NCBI GenBank assembly: GCA_017941635.1
Contig: JAGAVZ010000212.1
Coordinates: forward strand, 1 to 64,000
Length of the DNA stretch: 64,000 nt
From: Cellulosilyticum sp.
GTDB taxonomy: Bacteria; Bacillota; Clostridia; Lachnospirales; Cellulosilyticaceae
Direction of reading: 5' to 3'
The notes below the pieces were generated by a model. That model was not told the origin of the DNA and searched no databases. It saw only the letters and a list, made by a program, of their open reading frames with translations. The translations under genes were made by a program, and so were the position numbers. Positions 1 to 64,000 of the stretch are shown piece by piece (the stretch's first letter is position 1; each line of letters begins with the position of its first letter).

Positions 1-189
1 CATCTTCCTTGGATTTGCTTAGCTAGTTTCATTACATTTGTACCAGTCAAACATCACATTGACCACTTTAAACTAAGGCAAGTAAAAAATGAAACCTTCG
101 CTAATGCCGTTCAAATTTGTATTTTGCTTAGTTGTAGTCTAATAGGTACACTGCTAATAGACATTTTTGTAAATAAATATTTATTCTAA
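1..189 (+). CDS. C-terminal end of a membrane protein (partial, left edge)
   Basis: An open frame runs from the first base to a TAA at 187-189, giving 62 residues. It has two hydrophobic stretches (LPWICLASFITFV and ICILLSCSLIGTLLIDIFV) separated by a short charged loop and ends NKYLF. This looks like the last two membrane segments of an integral membrane protein. The family cannot be named from this fragment. A strong hairpin follows the stop at once, so the gene ends a transcript. Confidence 0.6.
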   Translation, partial: HLPWICLASFITFVPVKHHIDHFKLRQVKNETFANAVQICILLSCSLIGTLLIDIFVNKYLF

Positions 190-190
190 A

Positions 191-238
191 AAAAGAGAGA
201 AGACTTACCTCCATTACGAGGTAAGTCTTCTCTCTTTT
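191..238. terminator. Bidirectional intrinsic terminator
   Basis: A perfect 20-bp stem (191-210 with 219-238) with an 8-base loop has A4 on one side and T4 on the other. It can end both the rightward membrane-protein gene and the leftward tRNA-Arg transcript. Confidence 0.9.
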
Positions 239-244
239 CTTTAC

Positions 245-318
245 CACACGCGGTAGGATTCGAACCCACGACATTCTGATCCGAATTAAGAAGCTCTATC
301 CAGCTCAACTACGCGTGC
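245..318 (-). tRNA. tRNA-Arg (anticodon TCG)
   Basis: On the minus strand a cloverleaf can be drawn: acceptor GCACGCG with CGCGTGT, a short D stem, anticodon loop ATTCGGA, and T arm GTGGG/TTCGAAT/CCTAC. Anticodon UCG reads the Arg codon CGA. CCA is not encoded. Two weak points are a G1-U72 wobble and a T30 x C40 mismatch in the anticodon stem. It is probably still functional. Confidence 0.85.
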
Positions 319-586
319 TTATTTTATTGATGCAATCAATTATGGATTACTTTATTATTTTAACACTTTTCAAAACTAAGTTCAATAGATAAGGATGCTC
401 CACAATGTAGCATCCTTTCATATCCTATACCTTCCAAATCAATATTCTCCATTTAAATAGCTTCCATGATAATGCTAAACACTTTTTGTTTCTTGAGGCC
501 TTATGACTCATACTATTTCACCCCTCACCTTACAACCTTTTCACTCCATATACTAATATATTTTTCCTTCTTATATTTATGACAAT
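319..586. other. Intergenic region between tRNA-Arg and the TetR terminator
   Basis: No gene is seen. There is a 9-bp inverted repeat, AAGGATGCT/AGCATCCTT (391-399 with 409-417), without a T-tract. No convincing tRNA promoter is visible. Confidence 0.5.
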
Positions 587-625
587 TAAAAATGAGGAGT
601 TGTGCTATTTACATTTACTCCTCAT
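587..625 (-). terminator. Terminator of the TetR gene
   Basis: Stem ATGAGGAGT/ACTCCTCAT (592-600 with 617-625), followed on the minus strand by TTTTTAATT, lies 15 bases after the stop of the TetR-type gene. Confidence 0.8.
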
Positions 626-639
626 CTTCTACCTTTCTA

Positions 640-1287
640 TTATAATCTCCATATACGATTAAATACTTGAAGATGTTCTTCTTTTGTACTAATATGGTCA
701 CTTAAATATGCACCTGCAATTTCTCCTACCACCAAACTACTTAACTCTTTCTCATCATAATCTAACGTAATTTCACCTTTTCCTTTGGCTGTTTTACACA
801 TCTCCACAAAAAGTTTATTTAACGTTAATTCATTGTAATATGGATATTCTTCTTCCTTAATATTACCAAAGAAGTATACAAACTCCGCATCAATTAACTT
901 CATTTCGTTCGCCTCTTCTCCTACAGCTAAAATAAAGTTAATGTAGCTACCAATAAAATTGCTATATTCCTTCTCTTCCAAAAACCATTTATAAATAGTA
1001 CTGAGTTTTTCTTCAAAACTCATATCTTCATCCCATTTCTGCATTCTAAGGGCAATTTTAACTGTAAAAATGCGCATAAAATAATGGAAGATATGTTCTT
1101 TAGTTGAGAAATAATTAAAAAATGTTCCTCTAGAAATTTGTGCTTTTTGACAAATCTCATCTACTGTTATGTCTGCAAACTCTTTTTGTTTAAGCAAATT
1201 TGCAGTTGTCTTTAGAATGGTTGTCCTTGTTTTTACGTAATTGATCTTACGTAATGAAAAATTTTCCAATGATTGATACATCATCAT
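640..1287 (-). CDS. TetR/AcrR family transcriptional regulator
   Basis: A 215-residue DNA-binding regulator. The N-terminal TetR helix-turn-helix is clear: TTANLLKQKEFADITVDEIC followed by the recognition segment QKAQISRGTFFNYFSTKEHIF. The C-terminal ligand domain is variable and gives no clue to the inducer. The start is placed at the ATGATGATG at 1287 because AAAGGAG lies 8 bases upstream; the longer frame from a TTG at 1305 would put that site inside the gene. It is divergent from the carboxypeptidase gene. Its target is unknown; autoregulation in the shared intergenic region is likely. Confidence 0.9.
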   Translation of the reverse strand: MMMYQSLENFSLRKINYVKTRTTILKTTANLLKQKEFADITVDEICQKAQISRGTFFNYFSTKEHIFHYFMRIFTVKIALRMQKWDEDMSFEEKLSTIYKWFLEEKEYSNFIGSYINFILAVGEEANEMKLIDAEFVYFFGNIKEEEYPYYNELTLNKLFVEMCKTAKGKGEITLDYDEKELSSLVVGEIAGAYLSDHISTKEEHLQVFNRIWRL

Positions 1288-1446
1288 ATCTATATCTCCT
1301 TTCAAACTTTACATTCTATATTCTTCTAAAGTATGGTCCATTTTCTGTTTATTATACATTTTTCCATTTTATTTATAGATAAATTAATTTTTATATCTGA
1401 CTATCTGTAATCTTTACATTTCTATTCTTCACTTATTCTCGATGAA

Positions 1447-1476
1447 TTGCATGTATATCTCAGCTTGTTATATAAT
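1447..1476 (+). promoter_or_regulatory. Probable sigma-A promoter of the carboxypeptidase gene
   Basis: TTGCAT (1447-1452), an 18-base spacer and a perfect TATAAT (1471-1476) sit 37 bases upstream of the start codon. Confidence 0.65.
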
Positions 1477-1513
1477 AAATGAATATGTACTTTTTATTTG
1501 AAAGGAGTTCTTA

Positions 1514-2857
1514 ATGTTCCGTAGATTTCTCTACTTTATAGTTTCGAGTATTTTAATATGTAATGTTACTTTTGCCTCTCCATTACCTGAGCTTAGTGCT
1601 GATGGTGCATTCTTAATAGAGACAAACACAAATACTATTCTTTACTCTAAAAATGGGTATTTGACTTTTTACCCTGCTAGTACGACTAAAGTACTTACTG
1701 CTTTGGCCATTGCATCTGATTTACCAATGACTCAAATCATCACTAAATCTCAAGAATCCGTAAATGAAGTTCCTTCTGATAGTAGTCAAATTGGTATTGA
1801 AGTAGGAACTCAATATACCGTATACGATGGACTTCATGCAGTTCTTATGGCATCTGATAATTTTGTTTGTCATGATTTGGCGTTAGCAGATTCTGGGAGT
1901 ATCTCTGCTTTTGCAAGTCATATGAATACCCTTGCTGCCAAAGCAGGTGCAAAGGATTATAATTTTGTCAATCCTCATGGTTATCATGATTCTAATCACT
2001 ATGTGACTCCAGCTAGTTTAGCTCGTATCACAAAAGCAGCCTTTGATAATCCTATTGTGAGTGAAATTGCAGGTACATTAACTTATAATTTCACAGCCAT
2101 TAATACAGGAAAAGTTATTCCTCTTAAACATACTTCAGCGCTGCTTAATCCTGATAGTCCATACTATAATGAACATGTTGTTGCTACTAAAACAGGTTAT
2201 CATACACCTGCTGGTCGTACTTTAGTAGCTAAAGCCACTTATGGGGATATGGACTTTATTGGTGTTGTCATGCGTACAGATGCACCTTTACAGTTTCAAG
2301 ATATGAATAAGCTTTTTGACTATGCTTCAACCAATTTCTCTCTAGGAACAGATAAAAATGAGATAAGTTATTTAACCAATCTGACGTATTCTAATTGGGC
2401 AAAGCCATATATCGAAGAAGCATTAGATAAGGGATGGATTACAAATTCTTCTCATAACTATACAACTGCCATTACAAAACGTGAGTTTTTAACATTATTA
2501 CATGGTGCAACACTAGGTACCTATAATGAACCTATTGATAAAATGATTCATTATACAACACCTTCTATCGATACAGAAAACTTACCTATAACACGAGCAG
2601 AACTTGCATCTAGTATCTATCGATTCTTTAAGCAATTTAAACTTACTGCACTTCCTACTGCAGATAAAATCTCTGATATTGGTTCACTTTCTACTTTTGT
2701 TCAAGAGGCTATTTCATTCTGCATACAATCAGGTATCCTTAGTTTACGTGACGAAAATACCTTTTTACCTAATGAACAAGTTACTTATGAAGAAGGAATC
2801 TGTATTATTTCAAAAATCAATGATGTACTCGCGCGTTATGAAAACTTTTCATTATAA
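1514..2857 (+). CDS. D-alanyl-D-alanine carboxypeptidase (peptidase S11) with SLH-like C-terminus
   Basis: An exported penicillin-binding protein of the DacA/PBP5 family that would trim the terminal D-Ala from peptidoglycan stem peptides. Residues 1-21 form a signal peptide. The three active-site motifs are present: S56-T-T-K59 (nucleophile and base), S114-D-N116 and K226-T-G228. After the catalytic domain, from about residue 295, there is no usual PBP5 stalk or membrane anchor. Instead two segments resemble S-layer homology repeats (YSNWAKPYIEEALDKGWI; ITRAELASSIYRFF), suggesting non-covalent attachment to cell-wall polymer. GAAAGGAG precedes the ATG. The gene stands alone with its own promoter and terminator. 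Confidence 0.9.
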   Translation: MFRRFLYFIVSSILICNVTFASPLPELSADGAFLIETNTNTILYSKNGYLTFYPASTTKVLTALAIASDLPMTQIITKSQESVNEVPSDSSQIGIEVGTQYTVYDGLHAVLMASDNFVCHDLALADSGSISAFASHMNTLAAKAGAKDYNFVNPHGYHDSNHYVTPASLARITKAAFDNPIVSEIAGTLTYNFTAINTGKVIPLKHTSALLNPDSPYYNEHVVATKTGYHTPAGRTLVAKATYGDMDFIGVVMRTDAPLQFQDMNKLFDYASTNFSLGTDKNEISYLTNLTYSNWAKPYIEEALDKGWITNSSHNYTTAITKREFLTLLHGATLGTYNEPIDKMIHYTTPSIDTENLPITRAELASSIYRFFKQFKLTALPTADKISDIGSLSTFVQEAISFCIQSGILSLRDENTFLPNEQVTYEEGICIISKINDVLARYENFSL

Positions 2858-2896
2858 AAATAAACAGAGGATGCACTGCATCCTCTGTTTATTTTT
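2858..2896 (+). terminator. Terminator of the carboxypeptidase gene
   Basis: A long near-perfect hairpin (AATAAACAGAGGATGC with its complement, 3-base loop) ending in ATTTTTA starts directly after the stop codon. Confidence 0.9.
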
Positions 2897-2952
2897 ATGT
2901 AATCTTATCTTATCTTATCTTTGTAAATAACTTCTTTATCATTGAATCTCAA

Positions 2953-3267
2953 TTATTCTATTGGCACACCATTTACATCACACTCTATTTGACCACATAG
3001 AATTAATATTCCATCAATAAATCCCCATATCCCACCAATAAAGAAAATAGGAAATGTAAATAGCTGACCTAGTGCAATACGATTATATCCTAAATAAAAT
3101 CGTCCAATGCCAAATCCCCCAAACAAAATCTGCAATATTCCTGCTACTTTTCTTGATCTTGGCTTATAACTACACTTTTCATAATTAACTATTTGCTGCT
3201 TGCTTTTACAAATTGGACATATCCTTACATCTTCACCTAATGTCTGTCCACATTTATTACAAATCAT
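2953..3267 (-). CDS. TM2 domain protein with N-terminal zinc ribbon
   Basis: A 104-residue membrane protein. It starts with a CxxC...CxxC zinc-ribbon (CNKCG and CPICK), followed by a basic linker. A TM2 domain follows: two hydrophobic helices joined by a short turn, with the family signature FGGFGIGRFYLGY. TM2 proteins have no well-defined biochemical role. The start is the ATG at 3267, 8 bases after AGAGGTG; an upstream in-frame GTG overlaps that binding site. It has no obvious operon partner. Confidence 0.85.
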   Translation of the reverse strand: MICNKCGQTLGEDVRICPICKSKQQIVNYEKCSYKPRSRKVAGILQILFGGFGIGRFYLGYNRIALGQLFTFPIFFIGGIWGFIDGILILCGQIECDVNGVPIE

Positions 3268-3395
3268 TCTTATCACCACCTCTAAATGTATGACCTAATT
3301 CATAACGTTACTTCGATTCTTCTCTATCTATTATATAGTATTTAAATCCTAAATAAATAAAAAAATTTTATTTCATGTGTATATATCTCTCTGTT

Positions 3396-3490
3396 TCTGT
3401 TCATAATATTATCGTACCAAGTGTGAGGTACATCGCTAAATCCCCCCTCAACCTAGGTTTCTCCCCCTGAAACCTAGGTTTTTTTTATTT
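3396..3490 (+). ncRNA. Candidate small RNA with C-rich single-stranded segments
   Basis: On the plus strand a 5-bp hairpin (GTACC/GGTAC, 3414-3431) is followed by unpaired AAATCCCCCCTCA. A perfect 11-bp terminator stem comes next (3450-3460 with 3470-3480) with loop CTCCCCCTG and T8. No plus-strand gene lies upstream; the previous plus gene has its own terminator about 550 bases away. The terminator therefore implies an independent transcript. UCCC-rich loops are typical of Firmicute sRNAs that pair with Shine-Dalgarno sequences. The 5' end and promoter are uncertain: TATTAT at 3407 has no good -35. Confidence 0.45.
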
Positions 3491-3536
3491 CCTTCCTATT
3501 CATCTACATAAATCTAAAGATTTAATATTATCCAAC

Positions 3537-3583
3537 AAAAATGCACCCATATGACATACTTAATTCTATATGGGTGCATTTTT
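3537..3583. terminator. Bidirectional terminator downstream of the chemoreceptor
   Basis: A perfect 16-bp stem (3537-3552 with 3568-3583) flanked by A- and T-runs. It probably ends the leftward chemoreceptor transcript. Confidence 0.85.
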
Positions 3584-3676
3584 CCTTATTTCTACTCCTA
3601 TTTTTAGTTCTACTGCTCACTAAACTTTAGTAATCTTTATCTGTTCATCCTACTCATTTCATTTAATCTATAACTT

Positions 3677-5659
3677 TTATATCTTAAATTGATTAATTGT
3701 ACCACTTAATCCTTCTAACTGGGTATTTAATTCATCTGCTAGATGTGAAAGTTGTTCCATTACAGCTTTTTGTTCTTCACCTAAAGCATTAAGCTCCTGA
3801 GCAGCAGCCGCATTTTCTTCGGTAACAGTAGTAATGTTTTCGATTTTTTCTCCAACATGATTTTTTAATTCATCCATGGAATTACTTCTTTCACTAACTT
3901 GATTAATGCCTTTATTAATCATCATCAATTCTTCAATCATCTCACTTAACGACTTCTTGGTTTCTTCTGCTGCCTGTTCTTGTGCCACAAAGAATTCTCC
4001 TGACTGTTTAACTAGTTCCACAGCTTGGCTTGCTGCTAATTCAATTTCATTTAATGTACTTCTTACATTATTAGTAGAATTCTTAGATTGCTCTGCTAAA
4101 TTTCTTACCTCATTAGCTACAACTGCAAAGCCTCTACCCACTTCACCTGCTCTAGCTGCTTCTATACTTGCATTGAGTGCAAGGAGGTTCGTTTGTTCAC
4201 TGATATCATCTAATAATTTCATAACTTCACCAATTGTTCTAGTGAGCTCATTTAAAGAAATAATTTTTTCACTAATCTCTGCTGATATTGCAGTTGTGGA
4301 ATCCATTGCTCTATTGAGTCGCTCCATATTGTCACTTGCTTCTTCTATTTTATTTCTTGTACCTTCTGATTGTACATAAACCTCTTTTGTATCTTGCATA
4401 ACTGCTCTTATACTTTCAGAAAGTGTCTCCATCATAGCTGCACCATTCTGTGTATCTTCTGCTTGCGAGTTAGACCCTTCAGCAATGTTCTCAATAGATA
4501 AGGTTAATTGATTAAATGTTTCTATAGAATGTCCTGTATTTCTCTTTAAAATACTACTTGCATTTAAAACATTATCTATTGTAGACTGTGTTTCTTTGAC
4601 AAGCTCTTTAATATTATCTACCATATGATTGAAACTCTCACCGAGTTCACCAAGTTCATCCCCTGTCTTCACTTCAACTCTAACATTTAAATCTCCTGTT
4701 TCTGCTTCTTTCATAATCTTTCGCATCTTATCAATAAAGATCACAATACTTTGTGAAATCATATAGCCAGCTGCTACTGCTATAATTACACTTACTATAA
4801 TTAATATCCAGTTAAAGTAATTTACTTTATCAATTGCCTGTGTTAATACTTCAATCGGAATTTCTGCAACTACTTTCCAGCCATTGGTGCTTGTTGCATA
4901 TGTAATCAATTTTCCATTAATCTCTTTCTCTGCAACTTCAGCTTCACCTAAAGAAAAAGCTTTGACCTCTTCATTCAACACTGCACCTTCTGTTGAGCAT
5001 AAAACTTGTCCATTTTGATCTAACAAAAAGACATCTGAACCATCAAAAAGCTCAATATTTTTGATTTGTTCTTCTAAAGATGAAATATTACTTTCTGCAA
5101 TAAAGACACCTAATACTTTCCCTTTTTTTACGTTATGAAGTTGTCTCGTAATAAAAATATATCCTTCATACCCTGGAAAATCAGTAATCCATTGGATTGA
5201 ATTACCTTGCTCGTATTCTAAAAATCCAAGCACTTCTTCTTCACTTAAATATTCTTTTCTAGAGGACGGGTCAGAAGTCATTATAATATCTTGATCATCA
5301 TTAAATATTAATGTTATTTCTTTAATCGTATTGTCTAGCGCCAAAGAATATAATAATTGATTTCTAATATTAGTCTGTAAATTATGTTTAGCTAATCTAC
5401 CTTCTGTCCCTTTTTTACCAAGTGTTGAATACTGATCCATTAAGTTATAGCCAGTTGCGTTCAATTCATTAACAATAATACGATTTGAAAACTTTCCCAT
5501 TTCTTCTGCATATGTTGATATATTGGCACAAGCCTGCTCTATCATCTCAGTTGCTAGTTGACTACTTGTATCTTTTAATGTTTTTCGAGAGTTTACTGAT
5601 GAAAATAGATTAACGATAACTAATGGAATTGCTACACATAAAAAATACGAAATAACCAT
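3677..5659 (-). CDS. Methyl-accepting chemotaxis protein, 5' part frameshifted
   Basis: A 660-residue transmembrane chemoreceptor, from the first usable ATG. The order is a membrane helix ([17 protein letters not shown]), an extracellular dCache-type sensor to about residue 280, a second helix ([18 protein letters not shown]), HAMP, then a long coiled signalling domain. The kinase-contact tip is [19 protein letters not shown]. The ATG at 5659 lacks a well-spaced ribosome binding site. In-frame codons upstream (FTIKNR) align with the neighbouring paralogue (TSIKAK), so the natural protein begins further upstream in another frame; see 5668-5814. A -1 shift in an A6 run would give about 712 residues. 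Confidence 0.85.
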
Positions 5660-5667
5660 ACGATTTT

Positions 5668-5814
5668 TTATTGTGAACTTACTCCCTCTTTTTTCTTTCC
5701 TTCGTTCTCTACTTTAGTAGCTTTTTTAAATTGAAATTTTTTTAACTTTAAATCAAATGTTGCCTTTGCTAGATTTTTATTCTTTCTCCCTATGCTGGCT
5801 AGCTCTTTCTTCAT
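5668..5814 (-). pseudogene. Displaced N-terminus of the chemoreceptor (out-of-frame leader ORF)
   Basis: This 48-codon frame starts at an ATG with AGGGG 6 bases upstream, the best translation start for the chemoreceptor. It encodes a Lys-rich cytoplasmic segment (MKKELASIGRKNKNLAKATF...) and stops 8 bases before the ATG at 5659. Within it the run AAGAAAAAAGAG (six A) offers the shift point: one extra A would join it to [16 protein letters not shown] of the receptor. Possible explanations are an indel mutation, slippage-based on/off control, or a sequencing error in the homopolymer. Confidence 0.6.
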
Positions 5815-5979
5815 CGTATCCCCCTGATATAACAACTTGTCTTAATTTTTTTAATATTAAGTTTATTATGCCGTAAATTCATCATTTAGTGTATATTTTT
5901 ATATCTTTTTCCTAATTCCTCTACCATAAAAACATATTTTTTGTACTTCTCACCTAAGATACCTTGCTCTATCAAACCA

Positions 5980-7983
5980 TCATATTTTAAATTGTTTAAT
6001 ACTTATATCAAGTTGTTGCATAATATCCAATAGATGCTGCGCCATCTTGGATAAGCTATACATAACGTCCTTTTGTTCTTCACTTAGGACATTAACTTCT
6101 TTTGTAGCAGATGCATTATCACTTGTAACTATATTAATTCCATCAATACTGCCAGTCATAGCTTCTTTAATATTTTGCATATCTATTACTTTTAGGTTAA
6201 TTCTTTCTAATTCTCCATCCATTTCTACTAGCATATCAATAATTTGTTTGAAAGCATCATAAGCATGTCCTACTACAATCTCTTGGTTATTAAAAATTTG
6301 GTTTGCCTCAGTTACAAGCTGCATTGTATTACTAGATTGTTTTTCTATCTCTTCTAAAGTAATTCTTACACTTTCTGTAGACTTCTTAGATTGCTCTGCC
6401 AAATGCCTTACCTCATTAGCTACTACTGCAAAACCTTTTCCAAACTCACCAGCTCTAGCAGCCTCAATACTTGCATTAAGTGCGAGTAAGTTCGTCTGCT
6501 CACTGATTTCAACTACGAATCCCATGATTTGATCAATACTTTTTGTCATTGTCCCTAAATCTATAATACTTTGACTAATCTTTTCAGATAGCCTCAAAGA
6601 AGAAGACATAGATTTATTCAGCCCCTCTATACTCTCTGTTGCATAATCTACAGTGGAACGAGCATTTTTTGTATTTTCAAATAATGTTTGTGTATTTTTT
6701 CTTACTTCCTGAATGCTTTCAGAAAGTTTTCCCATAACCATTGTACTATTTTGTGTTTCTTCTGCTTGAATCATTGAACCCTTTGTAATCTCTCCAATGG
6801 AAATTGCAAGCTGTGTAAAGGTTTCTACAGATTGATTGGTACTTTCACTAAGCATTTCTCCACTTTGTAAACTTACATCTATTGCTCCATGAGTCTGCTC
6901 AATCACGTTACGGATATTAAAAATCATATTGTTAAAACTATTACATAAACTAGCCATTTCATCTTTTCCTCGAACTGGTACCCGCACTATCAAATCTCCA
7001 TCTTCTGTTTGTTTCATTGCTTTTACCAATTTACCAATAGAATCACTAAGGCCTTTGGATACTAAATAACCGATTATACTCCCTACTACGGCAACACATA
7101 CTACTAAAAGCCACACTAATCTATTTAATGCTACAATGGAACTTGTTAAACTCTGTACCGCAAGCTCTACGACAATTTTCCAGCTACAATTACTTGTTGC
7201 ATATGCTACCATCTCTTGTCCAATAATACCATTTGCCAAATCTCGCCCTTCTGAAACAAATGCCAAAACATCACTTCCCATAGTCTCTTCAGTAGTAGTA
7301 CATAATACATTCGCCTCATTATCCACTACATAAATCTTTGCTCCTTCAAATAATTCAATCTGTTCAATTTGTTGTTTTAATAAATCTAGCTTAACGACTG
7401 ATACTAATAATCCAAAGTTTTTTCCTGTAATACTATTTTTAATAGGCTTTATATAAAGCATATCATTACTAAAATTGATATCCTTATACCAAATTCCTTG
7501 TGTGATACCTAGGTTTTGTATATTTTTTGCTTGTTCTTCTGTTAAAATACCTGATGCACCAATTACTTCTCCCTTTTCCGTCAGCAAAACTGCATGTTCT
7601 ATATTTTCTTCATATACACTAATACCTATCAGTTGTTGGTTAATTATTGATAATTAATTAGCCTTTTCCATTTGATTATTAGCCTGTTCATAATTATTAA
7701 GCAGACTACTTTTTCCATCATTTAAATTATTCATTATGAATTTATTAACATTCTTCTCTACATCATTGGCGAAATAGTCAATATTTGTATTAGTCTGTCT
7801 TACCATTTGTGTAGTAAGCTGCATACTAGTATCTCTCAAATTCTTCTTAAAGCCCTTACTAGAAATACTATTAACAATCAGAAGTGGAATAGTTGCTAGT
7901 ACTACATATGAGATAATCAATTTCGCTTTAATGGATGTAGTTTTTTTTATTTTTATTTTTGTTTTTTCTCTTTTATGTCTCAT
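5980..7983 (-). pseudogene. Methyl-accepting chemotaxis protein interrupted by an in-frame TAA
   Basis: A second receptor with the same architecture, tandem to the first. The N-terminal piece (7983-7654, 109 residues) has a basic leader, a membrane helix (LIISYVVLATIPLLIVNSI) and the start of the sensor. It ends at TAA (7656-7654). The next codon continues in the same frame without a shift ([21 protein letters not shown]) into the rest of the sensor, second helix, HAMP and signalling tip ([19 protein letters not shown]) to 5980. Without the stop, the product would be about 667 residues, colinear with the paralogue. A single CAA-to-TAA change explains it. The start has AAAGGAGG upstream. Translation from TTG at 7587 is possible but would lack the membrane leader. 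Confidence 0.85.
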
Positions 7984-8142
7984 TTTTATCCTCCTTTAGA
8001 TTCTTATACTAATCTTTATATTTTTTCTCTCACAATAGTTTCTTTCTAATCTTCACCTTATTACATATTTCAGCTACTCATTCATAACTTTCTTCTAATT
8101 GGTAAATATTAATATCAAACTATACTCACATAGGAGGTCATT

Positions 8143-8835
8143 ATGAAAAAATTATTTACGTGCATTCTTATATCCAGTTTACTACTATCTTTACTCACTG
8201 GTTGTAACCAAACGCAAAAGAACTCTCAAAATCAAACTCAAAGTGAATCTCAAAATAATGCCCAATCAAACTCATCTCAAGCTACTAATTCCCCTGAAAA
8301 AGCTGTATCTGATTTTCTAAAAGATTTACAACATGAAGACTTTTCAAGTGCCAAAGCTAACTACGTTGAGAATCTAGATAATATGGCTAACTTTAGAAAT
8401 CAAATAGAATCTATATCACCTAGTACTGCAACTCAATTTTTTAGTAAACTAGCCGACTTTACGTATACTGTAGAATCCACTCAACCTGATTCACAAGATT
8501 CAAGCAAAGCTACTGTCTACCTCACCATGACTTATTATGATGTTGGCAAAGCTTTTGAAACAACACTCCTAGACTATATCCGAACCGAAATCTCCATGAC
8601 TTATGATGGAAAAAATGATGAAGATATTATGACCAAAGCAGATGAAATTGTAATTGAAGATATCAAATCTAGCACACAAGTCACTACTGAGCATGTCCCT
8701 GTCTCCGTTGTATTAGAAGATACTAAATGGAAAGTAGAAAAAATGAGTGAAAATCCTGAACTCCTAAATGTACTTTCTGGTAATATTATGGATACTATTA
8801 ACAAGTTGACACTTACGCTTCAAAAAAGTAATTAA
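8143..8835 (+). CDS. Lipoprotein with Asn/Gln/Ser-rich linker
   Basis: A 230-residue secreted lipoprotein. A signal peptide ends in the lipobox LLTGC (Cys21), followed by a low-complexity linker rich in N, Q and S to about residue 50. A globular domain follows (SPEKAVSDFLKDLQHEDFSSAKANY...). Its pattern of a short helical repeat followed by beta strands ending in KWKVEKM recalls DUF4878/DUF5105-type lipoproteins of unknown function; this match is from memory of the pattern only. TAGGAGG precedes the ATG. The gene is monocistronic. Confidence 0.8.
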   Translation: MKKLFTCILISSLLLSLLTGCNQTQKNSQNQTQSESQNNAQSNSSQATNSPEKAVSDFLKDLQHEDFSSAKANYVENLDNMANFRNQIESISPSTATQFFSKLADFTYTVESTQPDSQDSSKATVYLTMTYYDVGKAFETTLLDYIRTEISMTYDGKNDEDIMTKADEIVIEDIKSSTQVTTEHVPVSVVLEDTKWKVEKMSENPELLNVLSGNIMDTINKLTLTLQKSN

Positions 8836-8836
8836 T

Positions 8837-8880
8837 ATAAACTAACTCACTATCTAAAGTAGTGAGTTAGTTTATTTCTT
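8837..8880 (+). terminator. Terminator of the lipoprotein gene
   Basis: A perfect 16-bp stem (8837-8852 with 8860-8875), then TTCTT. Confidence 0.85.
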
Positions 8881-9012
8881 ATGCTCTATCTTTTTGATAA
8901 ATTTTTAATAGCTTTTCGCTTTATTTTAGTTATTTTTCTTACTAGTATTATATATGTAAGCACTTACCTTTATTGAATATTCCCACTTTTTCTCTATTCT
9001 GCATATTTTAAT

Positions 9013-9390
9013 CTACTTATTTAAATTCATATCTAATTCTTTCATAGCATGCAGTAAACTGTCACTCATAAAATCTATGATTTCATTATGTTTACTCTTA
9101 CCCTGTTTAATTTTTTCTTCAAACTCTATTGCTTGTTCCCATATAGGATACTTTGTAACAATACTAAGTTGTTGTAAAGTTAAAAGGGCTTGTCTTAAAT
9201 TAACTACTTTATAATTTAACTTACTAAGATATTTTTCAATATTTTCTTTTGTAAAATCTATGATTCGTAAGAAAAACCTATTAATCTCTTCCTCCTCTAG
9301 CTGTGCCAAAATCTCTTTATTAACCAAGGTACTAAGTGTTTCAATTACTTCATAATAGTTGCATTTCTTGCCTTCACGATAAAAAGTCAT
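9013..9390 (-). CDS. Hypothetical protein, 125 residues, helical
   Basis: No family is recognised. The protein is predicted soluble and almost entirely helical, with an acidic first half (LAQLEEEEINRFFLRII) and a lysine-rich tail. There is no signal peptide or membrane segment. CAGGAGG 8 bases before the ATG makes it a convincing gene. It is followed by about 130 bases without a clear terminator and has no functional partner nearby. Confidence 0.7.
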   Translation of the reverse strand: MTFYREGKKCNYYEVIETLSTLVNKEILAQLEEEEINRFFLRIIDFTKENIEKYLSKLNYKVVNLRQALLTLQQLSIVTKYPIWEQAIEFEEKIKQGKSKHNEIIDFMSDSLLHAMKELDMNLNK

Positions 9391-9505
9391 TGTGTATACC
9401 TCCTGTTTTCGACATTTTGTTAATCCTATTATATCATCAAGTCATAATTTTAAAACTATTTTATAATATTTTCAATATTTAAGACAATTTTTTATAAGGT
9501 TTAGA

Positions 9506-9541
9506 CAAAAAAATAGACACTACAACTTCTGTAGTGTCTAT
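9506..9541 (-). terminator. Terminator of the PaaK-ACT operon
   Basis: Stem ATAGACACTACA with its complement (9513-9524/9530-9541), followed on the minus strand by seven T. Confidence 0.9.
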
Positions 9542-9545
9542 CTAG

Positions 9546-9971
9546 TTAAATTTGATAAATTTTATTTGCAGAAACAAGTTCCATTTGATGAGTTTCTAAT
9601 GATGCAATAGTTGCCTCACAATCTTCCGTTTTTAATATAATGCACGCATCCTCTCCGACTGAAAAAGCATACATATATTCAATACTAATGCCATCAGCTG
9701 ATAAATAGCCCAGCATTTTTTTTAACCCACCTGGTTTATTAGGGGTTTTGCAACAAATAACAGGTGTAATCCTTACTGAAAATGCTTGCTCTTTTAATAA
9801 TCTAATAGCCTCTGATGGCTCACTTACAATCATTCTTACAATTCCATAGTCAGTCGTATCTGCTATCGATAGTGCAGATACATTGATATTATTATCTCCT
9901 AAGATTGCCATGACCTCATCTAACCTGCCAGATTTATTCTCTATAAATACAGAAATTTGTTCAATAATCAT
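9546..9971 (-). CDS. Tandem ACT-domain protein
   Basis: A 141-residue protein made of two ACT domains, about residues 1-68 (EQISVFIENKSGRLDEVMAI) and 70-141 (NKPGGLKKMLGYLSADGIS). ACT pairs bind amino acids and act as sensors. It lies 11 bases downstream of the PaaK-type ligase, an arrangement common in anaerobes, where the ACT protein is thought to sense aromatic amino acids for the ligase. That role is inferred from context. It is co-transcribed, with the terminator just after its stop. Confidence 0.88.
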   Translation of the reverse strand: MIIEQISVFIENKSGRLDEVMAILGDNNINVSALSIADTTDYGIVRMIVSEPSEAIRLLKEQAFSVRITPVICCKTPNKPGGLKKMLGYLSADGISIEYMYAFSVGEDACIILKTEDCEATIASLETHQMELVSANKIYQI

Positions 9972-9982
9972 ATGAAACCTCC

Positions 9983-11281
9983 TTATTTTTGCCTTCTATC
10001 AATAATACGTTTGGCTTTACCTTCGCTTCTTTCGATTGTCTTAGGTTCCACTAATTTTACTTTTACATGAAGGCCTAGTAAGCTAAATAGTTCACTTGTA
10101 ATCTGTTTTTCCACACGCTCAAGTGTCTTGATCGTATCTGTAAAGATTCCCTCTTTTGCTTCAACCCATACTTCTAACGTATCTAAGTTATTCACTCGGT
10201 CTACTATCAGAACATAATGCGGTGCCACTTCTGCAATCTTCAAGATAATACTTTCAACCTGTGACGGGAATACATTAACCCCTCTGATAATAAGCATATC
10301 ATCGCTTCTACCAGAGATACGGCCCATCCTCACAAGTGATCTACCACACTGACATGGTGTATTATCTAAATAAGTCAGGTCACGTGTACGATATCTAAGT
10401 AACGGTAATGCTTCTTTTTTGATACATGTAAATACAAGCTCCCCCTCAGTACCATATGGTTCATTTTCTAGTGTATGTGGATTTACAATTTCAGGCACAA
10501 ACAAATCATCATTAATATGTAAGCCATCCTTATGGTGGCAATCAAAAGCAACGCCTGGTCCCATAATTTCACTTAATCCATAAATATTCATTGCCTTAAT
10601 CCCCAATAGCTCTTCAATCTGTTCACGCATTTCTTCTGTCCAAGGCTCTGCTCCAAAAACTCCTAGTCTCAGATTGGTACTCTTAGGATCAATTCCCATA
10701 TTCTTCATGGTTTCGCCAATATACAGTGCATAGGATGGTGTACAAGCTAAAGCTGTTGTTCCAAATTCTTGTATTAACTGAATTTGTTTTTTGGTATTAC
10801 CTCCAGACATTGGGATAACTGTTACGCCAATCTTTTCTGCCCCATAGTGCAAACCAAACCCACCTGTAAAGAGGCCATAACCATAAGCAACTTGTAAGAT
10901 ATCTCCTTTTTCAAAACCATACGCAGTCAAACATCTAGCAACTGCATCAGCCCATACGTCAATATCATTTTTTGTATACCCTACTACTGTTGGCCTTCCT
11001 GTCGTTCCTGATGATGCATGTACACGTACTACTTCTTCCATAGGTACCGCAAATAATCCATATGGATAATGATCTCTTAGATCTTGTTTCGTTGTAAAAG
11101 GTAATTTATTTAAATCATCAATACTTTTTATATCTCCTGGTGTAATTCCCATATCTATCATCTTTTGTCGATAAAATGGTACATTTTCATATACTCTATT
11201 AACTGTTTCTATTAACCTTTTACTTTGAAGCGCTTTCTTTTCATCCAAACTTAATGTTTCTTCTTTTTGCAAATATCTCAC
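9983..11281 (-). CDS. paaK: Phenylacetate-CoA ligase family protein
   Basis: A 432-residue adenylate-forming ligase that would activate phenylacetate or a related aryl acid to its CoA thioester with ATP. The AMP-binding P-loop-like motif is [17 protein letters not shown], with GVFGAEPW, the core [10 protein letters not shown], and the C-terminal hinge [10 protein letters not shown] and [19 protein letters not shown]. The start is assigned to GTG at 11281, 7 bases after TAGGAGG; a longer frame would start at 11314. The ACT partner suggests a role in aromatic amino-acid catabolism or salvage of arylacetates. The true substrate may differ, since PaaK homologues vary. Confidence 0.9.
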
Positions 11282-11440
11282 CCTACATCCTCCTAATCTA
11301 CCATACATTTGCACTTATAATACTAAAAATTCTAACACTTCACTTTTTTATATTCAATAGTATTATGGACTTTTATTTTATATATACTATTTTTTTGTCA
11401 GTTTTAATCTACTAATAACAGCCATAAAACTATTTTTTAA

Positions 11441-11471
11441 GTAAAAAAGAGACTACTTATTTGTAGTCTCT
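11441..11471 (-). terminator. Terminator of sppA
   Basis: Stem AGAGACTAC/GTAGTCTCT (11448-11456 with 11463-11471) and six T on the minus strand. Confidence 0.85.
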
Positions 11472-11490
11472 GCTTATAATGTCTATTCCA

Positions 11491-12525
11491 TTAATTTCCC
11501 ATGTAATACATTATTTTTGGCGTTTGATGTGTTTCTATATACTTACTAATTGCGGCAAAGTCTTGTATTGCATCTTTACTATCTACGCCGCTTTCTACAC
11601 TCGATAAAATCTCTTCTATTATACTAACTGGTGCACTTTGATGGTGAATGTAGCAATCTTCCAATTTATATGTGTCTACAAAGCTTTGCATTGCTTCTTC
11701 ATATGTACCAATTTCATCAATGAGTCCCAATTCCTTTGCTTGATTAGATGAATAAAGTCTGCCATCTGCTATTTCACGTACTTTTTCTTCACTTAGTTTT
11801 CTATTCTCTACAATAATATCTATGAAGATATCATATGATTCATCCACCATAGATTGTAAAATTTCTCTTTGCTCATCTGTTAATGGATTTCCCATGGCCT
11901 TATTAGGGCCTGTTGTAACATTTTCTGTTTTTACACCGATTAGTTCTTGTAATCCTGTTGTATCCGTTAATGACATGATTACACCAATTGAACCTGTCAT
12001 AGTCATGCGATTAGCAAAAATCTTATCAGCTGCCATCGTCACATAGAGTCCGCCTGAAGCTGCTGTCTGTGCCATATATGCATAAACAGGTCTACCAGTA
12101 ACTTCTTTATACTCTTTGAGTTTTAAATATAATTCATCAGACTCATATACACCACCACCTGGTGAATTCACATATAGAAAAATACCTTTATTATTTTCAT
12201 TCTCCATGAGATCATCTATTTGATTTAAAGTCCAGTTATGTTGATAACTTGTTCCACCTGATTCAATTGTTCCTTCTACATAAAATACATCGATTGTGTC
12301 TCCATGATATGTAAAATTACCATAACTCTTGTCTGCTATATGTGATATATTTCCAAATAGATTTCCAAAGAACTGACCAAATAAAATAAACCAAAATCCT
12401 AAAAACATAATCGTTCCACAAATAACACATAGAGCTACAAGCCCTGGTTTCATAGGTCCTTTAGGAGGTCTTTGTGATGGTGATGATTGTGTTTTATCAA
12501 TTATTTGATTTTCTTGCTCGTCCAT
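11491..12525 (-). CDS. sppA: Signal peptide peptidase SppA
   Basis: A 344-residue membrane-anchored serine protease that degrades leftover signal peptides. A proline-rich cytoplasmic tail is followed by one membrane helix (about residues 29-57) and a peptidase S49 domain. The catalytic pair is Ser157 (TAASGGLY) and Lys209 (GPNKAMGNP), with VNSPGGGVYES as the oxyanion region. The start is the ATG at 12525, 7 bases after AAGGAG. No terminator is visible between the upstream fumarase and this gene, so it may be read from the same transcript. Confidence 0.92.
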   Translation of the reverse strand: MDEQENQIIDKTQSSPSQRPPKGPMKPGLVALCVICGTIMFLGFWFILFGQFFGNLFGNISHIADKSYGNFTYHGDTIDVFYVEGTIESGGTSYQHNWTLNQIDDLMENENNKGIFLYVNSPGGGVYESDELYLKLKEYKEVTGRPVYAYMAQTAASGGLYVTMAADKIFANRMTMTGSIGVIMSLTDTTGLQELIGVKTENVTTGPNKAMGNPLTDEQREILQSMVDESYDIFIDIIVENRKLSEEKVREIADGRLYSSNQAKELGLIDEIGTYEEAMQSFVDTYKLEDCYIHHQSAPVSIIEEILSSVESGVDSKDAIQDFAAISKYIETHQTPKIMYYMGN

Positions 12526-12605
12526 ATACACTCTCCTTCTATTGCAATTTTTTATTTCTCCTCAAGATTTCTTTATTAATTAATCTATATTGTTTCATAG
12601 AGTAT

Positions 12606-13157
12606 TTATACTTCTCTATACTCTTGTTTTCCTGTTTCATATAAATTATTTCCTTTGCTATCAATTGTAACAATAGCAGGGAAATTTTCTACTTCCAGTT
12701 CATAGATTGCTTCTGCTCCAAGGTCCTCATATGCAATACAAGTTGCTTTCTTAATACATTTTGCAAGAAGTGCACCTGCACCACCTACAGCTGTTAAGTA
12801 AACGGCACCTTCTTTTTTCATAGCCTCAATCACTGCATCATTTCTAAGCCCTTTACCAATCATAACAGTTTGTCCATATTCCATAAACTTAGGTGCATAA
12901 GCATCCATTCTTCCGCTAGTAGTAGGCCCACAACTTCCAATTACTTCTCCTGGCTTAGCTGGTGCTGGACCTGCATAATAAATTGCCACATTCTCTATAG
13001 GCATCGGAAAATCAATACCTGCCTCTTTATTTTCTAACATACGTTTATGCGCAGCATCTCTAGATGTATACATAACGCCGCTAAGTAACACATTTTCTCC
13101 TGCCACAAGTTGTTTTGCATCTTCTCTATTTAATGGTAACTGGATATTCTTTTTCAT
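12606..13157 (-). CDS. fumB: Fumarate hydratase class I, beta subunit
   Basis: A 183-residue beta subunit (C-terminal domain type) of the two-subunit oxygen-sensitive fumarase interconverting fumarate and malate. Family landmarks are NREDAKQLVAGENVLLSGVMYTSRDAAHKRM, the GSCGPTTSGRMD substrate loop and IGKGL. It lies 13 bases downstream of the alpha subunit, clearly one operon. In E. coli-type fumarases the two are fused. The name fumB is used here in the clostridial sense of beta subunit. Confidence 0.92.
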   Translation of the reverse strand: MKKNIQLPLNREDAKQLVAGENVLLSGVMYTSRDAAHKRMLENKEAGIDFPMPIENVAIYYAGPAPAKPGEVIGSCGPTTSGRMDAYAPKFMEYGQTVMIGKGLRNDAVIEAMKKEGAVYLTAVGGAGALLAKCIKKATCIAYEDLGAEAIYELEVENFPAIVTIDSKGNNLYETGKQEYREV

Positions 13158-13170
13158 CTCGTTTGTCCTC

Positions 13171-14013
13171 CTATAATATTACGCTCTTATGTCTATTAAC
13201 ATGACAACCAATATTAATCGCAAGTGGCATAGAGGCAATATGACAAGGATAATCTTCAATATGAACTGCAAGTGCAGTAACTTTTCCACCTAGCCCCTGT
13301 GGCCCAATTCCGGTTTTATTAATTGCTACAAGTAATTCTTCTTCTAGATTTTTCATTCTTTCATCTTCATTATGACTTCCAACTTCTCTTGTTAATGCTT
13401 TTTTTGCAAGAAGTGTAGACATCTCAAAGTTTCCTCCAATACCAATTCCTACTACCATTGGAAGACAGGCATTAGGACCTGCTAAGTCTACTGTCTCCAT
13501 AACCGCTGCTTTAACACCCTCAATACCTTGAGAAGGCTTTAGCATATAGATTCGACTCATATTCTCGCTACCGCCACCTTTTGGTGCCACCATAATCTCT
13601 AGCTTATCACCTTCTACAATGTCATAATGAATCACTGCCGGTGTATTATCTCCTGTATTTTTGCGATATAAAGGGTTTTCTACTATCGATTTTCTAAGAT
13701 AGCCTTCAATATAACCTTGACGAACGCCTTCATTAATGGCATCTCTTAAAAGCCCACCTTCAATATGCACTTCTTGACCAATTTTTACAAAGACAACTGC
13801 TGTTCCTGTATCTTGGCAAATAGGCATCTGTTCATTGTGTGCAAGCTCTGCATTGTCACAAATATCATCTAAAATAGCCTTTCCTACTGGACTTACTTCT
13901 TTTGACTGTCCTGATTTTAAAGCATTAAAAATATCAGCCGGCAAATCATAGTTTGCCTGCTGACATAAACTCTTAACTGCGTTTGTTATTTCTGTTACTT
14001 GTATGCTTCTCAT
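13171..14013 (-). CDS. fumA: Fumarate hydratase class I, alpha subunit
   Basis: A 280-residue alpha subunit carrying the catalytic [4Fe-4S] cluster. Three conserved cysteines are visible in MPICQDTGTAVV, GPNACLPMVVGIG and the C-terminal NIGCHVNRH. KGGGSENMS and GIGPQGLGGK are further signatures. The start is set at ATG 14013 (MRSIQVTEI), preceded by GAGGGAG. This overlaps the end of the AI-2E permease gene by 41 bases, indicating a shared transcript. Confidence 0.92.
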   Translation of the reverse strand: MRSIQVTEITNAVKSLCQQANYDLPADIFNALKSGQSKEVSPVGKAILDDICDNAELAHNEQMPICQDTGTAVVFVKIGQEVHIEGGLLRDAINEGVRQGYIEGYLRKSIVENPLYRKNTGDNTPAVIHYDIVEGDKLEIMVAPKGGGSENMSRIYMLKPSQGIEGVKAAVMETVDLAGPNACLPMVVGIGIGGNFEMSTLLAKKALTREVGSHNEDERMKNLEEELLVAINKTGIGPQGLGGKVTALAVHIEDYPCHIASMPLAINIGCHVNRHKSVIL

Positions 14014-15121
14014 TATACTCTCCCTCATATTCTGGTTTCTTAACTGGTTTAAATTTAGGTAATGCACCAACATTTTGTAGCATCTGTAAAACAACTACTA
14101 GAGCAGGTCCTACAATCAATCCAAAGAATCCTATTGTTTTATAACCAATATATACTGCCATTACTGTAACTAGAGCATAAACACCTATTTGAGAGGCTAA
14201 AATTCTTGGTTCCATAATCTGTCTGGTAACAAAAATAATACCGTAAATCCCTAGTAAACCTAGCCCAATTGAATAATGACCTACAATTAAGTTATATACA
14301 GCCCATGGTATTAAAATCGTACCACTACCAAACACAGGAAATGCATCAATAATTGCAATAATAACACTTAATAATAATGCATATTCTATACCAAATAAAA
14401 ATAATCCTACTAAACAAATACAAAATGTAATACTCATTAGTATAAGCTGAGTGCGTACATAGCCTCCAATAGCCCCTACTACTCCTCGTTGCATAATAAC
14501 AATCTTATCTATAATAGTATCAGAAAATTGCGCTTTTACAAAGGCTTTAATATTATAAAAATCACGAGTCATAAAAAAGGTAGCTAGAAACATAACGATT
14601 GTAAAGAGAATAATGTCAGGTACCTTCGAAATGCCACCATATATAGTTGGAATGACTGATGTTAAAAAGCTACTTAGACTCTCTATTACCTTCTCAATAA
14701 TACCATCTAAATTTGTAAGTGCATACGCACCTGGAATTAACTGTAATCTATCTCCCAAATTTAATTCAATGTGATTTAATTGATGAATCATTTCATCACT
14801 AATTTCAGGTAACATCTTTGTAAAGTTAACAATTTGCTCCCATAATTTTTGAACAACTATATAGATGATGGCTAATAATCCCGACAAGATAGATAACATA
14901 CTTAAAATAGTTCCTATTCCTCTTGGCACCTTAAATTTTTGATATGCCCAAGTTACAACAGGGTTTAGTAAGCTTGCAAAAATCCACGCAACTATAAATG
15001 GTGCAAACAGTCCAATAATATGTAATCTTAGAATTACATATATTGCTACAATTACTAATAAGAAAACGCCTATCTTTTTACCTATTCTTTTGTACCAAGA
15101 TTCAATCTTATCTTCTATCAT
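13973..15121 (-). CDS. AI-2E family permease (YtvI-like)
   Basis: A 382-residue integral membrane protein with about seven or eight helices and the family core FGIEYALLLSVIIAIIDAFPVFGSGTILIPWA. Members include quorum-signal exporters and the sporulation protein YtvI. The length and the N-terminal double helix fit the YtvI-like group, but function is not determinable from sequence. The start is ATG 15121 after AAAGGTG; the longer GTG start overlaps the binding site. The C-terminus is strongly charged and overlaps the fumarase alpha start. Confidence 0.85.
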   Translation of the reverse strand: MIEDKIESWYKRIGKKIGVFLLVIVAIYVILRLHIIGLFAPFIVAWIFASLLNPVVTWAYQKFKVPRGIGTILSMLSILSGLLAIIYIVVQKLWEQIVNFTKMLPEISDEMIHQLNHIELNLGDRLQLIPGAYALTNLDGIIEKVIESLSSFLTSVIPTIYGGISKVPDIILFTIVMFLATFFMTRDFYNIKAFVKAQFSDTIIDKIVIMQRGVVGAIGGYVRTQLILMSITFCICLVGLFLFGIEYALLLSVIIAIIDAFPVFGSGTILIPWAVYNLIVGHYSIGLGLLGIYGIIFVTRQIMEPRILASQIGVYALVTVMAVYIGYKTIGFFGLIVGPALVVVLQMLQNVGALPKFKPVKKPEYEGEYNEKHTSNRNNKRS

Positions 15122-15305
15122 TGATATCACCTTTCTTTATCTCTTTCTCTTTAGTCTAAATCATATACCTTCACTCTACACCATCTCTTCTTATACTTAT
15201 TCATAAAATAATCTTTTATATACTTATTATGTCCCAAATAAATTTTTATTTTGAATCATTATACGCTCTCATTATGTATATGTCATAAATTTCTAGGCGA
15301 GAAAG

Positions 15306-15520
15306 TAAAAAAGAGAGCTACTTCCCCTACTAAGCAGCTCTCTCTACCCCTATAAACACTCTCTATTCTTACACCAAATCTTCAATCTCTACTCCTTAGA
15401 GTGAGTTTGCGTATTTTACATTTTCTATATGTCACTATGATGGTTTAAGACAATCTTATTTCTATATTAAACGAAGCAATAAAGTTAAACGAAAATGTAT
15501 CTGTTTCTATATTACATAAA
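15306..15520 (-). ncRNA. Candidate short transcript with G-rich terminator loop and 11-codon ORF
   Basis: On the minus strand, TTGACT (15538-15533), a 17-base spacer and TAATAT (15515-15510) form a good promoter. About 165 bases later a hairpin (AGAGAGCTGCTT ... AAGTAGCTCTCT) with T6 forms a terminator. No annotated gene lies between. Inside, TAAGGAG is followed 6 bases later by TTG and an 11-codon frame MKIWCKNRECL (15385-15350). UAGGGG occurs twice, once in the terminator loop. It could be an sRNA, a leader-peptide unit, or the attenuated 5' leader of the AI-2E gene 185 bases downstream. Confidence 0.45.
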
Positions 15521-15538
15521 TTACCAGTTAAAGTCAAT
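15510..15538 (-). promoter_or_regulatory. Promoter of the 15.3-15.5 kb transcript
   Basis: -35 TTGACT and -10 TAATAT with 17-base spacing on the minus strand, downstream of the DUF1540 gene. Confidence 0.55.
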
Positions 15539-15623
15539 AGTTTTGACATTTTTTGTTAACATTTATATAACATTTATTCATATTTACATAAACCTTGCAC
15601 TTTATTACTACAAAGTAATCATA

Positions 15624-15944
15624 CTATTGTCTTTCGAAAGATTGACACTCTGTTTCTGTATATATATCAACTCTTTCACCACAGCCAACCTGAATACTGT
15701 CTAATGTACAGTGGTCATTTCCATAATGTACACAAGTATCTACGCGACATAAAATAGCTTCAACATTATCTCTAGCTTCTGTATACTCAGCTAAATTGCT
15801 ATAAACTCCACAGTTTAAATAAGTTCCACAGCAAGTTTGCTTACTTTCTTGAGCGCCTTTTCCACCAACTTGAATAACACGTGCATTGCACTCTTGATTT
15901 TTATTGTATGAGCATGATTCTACACTACATCTAATACTATGCAT
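15624..15944 (-). CDS. DUF1540 protein, duplicated cysteine-rich domain
   Basis: A 106-residue protein made of two copies of the short cysteine-rich DUF1540 domain: residues 1-48 (CSVESCSYNKNQECNARVIQV ... TCCGTY) and 60-103 (CRVDTCVHYGNDHCTLDSIQV ... TECQSF). Each copy has the C-x4-C...C spacing that suggests metal binding. Function is unknown; such proteins are frequent in clostridia. It lies 14 bases downstream of the reverse rubrerythrin gene, so it is probably co-expressed with an oxygen-defence gene. Confidence 0.88.
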   Translation of the reverse strand: MHSIRCSVESCSYNKNQECNARVIQVGGKGAQESKQTCCGTYLNCGVYSNLAEYTEARDNVEAILCRVDTCVHYGNDHCTLDSIQVGCGERVDIYTETECQSFERQ

Positions 15945-15958
15945 TTTTCTTCCTCCTG

Positions 15959-16501
15959 TTAACTAAAGTATCTATCAAGTAAACCTTTAAACGCGCAACC
16001 ATGTCTTGCTTCATCCTTTGCCATTTCATGAACTGTATCATGGATTGCATCTAGATTTTCCTGTTTTGCAAGAGTTGCAAGTTGTTTCTTACCTTGGCAT
16101 GCACCATACTCTGCATCTACTCTAAGTTGTAAGTTTTCTTTTGTTGAGGAACGAACCATTTCACCAAGAAGTTCTGCAAATTTTGAGGCATGATCTGCTT
16201 CTTCATAAGCAATTCGCCTATAAGCTTCCGCAACTTCTGGATAGCCTTCTCTATCTGCTTGACGAGCCATTGCAATATACATTCCTACTTCTGTACATTC
16301 ACCCATAAAGTTAGCACGAAGTTGTTCTATAATCTCTGGATTTACACCTTGTGCAACACCAATGCGATGTTCATCTGCCCACTGAAGTGCTTCTTTTTGT
16401 TCTTCGAACTTTTCTGGGCCTACATTACAAATTGGGCATCTTTCTGGAGGGGCATCCCCTTCATATACATAGCCACATACTGTACAAATATACTTTTTCA
16501 T
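15959..16501 (-). CDS. Reverse rubrerythrin (NADH peroxidase type)
   Basis: A 180-residue oxidative-stress protein that reduces hydrogen peroxide (and oxygen) in anaerobes. The rubredoxin-like domain is at the N-terminus (Cys6, 9, 22, 25), reversed relative to classical rubrerythrin. It is followed by the di-iron four-helix bundle with E-x-x-E-x-x-x-H patterns ([34 protein letters not shown]). The start is ATG 16501, preceded by GAAAGGA; the longer frame adds only a basic, non-homologous stretch. DUF1540 follows in the same operon. Confidence 0.92.
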
Positions 16502-16607
16502 TTTTTCATCCTTTCTAACCTGTTTATTTTTACATCTTGTCATATTATCTCTTTTTGTATCTTAGATTATTCACTTTATATTGCTTATTTGCATCACTTA
16601 TTTTTTT

Positions 16608-18761
16608 TTATAGCCCACCTTCATGGTACTTATCTACAAATCTACTAAGTGCTTTATTAATAGGTTTCTTCAGTAAAAGTGCGGCCACTAAAAATCCAGC
16701 AATGAAACATGCCAACACAAACAGATCTCTTGTTAGAATACTACTTGTGATTCCTCCTATACTTTCTCTTAATAGAGAGACTCCATAGGTGAAAGGCAGA
16801 AAAGGATTAATTGTTATAAAGAATTTCGTAGTAAGTTGAACAGGAAAAGTGCCTCCTGAACCCGCTATTTGTAAAATCAAAAGAATAATGGCAACTACTT
16901 TGCCTATATTTCCAAAGATGGATACTAACGAATACACAATAAAAGTAAATGTAAGTGCTATATAAAGCATACTGAGTATAAACATCCATGGTCGTAAGCA
17001 ATAAATTTTTAGCAAATATAAATCACCAAGTCCAATAACAAGACCTTGGATTAAGGCAATTGTTAAATAGGTTAAAAGCTTTCCAAAGTAAACCTCATGT
17101 GGTTTATATTCTGCACCCACTTCTACAGAAAGCATAGAAACCAAAATAGTAAGTCCAACCCACGAAGCTAATGTACTATAAAAAGGTGCCATTTGGCTTC
17201 CGTAGTTACCCATAGAAAAAATTGTTTCATCCACAATATTTGTAGAATTAGCTAAAAATTGTACACGCTCTGTTACATCTTCTTTAAGCAAATCTAAGAG
17301 TTCTCTTAAATCTTTACTATCATTAATTTCGCCAATTTTATTTGCGAGTTCTGTAACTTTCGATTCTAATGTTGGCATAATGGTTTGTATCTTCTCTAAT
17401 CCGCTTTCTCCTTTGCTCATAATATCCTCAGCTGTTTCAAGCAGACTATGAATCTCTGGCATAGCCTGTTCTACATCCCCCAAAAACTTATCTTCATCAT
17501 TTAGTGCCACATCAACATTGCTAAATATATCATTTATTTTTCCTGCAATATCACTATCAAAACGATTATACAATCCTGATGTAATATCTTGTACATCTTC
17601 TAATACTGTTTTTGCATTATCTAGTAAAGAAAGGTCGACTTGTCCACCATTTGCAAGCTGATTTTGTATGGTTTGCAACGTTCCTCTTAAATTTCTAATG
17701 GTATCTTGCATATCCTCTATATTAGAAATTGTTGTAGTAAGCCCTTCATTATTAGGTGATAACTTACTAATCGCTTGTAATATTTTTAGGAACGAATTAC
17801 TAAGCTGTTCTAAACCATCTATCTTTACTAACAAATTACTTACAGTTTCTGGCGCTTTTTCACTTTCAGATACAATAAAGGATTCTAGGCTATCTAGTGC
17901 ATCATAAATCTCACTACTCATATCTCTCACTAAACCAATATCCTTTTTGATTGTAGGCGCAAAATTAGTCACATCCTTATCAGCATTGCTTATAAAATCC
18001 TGCATAGAAGTAATAACATTTTGAGAATCTGTAATCAATTGGTCTAATTGTGGCATGTAATCAATTAAGTCTGATATAAATGTTTCATATCGAGTTAAAC
18101 CATCTTGTGCCTCATCCATAAAACCATTGATATCATCAAACTTTCCAATCACTGTATCCAAACCATTTTTAGCTTCTACAAGTTTTGGTAAAACCACATC
18201 TTCTAACTCAACACCTAATTCCTTAGCTTTGCCAAGTACTACACTACTAATAGTGGAGATGACCTCTTCACTAACTGTTTCCCTAATGCCACTTGCTCCC
18301 TTATCCGTTATTTTAGGTGCAATAGCATTTAACTTTTCATTAATGATATATTTAATCTCTGCTTTCTTTACATGATTGGTAATAATAGACGTTAAGTCCT
18401 GTGAAAATTCTTCTGGAATGACAATAACAGCATAAACTTTTCCATTTTCTAGCTGTTGCATCGCATCAGACTCATTTAAAAATTTCCACCCTAATAAATC
18501 ATTTGTCTTTAACCCCTCTACCACTTCCTGACCTGCATTAACTTGCTCATTGCCTAAAGTTGCACCAGTATCATTATTTACTACTGCTACCTTAATACGA
18601 CTTGTAGCCTGTGCTGAATAAGGGTCCCATGAAGCCTTAATATTAATCCAAGCATATAAAGATGGTAAAATACAAAGAGCTATGATTGTGATGAGTACCG
18701 CATAATTTGTGAAAATCGTTTTTAAATCTCTCTTGTAGATACTCCAACTCTGCTTAACCAT
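16608..18761 (-). CDS. YhgE/Pip domain membrane protein
   Basis: A 717-residue protein with one N-terminal helix (VLITIIALCILPSLYAWINI), a conserved extracellular start (ASWDPYSAQATSRIKVAVVNNDTGA) and a roughly 400-residue coiled-coil-rich extracellular region. Five or six C-terminal helices of ABC-2 permease type follow. This is the YhgE/Pip architecture; Lactococcus Pip is a phage-infection receptor, and others are linked to type VII secretion or membrane transport. Its role here is unknown. The small gap to the reverse rubrerythrin holds no clear terminator. Confidence 0.9.
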   Translation of the reverse strand: MVKQSWSIYKRDLKTIFTNYAVLITIIALCILPSLYAWINIKASWDPYSAQATSRIKVAVVNNDTGATLGNEQVNAGQEVVEGLKTNDLLGWKFLNESDAMQQLENGKVYAVIVIPEEFSQDLTSIITNHVKKAEIKYIINEKLNAIAPKITDKGASGIRETVSEEVISTISSVVLGKAKELGVELEDVVLPKLVEAKNGLDTVIGKFDDINGFMDEAQDGLTRYETFISDLIDYMPQLDQLITDSQNVITSMQDFISNADKDVTNFAPTIKKDIGLVRDMSSEIYDALDSLESFIVSESEKAPETVSNLLVKIDGLEQLSNSFLKILQAISKLSPNNEGLTTTISNIEDMQDTIRNLRGTLQTIQNQLANGGQVDLSLLDNAKTVLEDVQDITSGLYNRFDSDIAGKINDIFSNVDVALNDEDKFLGDVEQAMPEIHSLLETAEDIMSKGESGLEKIQTIMPTLESKVTELANKIGEINDSKDLRELLDLLKEDVTERVQFLANSTNIVDETIFSMGNYGSQMAPFYSTLASWVGLTILVSMLSVEVGAEYKPHEVYFGKLLTYLTIALIQGLVIGLGDLYLLKIYCLRPWMFILSMLYIALTFTFIVYSLVSIFGNIGKVVAIILLILQIAGSGGTFPVQLTTKFFITINPFLPFTYGVSLLRESIGGITSSILTRDLFVLACFIAGFLVAALLLKKPINKALSRFVDKYHEGGL

Positions 18762-18863
18762 TTTATTTATCTCCTTTTAGTAATCACTCTGACAAAAATT
18801 ACTTATATCGTATTCCAAGTAGTGTTTCCCTTTAATCTCCAATTTATTTAGTCTAATGATAAA

Positions 18864-18895
18864 CAAAAAGGTCAACGTACTTATTACGTTGACCT
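18864..18895 (-). terminator. Terminator of the DUF898 gene
   Basis: Perfect 11-bp stem AGGTCAACGTA/TACGTTGACCT (18869-18879 with 18885-18895), then TTTTTG on the minus strand. Confidence 0.9.
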
Positions 18896-18956
18896 CCATT
18901 TATTCCATATATCATTTTATAATGCTTACATATCTTTTCTATGTATTCGCAGAGCA

Positions 18957-19280
18957 CTATGCAAAGTTTGTATTTTTTACTTTCCACTTTTCTAGAGCAA
19001 TTCCTAACCAGAAACTATAAATTCCAAATGTAATAATACATAGAAATAGCCATTTAATCCAATTTCCAAATAGGCTCACTGCTGATCCTGTAAACTTTAA
19101 TCTTCTACCATTCACTACTGTATGATTAATACGCCATCCATACACCATACATAATGCCCATGGATAGCAAATTCCGAAAGTACAAGCTGTTACTAAAAAA
19201 CCAAGTATCTTCCAACCAATATATTGAAGCAATCCTCCATCAAAATATGAATCTGCCATATTTACTTCTCCTATCGCCAT
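18957..19280 (-). CDS. DUF898 family membrane protein
   Basis: A 107-residue membrane protein with two hydrophobic hairpins (YIGWKILGFLVTACTFGICYPWALCMVYGW and LFGNWIKWLFLCIITFGIYSFWLGIALEKW). This repeated pattern with G-I-Y-x-F/P-W is typical of DUF898 (YjgN-like) proteins of unknown function. The start is the ATG at 19280, 8 bases after AAGGAGG; a TTG two codons upstream is too close to the binding site. It is monocistronic. Confidence 0.85.
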   Translation of the reverse strand: MAIGEVNMADSYFDGGLLQYIGWKILGFLVTACTFGICYPWALCMVYGWRINHTVVNGRRLKFTGSAVSLFGNWIKWLFLCIITFGIYSFWLGIALEKWKVKNTNFA

Positions 19281-19389
19281 CTTCAAATCCTCCTTATTTT
19301 ATAGTTAATAATTATTTATCTAATATTATATACAATATGTTTTAAATAATTTGTCATATTTTATATTTAATTCTGATATTTACTTTTGA

Positions 19390-19580
19390 ACAAAAAAATA
19401 CACCATATTGGGGGATATGGTGTAAAAATAGAGTTTTGTAAGGGTTTGCTATCTGGATCAATGTTACTTTATATGTGTTTAGGGGAGTTTCGAGTTTAGG
19501 GGAATAAAGTAACATCTCACCTTATGTAATCGATATCTTACGATATAACAATTGTAATCAATTGCCGATTACTGTTCCGT
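19390..19580 (-). ncRNA. Strong sRNA candidate with duplicated UCCCCUAAAC loop
   Basis: An independent minus-strand unit lies between two protein genes. Its promoter is TTGACA with TAATAT at 16 bases. In order, the RNA would form hairpin GTAATC/GATTAC, hairpin ATATC/GATAT, then a perfect 12-bp stem (ATGTTACTTTAT with ATAAAGTAACAT). The 31-base loop of that stem contains UCCCCUAAAC twice. A last hairpin (TACACCATAT with its complement) has loop CCCCCA followed by seven U. There is no ORF with a ribosome binding site. Repeated C-rich loops indicate pairing with G-rich Shine-Dalgarno regions. Confidence 0.75.
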
Positions 19581-19584
19581 TCGC

Positions 19585-19612
19585 ATATTATAATATCAGT
19601 GATTATTGTCAA
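19585..19612 (-). promoter_or_regulatory. Promoter of the 19.4 kb sRNA
   Basis: Perfect -35 TTGACA (19612-19607), 16-base spacer, TAATAT (19590-19585); an overlapping perfect TATAAT lies at 14-base spacing. Confidence 0.75.
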
Positions 19613-19672
19613 TTCTAAGTCTATTTTGTGAACATTTTGTTAATAAGATAGCTTTTTATATCATTATATAAC

Positions 19673-19708
19673 AAAAACTACCCATATTTATAAAAATGGG
19701 TAGTTTTT
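19673..19708 (-). terminator. Terminator of the DUF4914-like gene
   Basis: Stem AAAACTACCCAT with its complement, 11-base loop, then GTTTTTGTTAT on the minus strand. It separates the protein gene from the sRNA unit. Confidence 0.9.
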
Positions 19709-19719
19709 AATCCTCTTAA

Positions 19720-21600
19720 TTAAAATTTGATATTAATTAATTTATCATATTCTTCAATACTTCCATCATTTAAGCAGCACTCAATAATTGCTCTTCCTAA
19801 TGGATCTAAGTCTGGTGATAAGTATTTTTTCAGTTCTTCCTTGAAGAAATCACTAAGCATTTTAGCACCTTTATCATATCCTTCTGTTCCTACTTCTGGT
19901 TGTAATTCTGTACGAAGTAATACTTTTGGAATATGTGTTCCATCTACTCTTAAGCTTTCAAGTGAATATCCTAAAAGTGGACATCTTGATTCTACCAGTT
20001 GTTCTCTTCTAAATTGTACTGTTCCACGTCTTGCTAAGTAGTCACGTGCAATCCATTGAGACATGAACCCTACTTCATATGCACCAATGTGTTGGTTTGG
20101 AATAAGGATGTATCTTGTTTCTGGTGTCGCAAGAATTTGTTTAAGAAGTAGGTTTGCTTGGTCAACTCTACGACCTGTAGCAAATGGCCAGTAAGAACCT
20201 ACACCCTCACTCTTCATTCCACCATCATTATCGATGATACTTGGGTTAGCAAAACCACGTGGTGCTACTAATCTCCAAATCCAAGCAAGCGCTGGTGATA
20301 ATAAGTGGAACATACCCATAATACCGTATGTTGGTTGTTCTTTTGTACAAAGTGGTGCACGAACACCGAAACTACGGATGTCTACTTCAGCTGTACCACT
20401 TTCTACATTTGGTACAAATGCTCTTGGCATAATTAAACGTGGATTTGGACAACGTTTTCCTGTTTCTTGATCAATTGTATGTTCCCAGATAAGACATGTA
20501 GAGTCTGGTGTTGCATCCATATTCAAGAATACTAATGGTGTTTTTGGTTTAATACACATTTTTTCATAATACGGATCTGTACCGTATTCTGTAATGTGGT
20601 TTACACGTAAGAACCATCCTTCTTCACCATCGATAACAACTAATTTACCGCTGTCATTTTGAATTGTGTTTGGACACATTGCCATATCATCTGTTACTGG
20701 TCTTAGTTCACATTTTGCATTGATGTTTACATAGCTTGTATCACCTGTCACCATGTTTGTTGCAAGACGTACACGTCCTTCTTCATCTTTGTGCATTTGT
20801 TCGGCCATTTCACTCTTACCACCGCCACTAGCACCTTCGTGCATGATTGTTAACACGTTTTCATATGGTGTGATAACTTTTACAGTTGAAGCATGTAATG
20901 TTACCCAACCTTCTTTTTCTCCAATATCAAGTAATGCACTATAAATCCCTTTTTTCGCACTTGGACCTGGGTAAAGGTTATATGCAAATACTTCGTGGAT
21001 TTCTTCTAAACGATTATGTACTACAACTTGTTTGCCGTCAAAGTGAGTATGTCTGAATGGTGGTGCCACATATACGATAGCCTTTGGTGTGAATCCATCT
21101 CTTACTTCTGATGCTGGTACAAAAGCCTGTAAGTCAGCAAGTGCAAGTGCAAAGAATGCTGCATTTTTTGGCCCAATCATAACAGCTTCATAACCCATTT
21201 GACTACCACCTGCTAAGAATGGAAGTACAATAAGTTCTTGTTCTTTGAGCCATTCGAAAGTTTCTTCACGAACACCTTCAAATTCAGTACCGAATGTATC
21301 CTTGTATTTTCTTTTATCTGTTGGTTTGTTGTCTCCAATTACCATACAGTTAGGATCACGTCTTCTCATGTACATATCCATGTAGTTAGCAGAAATACCA
21401 TTTTTACATCTTACAACTTCTGCTTCTACCACTGGGCCTTTACCTTTTACATTGTAAGCCACTTGGAATGTTTTTTGATATTTTTCACCTAATGATAAAT
21501 CCATTAGCTCCTCTCTGCTTTTAGGTATGATAACTGTTTCTTGACTCTGTAGTATTGCTTTTACTTCTTCAGGTAAATTCATTTTTTCCCATACTTTCAT
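19720..21600 (-). CDS. DUF4914-like P-loop protein (PEP carboxykinase-like core)
   Basis: A 626-residue soluble protein. A nucleotide-binding loop is obvious (EGASGGGKSEMAEQ, about residues 260-273). It is preceded by strands typical of a PEPCK-like nucleotide fold (VTLHASTVKVITPYENVLTIM) and followed by an acidic metal-ligand region. I recall this sequence type as DUF4914, found in many Clostridia, of unknown activity. It is not a standard ATP- or GTP-PEPCK: length is similar, but the usual substrate signatures are absent or different. GAGTGAAATGAC precedes the start, so the binding site is weak. It stands alone between two terminators. Confidence 0.75.
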   Translation of the reverse strand: MKVWEKMNLPEEVKAILQSQETVIIPKSREELMDLSLGEKYQKTFQVAYNVKGKGPVVEAEVVRCKNGISANYMDMYMRRRDPNCMVIGDNKPTDKRKYKDTFGTEFEGVREETFEWLKEQELIVLPFLAGGSQMGYEAVMIGPKNAAFFALALADLQAFVPASEVRDGFTPKAIVYVAPPFRHTHFDGKQVVVHNRLEEIHEVFAYNLYPGPSAKKGIYSALLDIGEKEGWVTLHASTVKVITPYENVLTIMHEGASGGGKSEMAEQMHKDEEGRVRLATNMVTGDTSYVNINAKCELRPVTDDMAMCPNTIQNDSGKLVVIDGEEGWFLRVNHITEYGTDPYYEKMCIKPKTPLVFLNMDATPDSTCLIWEHTIDQETGKRCPNPRLIMPRAFVPNVESGTAEVDIRSFGVRAPLCTKEQPTYGIMGMFHLLSPALAWIWRLVAPRGFANPSIIDNDGGMKSEGVGSYWPFATGRRVDQANLLLKQILATPETRYILIPNQHIGAYEVGFMSQWIARDYLARRGTVQFRREQLVESRCPLLGYSLESLRVDGTHIPKVLLRTELQPEVGTEGYDKGAKMLSDFFKEELKKYLSPDLDPLGRAIIECCLNDGSIEEYDKLINIKF

Positions 21601-21880
21601 GTCATTTCACTCCAATACATTTGTCATTGTTTTTGTTATTTTTAGTTATGTTTTGTATAAATAACCAAAATTTGTATTCTTCTTGCAGTTTTTATATTTA
21701 CATCATACAAAATTTATCTTTATATGTAAATGCGTGAAAGCAAACTTTTTTTTAGTTTCATTAGTTTTTTTCTGATTTTTGTAAAACATATCATTTCTAT
21801 GTACAATATTTCTAAACTTTTTCATTTCCTCTCTAAAAATTATTAATAATATCGATTTAAATATCCAATATTTTACAAAA
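21601..21880. other. AT-rich intergenic region
   Basis: This is the upstream region of the P-loop protein gene. It is T-rich with no gene, tRNA or structured element that I can support. A short frame here lacks a ribosome binding site. Confidence 0.5.
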
Positions 21881-21882
21881 CA

Positions 21883-21925
21883 AAAAAAGACGAATACTAT
21901 ATTTTCTATAGTGCTCGTCTTTTTA
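21883..21925. terminator. Terminator of the lipid kinase gene
   Basis: An imperfect 17-bp stem AAAAGACGA...TCGTCTTTT (one A x C mismatch, one G-U) with T-runs on both strands. Confidence 0.8.
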
Positions 21926-21983
21926 TATGTATATCTTCTATTCTTTTTAATTTCTATGTTAAATTTCTCCATTAAGTAATTAC

Positions 21984-22880
21984 CTATGATATTAAATTTC
22001 TATGTGGCACTCTAACTTTTATCCCATTCGGAATCACCTTCATGCCTATTTTTTGTGAAGAAACAATTTCACCATCTATATTCACTCTACATCCATCTCT
22101 TGCCTCAATCAAAATCTCCTTAGCATGGTAAATTTCTACTTCTTTAGCCTCTGTATGCTTTGCTTTTATAAGACTTGGAACCAATTTTAATAATTTTCTT
22201 AATCTAGTTTCTCGTATTAAGCATATATCCGCTAAACCATCATTTACCTTAGCTGTAGGCACCATATGAATACCTCCACCATAAAAAGAGCCATTAGCTG
22301 CTGCCAAAAGTAAAATGGATTCGTCACAAACTAAACTTCCATCTATCATTACTTTAGCATAAGTTCCTTTGGGACCAAGCACAGTCTTTATCAAACTAAT
22401 TACATATGCCATATCACCCTTAATAAACTTCTTTTTCTTATAATAAGAAGCATTGTATACCACATCTGCATCCAAACCTACAGATGTGATATTCAAAAAG
22501 TACCTCTCATTAATTTGCATCACATCAATATTTTGATCTTTTCCTTCAATTAATGCTATAAGTAATTCTTCTAGTGTGTATTGCTCATAGAGACTTCTTA
22601 CAAAATCATTTCCACTTCCTGTAGGCAGTATTGCTAAACTACTTTTACTTCCTACTATCCCATTAACTACTTCATTAATTGTCCCATCTCCACCTACTGC
22701 AAAAACAAGGTAGTCATCTTGTAATGTATATCTTCTTACAATCTCTGTCGCTTCTCCTTTAGCTCCAGTACAGACAATCTCATATGGTATTTTTTCTTGA
22801 ATAATAGGTTCAAAACTTTTTATTAAAGCCAATCCTCTTCCTTTTCCTGCTGCTGGATTAACCACAAATAATGCCTTCAT
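21984..22880 (-). CDS. Diacylglycerol kinase family lipid kinase (YegS/DgkB type)
   Basis: A 298-residue cytosolic lipid kinase that would phosphorylate diacylglycerol or a related lipid using ATP. Conserved features are the N-terminal VNPAAGKGRG, the catalytic nucleotide motif VGGDGTINEVVNG, PTGSGNDFVRSL, and the C-terminal VNIDGEIVS beta sandwich. Members of this family include DgkB (essential for lipoteichoic-acid recycling) and YegS-like kinases; the sequence does not decide which. It is not in an obvious operon; a terminator follows. Confidence 0.9.
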   Translation of the reverse strand: MKALFVVNPAAGKGRGLALIKSFEPIIQEKIPYEIVCTGAKGEATEIVRRYTLQDDYLVFAVGGDGTINEVVNGIVGSKSSLAILPTGSGNDFVRSLYEQYTLEELLIALIEGKDQNIDVMQINERYFLNITSVGLDADVVYNASYYKKKKFIKGDMAYVISLIKTVLGPKGTYAKVMIDGSLVCDESILLLAAANGSFYGGGIHMVPTAKVNDGLADICLIRETRLRKLLKLVPSLIKAKHTEAKEVEIYHAKEILIEARDGCRVNIDGEIVSSQKIGMKVIPNGIKVRVPHRNLIS

Positions 22881-22962
22881 AAAAAATCCCCCATATTTTT
22901 ACTTTATTCTATTATCAAGCTTGTACTTATTTACTTATAAAAGTATTCAGTTTCTAATAATT

Positions 22963-23466
22963 CTATTCTCCAAATTGTAATACTAATCTTTCTAATTCTC
23001 TTGTTAAGATTCCTGCTTCATCCACTGGCATAGCCCATGAACTTGTTGTTTCTCCACCATCATGATACACCACTTCAGTAAAACTATAACCTTCTTCCAC
23101 TTTACGAATTAGTACACCATATACCATCCCTTGAGCAAGCTCTAGCTCACCTAAATTTACATCTTCTTCCTTAACAGCACGCCCATCATATAAAGCTAAC
23201 TTGCCATCATAAGCTGCAGCAAAAGCTACAAATACGCTATTTTCTAATTCTTCTTCTAAGTAACGTTCTATCTTAGCTAAAATGTAACTAATTCCTCTGT
23301 CACATTCAAATCTTTCATATCTATTTCTATAATGTCTATTATCGTCTTCATCATAGTACATTAGTTCCATAGCTGCTTCTTCGCTGTCAAGTAAACGTAT
23401 TAAACCTTCTAAATCGTATTCTTCATCAAAAATCATTTCATTATTTTCGTTTCTTCTATCCTGCAT
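22963..23466 (-). CDS. Hypothetical acidic protein, 167 residues
   Basis: No family is recognised. The protein is strongly acidic and tyrosine-rich in the first third (FDEEYDLEGLIRLLDSEEAA; YYDEDDNRHYRNRYERF). The second half has alternating strands and helices (SVFVAFAAAYDGKLALYDGRAV; GMVYGVLIRKVEEGYSFTEVVYHDGG). No signal peptide or membrane segment is present. Base composition matches its neighbours. The ATG at 23466 has a weak ribosome binding site (AAGAAGAGG, 11 bases upstream). Confidence 0.7.
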   Translation of the reverse strand: MQDRRNENNEMIFDEEYDLEGLIRLLDSEEAAMELMYYDEDDNRHYRNRYERFECDRGISYILAKIERYLEEELENSVFVAFAAAYDGKLALYDGRAVKEEDVNLGELELAQGMVYGVLIRKVEEGYSFTEVVYHDGGETTSSWAMPVDEAGILTRELERLVLQFGE

Positions 23467-23692
23467 TGTTATAGCCTCTTCTTAATTATATTTATTTATA
23501 TTATTGCATTTACTCATATAAAAGAATTCATGGATGCATTTATGTTTCTACTATATTATAACGCAATTTTTAAACATTCAAGTCTAGCCTTCAGTTTATC
23601 CTTTTCAAAAATTCACTTCAAAAACAAACCTTTACAAATAGCTTTATCCTAGCCACTCTATTGGCTAATATATTTTATTTTTAAATCCTATA

Positions 23693-23737
23693 AAAAAAGT
23701 AAGTATATCGCTCTATCAAGAGACAATATACTTACTT
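23693..23737 (-). terminator. Second tandem terminator after tRNA-Leu
   Basis: Stem AAGTAAGTATAT/ATATACTTACTT (23697-23708 with 23726-23737) with an inner CTCT/AGAG stem and seven T on the minus strand. It backs up the terminator at 23752-23785. Confidence 0.8.
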
Positions 23738-23751
23738 ATGGATATTTTGAC

Positions 23752-23785
23752 AAAACAAAAGACCCTGTAGTTAAGCTACAAGGTC
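23752..23785 (-). terminator. First terminator after tRNA-Leu
   Basis: Stem GACC-TGTAG with CTACA-GGTC (one mismatch), then TTTTGTTTTG on the minus strand. Confidence 0.8.
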
Positions 23786-23794
23786 TTCATTCGA

Positions 23795-23878
23795 TGCGGG
23801 AAAAGGGACTTGAACCCTCACGATCATACAATCACTAGATCCTTAGTCTAGCCTGTCTGCCAATTCCAGCATTCCCGC
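23795..23878 (-). tRNA. tRNA-Leu (anticodon AAG)
   Basis: An 84-nt class II tRNA. The acceptor GCGGGAA pairs fully with TTCCCGC, discriminator A. The anticodon stem is CTAGA/TCTAG with loop CTAAGGA, giving anticodon AAG for CUU/CUC codons. A long variable arm follows, then T arm GAGGG/TTCAAGT/CCCTT. CCA is not encoded. Two tandem terminators follow. Confidence 0.92.
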
Positions 23879-24351
23879 TCACTATTTGCGCCTCTTGTTT
23901 CGTTTCTTTTATTTGTTTCCCTCAAGGACAAGATTTATTATATATGAGGTACTGCTATATGTCAACTACTTTTTTCAACTTTTTTATTTTTTTATTTTTC
24001 ACTATCTCTTCACTCATCATAAACCTTGTAAAATCAAAGTTTTCCTATTAATTAACCACCTCAAATTTCTTTTGATTATTGTATTTTTCTATCTTATTTT
24101 TCTCTTTTATAACAAAACTTCTTATTTTTTCTCCAAAACATTTTATAATTTATAAGATTTACCCTCTATAGTTCTAACATTTTATCAATCCATTTTTCTT
24201 GGTATGTATAAATATCTTCATTTTCCATAGACTTTCTTAAAAACAAACAATAGATTCCATATTTTTTAACTCTTTATTTATTCTTCTTAAATATATTGTA
24301 TGCTAAAATAGAATTAATACTTAAAAATACTTATTTTATGGAGGTGTATAA
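23879..24351. other. AT-rich intergenic region
   Basis: A 473-base region between divergent transcripts (tRNA-Leu leftward, AI-2E permease rightward). It is extremely T-rich on the plus strand. No gene, repeat or clear promoter can be supported; a hydrophobic 89-codon frame inside it looks like composition noise. Confidence 0.5.
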
Positions 24352-25626
24352 ATGAAAAGCTTTTGGAAAGACAATCAGTATTTCAAAATTTCCTTATATG
24401 CTATTTTTGTTGTTGTAGTTGCTATTCTGTTTTATCGTTTTTCTTCAAATACAGATAATATTGCACCTTCAATCATAGCATTCCTAGGTAGCATTGTTAA
24501 AATCATCCTACCTATCTTATATGGTTTACTCATCGCTTATTTATTTAACCCTATTATGATTTTCTTTGAGGGTTACTTCATTAAATGGTTAAAACCTAAA
24601 TCTATTAAAGCCAAAAAGATAATTCGTACATTAGCGATTGTATCTGTATATCTTTGTATTATCGGTACAATTATCTTGATGATTCGTTATCTAATCCCAC
24701 AAATCTCAGAAAATATCAGAGATCTTCTTGTAGCAGTTCCAAATTATACTGAGCAATTAAGTAATCATATTGCAAATATTGAAGATACCATTAATTCAAG
24801 CGTTGCAACTTTACCTTATGCACTAGATACTTCTAAGCTATTTGATATGATTGATCCTCATCGATTCTTAAATGCGGATATGTTAGATAGTCTTGTTTCA
24901 GGTATTATGGATAGTGCTGTTTCTATTACTTCTTCTTTCTATAATTGGATTATGGCACTTGTTATTGCCTTCTACATGCTTACACAAAAAGAAGATTTTG
25001 CACGCGGTGGTAAAAAGCTAATCTACTCTCTCCTTAGAAAAGACCATGCTGAGAAAGTAGTTGCTCTGTGCGCCGAAGGAAATGCAATATTTATTCAATT
25101 CTTTGTAGGTAAGTTTATCGACTCTACTATTATCGGTATTATTTGTTTCATTGGGTTATCTATCTTACGTAATCCATATGCTCTTTTACTTTCTGTAATT
25201 GTTGGTGTATTTAATATGATTCCATACTTCGGACCAATTTTAGGAGCAATTCCTGCGATTATTATTACATTATTTACAGGATTTATGCCAGCTGTGTTCG
25301 TAGCTATCTTCATTTTAATTCTTCAACAGTTTGATGGTTTGGTACTTGGACCTAAAATTTTAGGTGACTCTATTGGGCTTAGTCCATTTTGGATTATCTC
25401 AGGTATCTTAATCGGTGGTGCTTTATGGGGACCATTGGGAATGTTCTTCGCTTCACCATTAGTTGCAGTCATTCTTAATAACATTAACCGTTGGATTGAT
25501 AAACGTCTTCACGAACGTAATATTTCAGATGAATTTATTGAAACACCACATCCATATAGCATTCAAGCCAACTCAAACAGTAAATTACTTTATAGTAAAA
25601 AGAAAAAATCTACTTCTTCTAAATAA
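24352..25626 (+). CDS. AI-2E family transporter
   Basis: A 424-residue integral membrane protein, second member of this family in the window. About eight helices are visible. The conserved core reads GVFNMIPYFGPILGAIPAIIITLFTGF, followed by ILQQFDGLVLGPKILGDSIGLSPFWIISGI. Family members export autoinducer-2 or act as Na+/H+ antiporters; substrate is not predictable. A perfect TGGAGGTG lies 6 bases before the ATG. The Lys/Ser-rich tail is cytoplasmic. The gene is monocistronic. Confidence 0.9.
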   Translation: MKSFWKDNQYFKISLYAIFVVVVAILFYRFSSNTDNIAPSIIAFLGSIVKIILPILYGLLIAYLFNPIMIFFEGYFIKWLKPKSIKAKKIIRTLAIVSVYLCIIGTIILMIRYLIPQISENIRDLLVAVPNYTEQLSNHIANIEDTINSSVATLPYALDTSKLFDMIDPHRFLNADMLDSLVSGIMDSAVSITSSFYNWIMALVIAFYMLTQKEDFARGGKKLIYSLLRKDHAEKVVALCAEGNAIFIQFFVGKFIDSTIIGIICFIGLSILRNPYALLLSVIVGVFNMIPYFGPILGAIPAIIITLFTGFMPAVFVAIFILILQQFDGLVLGPKILGDSIGLSPFWIISGILIGGALWGPLGMFFASPLVAVILNNINRWIDKRLHERNISDEFIETPHPYSIQANSNSKLLYSKKKKSTSSK

Positions 25627-25672
25627 ATTAATAGACTAATCTATTATAGAAGTATTTAACTTTAAATTACAC

Positions 25673-25722
25673 AAAAGACCTATGAAATGAGATAATCAAC
25701 TCATTTCATAGGTCTTTTTTAC
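25673..25722. terminator. Bidirectional terminator between AI-2E permease and thioredoxin
   Basis: A perfect 19-bp stem (25673-25691 with 25700-25718) and T6; it serves both convergent genes. Confidence 0.92.
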
Positions 25723-25775
25723 TTAATGATATATAACAGTATCATGTATCATTAAGCTTGTGCATACCACTTATC

Positions 25776-26093
25776 TTATAGCATATTATTGATTTTTTGT
25801 TCTAATACAGTTTTTGGTACTGCACCAACTACTTGGTCTACAACTTTGCCATCTTTGATTAAGATGATTGTTGGGATACTCATAACATTGTATTTAGATG
25901 CAACAGCTCTGTTTTCATCAGTGTTTACCTTACCAATTTTAACTTTACCTTCATAATCTCCTGCTAATTCATCGATAACTGGAGACATCATTTTGCATGG
26001 TCCACACCAGTCCGCATAGAAATCAACTACTACTGGAACAGATGATTTTAATGCTTCTTCTTCAAAGTTACTATCTGTAAATTTAAATGCCAT
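25776..26093 (-). CDS. trxA: Thioredoxin
   Basis: A 105-residue cytosolic disulfide reductase. The active site is W-C30-G-P-C33-K in the context FYADWCGPCKMMSPVIDELA, with the cis-proline loop SIPTIILI. Length is normal for TrxA. AAGGAGG precedes the ATG. It stands alone; no thioredoxin reductase is adjacent. Confidence 0.95.
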   Translation of the reverse strand: MAFKFTDSNFEEEALKSSVPVVVDFYADWCGPCKMMSPVIDELAGDYEGKVKIGKVNTDENRAVASKYNVMSIPTIILIKDGKVVDQVVGAVPKTVLEQKINNML

Positions 26094-26457
26094 ATTTGCA
26101 TCCTCCTTATTTTTCTAGTATAAAAATATTCTATTAACAATAATTATTGTTAATCTATGGTAAGTTTATTATAATTTCCATATTAATGCAATATATGCTT
26201 TTGATTAAATAGCTCTTCTGATTTTTCCTATCTCATCTATTATATGTATTAATCACTTCAAATATTTATGCCCTTTTATTTATTTAATCATTTTATAAAA
26301 TCAATCATATAATTAAATTTACTTACTCCATACTGCTTAAAATCATTTTCTCTGATTTTTTGATATCACTACAATAAATAGGCATAATTTAAGAGGGGAT
26401 ACCTATTTAATATGCCCCTCTTAGTTAAAAGCGTTTACTATTTTATAACTTATTAAA
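26094..26457. other. Intergenic region with overlapping inverted repeats
   Basis: No gene is seen. At 26376-26424 three complementary pairs interleave: AAATAGG/CCTATTT, AAGAGGGG/CCCCTCTT and GGCATA/TATGCC. The first two have the order of an H-type pseudoknot. It lies just downstream of trmB and may act as its terminator, though T-tracts are poor. Confidence 0.5.
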
Positions 26458-27105
26458 TTATTTTTTAGGGTTTACAGCTTCTAAACGATTGATTGTAAAG
26501 CCCATTTCAGAGAATTTCTTTTCATACTCTGTCATAATGTTGTCTTCCATTCCACTATTGTGTAAGTCTAAAGTAACATTTTTCATTAACCAACCGCAAA
26601 GTGAAAACTCCTCGATTGAAGAAGCAAATAATCCTTTGTTATCTGTTTTAAAGTGAATTTCTCCCTCTTTGGCTAATACAAAAGAGTATTTTTCTAAGAA
26701 ACTTCTATATGTTAAACGACGGTTTGCATGTCTTTTCTTTGGCCATGGATCAGAGAAGTTTAAGTAAATACGTCCTACTTCACCTTCTTCAAAGATTTCT
26801 TTACAGTTGTTTACATCGAAGAATAAAAATCTAAGGTTGCTTGGTACTTCTTCTGCTGCATTAGCTTTTTTACATGCTTTATAAACAACAGTTTCTGCAC
26901 GTTCCACTGCAACATAGTTGATATCTGGATTTCTTCTAGCAAGCTCTGTGATAAATCCACCTTTACCACAGCCAAACTCTACATGGATTGGATTGTCATT
27001 TCCAAAGCATTCATTCCATCTACCTTTGAAACTTTCTGGATTTGAAACCACTTTTTCATCTTGAGCTAAATATCCTGCTGCTCTATTGTCTCTTCTTAAA
27101 CGCAT
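26458..27105 (-). CDS. trmB: tRNA (guanine(46)-N7)-methyltransferase
   Basis: A 215-residue SAM-dependent methyltransferase that makes m7G46 in tRNA variable loops. The SAM-binding motif is HVEFGCGKGGFITELA, followed by YVAVERAETVVYKA. The TrmB signature FSDPWPKKRHANRRLTYRSFL carries the catalytic aspartate and tRNA-contact residues, and KTDNKGLF is also conserved. Length is normal. It is apparently monocistronic. Confidence 0.95.
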   Translation of the reverse strand: MRLRRDNRAAGYLAQDEKVVSNPESFKGRWNECFGNDNPIHVEFGCGKGGFITELARRNPDINYVAVERAETVVYKACKKANAAEEVPSNLRFLFFDVNNCKEIFEEGEVGRIYLNFSDPWPKKRHANRRLTYRSFLEKYSFVLAKEGEIHFKTDNKGLFASSIEEFSLCGWLMKNVTLDLHNSGMEDNIMTEYEKKFSEMGFTINRLEAVNPKK

Positions 27106-27409
27106 TCAATATCCCTCTCTATCTTATGTTAAATGTATATTTTAATATAACTATTTTCGATTTTTCATCCTTATCATTATAATGGTTCATGAGATATAGT
27201 GCAATAAAAAGGCTGAGTTTCCAATCCTTTCATAAGGGAAGTAAAATTAAAATTACTATATACCTAACCACTATATTACACAATATCTTTTTGAATTTTT
27301 CATTTTTGATTTTTTTATTTTTGATTTTTTTATTTTTGATTTTAAAAACTTACATAAATGAAATTAACAATATAATATACCTGTTACTTTTTCACACCAT
27401 CGCCTAAAA

Positions 27410-27660
27410 AAATACAACCATCCTAAAAACATGGTTTAGGATGGTTTGCTAATTTTTTTATACTATAATCTTGTTTTGATTACATATACTAAGATTACAA
27501 GAAAGATGAAGGACTCATTTTTCTTGTATCAAGTAAACTGCCTGCCACCAGTTAATTACTTGGTTTTGTTGTCATAATTCTCCTTCACCTATTTTCCTAT
27601 ATAGGCTCTTAATGATTTGCTGCCACTTGTCATTAAGAGCCATAATTATATTATTCTTAG
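27410..27660 (-). ncRNA. Candidate structured RNA with GUGGCAG hairpin loops
   Basis: In minus-strand order: a perfect 12-bp hairpin (27641-27630 with 27615-27604) with loop CAAGUGGCAGCAAA; a GAAGGAG followed by the 7-codon frame MTTKPSN; an 11-bp bulged hairpin with loop GUGGCAGG; an 8-bp hairpin (ACAAGAAA/TTTCTTGT) whose loop contains GUCCUUC, complementary to GAAGGA upstream; then a strong terminator. The repeated GUGGCAG loop motif is unexplained. It may be the 3' UTR of the upstream repeat protein gene or a separate RNA. The promoter is weak. Confidence 0.35.
27412..27459. terminator. Bidirectional terminator
   Basis: Stem AACCATCCTAAA with its complement (27416-27427/27435-27446), with T7 a few bases away on each strand. 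It ends the 27.4-27.7 kb minus transcript. Confidence 0.85.
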
Positions 27661-27685
27661 TATGTCTCAAAAAATATTTAAATAT

Positions 27686-29503
27686 TTATTGTTTATCTCT
27701 TTCTTGTTTTCTTCTTTCTTCAATTTCTTTAATTTTTTTATCTATTTCACTAATGTAATCTACTTCATCTTGAACAGATTTACGCTCACCCATTATAGAT
27801 TTTTTATTTTTTTCAACTGCTAAAAAACCTTTTTCTTTAAACTCTTTCATACAAGCCTTAATAAAGGTTAAAGCATTTCTAGGAGATGTGTTTAGCATTT
27901 CTGGTTCTACCCCTACTTCTATCTCCTCATTTTTCTCAGCCTCAATTATAAGGTCTCGTGTATCAGAATCATTTTGAACTTCCAACTGTTTTTCCATATA
28001 TATAGATTCTAATTTTTCTTCAATATTACTCCTACTAGAGCTCACTGGCTCCTCATCTTGATTTTGAATTTGGGTAAGTTGTTCTTCAATTTCTTTAATC
28101 TTATTAGTAATCGTTTGATCACCCTTTAGCCTTGCAATAATCCGCTCTAACTCTTCTGATGTTTTAGCTGTAATATCATCTAAAGGCGTATCATCATCTC
28201 TAACAACACTAGCCGGATTAGCTTTACCTTTCGAAACTGGTATACCAGAATTAACCCCTTTTATAATAGCTGGATTATTTTCAAGCTCTTGTAATTTCTG
28301 AGCAATTTTTATCAGTATTGCCTCTGTATCTTCTATGCTCTCTCCTATATTATTGCCTTGACTATCAGTGGCTTGATTATTATTTATCTGTGTATCAATG
28401 GCTTGATTATTGCTTGCTTGTGCATCAATCGATTGAGCCACATTTCCCAAGAGTGGCTGCTTTGTAAAGTCACTTTGCTCTATCGTTTGATTGGTAGCAC
28501 CAGCATTATTATTATTTACACTAATTGGTTGATCATTTTGTCCATCGGAGATGTATTCAAATTCAATTTCCCCACCTGTTCCTACTGTATTATCTCCGAT
28601 TCCAATTGTGTTGCTTGATACACCAGATCCAGTTCCCTGTGTATTACCTCCTATACTAGTTCCTGTTCCCATCGTATTACTTCCTACATTAACTCCAGTT
28701 CCCATCGTATTACTTCCTGCACTAACTCCAGTTCCCATTGTATTACTTCCTGCACTAACTCCAGTTCCCATTTTATTACTTCCTACACCAGTTCCTGTTC
28801 CCATTGTATTACTTCCCATACTAGTTCCTGTTCCCTGTGTATTACTTACCATACCAGTTCCTGTTCCCTGTGTATTACTTCCTACGCCAGCTCCACTTCC
28901 CATTGTGTTACTCGTGGTTGTATTACTTTGCCCACAAGTACCATCATATTGATTGCCTTCTTTTAGATTATACTTGGTAGTTGATGTGCTTGTATTTTTA
29001 GATATCGGATTATTCCCCTTTACAATAGGGTCTGGCTGAACAAGCTTTTTATTTGTGCTATTAGTTGAGGTATAATCTTTTGCACTATAGCCTTGTTTTC
29101 CTTGAATCACTTTTGCAATATCATCTATCATAGGAACAATGATATACCGATTACTTTTAAAGCCCATTGCAATGGTATCTGCACCTCGCATATCATTCTC
29201 AGCTACAATAGCCACAGCATCTAGCTCTTCTAATTTAATGCCACTGTTTTGAACATTTTTCTCACTAACCATCCATTTAGTTTCTTTATTTTTTCCTAGT
29301 TTTCCTATGCGAACTCCTTTATCCTTTGCTTTACTAAAAGCATATAATGCATATTCACTACCTGTAGATTGTCCTTTTAGATTTTGAATATAGCATTTAA
29401 TCATTCCAGGTGAATTCATGGTGACATGACCTGTAACTTTTTTACCTTCAACTGCATATGTAGCAAGATTTTCTTGTAAAGTAATCAATGTATCAACATA
29501 CAT
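27686..29503 (-). CDS. Repeat-containing protein with N-terminal globular domain
   Basis: A 605-residue protein, family not recognised. Residues about 1-135 form a conserved-looking alpha/beta domain (MYVDTLITLQENLATYAVEGKKVTGHVTMNS... IGKLGKNKETKWMV). Then comes a Ser/Thr/Asn linker, nine 11-residue repeats of the form N-T-M/Q-G-T-G-x-x-x-G-S, and an N/Q-rich stretch. Coiled coils and a charged C-terminus ending in RKQERDKQ follow. There is no signal peptide. The ATG at 29503 has GGAGGGG 7 bases upstream. Repeat-rich clostridial proteins of this kind are often spore-surface or adhesive, but nothing here proves that. Confidence 0.75.
   Translation of the reverse strand: MYVDTLITLQENLATYAVEGKKVTGHVTMNSPGMIKCYIQNLKGQSTGSEYALYAFSKAKDKGVRIGKLGKNKETKWMVSEKNVQNSGIKLEELDAVAIVAENDMRGADTIAMGFKSNRYIIVPMIDDIAKVIQGKQGYSAKDYTSTNSTNKKLVQPDPIVKGNNPISKNTSTSTTKYNLKEGNQYDGTCGQSNTTTSNTMGSGAGVGSNTQGTGTGMVSNTQGTGTSMGSNTMGTGTGVGSNKMGTGVSAGSNTMGTGVSAGSNTMGTGVNVGSNTMGTGTSIGGNTQGTGSGVSSNTIGIGDNTVGTGGEIEFEYISDGQNDQPISVNNNNAGATNQTIEQSDFTKQPLLGNVAQSIDAQASNNQAIDTQINNNQATDSQGNNIGESIEDTEAILIKIAQKLQELENNPAIIKGVNSGIPVSKGKANPASVVRDDDTPLDDITAKTSEELERIIARLKGDQTITNKIKEIEEQLTQIQNQDEEPVSSSRSNIEEKLESIYMEKQLEVQNDSDTRDLIIEAEKNEEIEVGVEPEMLNTSPRNALTFIKACMKEFKEKGFLAVEKNKKSIMGERKSVQDEVDYISEIDKKIKEIEERRKQERDKQ
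28613..28909 (-). repeat. Nine tandem 33-bp coding repeats
   Basis: In-frame 33-bp units encode the 11-residue motif N-T-M/Q-G-T-G-x-x-x-G-S. Two central units (GVSAGSNTMGT) are nearly identical in DNA, a sign of recent duplication. Partial units follow at the 3' side. Copy number is likely variable between strains. Confidence 0.9.
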
Positions 29504-29578
29504 GTTCTTTCCCCTCCGTTTGTCCATTTTGACATTCTATATTATATATATGAGAGGAATTTAACACATATGACACCC

Positions 29579-30445
29579 TTAACGTGTAATGACGCCCTTA
29601 GCTAAAAGAAGCTCGTACACTTTTTCATAAGCGTCTACTTGTACACCCGTCCAGATTTCAAAACTTGCAATCGCTTGATTAATAAGCATTCCTATTCCAT
29701 GTACTACTTTTAAATCATGTTGCATCGCCCATTTTAATAGCTTGGTATCATGTGGTGTATAGACAATATCGCATACTACTAAATCTGTTGGTGGCACAAC
29801 TTCATCTCCAATAGGGGATAAATCTTTTCTACTACTCATTCCTAGTGGGGTTGTGTTAATCAGCACTTCAACACCTGCCAATTCTTTAGAACCAACTGTT
29901 AATGGTATAGTCGCCATCTCCACATTTGGAAAGTTTTCTTTAACCTGAGCTGCTAATCCTTCTGCCTTTTCCAAGGTATTATTACAAATTGTTATCTTAC
30001 CTACACCATGTGCTGCAAGCTCTACTACAACCGCTCTACTTGCACCACCTGCTCCAAGTACCATAACATGTTTGCCTTCCAAAGTATATCCTTCATTTAA
30101 TACAGAATGAACAAAACCTTTGCCATCTGTATTGTATCCAATTAATTTGCCTTCTTTATTTTGAATCGTATTAACCGCACCAATAATAGCTGCATTCTTA
30201 TCAATCTCATCTAAATATGGCATAACTTCAATTTTGTGAGGGATGGTAACATTACTCCCAATAATGCCAAGTGCTTTAATCCCTTCTAACGCTTCTTTCA
30301 CTTTACTTGGTTCCACATCAAAACAGGTATATTTCAAATCCACACCATATTCCTCTGCTAAAAAGTTATGTATATATGGTGAAAAACTGTGTGATACAGG
30401 GTGTCCTATTAAACATGCTACTTTTGTATGTCCACTAATTTCCAT
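29579..30445 (-). CDS. aroE: Shikimate dehydrogenase
   Basis: A 288-residue NADP-dependent enzyme reducing 3-dehydroshikimate to shikimate in aromatic amino-acid synthesis. N-terminal substrate motif: GHPVSHSFSPYIHN, then GSNVTIPHKIEV (catalytic Lys) and NTDGKGF (Asp). The nucleotide fold is VLGAGGASRAVVVEL. C-terminal: NTTPLGM and GIGMLINQA. The start is ATG 30445 after AAGGAG; the longer frame overlaps the binding site. It belongs functionally with pheA downstream in this window. Confidence 0.95.
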   Translation of the reverse strand: MEISGHTKVACLIGHPVSHSFSPYIHNFLAEEYGVDLKYTCFDVEPSKVKEALEGIKALGIIGSNVTIPHKIEVMPYLDEIDKNAAIIGAVNTIQNKEGKLIGYNTDGKGFVHSVLNEGYTLEGKHVMVLGAGGASRAVVVELAAHGVGKITICNNTLEKAEGLAAQVKENFPNVEMATIPLTVGSKELAGVEVLINTTPLGMSSRKDLSPIGDEVVPPTDLVVCDIVYTPHDTKLLKWAMQHDLKVVHGIGMLINQAIASFEIWTGVQVDAYEKVYELLLAKGVITR

Positions 30446-30719
30446 TTTCGTTCTCCTTTTTATAAAACACATTTTTATTATTAAAATCTTAAATTACATA
30501 TTTCATTTTATACACTATCTTATATTGTTACTCATATCCTTTATTGGTTTTCTTGATTAATTAATTCTATTTTATCTCTATCACATTTTCTTAATCTCTA
30601 TCACATTTTCTTTATTCTATGCACTTTTATCTTATTAATGTGCCATTCACTTTAATATTGCTATCTAATTCATTTCAATTAATAGCCATCTTAACTTGCT
30701 TATCCTATAAAATAGATAC
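30446..30719. other. Intergenic region with a short tandem repeat
   Basis: No gene is seen. ATCTCTATCACATTTTCTT occurs twice in tandem at 30574-30592 and 30594-30612. The rest is AT-rich, carrying the aroE upstream region. Confidence 0.6.
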
Positions 30720-30761
30720 AAAAAAAGAAGTGTCCATCCTTTTTAGGCATACTACACTTCT
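30720..30761 (-). terminator. Terminator of ridA
   Basis: Stem AGAAGTGT/ACACTTCT with an inner partial stem and seven T on the minus strand. Confidence 0.8.
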
Positions 30762-30771
30762 TCTATTGTTA

Positions 30772-31146
30772 TTAAATAGTAGCAATTACTTCAATTTCTA
30801 CTCTTGCTGCTTTTGGTAAGTTGGCAACTTGGACAGCGCTTCTTGCTGGATATGGTTTTGTGAAGTGTTTACCATATACTTCGTTTACCGCTACAAAATC
30901 ATTGATATCTGCAAGGAATACTGTTGTTTTTACAACATTATCAATACTTGAACCTGCCTGTGCAAGTACTTCTTTAAGATTTTGAATTGCTTGTTCAGCT
31001 TGCTCTGCTGCTGTTTCCCCTTGAAGAACGCCTTCTGCATTCATACCAAGTTGTCCTGATGTATAAACCATACCATTAGCTACAACTGCTTGAGAATATG
31101 GTCCGATTGCTGCTGGTGCTTTGTCTGTGTGTACACTTACTTTCAT
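30772..31146 (-). CDS. ridA: RidA family enamine/imine deaminase
   Basis: A 124-residue protein of the YjgF/YER057c/UK114 family, normally trimeric, hydrolysing reactive 2-aminoacrylate-type intermediates to keto acids and ammonia. Signatures: IGPYSQAVVANGMVYTSGQLG, TTVFLADINDFVAVNEVY, and the C-terminal PARSAVQVANLPKAARVEIEVIA, which includes the Arg that anchors the substrate carboxylate. AGGAGG precedes the start. Length is standard. Confidence 0.93.
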   Translation of the reverse strand: MKVSVHTDKAPAAIGPYSQAVVANGMVYTSGQLGMNAEGVLQGETAAEQAEQAIQNLKEVLAQAGSSIDNVVKTTVFLADINDFVAVNEVYGKHFTKPYPARSAVQVANLPKAARVEIEVIATI

Positions 31147-31332
31147 TGTTCGACTCCTCCTAATATAAATTCCTACTATAATCTAAATTTCTTTTATTAT
31201 ATGTAATCCTTTTTATAACTTCAAGTCTATTATACGCTTTTTCAACTGTTTTGCTAATCCTAAATACTATTGTAAACACTTTCCTGATTATAGCATCTTT
31301 CCTTTTTATTCCTTTGCTAAATCAAGTATGCT

Positions 31333-32286
31333 TTAATTTTCGCACTGCTCATAGTTTCCTAATATCTTAAAATAACTACATTGATTCATAATTTGACTGA
31401 GTGCAATTAGCACATTAGCTTGTTGTAAGTTTCCTTCAAAATCAGCAAAGAAATAGTAGTCCCATTTCTTCTCTAATAATGGTCTAGATTGAATCTTAAG
31501 TAAGTTAAGTCCATTATGAGCAAAGTAACCTAGGATTTTATATAAAGACCCACTTACATGGTGTGAACTAAATACAATGCTAATTTTATTACTTTCATCT
31601 GTAATATTCATTTTGTTACTCAGGATAATGAATCGTGTAAAGTTATTCTTACTAAAATGAATATTTGACTTCAGAATTTCTAATCCATACAACTCTGCTG
31701 CCCTTTTGCTACCTATTGCAGCTTTTGTATGGTCTTTTAGATTTGCCACATCTTTACACGCTATAGCTGTATTGATATAAGGACAAGTTTTTATTTTACT
31801 ATGTTGCTTTAGGAATTCCTTGCTCTGACTTAACCCCTGTGGATGAGAATAAACTTCCTCAATATCCTCAATCTTTGTTCCTGGTAATCCAAGCAAGTTA
31901 TGCTGAATCTTGATACTTTGTTCTCCAACAATATAAAGCTCATTATTTTTGATTAAATCATATGTATCTAATACTTCTCCTGCACTACTATTCTCAATTG
32001 GTAATACACCATAATCAATTTTTCCTTCTAGAAGCGCTTCAATAACATCTTCAAATGATTCATGCGCAACTAGATTAGACCATCTCCCCTTAAAATAGGT
32101 ATAAGTTGCCTCTTCTCCATAAGCCCCTGGAACGCCCTGATAGCCTATAACCGGTGAAGTAATAATTTCTGAATTAATCCCTTCTTCTATCTGACATAAG
32201 ATATGCTGATTGTGCTCATACAAATTTTCAATTGAAACATTTAGTTTTCTTGTAAGCCCTGTATATTGTCCTTCTGACTCCATCAT
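31333..32286 (-). CDS. pheA: Prephenate dehydratase (without chorismate mutase domain)
   Basis: A 317-residue enzyme converting prephenate to phenylpyruvate. The catalytic PDT domain starts at IGYQGVPGAYGEEATYTYF and includes GVLPIENSSAGEV and the conserved NNFTRFIIL. A C-terminal ACT regulatory domain for phenylalanine feedback follows (SGSLYKILGYFAHNGLNLLKIQSRP). The first 45 residues are not a recognisable chorismate mutase, which is often fused here in clostridia. The start is one of two adjacent ATGs (32286/32283) after GGGGTG; a TTG at 32316 is less likely. A Phe-rich leader ORF and an attenuator precede it. Confidence 0.92.
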   Translation of the reverse strand: MMESEGQYTGLTRKLNVSIENLYEHNQHILCQIEEGINSEIITSPVIGYQGVPGAYGEEATYTYFKGRWSNLVAHESFEDVIEALLEGKIDYGVLPIENSSAGEVLDTYDLIKNNELYIVGEQSIKIQHNLLGLPGTKIEDIEEVYSHPQGLSQSKEFLKQHSKIKTCPYINTAIACKDVANLKDHTKAAIGSKRAAELYGLEILKSNIHFSKNNFTRFIILSNKMNITDESNKISIVFSSHHVSGSLYKILGYFAHNGLNLLKIQSRPLLEKKWDYYFFADFEGNLQQANVLIALSQIMNQCSYFKILGNYEQCEN

Positions 32287-32381
32287 TTCACCCCATTTAT
32301 TTTTGTTCTTAATCAATACTTATAAAAGTATACGATTAAGCCATTTCGTTACTAACTCAAATTTTCATTCTCTATTTCTAT

Positions 32382-32422
32382 AAAAAAATAAAGGACTTAT
32401 ACTTTCCTCAGCATAAGACCTT
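32382..32422 (-). terminator. Attenuator hairpin upstream of pheA
   Basis: On the minus strand AAGG-CTTAT-CT pairs with AG-ATAAG-CCTT (one T x T mismatch, one G-T), loop GAGGAA, followed by TATTTTTTT. It lies between the leader peptide ORF and pheA, 96 bases before the pheA start. Confidence 0.75.
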
Positions 32423-32475
32423 ATCTCTTTACATTTCAAAGAAGATATTCAATGTTTAGACTCTGCTTGAAAGCT

Positions 32476-32583
32476 CTAAATTATTTTTAGGCATCTAAAA
32501 CAACCAGCACTAAAAGAAAAGTAGCCCCAGCTAAAGAAAAAAGCATTAAATGGTACTCTAGCCATACTCAACAAAGCACTCAT
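32476..32583 (-). CDS. pheL: Phe-rich leader peptide of pheA
   Basis: A 35-codon ORF with AAAGGAG 8 bases before its ATG. The sequence is MSALLSMARVPFNAFFFSWG, then YFSFSAGCFRCLKII. It has seven Phe (three consecutive), one Trp and one Tyr in 35 residues. It begins about 70 bases after a consensus promoter, and a terminator lies 53 bases after its stop, ahead of pheA. This is the layout of peptide-coupled attenuation as in E. coli pheL-pheA. Its stop codon sits inside a hairpin TTTAGA-GCTT/AAGC-TCTAAA. The symbol is given by analogy; there is no evidence of homology to E. coli pheL. Confidence 0.7.
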   Translation of the reverse strand: MSALLSMARVPFNAFFFSWGYFSFSAGCFRCLKII

Positions 32584-32659
32584 CCGAAAATCTCCTTTCA
32601 TTTATATCCAAACACTATATCATTATCTAAAAATTATCTTTTGTTTATAAATTAGGTTC

Positions 32660-32688
32660 ATTATAATTTTTTAAGCTTTATTTGTCAA
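32660..32688 (-). promoter_or_regulatory. Consensus promoter of the pheL-pheA leader
   Basis: Perfect TTGACA (32688-32683), exactly 17 bases, perfect TATAAT (32665-32660). Transcription would start near 32653. Confidence 0.9.
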
Positions 32689-32754
32689 CATCTAAACCCA
32701 TTAGCCCAGGTCTATTAATATAGGTTTCTTTTCAATTTTAATGTTTCCAAAAAT

Positions 32755-32825
32755 AAAAAGTCAGACCGAGTTTACCAAATGTGCTTTATACTCAAGTACA
32801 TTCTTAACTTAATCTGACTTTTTTA
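32755..32825 (-). terminator. Terminator of rsmA
   Basis: Stem AAAAAGTCAGA/TCTGACTTTTT with a long (47-base) internal region and T-runs on both strands. Confidence 0.7.
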
Positions 32826-32882
32826 TCTTATGCTAATTAAATTAATGACTATGTTTTAATCTAATCTAGCCTAATCTTAAAC

Positions 32883-33755
32883 TTATCTATGTGCATCAAT
32901 ATAATCTGATAATCTTGCAAAATCCTCGATAGATAAAGTTTCACCACGAGTTTGTGCACCAATACCACTTTCATCTAAAAGCTCTTTTAACTTATCTTTT
33001 TCAAGTCCTAATTCTCCATGTGCTGCTAAAGTATTAAGTAATGTTTTTCTTCTTAATAAGAAGGCTGCTTTAATAATTTTAAATAGTTGTTTTACATTAC
33101 CAACTTTTACAGGTGGCTCATCGTGTAATCTAAGCTGAATAACAGCAGAATCTACATTTGGTCTTGGCATAAAGCAGTTTCTTGGTACATTAGCTACTAA
33201 GTAAGTGTCTGAATAGTAGTTAACTGATACAGTAATTGCACCATATTGTTTGCTACCTGGTTTAGAAGCTAAACGATCTGCTACTTCTTTTTGTACCATA
33301 ACTGTAATGCTTTCAATGTTTAATTGATTCTCTAAAAGCGTCATGATAATTGGTGTTGTAATATAGTAAGGTAAGTTTGCTACTACCTTGATTTTTCTAT
33401 TTGGTGATTCTTCTTGAATTAATTTTTGAAGATCTACTTTTAAAACGTCTTTATGAATTAATCTAAAGTTGTCACAGTCTCCAAATTGCTCTGTTAAGAT
33501 TGGAATAAGTTGGTCATCAATCTCGATTGAAATAACTTTTCCTGCATGTTCAATTAATTGTTGTGTTACACTCCCAATACCAGGCCCAATCTCAATAACA
33601 CAATCTTCTTTAGTAATATTAGCTGAATCGATAATTTTATCTAATACACGTGGGTCAATTAAAAAGTTTTGTCCAAATTTCTTTTGAAAGGCAAAAGGAT
33701 ACTTACTGATAACCGCTTTTGTTCCTTCCACTGTTCCTATCTTTTGCATTTGCAT
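32883..33755 (-). CDS. rsmA: 16S rRNA dimethyladenosine transferase
   Basis: A 290-residue enzyme (KsgA) that dimethylates A1518 and A1519 of 16S rRNA late in 30S assembly. Signatures: KKFGQNFLID at the N-terminus, the SAM motif EIGPGIGSVTQQL, and the catalytic NLPYYITTPI. The C-terminal helical domain contains AAFLLRRKTLLNTL. AAGGAG lies 8 bases before the ATG. Loss of this gene commonly gives kasugamycin resistance (family knowledge). Confidence 0.95.
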   Translation of the reverse strand: MQMQKIGTVEGTKAVISKYPFAFQKKFGQNFLIDPRVLDKIIDSANITKEDCVIEIGPGIGSVTQQLIEHAGKVISIEIDDQLIPILTEQFGDCDNFRLIHKDVLKVDLQKLIQEESPNRKIKVVANLPYYITTPIIMTLLENQLNIESITVMVQKEVADRLASKPGSKQYGAITVSVNYYSDTYLVANVPRNCFMPRPNVDSAVIQLRLHDEPPVKVGNVKQLFKIIKAAFLLRRKTLLNTLAAHGELGLEKDKLKELLDESGIGAQTRGETLSIEDFARLSDYIDAHR

Positions 33756-33837
33756 ATGTTACGCTCCTTATTGTTTCATTTCTCTATCATATCATATAGC
33801 TAACATAATTCCTAGCATCTTACTCTATCTGATGTAG

Positions 33838-34710
33838 CTAACTCAACTTGAGTATTTCTCCAATTTTAATTGCTTTTGAATCCATCCCATGTCCAATCTC
33901 ACTGGTTTTGGCAATAGGTAGATTCGGATCATCTACTATCTCTACAACCAATTCTTCAATTGTTGGTACAAGTGTTTCTTGTTCCATTTGTGTAAAGCTC
34001 CCTAGCAAAATACCTTTTACTTTCTTAAAAGCCCCAAGCTGTTTATACTGACTTAGGAAAGTAATCATTTGTGCCACGCCACCACTGCGACTTTCAAGGA
34101 ATAGGATTTTATCTGTAAAGTCTGGCATAAACGGTGTGCCTGCCAGCTTTAAGAAACATCTGATATTTCCTCCAATCACGATACCTTCCATAGATTCTCC
34201 TTGCAAAAATCTATACTCAAATCTAAATAAACTATCACGATTTTCAAAGATACTTTCTTTAAAATTCTGCTGCTGAGCAATCGCCTCTTGACTCACCAAG
34301 TTTCTAATTTGATATAAATAGGTTGTTTGATTGGTTTGTGCATAAATAGCATTAACTATAGTTGTTAGATCACTATACCCCCAAAAGATTTTTTTACTCT
34401 CCTTAGACTGATTCAAGATTTTGATTGTATCAAAATTTAATTCACCTAAAACTTCATTGGCAATATCTCCCCCCGAAACATCAAATATTGCCCTAATTGT
34501 TTTATCCTCATAAAATCTTTCCAATTCCTCTGCTTTTAGTTTTGCCTTTGAACCTCTTACAGATTCAGTCTGATAAAGATAATCACTACAAACAGGCACT
34601 AAATCCATTTCTCTAAGTGCTTTACACAGTTCCTCTATCTTCTCTTTCATCTGTAGTGGTAGTGCATTCGATAACGCCACCAGTACAACCTTACTTTTCT
34701 TTTGTATCAT
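33838..34710 (-). CDS. LD-carboxypeptidase / MccF-like peptidase S66
   Basis: A 290-residue serine peptidase of family S66. The nucleophile lies in FWGYSDLTTIVNAIY, and the Glu and His of the triad in FLESRSGG and EIGHGMDSK; FDVSGGDIANEVL matches the family's N-terminal motif. S66 enzymes either cleave L,D bonds in peptidoglycan tetrapeptides or detoxify microcin C-like compounds. The present sequence does not settle which; no signal peptide is seen, which suits a cytosolic recycling role. Confidence 0.85.
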   Translation of the reverse strand: MIQKKSKVVLVALSNALPLQMKEKIEELCKALREMDLVPVCSDYLYQTESVRGSKAKLKAEELERFYEDKTIRAIFDVSGGDIANEVLGELNFDTIKILNQSKESKKIFWGYSDLTTIVNAIYAQTNQTTYLYQIRNLVSQEAIAQQQNFKESIFENRDSLFRFEYRFLQGESMEGIVIGGNIRCFLKLAGTPFMPDFTDKILFLESRSGGVAQMITFLSQYKQLGAFKKVKGILLGSFTQMEQETLVPTIEELVVEIVDDPNLPIAKTSEIGHGMDSKAIKIGEILKLS

Positions 34711-35000
34711 ATCTTCCTCTTTCTTAAATTAGTCTTAGACTCTTATTAATCCTTTTAAATCCGTATCATCTCTTAAGTTCTATTAATCTTTTTTTACTTG
34801 TTATATCCTTTTTATTCATCCATTTTCTTAACATCTTATTTATCTTGGATATTGCATTTAGACTATTTATTTTTATTATAACATATGCTCTAGCTCTATA
34901 TTCTTTACCTATGTTCACCATTTCAATAAACACTCATTAATTCTTAATCAAATCATCCATTCTTTGCCTAAAAACTAAACACTTTATAAAGAATACAGCA
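34711..35000. other. Intergenic region, no feature seen
   Basis: AT-rich upstream region of the S66 peptidase gene. I see no gene, repeat or clear RNA structure. Confidence 0.5.
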
Positions 35001-35001
35001 T

Positions 35002-35040
35002 AAAAAAACTGAGATATTCCAATTACTTGAATATCTCAGT
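35002..35040 (-). terminator. Terminator of the ABC exporter gene
   Basis: Perfect 12-bp stem ACTGAGATATTC with its complement (35008-35019/35029-35040), then seven T on the minus strand. Confidence 0.92.
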
Positions 35041-35050
35041 CTCTTTCTAA

Positions 35051-36784
35051 TTATACTGCCTCAAACTGCATGTTATATAAATGTGCATACATACCTTGCT
35101 TATCTAAAAGTTCATCATGATTTCCTCTTTCAGCTATTCCATCAGGTGTAAGCACTAAGATTTCATCTGCATTTTTAATTGTACTTAAACGATGTGCAAT
35201 GACTAATGTTGTACGGTCTTTTGCAAGTTCGTCTAATGAGTTTTGGATATAACGCTCACTCTCATTGTCTAATGCCGATGTCGCCTCATCTAATATTAAA
35301 ATTGGAGGATTTTTCAGAAACACTCTAGCAATAGAAATACGTTGTTTTTGTCCACCTGAAAGCCTTACACCACGTTCTCCAACATAAGTATCATAGCCAT
35401 CAGGTAAACTCATAATAAATTCATGGATATTGGCTTTTTTAGCAGCTGCAATAATTTCTTCATCACTAGCCTTTGGTTTCCCATAACTAATGTTATCTTT
35501 GATACTACCAGCAAATAAATAGACATCTTGTTGAACAATTCCTATCGAATCTCTTAAAGATCTTTGAGTAATCTGTTTAATATCTTTTCCATCAATCAAA
35601 ATACTTCCTGAAGACACTTCATAGAATCTTGGAATCAGTGAACAGAATGTCGTCTTTCCACTTCCCGAAGGTCCTACCAATGCTACTGTCTTACCGGCTG
35701 GAATACGAAGATTGATATTACTTAAAATATCTTCCTCATCATACCCAAAAGATACTTCTCTAAAAGCAATGTCTCCTTGAACTCTACTCAAGTCAGCTGC
35801 ATCTTTTTCATCTTGAATCTCTGGTTTTGTATTCATAATGCTAAGGAAACGCTCAAACCCAGTCATTCCTTTTTGGAATTGCTCTGTAAAGTCCACTAAT
35901 TTTTGAATTGGATTTAAGAAGGTATTGATATATAGAATATATACAGTTAAATCTGAAACTGTCATTTCGCCCTTTGTAATAAATAAGCCCCCTGCTAATA
36001 CAGCAGTTAAGTACAACATACTTTGGAAGAAACTATTCCCACTATGATATTTACCCATAATAAAATAACTAGACTTCTTAGTTTCTACAAAGGCTTTATT
36101 CCCTTCATCAAACTTATCCATCTCAATCTCTTCATTCGCAAATGATTTGACTACACGAATACCACCTAACGAATCTTGAGTAATTGCATTAACACGAGCG
36201 ATACGCTCTCTATTTTGTGCAAATACTTTTTTCATCTTACGATTATAGTACATAGAGAAATACAGCATAACCACTGTAAATCCTAACAATATCAATGTCA
36301 TCTTAATATTAATAAAACTCAAAACAGTAAATGTCCCAATAATCTTAATCACTGATATAAAGATGTCTTCTGGTCCATGATGTGCAAACTCAGAGATATC
36401 AAATAAATCATTTACGATACAAGACATTAGTTTACCTGTGTTTACTTCATCATAATATGAGAATGATAACTTCTCCAAATGTTCAAAAAGGTCCCTTCTC
36501 ATATCAGATTCCATATAGGTTCCCATAATATGTCCCCATGAAGTAATATAATACTGACAAAAATATTTGATTACATACATCCCAAATAACGCTACACCTA
36601 TTAGCCCTATGTATTTAGTCACTTGTTGAGTGTCCTGAAGTATATAAACTTCATCCATCAAAAAGCCTACTAAAAGCGGGAATACTAAATCAATCCCTGA
36701 AAGGGTTAAAGCACAAAACATATCTGAGAAAAATAATTTTTTATACGGCTTATAATACTTTACAAACGCTTTCATTGTTTTCAT
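35051..36784 (-). CDS. ABC exporter, fused permease and ATPase
   Basis: A 577-residue half-transporter of the MsbA/LmrA/BmrA type. The N-terminal six-helix domain is followed by the ATPase: Walker A GPSGSGKTT, Q-loop IGIVQQDVYLF, signature LSGGQKQRISIARV, Walker B PILILDEATSALD, and H-loop AHRLSTI. It probably functions as a homodimer; no second half-gene is adjacent. Substrate is unknown (drug or lipid export likely). The start is ATG 36784 after AAAGGAG; an upstream in-frame ATG contains the binding site. Confidence 0.93.
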   Translation of the reverse strand: MKTMKAFVKYYKPYKKLFFSDMFCALTLSGIDLVFPLLVGFLMDEVYILQDTQQVTKYIGLIGVALFGMYVIKYFCQYYITSWGHIMGTYMESDMRRDLFEHLEKLSFSYYDEVNTGKLMSCIVNDLFDISEFAHHGPEDIFISVIKIIGTFTVLSFINIKMTLILLGFTVVMLYFSMYYNRKMKKVFAQNRERIARVNAITQDSLGGIRVVKSFANEEIEMDKFDEGNKAFVETKKSSYFIMGKYHSGNSFFQSMLYLTAVLAGGLFITKGEMTVSDLTVYILYINTFLNPIQKLVDFTEQFQKGMTGFERFLSIMNTKPEIQDEKDAADLSRVQGDIAFREVSFGYDEEDILSNINLRIPAGKTVALVGPSGSGKTTFCSLIPRFYEVSSGSILIDGKDIKQITQRSLRDSIGIVQQDVYLFAGSIKDNISYGKPKASDEEIIAAAKKANIHEFIMSLPDGYDTYVGERGVRLSGGQKQRISIARVFLKNPPILILDEATSALDNESERYIQNSLDELAKDRTTLVIAHRLSTIKNADEILVLTPDGIAERGNHDELLDKQGMYAHLYNMQFEAV

Positions 36785-36946
36785 ATGATATTTTCTCCTT
36801 TTCATATTCTACTGTTATATCACAAAACTGTTTATCTATGCAAATTTATTCTTTTAAATGTCAAATCTCTTATATTAGATTAAATTAATTTGCCTAAACC
36901 AAAAACCACTGCCATTAACTTACTCATATATATCTAAAAGCAAGAC

Positions 36947-36982
36947 AAAAAAAATACTAGTAAGGACATCTCCTCACTAGTA
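36947..36982 (-). terminator. Terminator of the YabE-like gene
   Basis: Stem TACTAGT/ACTAGTA (36955-36961 with 36976-36982) and eight T on the minus strand. Confidence 0.75.
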
Positions 36983-36995
36983 CATCTATTTACTA

Positions 36996-38024
36996 TTAAT
37001 AGCTTGCTCGCTCTGATTTAACATCAATATTTTGATTTTCTAATACATAGACGTTCAGACCGTACTGACGACCAAATTGGCGACACTCACTTTCAGAGTT
37101 AAAGAAAAGGTCTACTTTATTTCCTTTAATTGCTCCACCTGTATCTCCAGCTATGGCAATTCCGTATCCTTCGATATAAAGTTTTGTCCCCAATGGAATA
37201 ACTTTTGGATCAACTGCTACCATTCCTACAAATGTAGTCATTCCACTTGCTGTCTTATTTCCCCATCCATCATCACTAATCGTGTACGCTGTAGCTTCCA
37301 TCTTATATGCCTTTTTATAGGCATAACTTTCACCCGTAAAAGCATCTGTAACTGAGTTTGCTTTATAAGTTCCTTTAAGTACAATCTCATCTACAGGCTT
37401 TTCCTTAACGACTACGTCTAAGACGTTTTCATTAACAAGTTCTCCACCAAGGTATGTTTTTTCAGATGTAACTGTTTTTACACCATTTTTACCTTTTTGA
37501 GTAACTTTTGTTTCACCATAGTCCATATCTGCTGTTTCAACAACTTTTGTTGAATAGCTCATTGGTCTATCTTCTACTTCTGTTTTCACCTCTTTAGTTT
37601 TTACATTAACTTGAAGTCCGTCTGTAATAGCCTCATCCATAGCCGGCTCAACTACATCTCCTTCTTTAACTGTAACCCCTAAAGATGTAAGGAAATCTCC
37701 AACTGTTGCTGCATCTGTTTTATGTGATACGGTTTCACCATCAACTGTAAGACTCACAGTAGGTTTCCATCTTTCTATAGTAACTTTCATATTGTCTGTA
37801 ATTTCTGTATCAAGCATTGGTTCAACAATATCTTTCTCACCTAGTGTAACATTTAACTGTGTTAATAGTTCTTGTACATTTTGTGCATTTGTTTCATAAT
37901 GTGATACTTGCTTATCATCAACTAAAGTAACAATTTCTGTTGACGATTGATTAGCTGCGATACTTACTGTGAAAGTCATAAATAACGCACCTACTAATAA
38001 AGCGATTCTACTTCGATTCTTCAT
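36996..38024 (-). CDS. YabE-like cell-wall protein: DUF348 x2, G5, 3D domains
   Basis: A 342-residue exported cell-wall-acting protein. Signal peptide at residues 1-24; two DUF348 repeats (about 28-70 and 86-130: TEIVTLVDDKQVSHYETNA..., VSLTVDGETVSHKTDA...); a G5 domain (about 137-215); and a C-terminal 3D domain (about 235-330). The 3D domain is named for its aspartates, here AVDPKVIPLGT, AGDTGGAIKGNKVDLFF. It is likely a lytic transglycosylase related to resuscitation-promoting factors. AAGGAGG precedes the ATG. The long 5' leader is described separately. Confidence 0.9.
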   Translation of the reverse strand: MKNRSRIALLVGALFMTFTVSIAANQSSTEIVTLVDDKQVSHYETNAQNVQELLTQLNVTLGEKDIVEPMLDTEITDNMKVTIERWKPTVSLTVDGETVSHKTDAATVGDFLTSLGVTVKEGDVVEPAMDEAITDGLQVNVKTKEVKTEVEDRPMSYSTKVVETADMDYGETKVTQKGKNGVKTVTSEKTYLGGELVNENVLDVVVKEKPVDEIVLKGTYKANSVTDAFTGESYAYKKAYKMEATAYTISDDGWGNKTASGMTTFVGMVAVDPKVIPLGTKLYIEGYGIAIAGDTGGAIKGNKVDLFFNSESECRQFGRQYGLNVYVLENQNIDVKSERASY

Positions 38025-38175
38025 GATATCCTCCTTAAGTTTTTTACCCTAAAAGTTTAGTTTTATCTTTACTTTTCAGAGCACTTGGTCTTTCTCACTT
38101 CATCTGGTGAATCGGGCTTTACTACAACGATTTGTTTTAAATTCACTTATGTAGCTTGTTACAACTACAAATAAG
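38025..38175 (-). promoter_or_regulatory. Long structured 5' leader of the YabE-like gene
   Basis: About 145 bases of untranslated leader can form TGTAG/CTACA, GTGAAT/ATTCAC, TCAC/GTGA and CAGA/TCTG helices before the ribosome binding site. In Firmicutes many Rpf/3D-domain genes are under cis-RNA control, for instance by c-di-AMP riboswitches. I do not see the c-di-AMP consensus here. Regulation is possible but unproven. Confidence 0.35.
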
Positions 38176-38204
38176 ATTGTAATACAACTCATCTATTTTT
38201 TCAA
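38176..38204 (-). promoter_or_regulatory. Promoter of the YabE-like gene
   Basis: TTGAAA (38204-38199), 17 bases, TACAAT (38181-38176) on the minus strand. Confidence 0.65.
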
Positions 38205-38525
38205 GCTTTTTGTAACATTTTTTAAAAATCAACATTAAAAAAACGCTTGTATCCCTCTAAAACACAACGTATTTTCAAGGGTTTTAGCATCCCATTTTTT
38301 ATTTTTGAAAAAAAAGCATTTAATAATTATGTAACATTTATTTAACAACATAAGCTTACTTTTTCTTCTGTCAATTTCTATTTTTCTTTATTTTATGATT
38401 TTATGCTGCTTATTTATCGTTTTATACTTCCATTTTAATCATATCTACTGCAATTTTTCACTTTTTTCATTCATATTTTCATCTTACTCATTATAACCCT
38501 AAAATTTAGTATTACTATACAAAAC
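38205..38525. other. AT-rich intergenic region
   Basis: No gene or supported element is seen upstream of the YabE-like promoter, apart from homopolymer runs. Confidence 0.5.
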
Positions 38526-38563
38526 AATAAAAAGCAACTTTCACATAAAGTTGCTTTTTATTA
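38526..38563. terminator. Terminator downstream of tatD
   Basis: Near-perfect stem AATAAAAAGCAACTTT with its complement and T-runs on both strands. Confidence 0.9.
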
Positions 38564-38599
38564 TTTACACTTTATTCAGTTATATTTTAATCCTCTATC

Positions 38600-39364
38600 C
38601 TATGCTTTGATACGGAATAACTTTTTAGCATTTTCGCTGCTTACTTGAGCTACCTCATCCGTTGATATGCCTTTTATTTCGGCAATTTTCTCTACAACAA
38701 ATTTAAGATAAGATGAGTCATTACGCTCTCCTCGATGTGGAACAGGTGTTAAGTACGGACAATCTGTCTCTATTAAAATATGGTCAAGGTCAATGCCCTC
38801 TACAACCTCTACTGTTTTTTTAGCATTTTTGAAAGTCAGTGATCCACCTATGCCTAAATAAAAACCTCTTTTAACATATTCCTTAGCCAATTCATAGCTT
38901 CCAGAGAAACAGTGTATCACGCCTTCCTTCACACCACTCTCCATAATAATGTCAAAAGTCTCTTGTGAAGCATCTCTACTGTGGATAATAACAGGTAAAT
39001 CTAATTCCTTTGCAAGCTCTAATTGAACCTTAAACCATTTACGCTGATCTTCCCTTGGTGAATTATCATAATAATAATCTAGTCCAATTTCACCAATCGC
39101 CACGACCTTAGCATTCTGGGCTAATCTTCTCATCTCTTCAATATTAGCCTCTGTTAGCTCCTTTACATCATGTGGATGAACACCTACACTGCTATAAATA
39201 AATGGATACTTTTCAGCTAATGCTAAGCTTGTGTGACAAGATTTCATATCTGCTGCTGCATTTACAATAAAATCTACACCTTTTTCTCTTAAACTTTCAA
39301 TTAAACTTTCTCTATCTTCATCAAATCGCTCATCATCATAGTGAGCATGTGAGTCAAAATACAT
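38600..39364 (-). CDS. tatD: TatD family metal-dependent hydrolase
   Basis: A 254-residue TIM-barrel hydrolase, probably a DNase acting in repair or 3'-end processing. Metal ligands: His6 and His8 (MYFDSHAHYDD), the conserved Glu in AIGEIGLDYY, His in VIIHSRDA and HCFSGS, and Asp in LIETDCPYLTP. Length is standard. In many clostridia the gene follows metG; here metG lies 21 kb away, so the usual cluster is split. Confidence 0.93.
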   Translation of the reverse strand: MYFDSHAHYDDERFDEDRESLIESLREKGVDFIVNAAADMKSCHTSLALAEKYPFIYSSVGVHPHDVKELTEANIEEMRRLAQNAKVVAIGEIGLDYYYDNSPREDQRKWFKVQLELAKELDLPVIIHSRDASQETFDIIMESGVKEGVIHCFSGSYELAKEYVKRGFYLGIGGSLTFKNAKKTVEVVEGIDLDHILIETDCPYLTPVPHRGERNDSSYLKFVVEKIAEIKGISTDEVAQVSSENAKKLFRIKA

Positions 39365-39458
39365 TTTTCCCTCTCCTTTAGTTCATTTTTTATTCACATT
39401 TCATTCATTTGTTTTACATTTTATCCTCAAAATCCACAGTCAAGTTGTGGTTTATCCT

Positions 39459-40409
39459 CTATTTATAAAATGTTGCTGTTTTTAAGTCTTTATTCCATTC
39501 TACTTTCATTTGAAATGCTCGTGCTATTTCTGATACAGGTACATAGGTTCTTTCATTCACTATAATAGGTGCTGTGGTCATAGAAGTAGTTTCCCCATTA
39601 ATTTCTATCTTTGTACTATTAATAGATAAATTAATAATTTGATTATCACTATTAATGGTAATCCTCTGATCTTTATACCTAATATTTTCTTGTTTTATTC
39701 CTATAGCCTCTGCTAAATAACGAATTGGAATCATCATACGACCTTCTTGTATAAATGGTACTGCATCCATATGTTTTATTATATCATCAACTTCATAGTT
39801 TTTACTGTCTAATGTGAATTTCACAAAACCATTGATTGTCTCTTGCTCTTTAGATACTTGATTTACTGGAAAAGAACATGTTTCTTTTATAAGCACCTTC
39901 ATAAAATCTTGGTACACTATTTCATCATTTGGAAAAGTTGGTGAAATCGCTGAACCACTAATAATAGCGCTATATATTCCCTCAGGTGCCACACGATTAA
40001 TAGAATAAGTAAAATCTTTTATAACTACTGTAGATGCTTTTTTCGATTTCTTTGTTACCTCTAATATAAAGGTATTCTCTTCCTCTGTACTCCATCCACA
40101 GCTTTTTACCTTTAAATCTCCCTCTTCTACTTCAATAATAGGTTCATTAAAATATGTAATATATGGATTACCTTCTAATCTAATCTTTATATAACCTTTT
40201 TGTAAGTTTCCAGCCTCTTTTTCTGAAATGACAATCTTCCCACCTACTTGATTTCCGTTGCCTATTATTCCCTCAGCTGGTACAAAACAAGTCATCCTTT
40301 TTGGGCCTTCTATGGCCTGACTCACTCCTCCTTTATCTATTGCATAGCAAGGAGTAGATACTACCATTAATAGTATTACCGTCCCTATAATAAATCTTTT
40401 AATTCTCAT
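39459..40409 (-). CDS. Secreted copper-amine-oxidase N-domain-like protein
   Basis: A 316-residue exported protein. Signal peptide at residues 1-23. The middle (about 40-190) is a beta-rich domain of unknown type. The C-terminal 110 residues are a copper amine oxidase N-terminal-like (stalk) domain: RMMIPIRYLAEAIG, ITINSDNQIINLSINSTKI, RTYVPVSEIARAF, VEWNKDLKTATFYK. In clostridia this domain is found on surface proteins and is not an oxidase. Anchoring or wall interaction is a guess. Confidence 0.8.
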   Translation of the reverse strand: MRIKRFIIGTVILLMVVSTPCYAIDKGGVSQAIEGPKRMTCFVPAEGIIGNGNQVGGKIVISEKEAGNLQKGYIKIRLEGNPYITYFNEPIIEVEEGDLKVKSCGWSTEEENTFILEVTKKSKKASTVVIKDFTYSINRVAPEGIYSAIISGSAISPTFPNDEIVYQDFMKVLIKETCSFPVNQVSKEQETINGFVKFTLDSKNYEVDDIIKHMDAVPFIQEGRMMIPIRYLAEAIGIKQENIRYKDQRITINSDNQIINLSINSTKIEINGETTSMTTAPIIVNERTYVPVSEIARAFQMKVEWNKDLKTATFYK

Positions 40410-40560
40410 TATCTCTCCACCATTCCTTATTTTATTAATTCATCTTATGTTTTTCTTTATTTAAACAATATAGCCTTATATCTTCTTTCGATTATATCAA
40501 ACTCAATTCCGTTTTTCCTCGTTGTAATAAAAATTTTATTATATAGTAAATTTCTTGCAC

Positions 40561-40594
40561 AAAAAAGAAGGTAAAACCATTTTGCTTTACCTTC
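40561..40594 (-). terminator. Terminator of the 5'-nucleotidase gene
   Basis: Stem GAAGGTAAA/TTTACCTTC (40567-40575 with 40586-40594) and six T on the minus strand. Confidence 0.85.
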
Positions 40595-40653
40595 CATTTC
40601 TACTTATTTCTTTTATATAAGATGTGTCCAACAGACTCTATTTAATTTTAATG

Positions 40654-41241
40654 CTATATAGCTGTTTCAGTTACATCTTCTTCTACCTGCTTTGGATAGC
40701 ATATCTGCATAATAAGCTTCTCAAAGCTTAACCAATCCTTTACTCTTAAAATCCCTTTTCCCTTAAATTCATTATGAGGTCTTTCGAAAATAATCGGTGT
40801 GCCACCTGCTTTCTGGAATTCTTCTATATTATGCATTCCATCATCAAGTAAGAAATCACCTTTAATCATATACTTTCTCTGGCAGAAAATCACTCTATCT
40901 ACTGGGAAGAATGGTAAGTACTTTTTGAGCCATTCTACCTTAGCTGGTACACATGTTGGATTTGCTGCTGTTACAATGTACATTTCAAACAACTCACTTT
41001 TATATAAACGCTCAAAAACTTCAATTGCATTCTTTACTGGTTCTAATTTCTTAAATAATTCTGGTTCATGCATAACTGTATCTACTTCTGTACCAAACAC
41101 TTGATACAAATTCCACGAAACACATTCGCTTGCTGAAATACATGTATTGTATTTTTCATTATAAGCTTTCGTTACACCCTGAATATATTCTGCTAATACA
41201 TCATCTTGATCGATTAGTAAGGTATATTTTTTCTGTTTCAT
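40654..41241 (-). CDS. 5'(3')-deoxyribonucleotidase (NT5C-like, HAD fold)
   Basis: A 195-residue HAD phosphatase. The catalytic motif is LLIDQDDVLAEY: the family's DxDGVLAD nucleophile motif with Q and D variations, Asp at the nucleophile and acid positions. Motif II is IVTAANPT, and the metal motif FLLDDGMHNI. It resembles the type C cytosolic deoxynucleotidases that dephosphorylate dNMPs. The start is ATG 41241 after GGAGGGGG; the longer frame overlaps this site. Confidence 0.85.
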   Translation of the reverse strand: MKQKKYTLLIDQDDVLAEYIQGVTKAYNEKYNTCISASECVSWNLYQVFGTEVDTVMHEPELFKKLEPVKNAIEVFERLYKSELFEMYIVTAANPTCVPAKVEWLKKYLPFFPVDRVIFCQRKYMIKGDFLLDDGMHNIEEFQKAGGTPIIFERPHNEFKGKGILRVKDWLSFEKLIMQICYPKQVEEDVTETAI

Positions 41242-41344
41242 AGCTGCCCCCTCCATCAAAATACAGTTTTTATTAGTTTATTATAGATGAAGTCCAATCG
41301 CCACTACTTTTGCTATTAAAAATATATTAAGATTTTTTAGCATC

Positions 41345-43033
41345 TTAAAACAACTTCCATGTTCCTTTAAACCAAACCATTGCATTCGCATACCATTCTG
41401 GTATGACTAGTCCTGAATAAATAGGATAAAAGAATGCAAAGATTAAAACTGCAATAATACTATATCCTATAACAAGACGAATACTCGTACTTTCTTCTAT
41501 ATCCTTAATTGTAGCCACAATAGCCAAAATCATCATAGGCACCACTGGAAAATAGTGATAAATAAACATAATGCGTGGTACACCTATATATGGTACATAA
41601 GCTGTAACTATTGCAATTACAATAAAAATTTCATTTTTCTCCCTACTCGCAATGGCTCTTATTAGAACATAAATCATTGCTACAATCCCAGTCCACCATA
41701 TAAATGGATTACTATGCAACGTAATGCTCGATACATAGCCTTCTGCCACTTTTCCACTATAGTACCATAGTGGTTTAATACCAAATGGCCATAAATACCA
41801 TGGTGAAGTAAATGGATGTGTCGCCTCTAATTTAGAATGATAATTGAACATTTTTACTTGTAATTCTACAAATCCTTTTAAAGTACCAATCTCTGGATTA
41901 ATCCTCATATCTGGTATATATGAGATGAGATAAATTAATATAGGTACAATAACAAAATAAAAACAACAACCTAAGAGTATCTTCATTCTATACTGACGCC
42001 ATTTTCCAGATAATCCAACCTGATAATTACGTATAAAGAAATTCACAAAGAAAATAATTGCAAGTCCAATAGCACAGTAAGCACCATTCCATTTCGTTGC
42101 AATGGCACATCCCATAAAGAAACCTGATGCTAATAGATTAAAATGCATCCTTGAAGGACTTTTATTGGCATTACAAGAAATGTATTGATACATAAATAAA
42201 TATGCAAGCATAATAAATAACACAAGATAACTATCTACCGTACCAATTCTTGTCTGCACAAAGTGCATGCCATCTACAGCAAATAAAAGCATCGCAAAGG
42301 TAGCGTACTTTGTAGACTTAAACATGCGTTTTGCAAAGATATAAATCACAATAAGCATTAATATCCCTGCTAAATTCCCCATCACACGATAATTAAATGG
42401 TGTCATCCCAAATAGTCTAATTGGAATACTCATAATCAACTTACCAAGTGGTGGATGTGTCCACTCATAAATTTCTAAACCATGTGTATATTCATAAGCT
42501 GTACGTGCATGATAAATCTCATCAAAATAAGTTGTATTCATATAACTAATTTGACTTGGCACCTGTTCTTGCTCATCTACCAAAAGCTGACTTGTCTCAT
42601 CTAAGCTCATAACTGGTAATAAACTGTTATCCGGCGAAAAGACCCCTATCTCCATAATAGAACCTTCTTTTTCCCCCGCCATAATCTTGATATATCTACC
42701 ACTTGTATTAATCTCAACATCTTGCCAAGCAAAAACTTTATCTTGCTCCAAAACTGCTACTTCACTGTAATTTATATTGTCATCTGACATAGCTATACTT
42801 AAGTCACCAAATCTAGGTCCAGTGAGTTGTCTTATATAGCCAACCTCTTGCTTGCTACCCAAGTCTAATGTAATACTTTTTTGCGTTGTATTTGTATCCC
42901 ATAAAGTCTGTGGACTTTCCATATTCCCCAAGTGAAAAAAGGATAAAATACCATACAAAAATACAATGATCAGCATACACCAACCATCTTTGGCCCCAAG
43001 CCGATACTCCCCTCTTGAATAATTTCTACTCAT
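41345..43033 (-). CDS. Protein O-mannosyltransferase-like GT39 with discoidin-like loop
   Basis: A 562-residue polytopic glycosyltransferase using polyprenyl-phosphate sugars. After one helix (residues 17-36) comes an extracytoplasmic segment of about 100 residues with F5/8 type C (discoidin) features (LDLGSKQEVGYIRQLTG..., NTSGRYIKIMAGEKEGSIMEIGVFS). Next come the PMT catalytic region TTYFDEIYHARTAYEY (conserved D-E pair), THPPLGKLIMSI and about ten helices; the C-terminal PMT_4TMC signature is FTSPWYLWPFGIKPLWYY. The product may glycosylate secreted proteins. The carbohydrate-binding-like insertion is unusual. Confidence 0.88.
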   Translation of the reverse strand: MSRNYSRGEYRLGAKDGWCMLIIVFLYGILSFFHLGNMESPQTLWDTNTTQKSITLDLGSKQEVGYIRQLTGPRFGDLSIAMSDDNINYSEVAVLEQDKVFAWQDVEINTSGRYIKIMAGEKEGSIMEIGVFSPDNSLLPVMSLDETSQLLVDEQEQVPSQISYMNTTYFDEIYHARTAYEYTHGLEIYEWTHPPLGKLIMSIPIRLFGMTPFNYRVMGNLAGILMLIVIYIFAKRMFKSTKYATFAMLLFAVDGMHFVQTRIGTVDSYLVLFIMLAYLFMYQYISCNANKSPSRMHFNLLASGFFMGCAIATKWNGAYCAIGLAIIFFVNFFIRNYQVGLSGKWRQYRMKILLGCCFYFVIVPILIYLISYIPDMRINPEIGTLKGFVELQVKMFNYHSKLEATHPFTSPWYLWPFGIKPLWYYSGKVAEGYVSSITLHSNPFIWWTGIVAMIYVLIRAIASREKNEIFIVIAIVTAYVPYIGVPRIMFIYHYFPVVPMMILAIVATIKDIEESTSIRLVIGYSIIAVLIFAFFYPIYSGLVIPEWYANAMVWFKGTWKLF

Positions 43034-43331
43034 AGCTACATATCCTCCTGATTATCACTTCTTATCATATAACCTCATTAATCACTCTGATTGTACTATA
43101 GTTTTAACTACTTTAGTATATATTACCACCATATTGTCATTCATCTATTATTATTTCCGTCCTTTATCTTTTTATCATCTCTTATTAGAGATAAAGCATC
43201 TTCATTTTTAAGTTAAATATTATCCTTTTGCTAAGCCTATAAGAAACGATATTATGAATATTTCTCTTAATTCATTCAGCTAATATGTACTTTATACTTT
43301 CATCCACTAGAATTTATACTCTATAGAATAC
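43034..43331. other. Intergenic region, no feature seen
   Basis: AT-rich upstream region of the mannosyltransferase gene. I see nothing to annotate beyond the terminator at its left end. Confidence 0.5.
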
Positions 43332-43363
43332 AAAAAAGTGTAAATGCAATTCACCATTACACT
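43332..43363 (-). terminator. Terminator of the cyclase gene
   Basis: Stem AGTGTAA/TTACACT (43337-43343 with 43357-43363), then six T on the minus strand. Confidence 0.75.
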
Positions 43364-43386
43364 TACACATTTTCTTTAATAAGTCT

Positions 43387-43977
43387 TTATTCTTCATCAT
43401 CTTCTTCAGGTTGCATAGCCACTACTCGACATTTCATACCTGTTGCTTCAGGATTTTCAAACCACATTGTCATGACCTTACATGGTTTATTTGGTTCTAC
43501 ATGATTTAAATTAATTAAATTTTCTAAAACAAATGTTCCATATTTAAGACAAATCTTATCTGCCTCTATATGCTCATGACCTTTTCTTAAATCAGGGGCA
43601 TCAATCCCAATAAAGCGAATACGCTCCATTGATAAACCTTCAATTAATTCCCATGAAAACTGTGTACTATCGCTAAAATATAAATTACTACCATATGGAT
43701 GCCTTTCAATAGCGCCTGTTCGAAACATAACAAAATCACCTGGTCTTACATAATCTAAATCAATATCATCTAAAGTAACTTCTCTGCCTTTAACATGACT
43801 TACATCAAATAAGATTCCTCTAGCTAACATATAATCAAGTGGAACTTGTACATCACCATAAATATCAAAATGTGTACCTACGTGTCCCATCACAATCTCT
43901 TTTTTAGTTTGTACTTCTGCCTGTTTATATACTCTATTCGTCTTTTTTACTTGAAGTGTTAGGTCAATATACCTCAC
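43387..43977 (-). CDS. Cyclase family (kynurenine formamidase-like) hydrolase
   Basis: A 196-residue metal-dependent hydrolase of the cyclase family. The metal-binding motif is present as GHVGTHFDIYGD (family HxGTHxDxPxH), with the later proline-histidine part diverged, and the second site GIDAPDLRKGHEHIEA is conserved. Family members include bacterial kynurenine formamidase (KynB) and isatin hydrolase. No tryptophan-catabolism genes lie nearby, so the substrate is open. The C-terminus is acidic (PEEDDEE). Confidence 0.85.
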   Translation of the reverse strand: MRYIDLTLQVKKTNRVYKQAEVQTKKEIVMGHVGTHFDIYGDVQVPLDYMLARGILFDVSHVKGREVTLDDIDLDYVRPGDFVMFRTGAIERHPYGSNLYFSDSTQFSWELIEGLSMERIRFIGIDAPDLRKGHEHIEADKICLKYGTFVLENLINLNHVEPNKPCKVMTMWFENPEATGMKCRVVAMQPEEDDEE

Positions 43978-44154
43978 TTTTATCCCTCGCTCTTCATTTA
44001 CAATTTTATAGTCTTGTATCTTCTTAATAATTATATTGCATTTCCAATTTTCTGTCTATTGCAATTAATCACTCTTTTAATTTTATATTTATCACTTTAT
44101 GTTACCATTTCTAGCGCCTAAAACACATAGTTTTATATAGATTTTTTATAAATT

Positions 44155-44847
44155 TTATTTGTACAAACCTTCCGCCAATTGACTAAGCTCACCTTCATTC
44201 ACTATCATATAGCCTTTTTTCTCTCTGCTTAGTATATGCGCTTGGCATAAACGATTTAATGTACGAAGTAAATGGCGATAACTTGTCCCTAATAAATCTG
44301 CAAGTTGTGTTAGATTTTCATTGAATAATCTTTTTCCTTTTGATGATTCTTGTTCCACTGCTACCATATTGATATAACTGGCCAAACGATTTTCCAAAGG
44401 ATATAGCAGATTGATGGAACTATTATTACTAATATGATCTAATTTTTGAGCTAATCCCTGACAAACAAAATTCATGAGTTTAATGTCTTTTTGAAGTGCT
44501 GCTCTAAATTTATCAATAGGTAATGCTAATAAATAGCATGTGCTCAAGGCTTGTACGGTACATGAAGTATGTTTAGCCTGAATTAATTCCACATCACCAA
44601 TAATTGAAAAAGGCTCATAGAAACTAAGTAATAAGTTTTTTCCATTCTCCAACACTTTTACAACCTTTGCACTTCCTTCCACCAAGAACCATAAATACTC
44701 CAAAGGTTCTTCTTGAAGACAAATATATTCCAATCTATTGACTTTAATAAGTTCAAATTCTTTGAAAAGATCTGTTGTAAATAACTGATTCATTTCATAC
44801 TTTAAATAGTATTTTTTTACCTGTTTGAGGTTATTGATTTTTTCCAT
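44155..44847 (-). CDS. Crp/Fnr family regulator (YeiL-like)
   Basis: A 230-residue regulator. The cyclic-nucleotide-binding-type beta roll is at residues 30-130 (EPLEYLWFLVEGSAKVVKVLENGKN; SIIGDVELI), then a dimerisation helix. The C-terminal winged helix has recognition segment LGTSYRHLLRTLNRL. It has no Fnr-type N-terminal cysteine cluster. The start is ATG 44847 after GAGGGAG. It is divergent from the DMT transporter pair, and a perfect palindrome lies between; it most likely controls that pair and possibly itself. Confidence 0.88.
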   Translation of the reverse strand: MEKINNLKQVKKYYLKYEMNQLFTTDLFKEFELIKVNRLEYICLQEEPLEYLWFLVEGSAKVVKVLENGKNLLLSFYEPFSIIGDVELIQAKHTSCTVQALSTCYLLALPIDKFRAALQKDIKLMNFVCQGLAQKLDHISNNSSINLLYPLENRLASYINMVAVEQESSKGKRLFNENLTQLADLLGTSYRHLLRTLNRLCQAHILSREKKGYMIVNEGELSQLAEGLYK

Positions 44848-45013
44848 ACTAACACGCTCCCTCAAAGTATTTTTTATTTACCAAGTAATTTTTTCTTATA
44901 CTTACTATTTTATCTAAAATCTTTATACTTTTAAATCTTTGGTAACACATCATTTTCTTTTTATTATCATTATATTTATCTTGCCCTTATTTAATCTATA
45001 ACTTTTTTATTTA

Positions 45014-45029
45014 TATGACATATGTCATA
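45014..45029. promoter_or_regulatory. Perfect 16-bp palindrome, probable Crp/Fnr operator
   Basis: TATGACATATGTCATA is a perfect inverted repeat of the TGACA-N2-TGTCA type expected for a Crp/Fnr dimer. It ends two bases before a TTGACT -35 (45032-45037) with TTATAC at 18 bases (45056-45061), upstream of the DMT genes. Its centre would lie near -46, compatible with activation. Confidence 0.75.
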
Positions 45030-45085
45030 CCTTGACTGTTAAAATCTATGCTAACTTATACTATATTATTTTTCAAGGAGGTATA

Positions 45086-45514
45086 ATGATGTACTATTTT
45101 CTTTCATTAATTGCAGGCTCATTACTTGCATTTATGGTTTCTTCTAATGGTATTGTTGGAGAAGCTGCTGGAAACTATGCCTCTAGTGTCATTATTCACT
45201 TTATTGGACTTGTTGCTGTTGTAGCAGTACTATTGCTTACAAAAGCCAAATTCAAAAACTTACGCTCCATTCCACTATGGATGTATAGTGCAGGTTTAAT
45301 CGGTATTATTACAGTACTTTTCAATAATGCAACATTTACAACATTAGGTGTTTCTTTAACAGTGGCATTAGGATTACTTGGTCAATCTGTGACCTCTATC
45401 ATTATTGACCATTTTGGTCTATTTGGATTACCAGTATCACGTTTTGATACAAAGAAAATCTTAGGATTTCTTATTATTCTAAGTGGTATCGTCATTATGG
45501 CATTGCCAGCTTAA
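45086..45514 (+). CDS. DMT superfamily transporter subunit (DUF606/YdcZ), first
   Basis: A 142-residue protein with five hydrophobic helices and the DUF606 pattern (SLIAGSLLAFMVSSNGIVGEAAG; ALGLLGQSVTSIIIDHFGLFGLP). DUF606 proteins are half-size drug/metabolite transporters that act in pairs. AAGGAGG precedes two adjacent ATGs (45086/45089). It is followed 95 bases later by a second DUF606 gene, probably forming a heterodimer. Substrate unknown; control by the divergent Crp/Fnr regulator is likely. Confidence 0.88.
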   Translation: MMYYFLSLIAGSLLAFMVSSNGIVGEAAGNYASSVIIHFIGLVAVVAVLLLTKAKFKNLRSIPLWMYSAGLIGIITVLFNNATFTTLGVSLTVALGLLGQSVTSIIIDHFGLFGLPVSRFDTKKILGFLIILSGIVIMALPA

Positions 45515-45609
45515 ATGGTAATTGATTTAAATAACCATTACTTATGCACCCATCCGCTTAAGTAATCGTTTATCTAGACGATTGTCAGCTTATATAAAGG
45601 AGGTTTAGT

Positions 45610-46095
45610 ATGGCAATTTTATTAGCAATGTTAGCAGGTGTTTCTATTGTTTTATCTCGTATTGTGAACTTTGTTCTTTCAGAGAAAATTGGATTATTTC
45701 AAAGCACCTTCTTTAACTATTTAACAGGATTTTTAGGTTCACTTGTACTCGTCGTAATTAGTGGTGAAACATTCGCCCTTTTTGCTCCAGCTTCATATCA
45801 AGGTAGTTGGTGGGCATATATTGGTGGAGCAGTTGGTGTAGGGGTTATCACACTTTCTTCGTATCTCTCATCTAAGATTTCTGCTTTCTATTTAACACTT
45901 TTACTTTTTGTAGGTCAATTATTTGGTGGTATGGTTTTAGATTACTTTGTAAGTGGTGACTTCTCAATTCAAAAGGTGATTGGCGGTATTTTAGTTGTAG
46001 CTGGACTTGGATATAATCTTTGGGTTGATACTAAAGCTACTCATACTCTAAAAGATGCCCAACCTAATCTAATGGAAGGAGTTTCTTCTATATAA
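45610..46095 (+). CDS. DMT superfamily transporter subunit (DUF606/YdcZ), second
   Basis: A 161-residue, five-helix partner of the preceding gene (IVLSRIVNFVLSEKIGLFQSTFFNYLTGFLGS; AFYLTLLLFVGQLFGGMVLDYF), with a short cytoplasmic tail. AAAGGAGG precedes the ATG. The 95-base gap contains small hairpins but no T-tract terminator, so both genes should be on one mRNA ending at the terminator at 46126. Confidence 0.88.
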   Translation: MAILLAMLAGVSIVLSRIVNFVLSEKIGLFQSTFFNYLTGFLGSLVLVVISGETFALFAPASYQGSWWAYIGGAVGVGVITLSSYLSSKISAFYLTLLLFVGQLFGGMVLDYFVSGDFSIQKVIGGILVVAGLGYNLWVDTKATHTLKDAQPNLMEGVSSI

Positions 46096-46125
46096 ATGGC
46101 ATACGATTTCAGATACTCAAATAAC

Positions 46126-46170
46126 AAAAGAGCATGGCTATTTTTACAAAATAATAACCATGCTCTTTTT
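46126..46170. terminator. Bidirectional terminator
   Basis: Stem AAAAGAGCATGG with CCATGCTCTTTTT; it serves the DMT operon and the convergent transglutaminase-like gene. Confidence 0.9.
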
Positions 46171-46185
46171 ATCTTTTATATCTTA

Positions 46186-47544
46186 TTATGATAAACTATG
46201 AACTGCTTCTAAATCATATGCCTCTAATAATTCATACGGTATCCAACTACTAAAGTTCTTATTTCTTTCTATGAACATATGCTTATACCATAAATTATTT
46301 GCTAATACAGCAAACTGTGAATAATCATTAAAAGTATTAAAAGTAATATATCCAGCAAAATAGTCATTAGCAAAATTATTACCTACATTACTATATTCCA
46401 CATCAACCCACATATTCCCAATATATACTTGTGTATGATAATGATTGCTCCAACCCGGCATACTCAAAGTTTTATTAAGTAACTCTCTATAACTTGATTG
46501 TTGCACTTTATCTATAAGTTGTATCTGTCTAGGATATCCCATAGGGGTCATCGCAACCATTCGAGTTGGAATCCCTAATGCTCTAAAAATAGTCGCATAA
46601 TATGTACTACTACCTAAGCATTCACCAATTGTCTTATTGTAATACATCTCTTTTCCTAAAATCATAGAATCTCTAATTTGCTGAAAAGATTCTGTTGGAA
46701 ATGCCTTTCTCATTTTTTCAATAATTTTCTTATCCTTTGGTTCAACTACTTTTCCATTTTCAACTTGTAAGAAGATATCCCATCCATTTGTAAATAGCCT
46801 CTTATTATTTTTCTCAATCCATGCAGTTACTTGCTTTACTAATTCAACATCTGTTAACTGGTCAGGATCAATTCCACTTTGTTTTAATTCGTTAATTAAA
46901 TCCTCTCTCATCTGATTATCCCAATTACATAAAACTGTAGGCTCTAAATACGTCTTCATCCCACTATAGTCTGCTTTCCAATTAGGATTCTCATACAGAT
47001 ATTCGTAATATGTATTTTCTGGATAAACAATAAGCTCAATCTCACTATATTCATCTGTTTTCTTTATAACCCTCCCATCCTGAAAAGCCATTGCTAGACT
47101 ATCTTCATCATACAAATTAAATATTTTTGTTTTGTAATTAACTGTATATGTATATTCTTTTCTTTCGTTCCAATCAGAATCTATAATTCCATCACCATCT
47201 GAATCAGCTTTATTTGGGTTGGTCTTATATTTAAAAATTTCATCGTAATCACTTAATCCATCTTTATCTGAGTCATAGGTTGTTGCAAACTTATTGGTTA
47301 GCATACAAATCTGATTATCTTTAGAAGCATATAACTCTGCTATGGTAATTTTCTTTTCTTTTACTAGCTTAAGTAATGTTTCCTCTGAAATTCTATCAAC
47401 TTCTAATAAAGCATAAATTTTATTCACTAACTGCTTTTCTTTACTAATTTCTTCTTGTACCTGTAAAGCCTTTGTTTCTTTAGCAAAACTAGGTACCGCC
47501 ACCATCAAACTTAATAATCCTGCTATAAATAATTTTCCTCTCAC
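46186..47544 (-). CDS. Secreted transglutaminase-like protein with calcium-binding motifs
   Basis: A 452-residue exported protein. Signal peptide at residues 1-21. Around residues 90-125 lie two thrombospondin type 3/EF-like Ca2+ motifs (DSDKDGLSDYDE and DSDGDGIIDSD). The C-terminal half holds a transglutaminase-like cysteine protease core with a recognisable triad: Cys in GECLGSSTYYATIFRALGIP, His in HYHTQVYIG, Asp in MWVDVEYSN. It may process or crosslink surface proteins. The start is GTG, with GAGGTG 5 bases upstream. Confidence 0.85.
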   Translation of the reverse strand: MRGKLFIAGLLSLMVAVPSFAKETKALQVQEEISKEKQLVNKIYALLEVDRISEETLLKLVKEKKITIAELYASKDNQICMLTNKFATTYDSDKDGLSDYDEIFKYKTNPNKADSDGDGIIDSDWNERKEYTYTVNYKTKIFNLYDEDSLAMAFQDGRVIKKTDEYSEIELIVYPENTYYEYLYENPNWKADYSGMKTYLEPTVLCNWDNQMREDLINELKQSGIDPDQLTDVELVKQVTAWIEKNNKRLFTNGWDIFLQVENGKVVEPKDKKIIEKMRKAFPTESFQQIRDSMILGKEMYYNKTIGECLGSSTYYATIFRALGIPTRMVAMTPMGYPRQIQLIDKVQQSSYRELLNKTLSMPGWSNHYHTQVYIGNMWVDVEYSNVGNNFANDYFAGYITFNTFNDYSQFAVLANNLWYKHMFIERNKNFSSWIPYELLEAYDLEAVHSLS

Positions 47545-47638
47545 TTACACACCTCATTTCACTAATTGTACTGTTCATTTAACATTATACATAAACATTC
47601 CACTTTTATATATAATAATTTTAAATATTTATACACAA

Positions 47639-47678
47639 TAAAACCGAGTATTTATTTAATAGATACTCGGTTTTATTG
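47639..47678. terminator. Terminator of the MATE gene
   Basis: Stem AAAACCGAGTAT with its complement, 11-base loop, T-runs on both sides. Confidence 0.88.
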
Positions 47679-47688
47679 TGATATTTCT

Positions 47689-49041
47689 TTAATTAACTAC
47701 ATTTTTCATCCATTTACCAGATTTAAGTCTCCAGTATTCAAATGGAATCTTTACAATCTCTTCTGTACATACAAGTAAGAATACCATATATACAGGCCAT
47801 TTTAATCCAACGGCTCCTATGAATGAAAGTGGTACTGAATAACACATAATCGTAACCGCTTGCACAAGCATAGAGTAAGTTGTATCTGCTCCACCTCTAA
47901 ATACACCAATAATCATAATCGCATTAAAGGTTCTAAGTGGCATAAAGAGTGCCATGACACGAAGTACTGTTACTGTATCTTGGTATGTTTCAGGTTGAAT
48001 ATTGAACCAAGTTGGTACAATTGGTGCAAGTATCCATAAACTAATTCCAAGTAGAATCCCAATAAGTGGTGTTAACTTACCAACATGACCTGCATACTCT
48101 TTTGCTCTTTCTTCTTCCTTAGCACCAATTTTATTTCCAATCATAATGGCTGATGCTGTTCCTATACCTGTTAAGAAAATGAAGAACATATCAATAATTG
48201 TTCCTGAAATCTGCATTGTGGCAGAAGCATTAGTACTAATTTTTGCATAGGCAATAGAATAAGCTGCTGAACCACATGAGAAAATAAGCTCATTCACAAT
48301 AACTGACCATGATGTTCTAAAGTACATCATCATCGTAGAAAGCTTATAGTTAAACATTTCTTTGAAACGTGCTGCAATTCTATTCTTAGTTATATAAACT
48401 GCTCCAACTACAAAAATCACTTCCACAAGTCTTGCAATCATTGTTGCTAGTGCCGCACCACATACGCCTAATGCTGGCATTCCAAGCTTACCAAAAATAA
48501 GTGCCCAGTTTAATACGATATTAATCCCTACTCCTAGTAAACTTCCGTACATTGGTAACTTAGTTTGTTCTGTACTTCTAAGCGCTGTAGAATACGCTTG
48601 TGTAATACTCATAAAAATACAACTTGGTGCCACTATACGAAGATAAGCTTCTCCAAGTGCAATAACTTCTGGATCACCAGACATGATATTCATAATAATA
48701 CCTGGTCCAAAGAATGCTAAAGAACCAAACATTCCTGCTGCTACTAACCCAACGGTAATATCTACACCGAGGAACGTCTTAATCCCATCCACATCTCTTT
48801 TACCCCATAACTGAGACATAAAAACATTTGCCCCTGCATTAATCCCCATCAGGCAAAGGGTAAAAATAAACATATACTTATTCGCTAAGCCTACTGCTGA
48901 AATAGCAGCTTCTTGTAAGCTGCCTACCATCATTGTATCTACCAAGTTTAATGATGATGTGATAAAACTCTGCAATGTAATAGGTAATGCCAATATAAAC
49001 ATTGTCTTCAAAAAGGCTTTATCTTTAAAAACACTTTTCAT
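47689..49041 (-). CDS. MATE family efflux transporter
   Basis: A 450-residue cation-coupled exporter with 12 helices in two halves. Family landmarks are ITLQSFITSSLNLVDTMMVG, the paired GxNxALNWxLIFG-like segment (GVGINIVLNWALIFGKLGMPALGVCGAALAT), and the repeat of the first motif at the start of the second half (VIVNELIFSCGSAAYSIAYAKIS). It probably exports cationic or antimicrobial compounds. TAGGAGG precedes the ATG. A promoter and an attenuator-like hairpin sit upstream, suggesting inducible expression. Confidence 0.93.
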   Translation of the reverse strand: MKSVFKDKAFLKTMFILALPITLQSFITSSLNLVDTMMVGSLQEAAISAVGLANKYMFIFTLCLMGINAGANVFMSQLWGKRDVDGIKTFLGVDITVGLVAAGMFGSLAFFGPGIIMNIMSGDPEVIALGEAYLRIVAPSCIFMSITQAYSTALRSTEQTKLPMYGSLLGVGINIVLNWALIFGKLGMPALGVCGAALATMIARLVEVIFVVGAVYITKNRIAARFKEMFNYKLSTMMMYFRTSWSVIVNELIFSCGSAAYSIAYAKISTNASATMQISGTIIDMFFIFLTGIGTASAIMIGNKIGAKEEERAKEYAGHVGKLTPLIGILLGISLWILAPIVPTWFNIQPETYQDTVTVLRVMALFMPLRTFNAIMIIGVFRGGADTTYSMLVQAVTIMCYSVPLSFIGAVGLKWPVYMVFLLVCTEEIVKIPFEYWRLKSGKWMKNVVN

Positions 49042-49144
49042 AACTGCCTCCTAAATGAATGATTTAACATGATTGCTATGTGTGTACCCTCTAGCAAATA
49101 CTTATGAATCATTTTATTCACTATTTAACTTCAAAAGTACACAC

Positions 49145-49186
49145 AAAAAAGGAGCAAAATGGGTAGTCTAGCCGCCCATCTGCTCC
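49145..49186 (-). terminator. Attenuator-like terminator in the MATE leader
   Basis: On the minus strand GGAGCA-ATGGG pairs with CCCAT-TGCTCC (small asymmetric bulge), followed by TTTTTT, 104 bases before the MATE start. A TTGACA (49251-49246) with GAAAAT at 17 bases lies upstream, so the hairpin falls inside the leader of the MATE gene. The stem contains GAGGAG and an ATG-GGC-GGC-TAG mini-ORF. Confidence 0.65.
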
Positions 49187-49362
49187 TCAAATCATCTATT
49201 TTCTTATATTTTTGACCCAACTATTTTCTTACACTTAAATCAAATTGTCAATACCTTATTCGTCTTATTGTAATGTTAAATTTTTCATTCATAACAGACT
49301 AGATATAATAACTGACTATAAAATCATGTTTAATCATATGGATAATAGTAAATCCTATATTC

Positions 49363-49476
49363 TAAGGAGGTATTATAAAAGGCATTATCTAGTTCTGCAT
49401 TCCTTCCAGTATACTTAGGGGTGATATCTCATACAGGCAAACTGTGCAAATGCCTTTACATTATTTATCCTCCTTA
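49363..49476. repeat. Nested inverted repeat after the ArsA operon
   Basis: Outer arms TAAGGAGG (49363-49370) and CCTCCTTA (49469-49476); inner arms AAAGGCATT (49378-49386) and AATGCCTTT (49449-49457). It starts 9 bases after the last ArsA-like stop codon. The element would fold on either strand, but no T-tract follows on the minus strand. On the minus strand it has a perfect AAGGAGG followed 7 bases later by ATG-TAA. Confidence 0.6.
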
Positions 49477-49484
49477 TAAGCCGA

Positions 49485-50645
49485 CTATTTAAAATAAATC
49501 TCTAGATAGTCATCTTTATATTGTGCACCACTAATCTCTTTTGACCGTAGTTTATTTGATAATACAAAACTTCTTTTCTCATTTTTTATGGTTAAAGTTA
49601 ATTCATCACCTTTTTGAGAAAGCCCCAACTCTTTTTTGTCTACAAACGGCATATGAATCGTCAGTATATAATTTTCCTTGTCTTTACTTACCTCATATAC
49701 CTTTTCTCTAAAAAATATATCATCCGCTTTCTGACTACCAAAAATCTTATCCCCTACTTTATATAGCATCTGGTATCCCTTTAATTCCGTACTTTCTAGT
49801 TCTTGTTTAAAAATAGGTATACCTTTAAAACACTCTTCTACCTTTTTAATAGCTTCTAGCTGCAACTCTTGCCATTTGCTAAAGTACCCTGTCATAGATT
49901 GTTCTGGAAAAATTCTATTAATCACAATCGCATCCACATTATAATCATATAAATGTAGATAAGAAAAACTCCTTTGCGCCTCTTTAATAACAATCTTCTC
50001 TGGTGTCGTTACAATTCTGAGACTTACAATATCTTTATTCTGGATTAGCTTTTGAAGTTGTGCTACCCTTTCATATAATCCTTCAAATTGATTAAAGAAA
50101 TCATCATCTGGCATAGGTATTTTCATAGCTCCTTCTACAATAGGTTTTGCTATTTTAGCTCCCTTTTTCTTCATAGGAAAGAACTTTTCCATCCACCATC
50201 TAAATAGGTCTGGAAACTTTAAAAGAGACATTGTTTCTCCTGTAGGTGCACAATCTACAATCAGTACATCATAAGCGTCTTCATCATATATTTCTTTGAT
50301 TTTAAGTAGTGCAAGCATTTCCTCAAGCCCTGGGAAAACCAATAACTCTTCCACTTCAATACTATCCTCTTGCTTAAGTAGCATCAACGCTTTAATATAC
50401 TTCATGACTTTACCACAAACTTTTTCATTTTCTTCTACTGTGTCGAGTTCCATACCATATAAGTTCTCTTCGATATAGGTGGGTTTCTTATCTAACTTCA
50501 TACCAAACGAATCACTCAAGCTATGTGCTTGGTCTGTACTCATGATTAATACTTTTTTCCCATCTCCTGCCACTTTTGCTGCTGTCGCTGCTGCAATACT
50601 GGTTTTTCCTACTCCACCTTTACCTGTATATAAAATAATCCTCAT
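49485..50645 (-). CDS. ArsA-like ATPase with Hsp20-like C-terminus, second copy
   Basis: A 386-residue P-loop ATPase of the ArsA/Get3 group. P-loop TGKGGVGKTS (residues 7-16), switch I STDQAHSLSD, switch II DCAPTGET. The last 80 residues form an alpha-crystallin-like beta domain (ENYILTIHMPFVDKKELGLSQKGDELTLTI). The cysteines that bind arsenite in true ArsA are not evident, so an arsenite-pump role is doubtful. It starts 2 bases after the 87-residue gene, with GGGGAGG inside that gene's end. It is paralogous to the first copy. Confidence 0.88.
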   Translation of the reverse strand: MRIILYTGKGGVGKTSIAAATAAKVAGDGKKVLIMSTDQAHSLSDSFGMKLDKKPTYIEENLYGMELDTVEENEKVCGKVMKYIKALMLLKQEDSIEVEELLVFPGLEEMLALLKIKEIYDEDAYDVLIVDCAPTGETMSLLKFPDLFRWWMEKFFPMKKKGAKIAKPIVEGAMKIPMPDDDFFNQFEGLYERVAQLQKLIQNKDIVSLRIVTTPEKIVIKEAQRSFSYLHLYDYNVDAIVINRIFPEQSMTGYFSKWQELQLEAIKKVEECFKGIPIFKQELESTELKGYQMLYKVGDKIFGSQKADDIFFREKVYEVSKDKENYILTIHMPFVDKKELGLSQKGDELTLTIKNEKRSFVLSNKLRSKEISGAQYKDDYLEIYFK

Positions 50646-50647
50646 AT

Positions 50648-50911
50648 CTATTCCTCCCCAAATTGGATATCCACCTTATTTACTTTAGCTTTACTATTTG
50701 TGTTTTCTTTATTGTTAGTGGTTGTTTGCTCGGCATTACCTTCCGACATTTTTTCCCAAATTATTTCCTTGGCAATATCCATAACATCTTTTTCTAATTC
50801 TTTTGCCATTTCTTTAAGTGACTCTGGCATTTTATCACCCAAAATTTCTTTTATCGCTTCATACTCCAATAATTTAGCTTTAACAAGTTTCTTCACAAAA
50901 GATTTATTCAT
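50648..50911 (-). CDS. Small helical protein between two ArsA-like genes
   Basis: An 87-residue protein of no family I recognise. Residues 1-55 are predicted helical and amphipathic (VKKLVKAKLLEYEAIKEIL; LKEMAKELEKDVMDIAKEII). The last 30 are N/T/K-rich and probably disordered. Its ATG overlaps the stop codon of the first ArsA-like gene (TAATG) and it ends 2 bases before the second, so the three are translationally coupled. It is likely a partner or adaptor of the ATPase pair. Confidence 0.8.
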   Translation of the reverse strand: MNKSFVKKLVKAKLLEYEAIKEILGDKMPESLKEMAKELEKDVMDIAKEIIWEKMSEGNAEQTTTNNKENTNSKAKVNKVDIQFGEE

Positions 50912-52098
50912 TACGCTTCACTTCTTTCTTCAAAAAATATAATGAGCTGATCTTCCTGCCACTTTGCTTTTCCTACTTGATACTTCCTAAGTACTAATGG
51001 CAATGGGATATTTCTTTTAAAATTCCCTACTTTAATGACTAAATCTGTAGTTGTCTCCACTAAATCTAATCCTTCCTTCTTGGCAAATGGAATATATAGA
51101 CTTAGGCTATATCCCTCATTTGTCTTTTCAAAGATTTCATTTTGCTTTACCTCTAATACCTTTAATAAATCTTTATCTTTTAAACTTTCTTCTACAACCT
51201 TTTCTAATCCCTCTATTCCTACAATATCTTTGTCATACCATCTAATCTTGTAAATTGGAATCCCCTGAAAAATCTCTTCTAACTCTTCTATATGATGTGC
51301 CTGAATGGCTTTCCATGCTTTAAAGAAATCTTCTTGTACTTCTTCTGGAATAATACGATTAATAAATACACCATCTACGTTGAAGTTATAAAGATTAAGA
51401 TACATATAATTTCGCTTTGTTTCTTCCACCACCATTTTTTCAGGAATGGTTACAAGGCGAATACTACAACTTTCTCTATCTCTTAGCATTTGCTGAAGTT
51501 TGCTAAGTTGTATATAGAGTACTTCAATATCATTCATCGCCTTATTATCTGGCATTTCAATTTTAAACATTTTTTTAGATATTGGTCTAAAAAGCTTTAT
51601 ACCCACCTTGCCAATTGGGAATAATTTCTCCATATACCAAGAAAATAGCTCTGGAAACTTTAGTAAGGATAGCGTTTCCCCTGTAGGCGCACAATCTACA
51701 ACGATTAAATCATACGCTCCTGTTTCATTCATTTCTTGGATTTTAATCAGAGAAAAGAGTTCCTCAAATCCTGGAATAACCGTAATGTCTTCCATCTCCT
51801 CCATTTGACTTGCTACATTCTCCATATTAAACATCATTTTTTGAAATGCATTTTTGATGGTGCCATAATGCCTTTCCATCTCATAATTTGGATCAATTTC
51901 TAATGCTTCAAGTTTTGGATAAACCTCTACTGGCTCCTTACCTAATGCTTTTTGGAATAAGTCACTTAGATTATGTGCCATATCTGTACTTACAATTAAT
52001 GTTTTCTTGCCCTCTTTGGCAGCCTTTAGTGCATGACTGGCTGCCACACTTGTTTTCCCTACGCCACCTTTTCCTGTAAAAATCATAATTCTTCCCAT
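50911..52098 (-). CDS. ArsA-like ATPase with Hsp20-like C-terminus, first copy
   Basis: A 395-residue paralogue of the downstream gene. P-loop TGKGGVGKTS (8-17), STDMAHNLSD, DCAPTGETLSLLKFPELF, and a C-terminal alpha-crystallin-like domain (GYSLSLYIPFAKKEGLDLVETTTDLVIKV). Get3/ArsA ATPases deliver membrane proteins or extrude metals; proteins with this C-terminal domain are uncharacterised in Firmicutes. AAAGGGG precedes the ATG. A 22-bp motif shared with the marR promoter lies 44 bases upstream, suggesting MarR control. Confidence 0.88.
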   Translation of the reverse strand: MGRIMIFTGKGGVGKTSVAASHALKAAKEGKKTLIVSTDMAHNLSDLFQKALGKEPVEVYPKLEALEIDPNYEMERHYGTIKNAFQKMMFNMENVASQMEEMEDITVIPGFEELFSLIKIQEMNETGAYDLIVVDCAPTGETLSLLKFPELFSWYMEKLFPIGKVGIKLFRPISKKMFKIEMPDNKAMNDIEVLYIQLSKLQQMLRDRESCSIRLVTIPEKMVVEETKRNYMYLNLYNFNVDGVFINRIIPEEVQEDFFKAWKAIQAHHIEELEEIFQGIPIYKIRWYDKDIVGIEGLEKVVEESLKDKDLLKVLEVKQNEIFEKTNEGYSLSLYIPFAKKEGLDLVETTTDLVIKVGNFKRNIPLPLVLRKYQVGKAKWQEDQLIIFFEERSEA

Positions 52099-52141
52099 AA
52101 TATGAACCCCTTTCTATTTTCCAAATTTATTTCGTAAGCCG

Positions 52142-52163
52142 ATTAGTTCCTTGTTCGAAGTAT
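52142..52163. promoter_or_regulatory. MarR-type operator upstream of the ArsA-like operon
   Basis: ATTAGTTCCTTGTTCGAAGT followed by AT matches 18 of 22 positions with the element at 52733-52754. Both ends are identical: ATTAGTTC and TCGAAGTAT. Confidence 0.6.
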
Positions 52164-52168
52164 TTCTT

Positions 52169-52207
52169 AAAAAAAATGGGCTAGCCATTATTTTAATCCT
52201 CTAGCCC
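52169..52207 (-). terminator. Terminator of the marR-type gene
   Basis: Stem GGGCTAG/CTAGCCC (52178-52184 with 52201-52207) and eight T after one A on the minus strand, just before the operator of the ArsA operon. Confidence 0.75.
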
Positions 52208-52218
52208 TCTTATCTTAT

Positions 52219-52716
52219 TTACTCAATGGTAATTCGTCTTACCTTTTTAGCTACAGTAGGTGTTTCCTCTTTTGGTATCCCTTCCTTTAGAAGACTCAAA
52301 AATTTTTCCATTACGCTATAAATGGCATGTTCCTCTTCAGCAGTTAACTTACTCATAAGTGCCTTGAAATAACGAATAATCAATTTCTTCTCTTCTTCAA
52401 AATAACAGGTACCTTGCTCCGTTAAGCTAATTTTAACAATACGCTTATCTTCCAAATCTCTTGTACGCTCTACTAACTTTTTCTTCTCTAATCTAGAAAT
52501 AACTCCTGTTGCCGTATTAAGAGGTGCGCCTATATATTCTGCTACTTCTGTCATATTCACACTAGATTTTCTATAAATCAGTAGCAATGCTAAAATTTCA
52601 TTTTTACTACATTCCATAAAGGCATTTGCCCATTGCTCTGGAAAAAATAAAATCTTAAATTCATCAATATACTTGAAAAGCATATCCTCCAAAAAGTTCA
52701 CTTCTCGTTCTCCCAT
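52219..52716 (-). CDS. MarR family transcriptional regulator
   Basis: A 165-residue winged-helix regulator. The HTH reads VNMTEVAEYIGAPLNTATGVISRLEKKKLVER, followed by the wing RDLEDKRIVKISLTEQG. The N- and C-terminal helices form the dimer. AAAGGAG lies 9 bases before the ATG. Two copies of TCGAAGTAT in its own promoter and one before the ArsA-like operon point to autoregulation and control of that operon. The inducer is unknown. Confidence 0.9.
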   Translation of the reverse strand: MGEREVNFLEDMLFKYIDEFKILFFPEQWANAFMECSKNEILALLLIYRKSSVNMTEVAEYIGAPLNTATGVISRLEKKKLVERTRDLEDKRIVKISLTEQGTCYFEEEKKLIIRYFKALMSKLTAEEEHAIYSVMEKFLSLLKEGIPKEETPTVAKKVRRITIE

Positions 52717-52732
52717 CTTGTCTGCTCCTTTA

Positions 52733-52790
52733 ATTAGTTCTTCACTCGAAGTATAATTTATATTCTAGTATCGAAGTATTTAGTTGTCAA
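52733..52790 (-). promoter_or_regulatory. marR promoter with two operator copies
   Basis: TTGACA (52790-52785), 17 bases, TAGAAT (52767-52762) on the minus strand. TCGAAGTAT occurs at 52771-52779 inside the spacer and at 52746-52754 just downstream of the -10, positions fitting repression. Confidence 0.75.
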
Positions 52791-52970
52791 TATATTTTCT
52801 AAATTATTTAAAATTATTCACCCAAATCTATAATCACTATCGATAATCCACCTTCAATCTTTACTGATATGATATTTCTTTTATTTTAACTTATATGCAA
52901 TCTACTCTTCTCATCTGCCTATTCTTCTAATACCTACTATATCTAATTTTTCATCCAAATTAGCTGACAC
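52791..52970. other. Intergenic region, no feature seen
   Basis: AT-rich stretch between the marR promoter and the terminator at 52971. Nothing can be supported. Confidence 0.5.
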
Positions 52971-53017
52971 AAAAGCTCTTAAGATGTCATGATTCCTTTT
53001 ACATCTTAAGAGCTTTT
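52971..53017. terminator. Bidirectional terminator
   Basis: Perfect 17-bp stem (52971-52987 with 53001-53017) with A/T runs; it follows the decayed chemoreceptor gene. Confidence 0.9.
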
Positions 53018-53056
53018 CTTAACTATTACTTTTATTCTATTGGTTTCATTATATAC

Positions 53057-54006
53057 TTATTGTGTTAAAGCTTTCATCTCACCAGATACTCTTACGAGTT
53101 CCTCAACATACTTAAATGCTTCATTTGCATACTCTAGGTTATTTACTGAAATACTACTTGCTTCCTCAGCACATGCTGTTGTTTCTTCACTAATAGTAGA
53201 GATTTCATTGATACTTTCAATAATCATATTATTTGATTAATTGTCTGTGTCATATTAGATTGAGTCTGGATATTATCTGTTACCTACATTGCCCCTGAAC
53301 TAATTTCATTTACTGCTTCATTTACTGTTACAGATGATGTATTAAAAGTACTAACAATATTTCTTACTTTTAAAGTATTTTCATCTACTACTTCTGCTGT
53401 ATGTATAACTGCCTCTAAAAGTTCTTTTTGATAGCCAATTTGTTGCTTTAATTTATCCTCATTTTCTTCCTGCATTTTATTGATGATGTCAATAATAAAA
53501 TTCACACCATAAGAACATATAACTATAATAGCTATTGATATCATATAATTCGTCCAATCTGTATGAGTATTTTGTTTATAAATATATACTCTTGTCCAAA
53601 TATCTACGAATACAGTATTAATGACTCCTACCGTAGTGCAAAATGCTAATTTTCTATCTAAATAAAATACTGAAATTAAAATGATAACACAGCCTGCAAA
53701 TACTGATATAAGAGATTTGATTGCAAATACTCCCAGAATAAAGTTAAACAAAGGCATCCCTATGACAATCCATTTAATGTGTTGCCTATTATTTATCTTG
53801 TACGTCATTATAATACATGTTGCATCTATTGCTACTAAAGTGACTATAAATGTAATGATCTTAGTTATTGACTTATCCCCTACAACTGACTCCCTTAAAT
53901 AGCTAAAGATAAATAACAGTGTTACCATTAATCCTATTCGCATGCACATTTGATGCAATTTATACATGTTATTATTTTTATCTACTACCCCATTCTTCTT
54001 ATCCAT
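53057..54006 (-). pseudogene. Decayed methyl-accepting chemotaxis protein
   Basis: The open part (54006-53284, 240 residues) has six membrane helices and the start of the coiled signalling region (YQKELLEAVIHTAEVVDENTL...VNEAVNEISSGAM), then stops at TAG. Reading continues in frame (VTDNIQTQSNMTQTINQII) to a TGA. After a shift it recovers a receptor C-terminus (IIESINEISTISEETTACAEE ... EMKALTQ) ending at TAA 53057. The kinase-contact tip is missing altogether. So it carries a nonsense codon, an internal deletion and a frameshift. It has the same architecture as the intact receptor at 57.6-59.1 kb. Confidence 0.85.
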
Positions 54007-54223
54007 ATGAATTCCTTTCTAGTCTAAAATTTATGCCGCCTCTTATAATATCCAATTTTATTTATTTTTGTAAATATTTATTCCTGATGAAAAATAGACT
54101 TATATCGATATTTTATTGTTTTTTCTTACTATTTACATTCTATAAAATCTTTCATATGACAACACTATTCGTCGTTTCCTTCTTCTACCATACTAATTAC
54201 AGAATGTTTGCTTCCCATCGTAT

Positions 54224-55381
54224 TTATTCCTTTAACTTATATGCAATCCATTCTCCCCATCTTCCAATTCTTTCAAAGCTAATGAGTCTACATATTTTCT
54301 CTGTAAACTTTCCATATTTTCGATACAGTATATTAAAAGCTAAATACGGCATAATCTGCTTCTTTGATTTTGGCAGACGCCTCATGATATTTTTGAAACT
54401 ATAAATTTGCTTATAAATATCTATATAGCCTTGGTATAATTGCTCAGCGGTCATATTCTTTGGCTGATAAACGACATGAGCTGTATTATAATGACTTAAG
54501 TCAAAATCTGTAATTCGGCCTTGTTCCAAAAAGTTTTTATATAATTTCGTTCCAGGATACGGTGTTAAAATATGCGAGGTAACGGTTTCAATTCGATTCT
54601 CCACAATCCACCTTAATGTTTCATCAAAGGTTGTCTCATCATCCCCATCTAACCCAAAAACAAAGCTTGCATTAATCATAATGCCCCTTTTATGAATTTC
54701 ATTTACTAGTTTCTCAAATTTGGCAACTTGATTCTGCCCTTTATGTACATTGGCAAGAGAAGTCTTATTAAGACTTTCAAATCCAATAAATAAACTCTGA
54801 CATCCAGACTCTGCCATTTTATCTAACAAGTCTGGCATATCTCCAATATTAGCAGATACAGCAGCATTCCACTTGAGCTTTAGAGGCTTGATCTGCCTAA
54901 TGAGCTCTTTAGTCCACTTTGGATTACCTATGAAATTATCATCAATAAACATAATATGCTTTTTGCCTATCATTTTAATTTCCTCAATTACTTCTTCTAC
55001 TGGTCGATTGACATATAGTTTTTCATAGGCCTTACAGCTGTTATAACAAAAATCACATCTAAATGGACAGCCTCTACTGGTTGAGATGATATTGCAATAC
55101 ATATGAATCCCACCTGCAACAACAGGTATCCCCTTTGATCTAAACTGCTTTGCAAGCCTAATCGCCTCCGGCATCACATCAACGGTTATACTAATACCTA
55201 CTATATCTACTTCTTCCTCCAAATTAACAGGTCTTATGTTTTCATTTTCAATAATAACACTATGCTCTTTTTCAAAAAGCTTAGCAATAGTTAAAATGCC
55301 TAATGATGGTGCCATCCTTGTCTTTAAATCTGTATCCATTGGACGTTTATTCATTTTAGGTTGAATTAATTTAATAATCAT
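54224..55381 (-). CDS. B12-binding/radical SAM protein with shortened B12 domain
   Basis: A 385-residue protein. Residues 1-93 are the first part of a cobalamin-binding (Rossmann) domain (APSLGILTIAKLFE; VDIVGISITVDVMPEAIRLAKQF; VVAGGIH). Then, abruptly, the radical SAM core begins: ISTSRGCPFRCDFCYN with Cys105, 109 and 112 binding [4Fe-4S]. In typical relatives about 70-100 residues separate GGIH from TSRGCP. The core continues normally (FIDDNFIGNP; FIGFESLN; FVFGLDGDD). An in-frame internal deletion is likely; activity is uncertain. Substrate unknown. Confidence 0.8.
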   Translation of the reverse strand: MIIKLIQPKMNKRPMDTDLKTRMAPSLGILTIAKLFEKEHSVIIENENIRPVNLEEEVDIVGISITVDVMPEAIRLAKQFRSKGIPVVAGGIHMYCNIISTSRGCPFRCDFCYNSCKAYEKLYVNRPVEEVIEEIKMIGKKHIMFIDDNFIGNPKWTKELIRQIKPLKLKWNAAVSANIGDMPDLLDKMAESGCQSLFIGFESLNKTSLANVHKGQNQVAKFEKLVNEIHKRGIMINASFVFGLDGDDETTFDETLRWIVENRIETVTSHILTPYPGTKLYKNFLEQGRITDFDLSHYNTAHVVYQPKNMTAEQLYQGYIDIYKQIYSFKNIMRRLPKSKKQIMPYLAFNILYRKYGKFTEKICRLISFERIGRWGEWIAYKLKE

Positions 55382-55573
55382 CCTTCTCCTCCTAATTATG
55401 TAATAAACATTTTATTGTCACATTAACTGCTAACTATTACTATTTTATCATCCATTCTTATCGATTAATTATTAATATTTTGTCATTTCACCTTACCTTT
55501 TGTTATAATTATCCTTTTTCCCCTTACTTTCCGATATACTGGAAACATATTTAGTATTGAAAGGGGCGTACAT

Positions 55574-56293
55574 ATGATTTACTTTTGGAGATTTTTATCT
55601 ATATTTGGCTTACTTAATTTGATTAATATATTAGTCTTTGGTGGCGCTGTAGGAATGGAGTTTGTATGGTTTACTATTACCACCGTAAGCTTTATTTTAT
55701 CTTTCAGAAAGCCTTATGTTTTCTTCTTTTCTAAAAAAATCATTAAAGTTCTATTCACAATGTGCATTACTATTTTCTTATTTGTAGAGGGCTGCATCTT
55801 TTATCATGGCTCACAGCTTATTAGTTCTAATGAGTATGACTATCTCATTGTATTAGGTGCAGGGTTACGTGGTGAAACGCTTTCTTATGATTTAAAATAT
55901 CGCTTAGATACAGCTTATGAATATCTCACTGTATATCCAAACACTAAAGCTATTCTAACAGGAGGGCAAGGGCCTGGCGAAACCATTACTGAAGCGGAAG
56001 CCATGCATAGATATTTAGTCAAAAAAGGCATTGAGCCTGAGCGACTTATACTCGAGGAGCTAGCAACGGATACCGTAGAAAATCTTACTTATTCTTTCGA
56101 GCTTATCGATACTTTAGTAAAAGAACCCGAAATCATGGTCGTTACCAGTAAGTTTCATATCTTAAGAAGTAAAATGATTGCAGATGAATTAGGCTATAAA
56201 GTGGACGGACTTGGTTCTAAAAACTCTCTTTTCTTAACACCTAATTATTATCTTAGAGAATTTTTCGCTGTTATTGCTGAGTTTATTTTTTAG
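55574..56293 (+). CDS. YdcF/ElyC family membrane protein (DUF218)
   Basis: A 239-residue protein with three N-terminal helices and a DUF218 domain (YDYLIVLGAGLRGETLSYDLKYRLDTA; AILTGGQGPGETITEAEAMHRYLVKKGI; IMVVTSKFHILRSKMIA). Related proteins (SanA, ElyC, YdcF) are linked to envelope integrity and lipid carrier metabolism; biochemical activity is not established. GAAAGGGG precedes the ATG. It stands alone between two leftward units. Confidence 0.88.
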   Translation: MIYFWRFLSIFGLLNLINILVFGGAVGMEFVWFTITTVSFILSFRKPYVFFFSKKIIKVLFTMCITIFLFVEGCIFYHGSQLISSNEYDYLIVLGAGLRGETLSYDLKYRLDTAYEYLTVYPNTKAILTGGQGPGETITEAEAMHRYLVKKGIEPERLILEELATDTVENLTYSFELIDTLVKEPEIMVVTSKFHILRSKMIADELGYKVDGLGSKNSLFLTPNYYLREFFAVIAEFIF

Positions 56294-56427
56294 ATTATCA
56301 GATTTTATCATTAGTGTTTAGTTGTTAAATATGAAAATTACTATTTGCTAAGTAAATCTTATACTGTTAAAAACTATCAAAGGAAATTTTATCCACAAAC
56401 TAAGTACTAGTTAAATTTTATCTACAT

Positions 56428-56472
56428 AAAAAAGCAAACCAGAAAATGATACTTAACTCATTTTCTGGTTTG
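56428..56472 (-). terminator. Terminator of the alpha/beta hydrolase gene
   Basis: Perfect 15-bp stem (56435-56449 with 56458-56472), then TTTTTTAT after GC on the minus strand. Confidence 0.9.
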
Positions 56473-56496
56473 TTAATATTCATATATATCTACTTC

Positions 56497-57612
56497 TTAT
56501 TGTTCAGCATATTCCTCAAAGAAATCAAAAATCGTATTAAAGTACGGCACCATAATCTCATTCTTAGATAAATAAATCTCATGCTGTGAGTTCTCTACAA
56601 ATACAAGCTCCGTATTCGGTGCGCCATTTACAAAGATGTAGTGTCCTTCTGGCAGTACATAGGTATCATCCGATGCTTGGAATAGCATAATTGGTGTCGT
56701 TGCTTTTCCTGCATTTTCTTGCATCTCTTCTGTTGCCTCAAAGCCTTCCTTGAGCCATGTGAAGGAACCACCATTCAATTGCAATGTTTCATCAGATGCC
56801 TTTAGTCCCTCTAGATAGGTTGTCCTTGCCTGACTTGAGGTTGGATAGGTATGTTCATAAATCCCTTCATAAGGACCTTGTCCTAGAATATAACTTTCAC
56901 CCTTCCCAATAAAATTCATAAAGTTAGCAATGGCATTTGCTATAAATTTTGGTACTGAGCCTGTATGAATCTCCATCATTGGTGCATTGAGCGCGGCTGC
57001 TGTGAAATATTCATCTGGATATTGCTCTAAGAATAATGAGCCAATTCCGCCACCCATTGAGTGAGCATAGAGGAAGAAGTTTACATTTGGTGTACTTGGT
57101 ACAATGACTTCATCCATCATAGCTTTTAAGTCTGATACATAAATATCGAAATCATCAATATGTACCTTACTTGTATCTTCTACCTCACGCTCAGATTGTC
57201 CATGCCCTCTGTGATCCATAATGGATACAGAATAGCCTTCCTGCATAAAGTAATAAATCACTTCCCTGTATTTATGTGATGACTCTGTGAAACCATGTAA
57301 AATGACTACATGATTTTTTGCTCCCTCTAATAAATATTGCTCATAATAAATTTGTACACCATCCTCAGCTGTTAAATAACCTGTTGTTTGGTGTTGCTCC
57401 AGATATGGTAAGATGATCTCTTGCATTGTTTCAGCATAATTTGCTTCATCAATATAAAACTCATTATCTTGCAAAGATAAATCTAATACCGTTGCATCTT
57501 CTGGCCTATATGCTAAATGGTCTAATACTTGACCACCTAATGCACTGCAAACAATTATTCCACCTACAACTACGGCGCCTAATGCGCCATACTTCATATA
57601 TTTCTTTTTCAT
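56497..57612 (-). CDS. Membrane-anchored alpha/beta hydrolase (monoacylglycerol lipase-like)
   Basis: A 371-residue protein. An N-terminal helix (GALGAVVVGGIIVCSALGG) anchors or exports it. The hydrolase domain has the oxyanion motif VILHGFTESSHKYRE, MDHRGHGQSE, nucleophile elbow YAHSMGGGIGS (Ser), acid in LFQASDDTYVLPEGH, and His in ENSQHEIYL. It fits the lysophospholipase/monoacylglycerol lipase group. It lies 16 bases downstream of an intact chemoreceptor gene, so the two are probably co-transcribed; the link is not obvious. Confidence 0.88.
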   Translation of the reverse strand: MKKKYMKYGALGAVVVGGIIVCSALGGQVLDHLAYRPEDATVLDLSLQDNEFYIDEANYAETMQEIILPYLEQHQTTGYLTAEDGVQIYYEQYLLEGAKNHVVILHGFTESSHKYREVIYYFMQEGYSVSIMDHRGHGQSEREVEDTSKVHIDDFDIYVSDLKAMMDEVIVPSTPNVNFFLYAHSMGGGIGSLFLEQYPDEYFTAAALNAPMMEIHTGSVPKFIANAIANFMNFIGKGESYILGQGPYEGIYEHTYPTSSQARTTYLEGLKASDETLQLNGGSFTWLKEGFEATEEMQENAGKATTPIMLFQASDDTYVLPEGHYIFVNGAPNTELVFVENSQHEIYLSKNEIMVPYFNTIFDFFEEYAEQ

Positions 57613-57628
57613 ACGACTTCTATAACTC

Positions 57629-59119
57629 CTAATTTAATTGTACATTTACAAGTTCATTTGAATACTGTTGTACTTCTCTTGCATCATGACTGATTTCATT
57701 GAGTCCAAGACTCATTTCCTCTAGTATAGCAGAAATTTCCATAATACTATTAGAAGTTTCCTTACTATCTTGCATTGTTGTATCTATACTTTCAGCTACT
57801 TCTGTCACATGACTTCTTAATCCTTGAATCAGCTTTTGTGATTCAAAAATTTTGTCACTTACTTTCTTTTGGAATTCCACCATCTTATCAAAGTCCTGTA
57901 ATGCAACGACTAATTTTTCTACATTATGTTCTATCATCTCATCTGTATGTGTGATAGCTTCCACTGAAGCTTCCATACTTGTATCTACTCTTCTTACAAT
58001 CTGTTCTATATACTCTACTGACTGAGCTGTTTGTGTAGCTAACTTTTTAATTTCAGCTGCAACCACTGCAAAGCTTTTTCCAGATTCGCCTGCTCTAGCT
58101 GCTTCAATAGAGGCATTTAAGGAAATAAGATTAGTTTCTTCAGATATTTCATTAATAATCTTAAGTGCATGACTAATTTCTGAAGTTGTCTCTTTAAGTT
58201 CACTAAATTGTACTTTAGAACTTTGATTTTTTAATTTTAACTCATTCATTTGAGATGCTAAGTCTTGCATATTCCCTTTATTTTTAATAGTCAGCTCACT
58301 CATATTTTGAGTCAGTTCAAAGATTTCATTTGATTTTCTAGAGGTATCTTGAATCTCATCACTAATACGTTCAAAAGCCACCTTACTTTCACAAGCTTTG
58401 TGAGACATATCTTGAGCTTTTACTGAAATATTGGTACTAGATTTAGCAATCGTTTCTACACCCATAGAGTTTTTACCAATATTACTTGATAGATTATTAA
58501 TCGTTTGATTAATACGTTCTGTACTCTCATAATTTTTATCTAATAAAGTATTTAAGCTTGCATTTTGATCTATGAAGGTGTCAAGCACACCTGTAGTCTT
58601 CTTTGACACATAGCTACAGATATATCCTATAATAACAAATTGCAACATATAATACACACATGTTGAAATAAATGTTGATTGATTTGCTACAAAAACAAAA
58701 TCTGAATTTACTTTATGACTCATATAATTTCCTAAAATAAGCAGTGGTAACTTAATAACTAGCATACGCTTAATAACTTTTGTATCTAAATATAATGTAC
58801 ACACCAATAAAGATACAATAAGTAATAAACTTGCATAGAACCATGAGCTAATATAAATACTTAATGTAATCCCCTCCACACATAAAATACTTATGATGAA
58901 AAAGTGTTTACGGTCAGTTGAGTATTTATAATATAAAACAGGAATCATTGCAATAAATATTCCTACTGCAATTGGAATTTCTATCAATGTTAACCTTCCT
59001 TTTACTAATAAAATTAAAAGCAAATCAACTATTGTAAAAATAGGCACTGCCTTAAACATCTTAAGCATTAGTTTATCTGACTCATTCCTACTTTGCTGAA
59101 TAATATGTTCTGTGTTCAT
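57629..59119 (-). CDS. Methyl-accepting chemotaxis protein with six-helix membrane domain
   Basis: A 496-residue intact receptor. Residues 1-185 contain about six membrane helices and no periplasmic sensor domain, so the signal is probably sensed in or at the membrane. No HAMP is apparent. The signalling domain follows (about 200-496), with tip [37 protein letters not shown]. Compared with classical tips, NLLALNAS is replaced by NLISLNAS. It has the same layout as the decayed copy at 53-54 kb. It is the only undamaged receptor of the four here. Confidence 0.9.
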
Positions 59120-59349
59120 GCTATCTCCCCCTTTATTTAAATAACTATATGAAACCTCATCTATTTATCGGTCGATTATACTTATTTCTTTATATATTTT
59201 GTCGAAAATTAAATATTATTCAAACCTAAAAAGTAATACCGACTATTTTTACAGCTTATAACACTAGTACTTATTTTATAGAAAAAGTTTCTATTTACAT
59301 TCTTTAACATTCATAAACCATGCTATGTCTTCAGAGTAACTTGTAACCT
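59120..59349. other. Intergenic region, no feature seen
   Basis: Upstream region of the chemoreceptor gene. AT-rich; no supported gene or RNA. Confidence 0.5.
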
Positions 59350-59400
59350 AAAAGAATCCCCTCATCAAGCCTAAGTGCTTGACGAGGGGATTCTTTTTCT
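59350..59400. terminator. Terminator of metG
   Basis: A 21-bp stem with one mismatch (59350-59370 with 59377-59397), GC-rich core CCCCTC/GAGGGG, T-runs both sides. Confidence 0.92.
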
Positions 59401-59447
59401 ATATAGGATTTCGTATAGAACTCTATATAAATTTCTATTTCTATAAA

Positions 59448-61427
59448 CTATCTTACTTCTGCACCGCTTACCATTTCACCAAGTGGTCCTACTGCTACAA
59501 GATTTCCATTGTCATCAGATGCACAAAGTACCATACCTTGAGAAAGAATACCACGAAGTTTTACTGGTTTAAGGTTTGTTACAACAACTACTTTTTTACC
59601 AACGAATTCTTCTGGTTTATAATATGCTGCGATACCAGATACGATTTGTCTTACTTCATCACCGATTTTGATTTTAGATACTAAAAGCTTGTCAGCTTTA
59701 GGTACCTTTTCGCATTCGATAACTTCACCAACTTTAAGCTGTACTTTAGCAAAGTCATCAATAGTAATTTCAGAGATTTCGTTTACTTCTTTTACTTCTT
59801 CTTTTTTAGCTGATTTTTCAGCCTTTTTCTCTTCTTTAGCAGCTGGTGTTTCAACTGTCTTAGCGTGAGATTCAAGTACTGCTAATTCTTTTTCTTTATC
59901 GATACGTGGGAACATGTTCTCACCTTTTTTAGCTGTTAAATCTTTTTGAAGTGTACCAAAGTTGTGGATTGAATCCCAAGCAGTTAATTCGCCTCTTTCA
60001 ATACCAAATTGAGCCCAGATTTTTTCTGGTGTTCTTGGCATGAATGGTTCAATCATAATGCTGACAATACGGATTGCTTCAGCTAATGTGTAAAGTACAC
60101 CTGCAAGTTTAGCTTTGTTTGCTTCATCTTTAGCCAGTACCCATGGCATTGTTTCATCAATATATTTGTTCATTCTTCTGATGATTACCCAAATATCTTC
60201 AAGGGCATTGTTGAAGAATAATTTTTCCATGTTTGCTTCCATTTTAGCAATTTGTTCTTTGATAACGTTTTGAACGTCTGCATCAAACTCGTTACCTTCT
60301 TGCTCAGTAGGAAGTGTACCAAAGTATTTTTCAATCATAGCTACTGTTCTTGATGTTAAGTTACCAAGGTCATTTGCAAGGTCAGAGTTGATTCTTGAGA
60401 TTAATGCTTCGTTAGAGAAGTTACCATCTTGGCCGAATGCAATTTCACGAAGTAAGAAGTAACGGATTGCATCGCTACCGTAACGCTCTACAAGTACATT
60501 AGGGTCTACTACTGTACCTTGAGATTTACTCATTTTACCACCGTTAATTACTAACCATCCGTGACCAAATACTTGTTTTGGAAGTGGAAGATCAAGTGCC
60601 ATAAGCATTGCTGGCCAAATGATTGTGTGGAAACGAACGATTTCTTTACCTACTAAGTGTACATCTGCAGGCCAGAATTTTTGGAAGCGCTCATCGTTTT
60701 CTTGCATATAACCAAGCGCTGAAATATAGTTTGATAACGCATCAAGCCATACATATACAACGTGGTTTGTATCGAATTCTACTGGAATACCCCATTTGAA
60801 TGATGTACGAGATACACATAAGTCCTCAAGACCTGGTTTTAAGAAGTTGTTAATCATTTCGTTTTGTCTAGCTTTTGGTTCAATGAATTCTGGATGAGAT
60901 TCAATGTACTCGATTAAGCGGTCTTGGTATTTAGAAAGCTTGAAGAAGTAAGCTTCTTCTTTTACTTTTTCTACTGGTCTACCACAGTCTGGACATTTAC
61001 CATCTTTTAATTGTACTTCTGTGAAGAAAGATTCACATGGTGTACAGTAAAGACCTTTGTATGCACCTTTGTAGATATCACCTTGGTCATATAATTTCTT
61101 GAAGATTTTTTGAACAGTTTGTTTATGCTCTTCATCTGTTGTACGGATGAATTTATCATAAGTAACGTCCATTGTTTCCCATAATTCTTTGATACCTTTT
61201 ACAATGTTATCAACGAATTGTTGTGGAGTTACATTTTCTTCTGCTGCTCTTCTTTCGATTTTTTGACCATGTTCATCTGTTCCTGTTAAGAACATAACAT
61301 CATAGCCACGAAGTCTCTTATATCTAGCCATTGCATCAGCTGCAACCGTTGTATAAGAATGTCCAATGTGAAGTTTATTACTTGGATAGTAAATTGGTGT
61401 TGTAATATAATAAGCTGGTTTACTCAT
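59448..61427 (-). CDS. metG: Methionyl-tRNA synthetase
   Basis: A 659-residue class I synthetase charging tRNA-Met. Motifs: HIGH (residues 20-23), a zinc knuckle with two CxxC pairs (CTPCESFF...CPDCG), KMSKS (GGKMSKSQG), and an anticodon-binding helical domain. A C-terminal EMAP/tRNA-binding domain (about 555-659: DFAKVQLKVGEVIECEKVPKADKLLV...) follows an acidic-basic linker. The start is ATG 61427 after AAAGGAGAG; the longer frame overlaps it. Expression is under a Met T-box. Confidence 0.95.
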   Translation of the reverse strand: MSKPAYYITTPIYYPSNKLHIGHSYTTVAADAMARYKRLRGYDVMFLTGTDEHGQKIERRAAEENVTPQQFVDNIVKGIKELWETMDVTYDKFIRTTDEEHKQTVQKIFKKLYDQGDIYKGAYKGLYCTPCESFFTEVQLKDGKCPDCGRPVEKVKEEAYFFKLSKYQDRLIEYIESHPEFIEPKARQNEMINNFLKPGLEDLCVSRTSFKWGIPVEFDTNHVVYVWLDALSNYISALGYMQENDERFQKFWPADVHLVGKEIVRFHTIIWPAMLMALDLPLPKQVFGHGWLVINGGKMSKSQGTVVDPNVLVERYGSDAIRYFLLREIAFGQDGNFSNEALISRINSDLANDLGNLTSRTVAMIEKYFGTLPTEQEGNEFDADVQNVIKEQIAKMEANMEKLFFNNALEDIWVIIRRMNKYIDETMPWVLAKDEANKAKLAGVLYTLAEAIRIVSIMIEPFMPRTPEKIWAQFGIERGELTAWDSIHNFGTLQKDLTAKKGENMFPRIDKEKELAVLESHAKTVETPAAKEEKKAEKSAKKEEVKEVNEISEITIDDFAKVQLKVGEVIECEKVPKADKLLVSKIKIGDEVRQIVSGIAAYYKPEEFVGKKVVVVTNLKPVKLRGILSQGMVLCASDDNGNLVAVGPLGEMVSGAEVR

Positions 61428-61728
61428 CTTTATCTCTCCTTTTGTTTTTGTTTCCATTCATTTCTTTTAAAAGTGAATACTCTATTAACTAATAGTCTGT
61501 GTGATTTCACGTGCCCTAATCTGCAAAATTCTACTAACCATTGTTCAAATAAATTTTATTATCAGAAATAAACCCTATTTTTAACTATGCTCGTTGCATA
61601 TTAAGTCCTACTCTACTCAGCCTAATAAGTTTCTCTAGTGTCCTAAATCTTTAAAAATCTTTATAGCCGTAAAATTGTTATAGAAGCAATTTCCTATTCT
61701 ATAGATTTTCTAAGTAAAAATTTACATC
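61428..61728. other. Spacer between the T-box terminator and metG
   Basis: About 300 bases of AT-rich leader RNA without a supported gene; unusually long for a T-box to start-codon distance. Confidence 0.5.
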
Positions 61729-62100
61729 AAAAAACCCCGCCTCCATAACTAAGTTGTTATAGAGGCGAGGATTATATACTCGCGTTACCACTCTATTTCA
61801 TTTATACCTCACGATATAAACCTCATCAAGTACTTCTATAAATCTAGGTCTTTATACTTATAAGAAGTATGCTCTCTTATACAGTATACTATCGTATAAG
61901 ATATGTTATCTTATAAACTGTTTAACCTAAAATATATACTAATACCCTATCGCTATAACAGGCGAACCTGTTGCAGCCTAACTACCTAAGTAGATTCGGT
62001 GCACCATTCCGAGGCCATCTTCAACTTAAGTCCCTTTGCTTCTTCTCAGCTACCGAAGCTCTCTTTGAAAGTTTTTTAAGCTTACTCTCCTCTTCACTAT
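61729..62100 (-). promoter_or_regulatory. T-box riboswitch (Met) controlling metG
   Basis: On the minus strand: stem I with the AG-bulge/distal loop region (AAAGAGAGCTTCGGTAGCTG, GAGAAGAAGC), a specifier loop TTGAAG-ATG-GCC with Met codon ATG (62018-62016), variable helices, the T-box sequence GAGTGGTAACGCG (61793-61781), and a terminator (61735-61770, CCTCGCCTC...GAGGCGGGG) with T6. Uncharged tRNA-Met would pair with ATG and UGGU to allow read-through into metG. Confidence 0.92.
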
Positions 62101-62316
62101 GTTTACTTATTCAAATTTTAATATTGATATTACCTACCTAGCATATCAATATATTATAAAGTATTTGTCATGTCATTAGAGTTTATCCATTTTCCTAATC
62201 ATTTAATCAAGTCTGTTTCTATCTCATCAAGTTTCATGACACAATTTATAACTAGCTATAATTATATTCTATATCATTTTATTTTTCAATGAGATTTTTT
62301 ACTACCTCATGATGCG

Positions 62317-63249
62317 CTACTTTAAGTTTTCACTCATAAATCTATAGGCATTCTCAAAGAAAAATTGTTCTGCTCGCCTTTTACCATACCTTTTTACTAC
62401 CAATTGATACAAATAACCTATATCTTGAATCCCTCTTACATGTTCTGGCGTCACACTAATACCATCAAAGTCAGAACCCATGGCAATCACATCTTCTCCT
62501 CCTAAGTTTACAAAATGGTCTATGTGTAATAAGAGCTCCTGTATATCTGCCTTCTTTGTATTATTAATGAAAAGTGGATAAAAATTCATTCCCACTAACC
62601 CTTTTCTTTCAACAAACACTTTAAATTGGTCATCTGTTAAGTTTCTTGGATGATTACATATCGTTTTACTATTGGAATGTGTTGCAATAAATGGCTTATC
62701 TATCGTATTTACTACATCCCAAAAGCCCACTTCAGCAAGATGGGAAACATCTACTAACATGCCTAGCTCTGCCATTTTCTTCACCACTTGTTTCCCAAAT
62801 GCTGTGAGTCCTTTTGCATTTTCCACCATACACCCGTCTGCTACTGCTGTACTTTCATTCCAAGTAAGTGTCATCATTCTAACCCCTAGATCATAAAACT
62901 CTTGTACTCTTTCAAGAGAATGACCCAAAGGCCTACTACCTTCTATAGATAATAAGGCTACTCTTTTACACTTATTTAAGGCTTTTTCTATTTCATTCTT
63001 ATTTTTGCAAAAACAAATATGTTCTTGTAATGCCTGTATTTGCCCTAAAAAATAGCCATAGACTCGATTAAAATAAGTATATGCTTCATCATCACTGAGT
63101 TCATCACTGAGCCATATTGCATAGGTTTGTACCCATCCTTTAATATTACTTCCCTTATGAAGGCTTAATTGCATTTTGTTTTTATATAAAGCCGCCTGAT
63201 TGTTGTAGCACTCAGAAATGGTATCACAATGTAAATCAAAATAATTCAT
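62317..63249 (-). CDS. Membrane dipeptidase (renal dipeptidase family M19)
   Basis: A 310-residue zinc dipeptidase with a TIM barrel. The metal motif is FDLHCDT (His7, Asp9), with the bridging Glu in LLSIEGSRPLG, later His in DVSHLAE and ATHSNSK, and the C-terminal GSDFDGI. No signal peptide is visible, so it is probably cytosolic, cleaving dipeptides including those with a D-residue at the C-terminal position. AGGGGCG precedes the ATG. Confidence 0.92.
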   Translation of the reverse strand: MNYFDLHCDTISECYNNQAALYKNKMQLSLHKGSNIKGWVQTYAIWLSDELSDDEAYTYFNRVYGYFLGQIQALQEHICFCKNKNEIEKALNKCKRVALLSIEGSRPLGHSLERVQEFYDLGVRMMTLTWNESTAVADGCMVENAKGLTAFGKQVVKKMAELGMLVDVSHLAEVGFWDVVNTIDKPFIATHSNSKTICNHPRNLTDDQFKVFVERKGLVGMNFYPLFINNTKKADIQELLLHIDHFVNLGGEDVIAMGSDFDGISVTPEHVRGIQDIGYLYQLVVKRYGKRRAEQFFFENAYRFMSENLK

Positions 63250-63390
63250 ATCGCCCCTCCTCTACTTTCTAGCTTATGTAACTCTCTATTTTACTCTATT
63301 AATAAACCACATTTTGTAATAGATATCATTTACCTTTTCTACATAAACTTATCTCTATCTCATATTGTTTATTGGTCCATATCATTATAT

Positions 63391-63430
63391 AAAAAGGATG
63401 CTACCTCCCTTATACGTTATGTAACATCCT
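63391..63430 (-). terminator. Terminator of the right-edge gene
   Basis: Stem AGGATG/CATCCT with long loop and TTTTTAT on the minus strand; modest strength. Confidence 0.6.
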
Positions 63431-63511
63431 CTCTATCTATTATAACTTATTTATTAATTATCGTTTATCATTATTGCTTTATCGATACTTGTTTTATTAT
63501 TACTGCTTTAT

Positions 63512-64000
63512 CTATTTCACCTTATTATTATCATTTTCTATTCCAATAAACTTAAAGGTACTAACAATAAGTGGCACATAAGCAGGCGTTGTCCAAATGA
63601 TTACATATTTATACCTTTCATTATCTAATATAAGTGGCTGTGGGTACTGAACTACGATGGCTGCTTCTCTATCATTAAAGAAACTAGACTGGTCTTCAGA
63701 AGAATAAATAACCCTAGCTGGCTGACCATCTACTACAAAACGTCTTACAGTAGGACTAGAACCATATGGTTTATAATCTTCATCTATTGCATCTTCAACA
63801 GCCTCATCAATATTATCCTCATTATCTGTAAAATCGCCTATTTCAAAGTAGCCACTTTCACCCTCATATTTATCTTCATATCTAGGATTTTTACGCCATG
63901 AGCTAGGATATTTAAAACCAATTTGGTATCTATTACTTGTATAATCACTTAGTTCAATCCCCGGTGTCATTGTCATATTCGTCGTATCTGTTCCAATCAC
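63512..64000 (-). CDS. Hypothetical protein, C-terminal part (right edge)
   Basis: The frame is open to the window edge and gives 162 residues, so the start is probably outside. The domain begins SNRYQIGFKYPSSW and ends VPLIVSTFKFIGIE, the pattern of PsbP-like domains often found in clostridial lipoproteins (F-K/S-Y-P-x-x-W near the start, F-K-F at the end). An acidic insert (DNEDNIDEAVEDAIDEDY) lies between. A signal peptide cannot be checked. Confidence 0.65.
   Translation of the reverse strand: MIGTDTTNMTMTPGIELSDYTSNRYQIGFKYPSSWRKNPRYEDKYEGESGYFEIGDFTDNEDNIDEAVEDAIDEDYKPYGSSPTVRRFVVDGQPARVIYSSEDQSSFFNDREAAIVVQYPQPLILDNERYKYVIIWTTPAYVPLIVSTFKFIGIENDNNKVK

Follow-up and report, generated by a model that had tools for sequence, protein, structure and literature searches.

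The leader of the prephenate dehydratase gene pheA in a Cellulosilyticum genome very probably works as an off-switch. With a probability that we put at about 0.8, it is a ribosome-mediated transcription attenuator that senses charged aromatic tRNA, in this locus mainly Phe-tRNA. The locus lies in a stretch of 64,000 nucleotides of Cellulosilyticum sp. (GCA_017941635.1, contig JAGAVZ010000212.1), which was analysed as a whole and is referred to here as the window. A sequence-only reading of the window had proposed that pheA is attenuated through a Phe-rich leader peptide. The attenuation part of this proposal is upheld by conserved codons, a terminator and an antiterminator, but the restriction to pheA is not, since comparison with relatives indicates that the element is a widespread aromatic-pathway attenuator found mostly before DAHP synthase genes in many Clostridia.

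The pheA leader in the window

On the minus strand the block is arranged in the order ksgA, promoter, leader ORF, terminator and pheA, with coordinates given in Table 1. Three features named in the sequence-only reading, a perfect promoter, a 35-codon ORF with a strong SD sequence and a U-tract terminator shortly before pheA, are all borne out. The promoter is the only one of seven promoter-like sites with a perfect score. The ORF follows closely on AAAGGAG and contains seven Phe codons (FFF included), one Trp and one Tyr, as had been counted before. The terminator ends at 32382, about 95 nt from the pheA start at 32286; a simple terminator scan returned nothing at this leader because of a T:T mismatch in the terminator stem. 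The entire leader folds better than its own shuffles (z -3.4). The hairpin that had been described as spanning the stop codon of the ORF does not stand as a conserved feature, and the conserved hairpin is instead located further upstream, inside the ORF (32532-32502).

Table 1. Features of the pheA leader region, in positions of the window
Feature	Position	Strand	Sequence	Remarks
Sigma-A type promoter	32688..32660	minus	TTGACA-N17-TATAAT	12/12 match
Leader ORF	32583..32476	minus	MSALLSMARVPFNAFFFSWGYFSFSAGCFRCLKII	35 codons; stop TAG 32478-32476
Aromatic codon cluster (sensor window)	32497..32547	minus		Proposed ribosome stall sites at Phe-tRNA shortage
P1 hairpin in ORF	32502..32532	minus		8.1/9 pairs against synonymous-codon null; covariation and slide controls
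Proposed pause signal	32492..32503	minus	TTGTTT at -11..-6	RNA 3' end U 32493; +1 G 32492
Region 2, putative antiterminator 5' strand	32458..32472	minus	UUUCAAGCAGAGUCU	About 30-32 nt past P1; pairs region 3
Region 3, apical terminator 5' arm and loop	32406..32422	minus		Pairing partner of region 2
Intrinsic terminator hairpin and U-tract	32427..32382	minus	GAGATAAGGTCTTATGCTGAGGAAAGTATAAGTCCTTTATTTTTTT	Best hairpin -15.3 kcal/mol
pheA, prephenate dehydratase with ACT domain	31333..32286	minus		Pfam PF00800 (PDT) 1.9e-60; PF01842 weak

A covariance-model search with Rfam of the region before pheA returned no T-box (RF00230), in agreement with the sequence-only reading, and no other family. Searches of Rfam, Pfam and NCBIfam with the leader RNA and peptides likewise matched no family.

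Distribution and gene association

The same block of perfect promoter, leader and terminator precedes pheA in three congeners (L003, L004 and L007), and leader matches are also present in Cellulosilyticum (C. ruminicola, L176) and Niameybacter (L199). Other members of the family carry the same leader before the DAHP synthase gene (aroF), which is often followed by pheA, and the relatives have in common the peptide core F-F-F-S-W-G-Y-F-x-F-S-A-G-x-F. Because frame, promoter and terminator recur in the three congeners and in other genera (before aroF-pheA), the features of the locus go beyond chance. Loss of the leader frame among relatives had been named as a result that would speak against attenuation; the frame is in fact kept well beyond the genus. 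Phe-rich short ORFs do arise by chance in AT-rich DNA, and the leader could in principle be an unrelated short peptide gene that happens to stand before an ordinary terminator, but such an incidental ORF is contradicted by a frame, a gene association and a structure that are kept over many genera and families, which makes it hardly credible.

When genomes were searched with the peptide model, matches came from 32 of 392 at the level of the order, 37 of 391 at that of the class and 8 of 398 at that of the phylum; the weakest matches in the order and class counts are false. The weak matches L077-L081 and L107, as well as a Pseudomonas match to the DNA pattern (L200), have no leader context and were dropped. 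The DNA pattern search of named genomes matched more than 118 stretches, which is a lower bound. Among the matches listed are Clostridium magnum, C. tyrobutyricum, C. ljungdahlii, C. tertium, Clostridioides difficile CD160, Terrisporobacter, Romboutsia, Alkaliphilus, Geosporobacter, Vallitalea, Eubacterium barkeri, Megasphaera and Trichococcus. The collected set holds 118 distinct leaders from Clostridia plus Megasphaera and Trichococcus, and shikimate or aromatic genes are located downstream in 111 of the 112 that could be classified. The next gene encodes DAHP synthase in 96 of these 112 leaders, prephenate dehydratase in 7, another shikimate or aromatic function in 8 (tyrA, aroB, aroK and aroQ) and a sodium:solute symporter in 1, with the last nine leaders assigned by eye.

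Several individual loci deserve mention. The symporter gene, found after position 4913 of the oriented locus L191, is the sole non-biosynthetic next gene and may encode an aromatic amino-acid transporter. The genome of Clostridium magnum has at least three copies of the leader (L132, L174 and L184), placed before a DAHP synthase gene and two shikimate kinase genes. Near-identical leaders occur in Trichococcus (Bacilli) and in a record labelled Sedimentibacter (L162, L171, L172 and L208), which would point either to horizontal transfer or to a mislabelled record. Finally, nine loci (L067, L069, L073, L070, L052, L056, L054, L087 and L174) have near-perfect palindromes with GC-rich centres between the terminator and the first gene, such as AATACTATGC|GCAGAGTATT and GATATAGGGG|CCCCTATATC, for which an operator and a second RNA element are candidate explanations.

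A conserved hairpin inside the reading frame

The P1 hairpin is always in codon register, with the codons of S-W-G pairing those of S-A-G around a G.G mismatch. In the window, AGCUGG-G-GCU (32532-32523) pairs with AGU-G-CUGGUU (32511-32502). The 51 peptide-selected leaders form on average 8.1 of the 9 pairs, compared with 5.07 +/- 0.20 when their codons are redrawn synonymously, a difference of about 15 SD from this null; pattern-selected leaders (L131-L210) were left out of the P1 statistics because the search pattern itself contains P1. When 36 distinct sequences are used for a slide control, 92.8% of cells pair in register and at most 45% do so with one strand slid, and the same sequences have changes on both sides in four of the pairs. 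P1 is also kept where the encoded residues change, as in L094 (SQS/SFG), L095 and L097 (NAG; GUU/AAC) and L101 (SAG lost), and again in the later-found leaders L251, L254 and L256.

Antiterminator, terminator and aromatic codons

An intrinsic terminator is located 10-86 nt past the stop codon in 110 of 113 testable leaders. The sequence-only reading could define no convincing antiterminator; one can now be defined, since the minimum-energy fold of the leader segment in the window joins region 2 (32472-32458) to region 3 as long as the 3' arm of the terminator (region 4) is left off (-11.5 kcal/mol). With this arm included, the terminator wins (-21.0). Over the family, the best duplex of regions 2 and 3 has a mean of -9.7 kcal/mol versus -7.1 in shuffles, and the combined z is -14.9 for all leaders and -8.4 for the peptide-selected ones, values that overstate independence because the leaders share descent. 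The shuffle test on single sequences is weak, with 33 of 110 leaders below 0.05, and the case for the pairing is therefore made by the combined score together with a fixed position: region 2 starts 27-37 nt past P1 in 85 of 110 leaders. The pairing is moreover kept through sequence turnover, as in UAAUGAG/CUCAUUA, UUCUAAG/CUUAGAA, UUAAGAG/CUCUUAA, UAAGA(A)GCU/AGCUCUUA and AAAGCUCGCUU/GGCGAGCUUU. In the window taken alone the duplex is no better than in shuffles (p 0.72), so that the antiterminator proposed there depends on its position, on the fold lacking region 4 and on the relatives. For the family as a whole, these comparisons argue for an antiterminator strand in competition with the terminator, located where the ribosome can reach it.

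In 117 leaders, aromatic codons cluster between codons -16 and +4 relative to the end of P1; they are near zero at +5 to +7, with 1-2% at +5 and +6. Phe and Tyr exchange freely at the core positions of the peptide. Front-edge positions in the window leader were derived from the usual ribosome footprints, by which a ribosome at the last Phe codon (32499-32497) would reach to about 32486, short of region 2, and a ribosome at the stop codon would reach to about 32465, inside region 2. The run of aromatic codons stops at the point from which a stalled ribosome would start to cover region 2. For 33 of 110 leaders, a ribosome waiting at the stop codon would not cover region 2, which is situated too far 5' of it, and because these leaders misfit the simple picture, masking while the ribosome passes, and not once it has come to the stop codon, may be what matters. 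As a separate observation, most leaders have a conserved Lys-Lys (mostly AAA AAA) at codons +5 and +6 past the Gly of SAG, directly past the proposed pause, with K in 72 and 85 of 117 leaders, respectively.

The pheA-only leaders of this genus have 0-1 core Tyr codons, compared with 2-4 in the aroF-linked sisters, while both groups have at least six core Phe codons. The pheA copies of this genus thus look like a Phe-specialised offshoot of the aromatic attenuator, with a counter-case in two pheA leaders of other families, where Tyr is retained.

A proposed RNA polymerase pause

The window sequence that follows on P1 reads CTGG-TTGTTTTAGAT-G. Among 103 distinct leaders, a U is present at -1 in 99 and a G at +1 in 70, 11 nt past the CUGG of P1, relative to a background of 16% for codons beginning with T and 1.9% for TG codons. 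The full TTNTTT at -11..-6 is found in 19 of 46 peptide-selected leaders versus 6.6 expected. At this site 113 of 117 leaders have a codon for Cys, Tyr, Trp, Leu (TTR) or Phe, residues whose codons share the first T only. The aromatic codons of the ORF run as far as this site and then cease. Seven later-found leaders (L250-L252 and L254-L257) that had no part in defining the signature all have U then G at -1/+1; all seven were read and three were checked by script, and L256 and L257 are nearly identical. Pauses stabilised by NusG in B. subtilis combine TTNTTT at -11..-6 with a hairpin located 11-12 nt upstream (PMC12288461). The NusG of the window's genome contains VRNTRGV, that is, N-T at the reviewed positions N81/T82, the residues of the pro-pausing type. 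P1, TTGTTT and the U/G step together probably constitute a programmed RNA polymerase pause that synchronises the ribosome.

The hairpin could also be read as a classical 1:2 protector, or as a structure that simply slows the ribosome, in an attenuator that is otherwise the same. The 1:2 hairpin of enterobacterial leaders serves as both pause and protector, and in some leaders, L061 being one, region 2 is a possible pairing partner of the 3' arm of P1. A search of 107 leaders for a conserved upstream strand (region 1) able to protect region 2 gave none, however, with a combined z of -0.6 for such a complement, and a protector would leave the exact 11-nt spacing, the T-rich stretch and the U-1/G+1 step unexplained. 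Not every attenuator has a protector, which characterises the enterobacterial subtype. We regard this use of P1 as rather unlikely and retain the programmed pause.

The same signature bears on a different kind of sensor, an arrest peptide in the style of TnaC or the Erm leaders, in which SWG, SAG and Cys would form the arrest motif and an aromatic amino acid in its free form would be detected inside the exit tunnel. The strong conservation of the peptide core is what such a sensor would lead one to expect. The non-aromatic conservation can nevertheless be accounted for at the RNA level, SWG and SAG by P1, Cys and Trp by the U/G step and the terminal FLMS by region 2; P1 persists in L094, L095, L097 and L101 where the residues differ, and Phe and Tyr are interchangeable at core positions. 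An arrest peptide is accordingly considered improbable, and tRNA charging is taken as the probable signal below.

Proposed mechanism

In the attenuation mechanism that these features suggest, RNA polymerase would start at ~32653, transcribe the leader ORF and probably pause near 32493, just past P1, which would allow the first ribosome to catch up. If Phe-tRNA is charged, the ribosome would traverse the aromatic codons, open P1 and trail the polymerase past the end of the ORF. The trailing ribosome would mask region 2 (32472-32458), the 3:4 terminator hairpin (32427-32382) would form and pheA would be off. If charged Phe-tRNA is scarce, the ribosome would stall in the aromatic run with its front edge short of region 2, and region 2, left free, would pair with the terminator's 5' arm and loop, so that transcription enters pheA. 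Sequence comparison shows the ORF, the aromatic cluster, P1, the complementarity of regions 2 and 3, the terminator and the association with aromatic genes, whereas the pause, the masking and the response to charging are inferred.

That no conserved partner sequesters region 2 suggests that readthrough is the default and that termination occurs only with a closely following ribosome. A pause is what this design would need where polymerase may outrun ribosomes (PMC7858274). The broader reading, of a class-wide attenuator of Clostridia that has its own programmed pause (in-ORF hairpin and NusG motif), reads through by default when untranslated and uses no protector, is offered tentatively, with a confidence that falls a little short of even.

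Relation to known systems

Ribosome-mediated attenuation of amino-acid genes is textbook knowledge for enterobacteria, where the E. coli pheA leader (pheL), trp, his and pheST are leader-peptide attenuators, and Gram-positive relatives are said to use T-boxes. The Clostridial leaders resemble these systems in their short ORF with codons for the product, their alternative antiterminator and terminator hairpins and their control of aromatic genes. They differ in having no Rfam match, a separate conserved pause-like hairpin in the ORF, no conserved 1:2 protector, mixed Phe/Tyr/Trp codons and a position mostly before DAHP synthase, in Clostridia.

Ribosome-read aromatic switches are little known in Clostridia, though F/Y-rich uORFs at shikimate genes were already pictured in 2019. 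The main text of Stav et al. 2019 presents them in Fig. 6b from five genomes including Clostridium novyi, and this motif, likewise a Phe/Tyr-rich uORF associated with shikimate genes, is probably a member of the family described here, provided that it was drawn from the C. novyi genome; that main text gives no mechanism, antiterminator, pause or distribution (PMC6429828). The article of Brewer et al. 2021 describes uORFC-13-1, which also combines a promoter, a uORF with Phe codons and a terminator before aroF, from 24 representatives in Acholeplasma and environmental sequences only (PMC8632094). Within Bacillota, leader peptides have been reported for hisS/hisZ in bacilli (PMC2965389) and for a Leu-rich attenuator in S. 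aureus (PMC5794164). These are similar as ribosome-read attenuation, sometimes in place of T-boxes, but concern other amino acids and other genes with no shared sequence reported. In the tlrB/yxjB leader of B. subtilis, NusG-dependent pausing gives time for translation of the leader peptide before the attenuator (PMC6851288), with the difference that it senses tylosin rather than tRNA charging as proposed for the Clostridial switch. In the literature searched, including the main texts of Stav et al. and Brewer et al., we met with no account of the spread, the in-ORF hairpin, the antiterminator as defined here or the pause proposal.

Transcription in B. subtilis largely outruns translation (Johnson et al. 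2020, reviewed in PMC7858274), and ribosome-mediated attenuation should for this reason be difficult there. A leader family that carries its own pause would, if true, make this form of attenuation workable in a phylum whose polymerase is thought to outrun the ribosome, and the conserved pause-like element in the ORF leads to a concrete and testable proposal on the way in which Clostridia bring the two together. The aro and pheA genes of many species, among them the solvent- and acid-producing C. ljungdahlii and C. tyrobutyricum, moreover gain a regulatory annotation from the family, which also offers a tool for predicting aromatic transporters.

T-boxes and other elements of the genome

Elsewhere in the window's genome there are 20 matches to the T-box family (RF00230), largely before tRNA synthetase genes, including pheS and tyrS by sequence appearance. 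With these T-boxes present beside the leader attenuator, tRNA sensors of both kinds coexist in one genome. The conserved hairpin and terminator might also be expected of an RNA that binds a small molecule or protein (riboswitch, T-box or TRAP-like) and overlaps the ORF by chance. Such an RNA is very improbable here: no Rfam match was obtained in the window's leader or in the loci of 38 relatives, no conserved aptamer-like core was found outside the reading frame, P1 is in codon register, the aromatic codons are conserved as codons and the T-boxes of the genome are elsewhere, mostly before aminoacyl-tRNA synthetases. Attenuation by a translating ribosome remains the preferred reading.

A search of the window's genome returned no match to the DAHP synthase of the C. 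lentocellum type; the genome has another DAHP synthase, with no leader or T-box in sight. At 61758-62106 on the minus strand, the window contains a T-box-like leader (L128) whose score of 85.6 bits is slightly below the Rfam gathering score of 93, and the gene that follows it looks like a methionyl-tRNA synthetase. At 27686-29527, also on the minus strand, a 613-aa protein is encoded with a DUF7922 domain in its N-terminal part and with degenerate repeats around GTG(T/V)S-GSNTMGTG.
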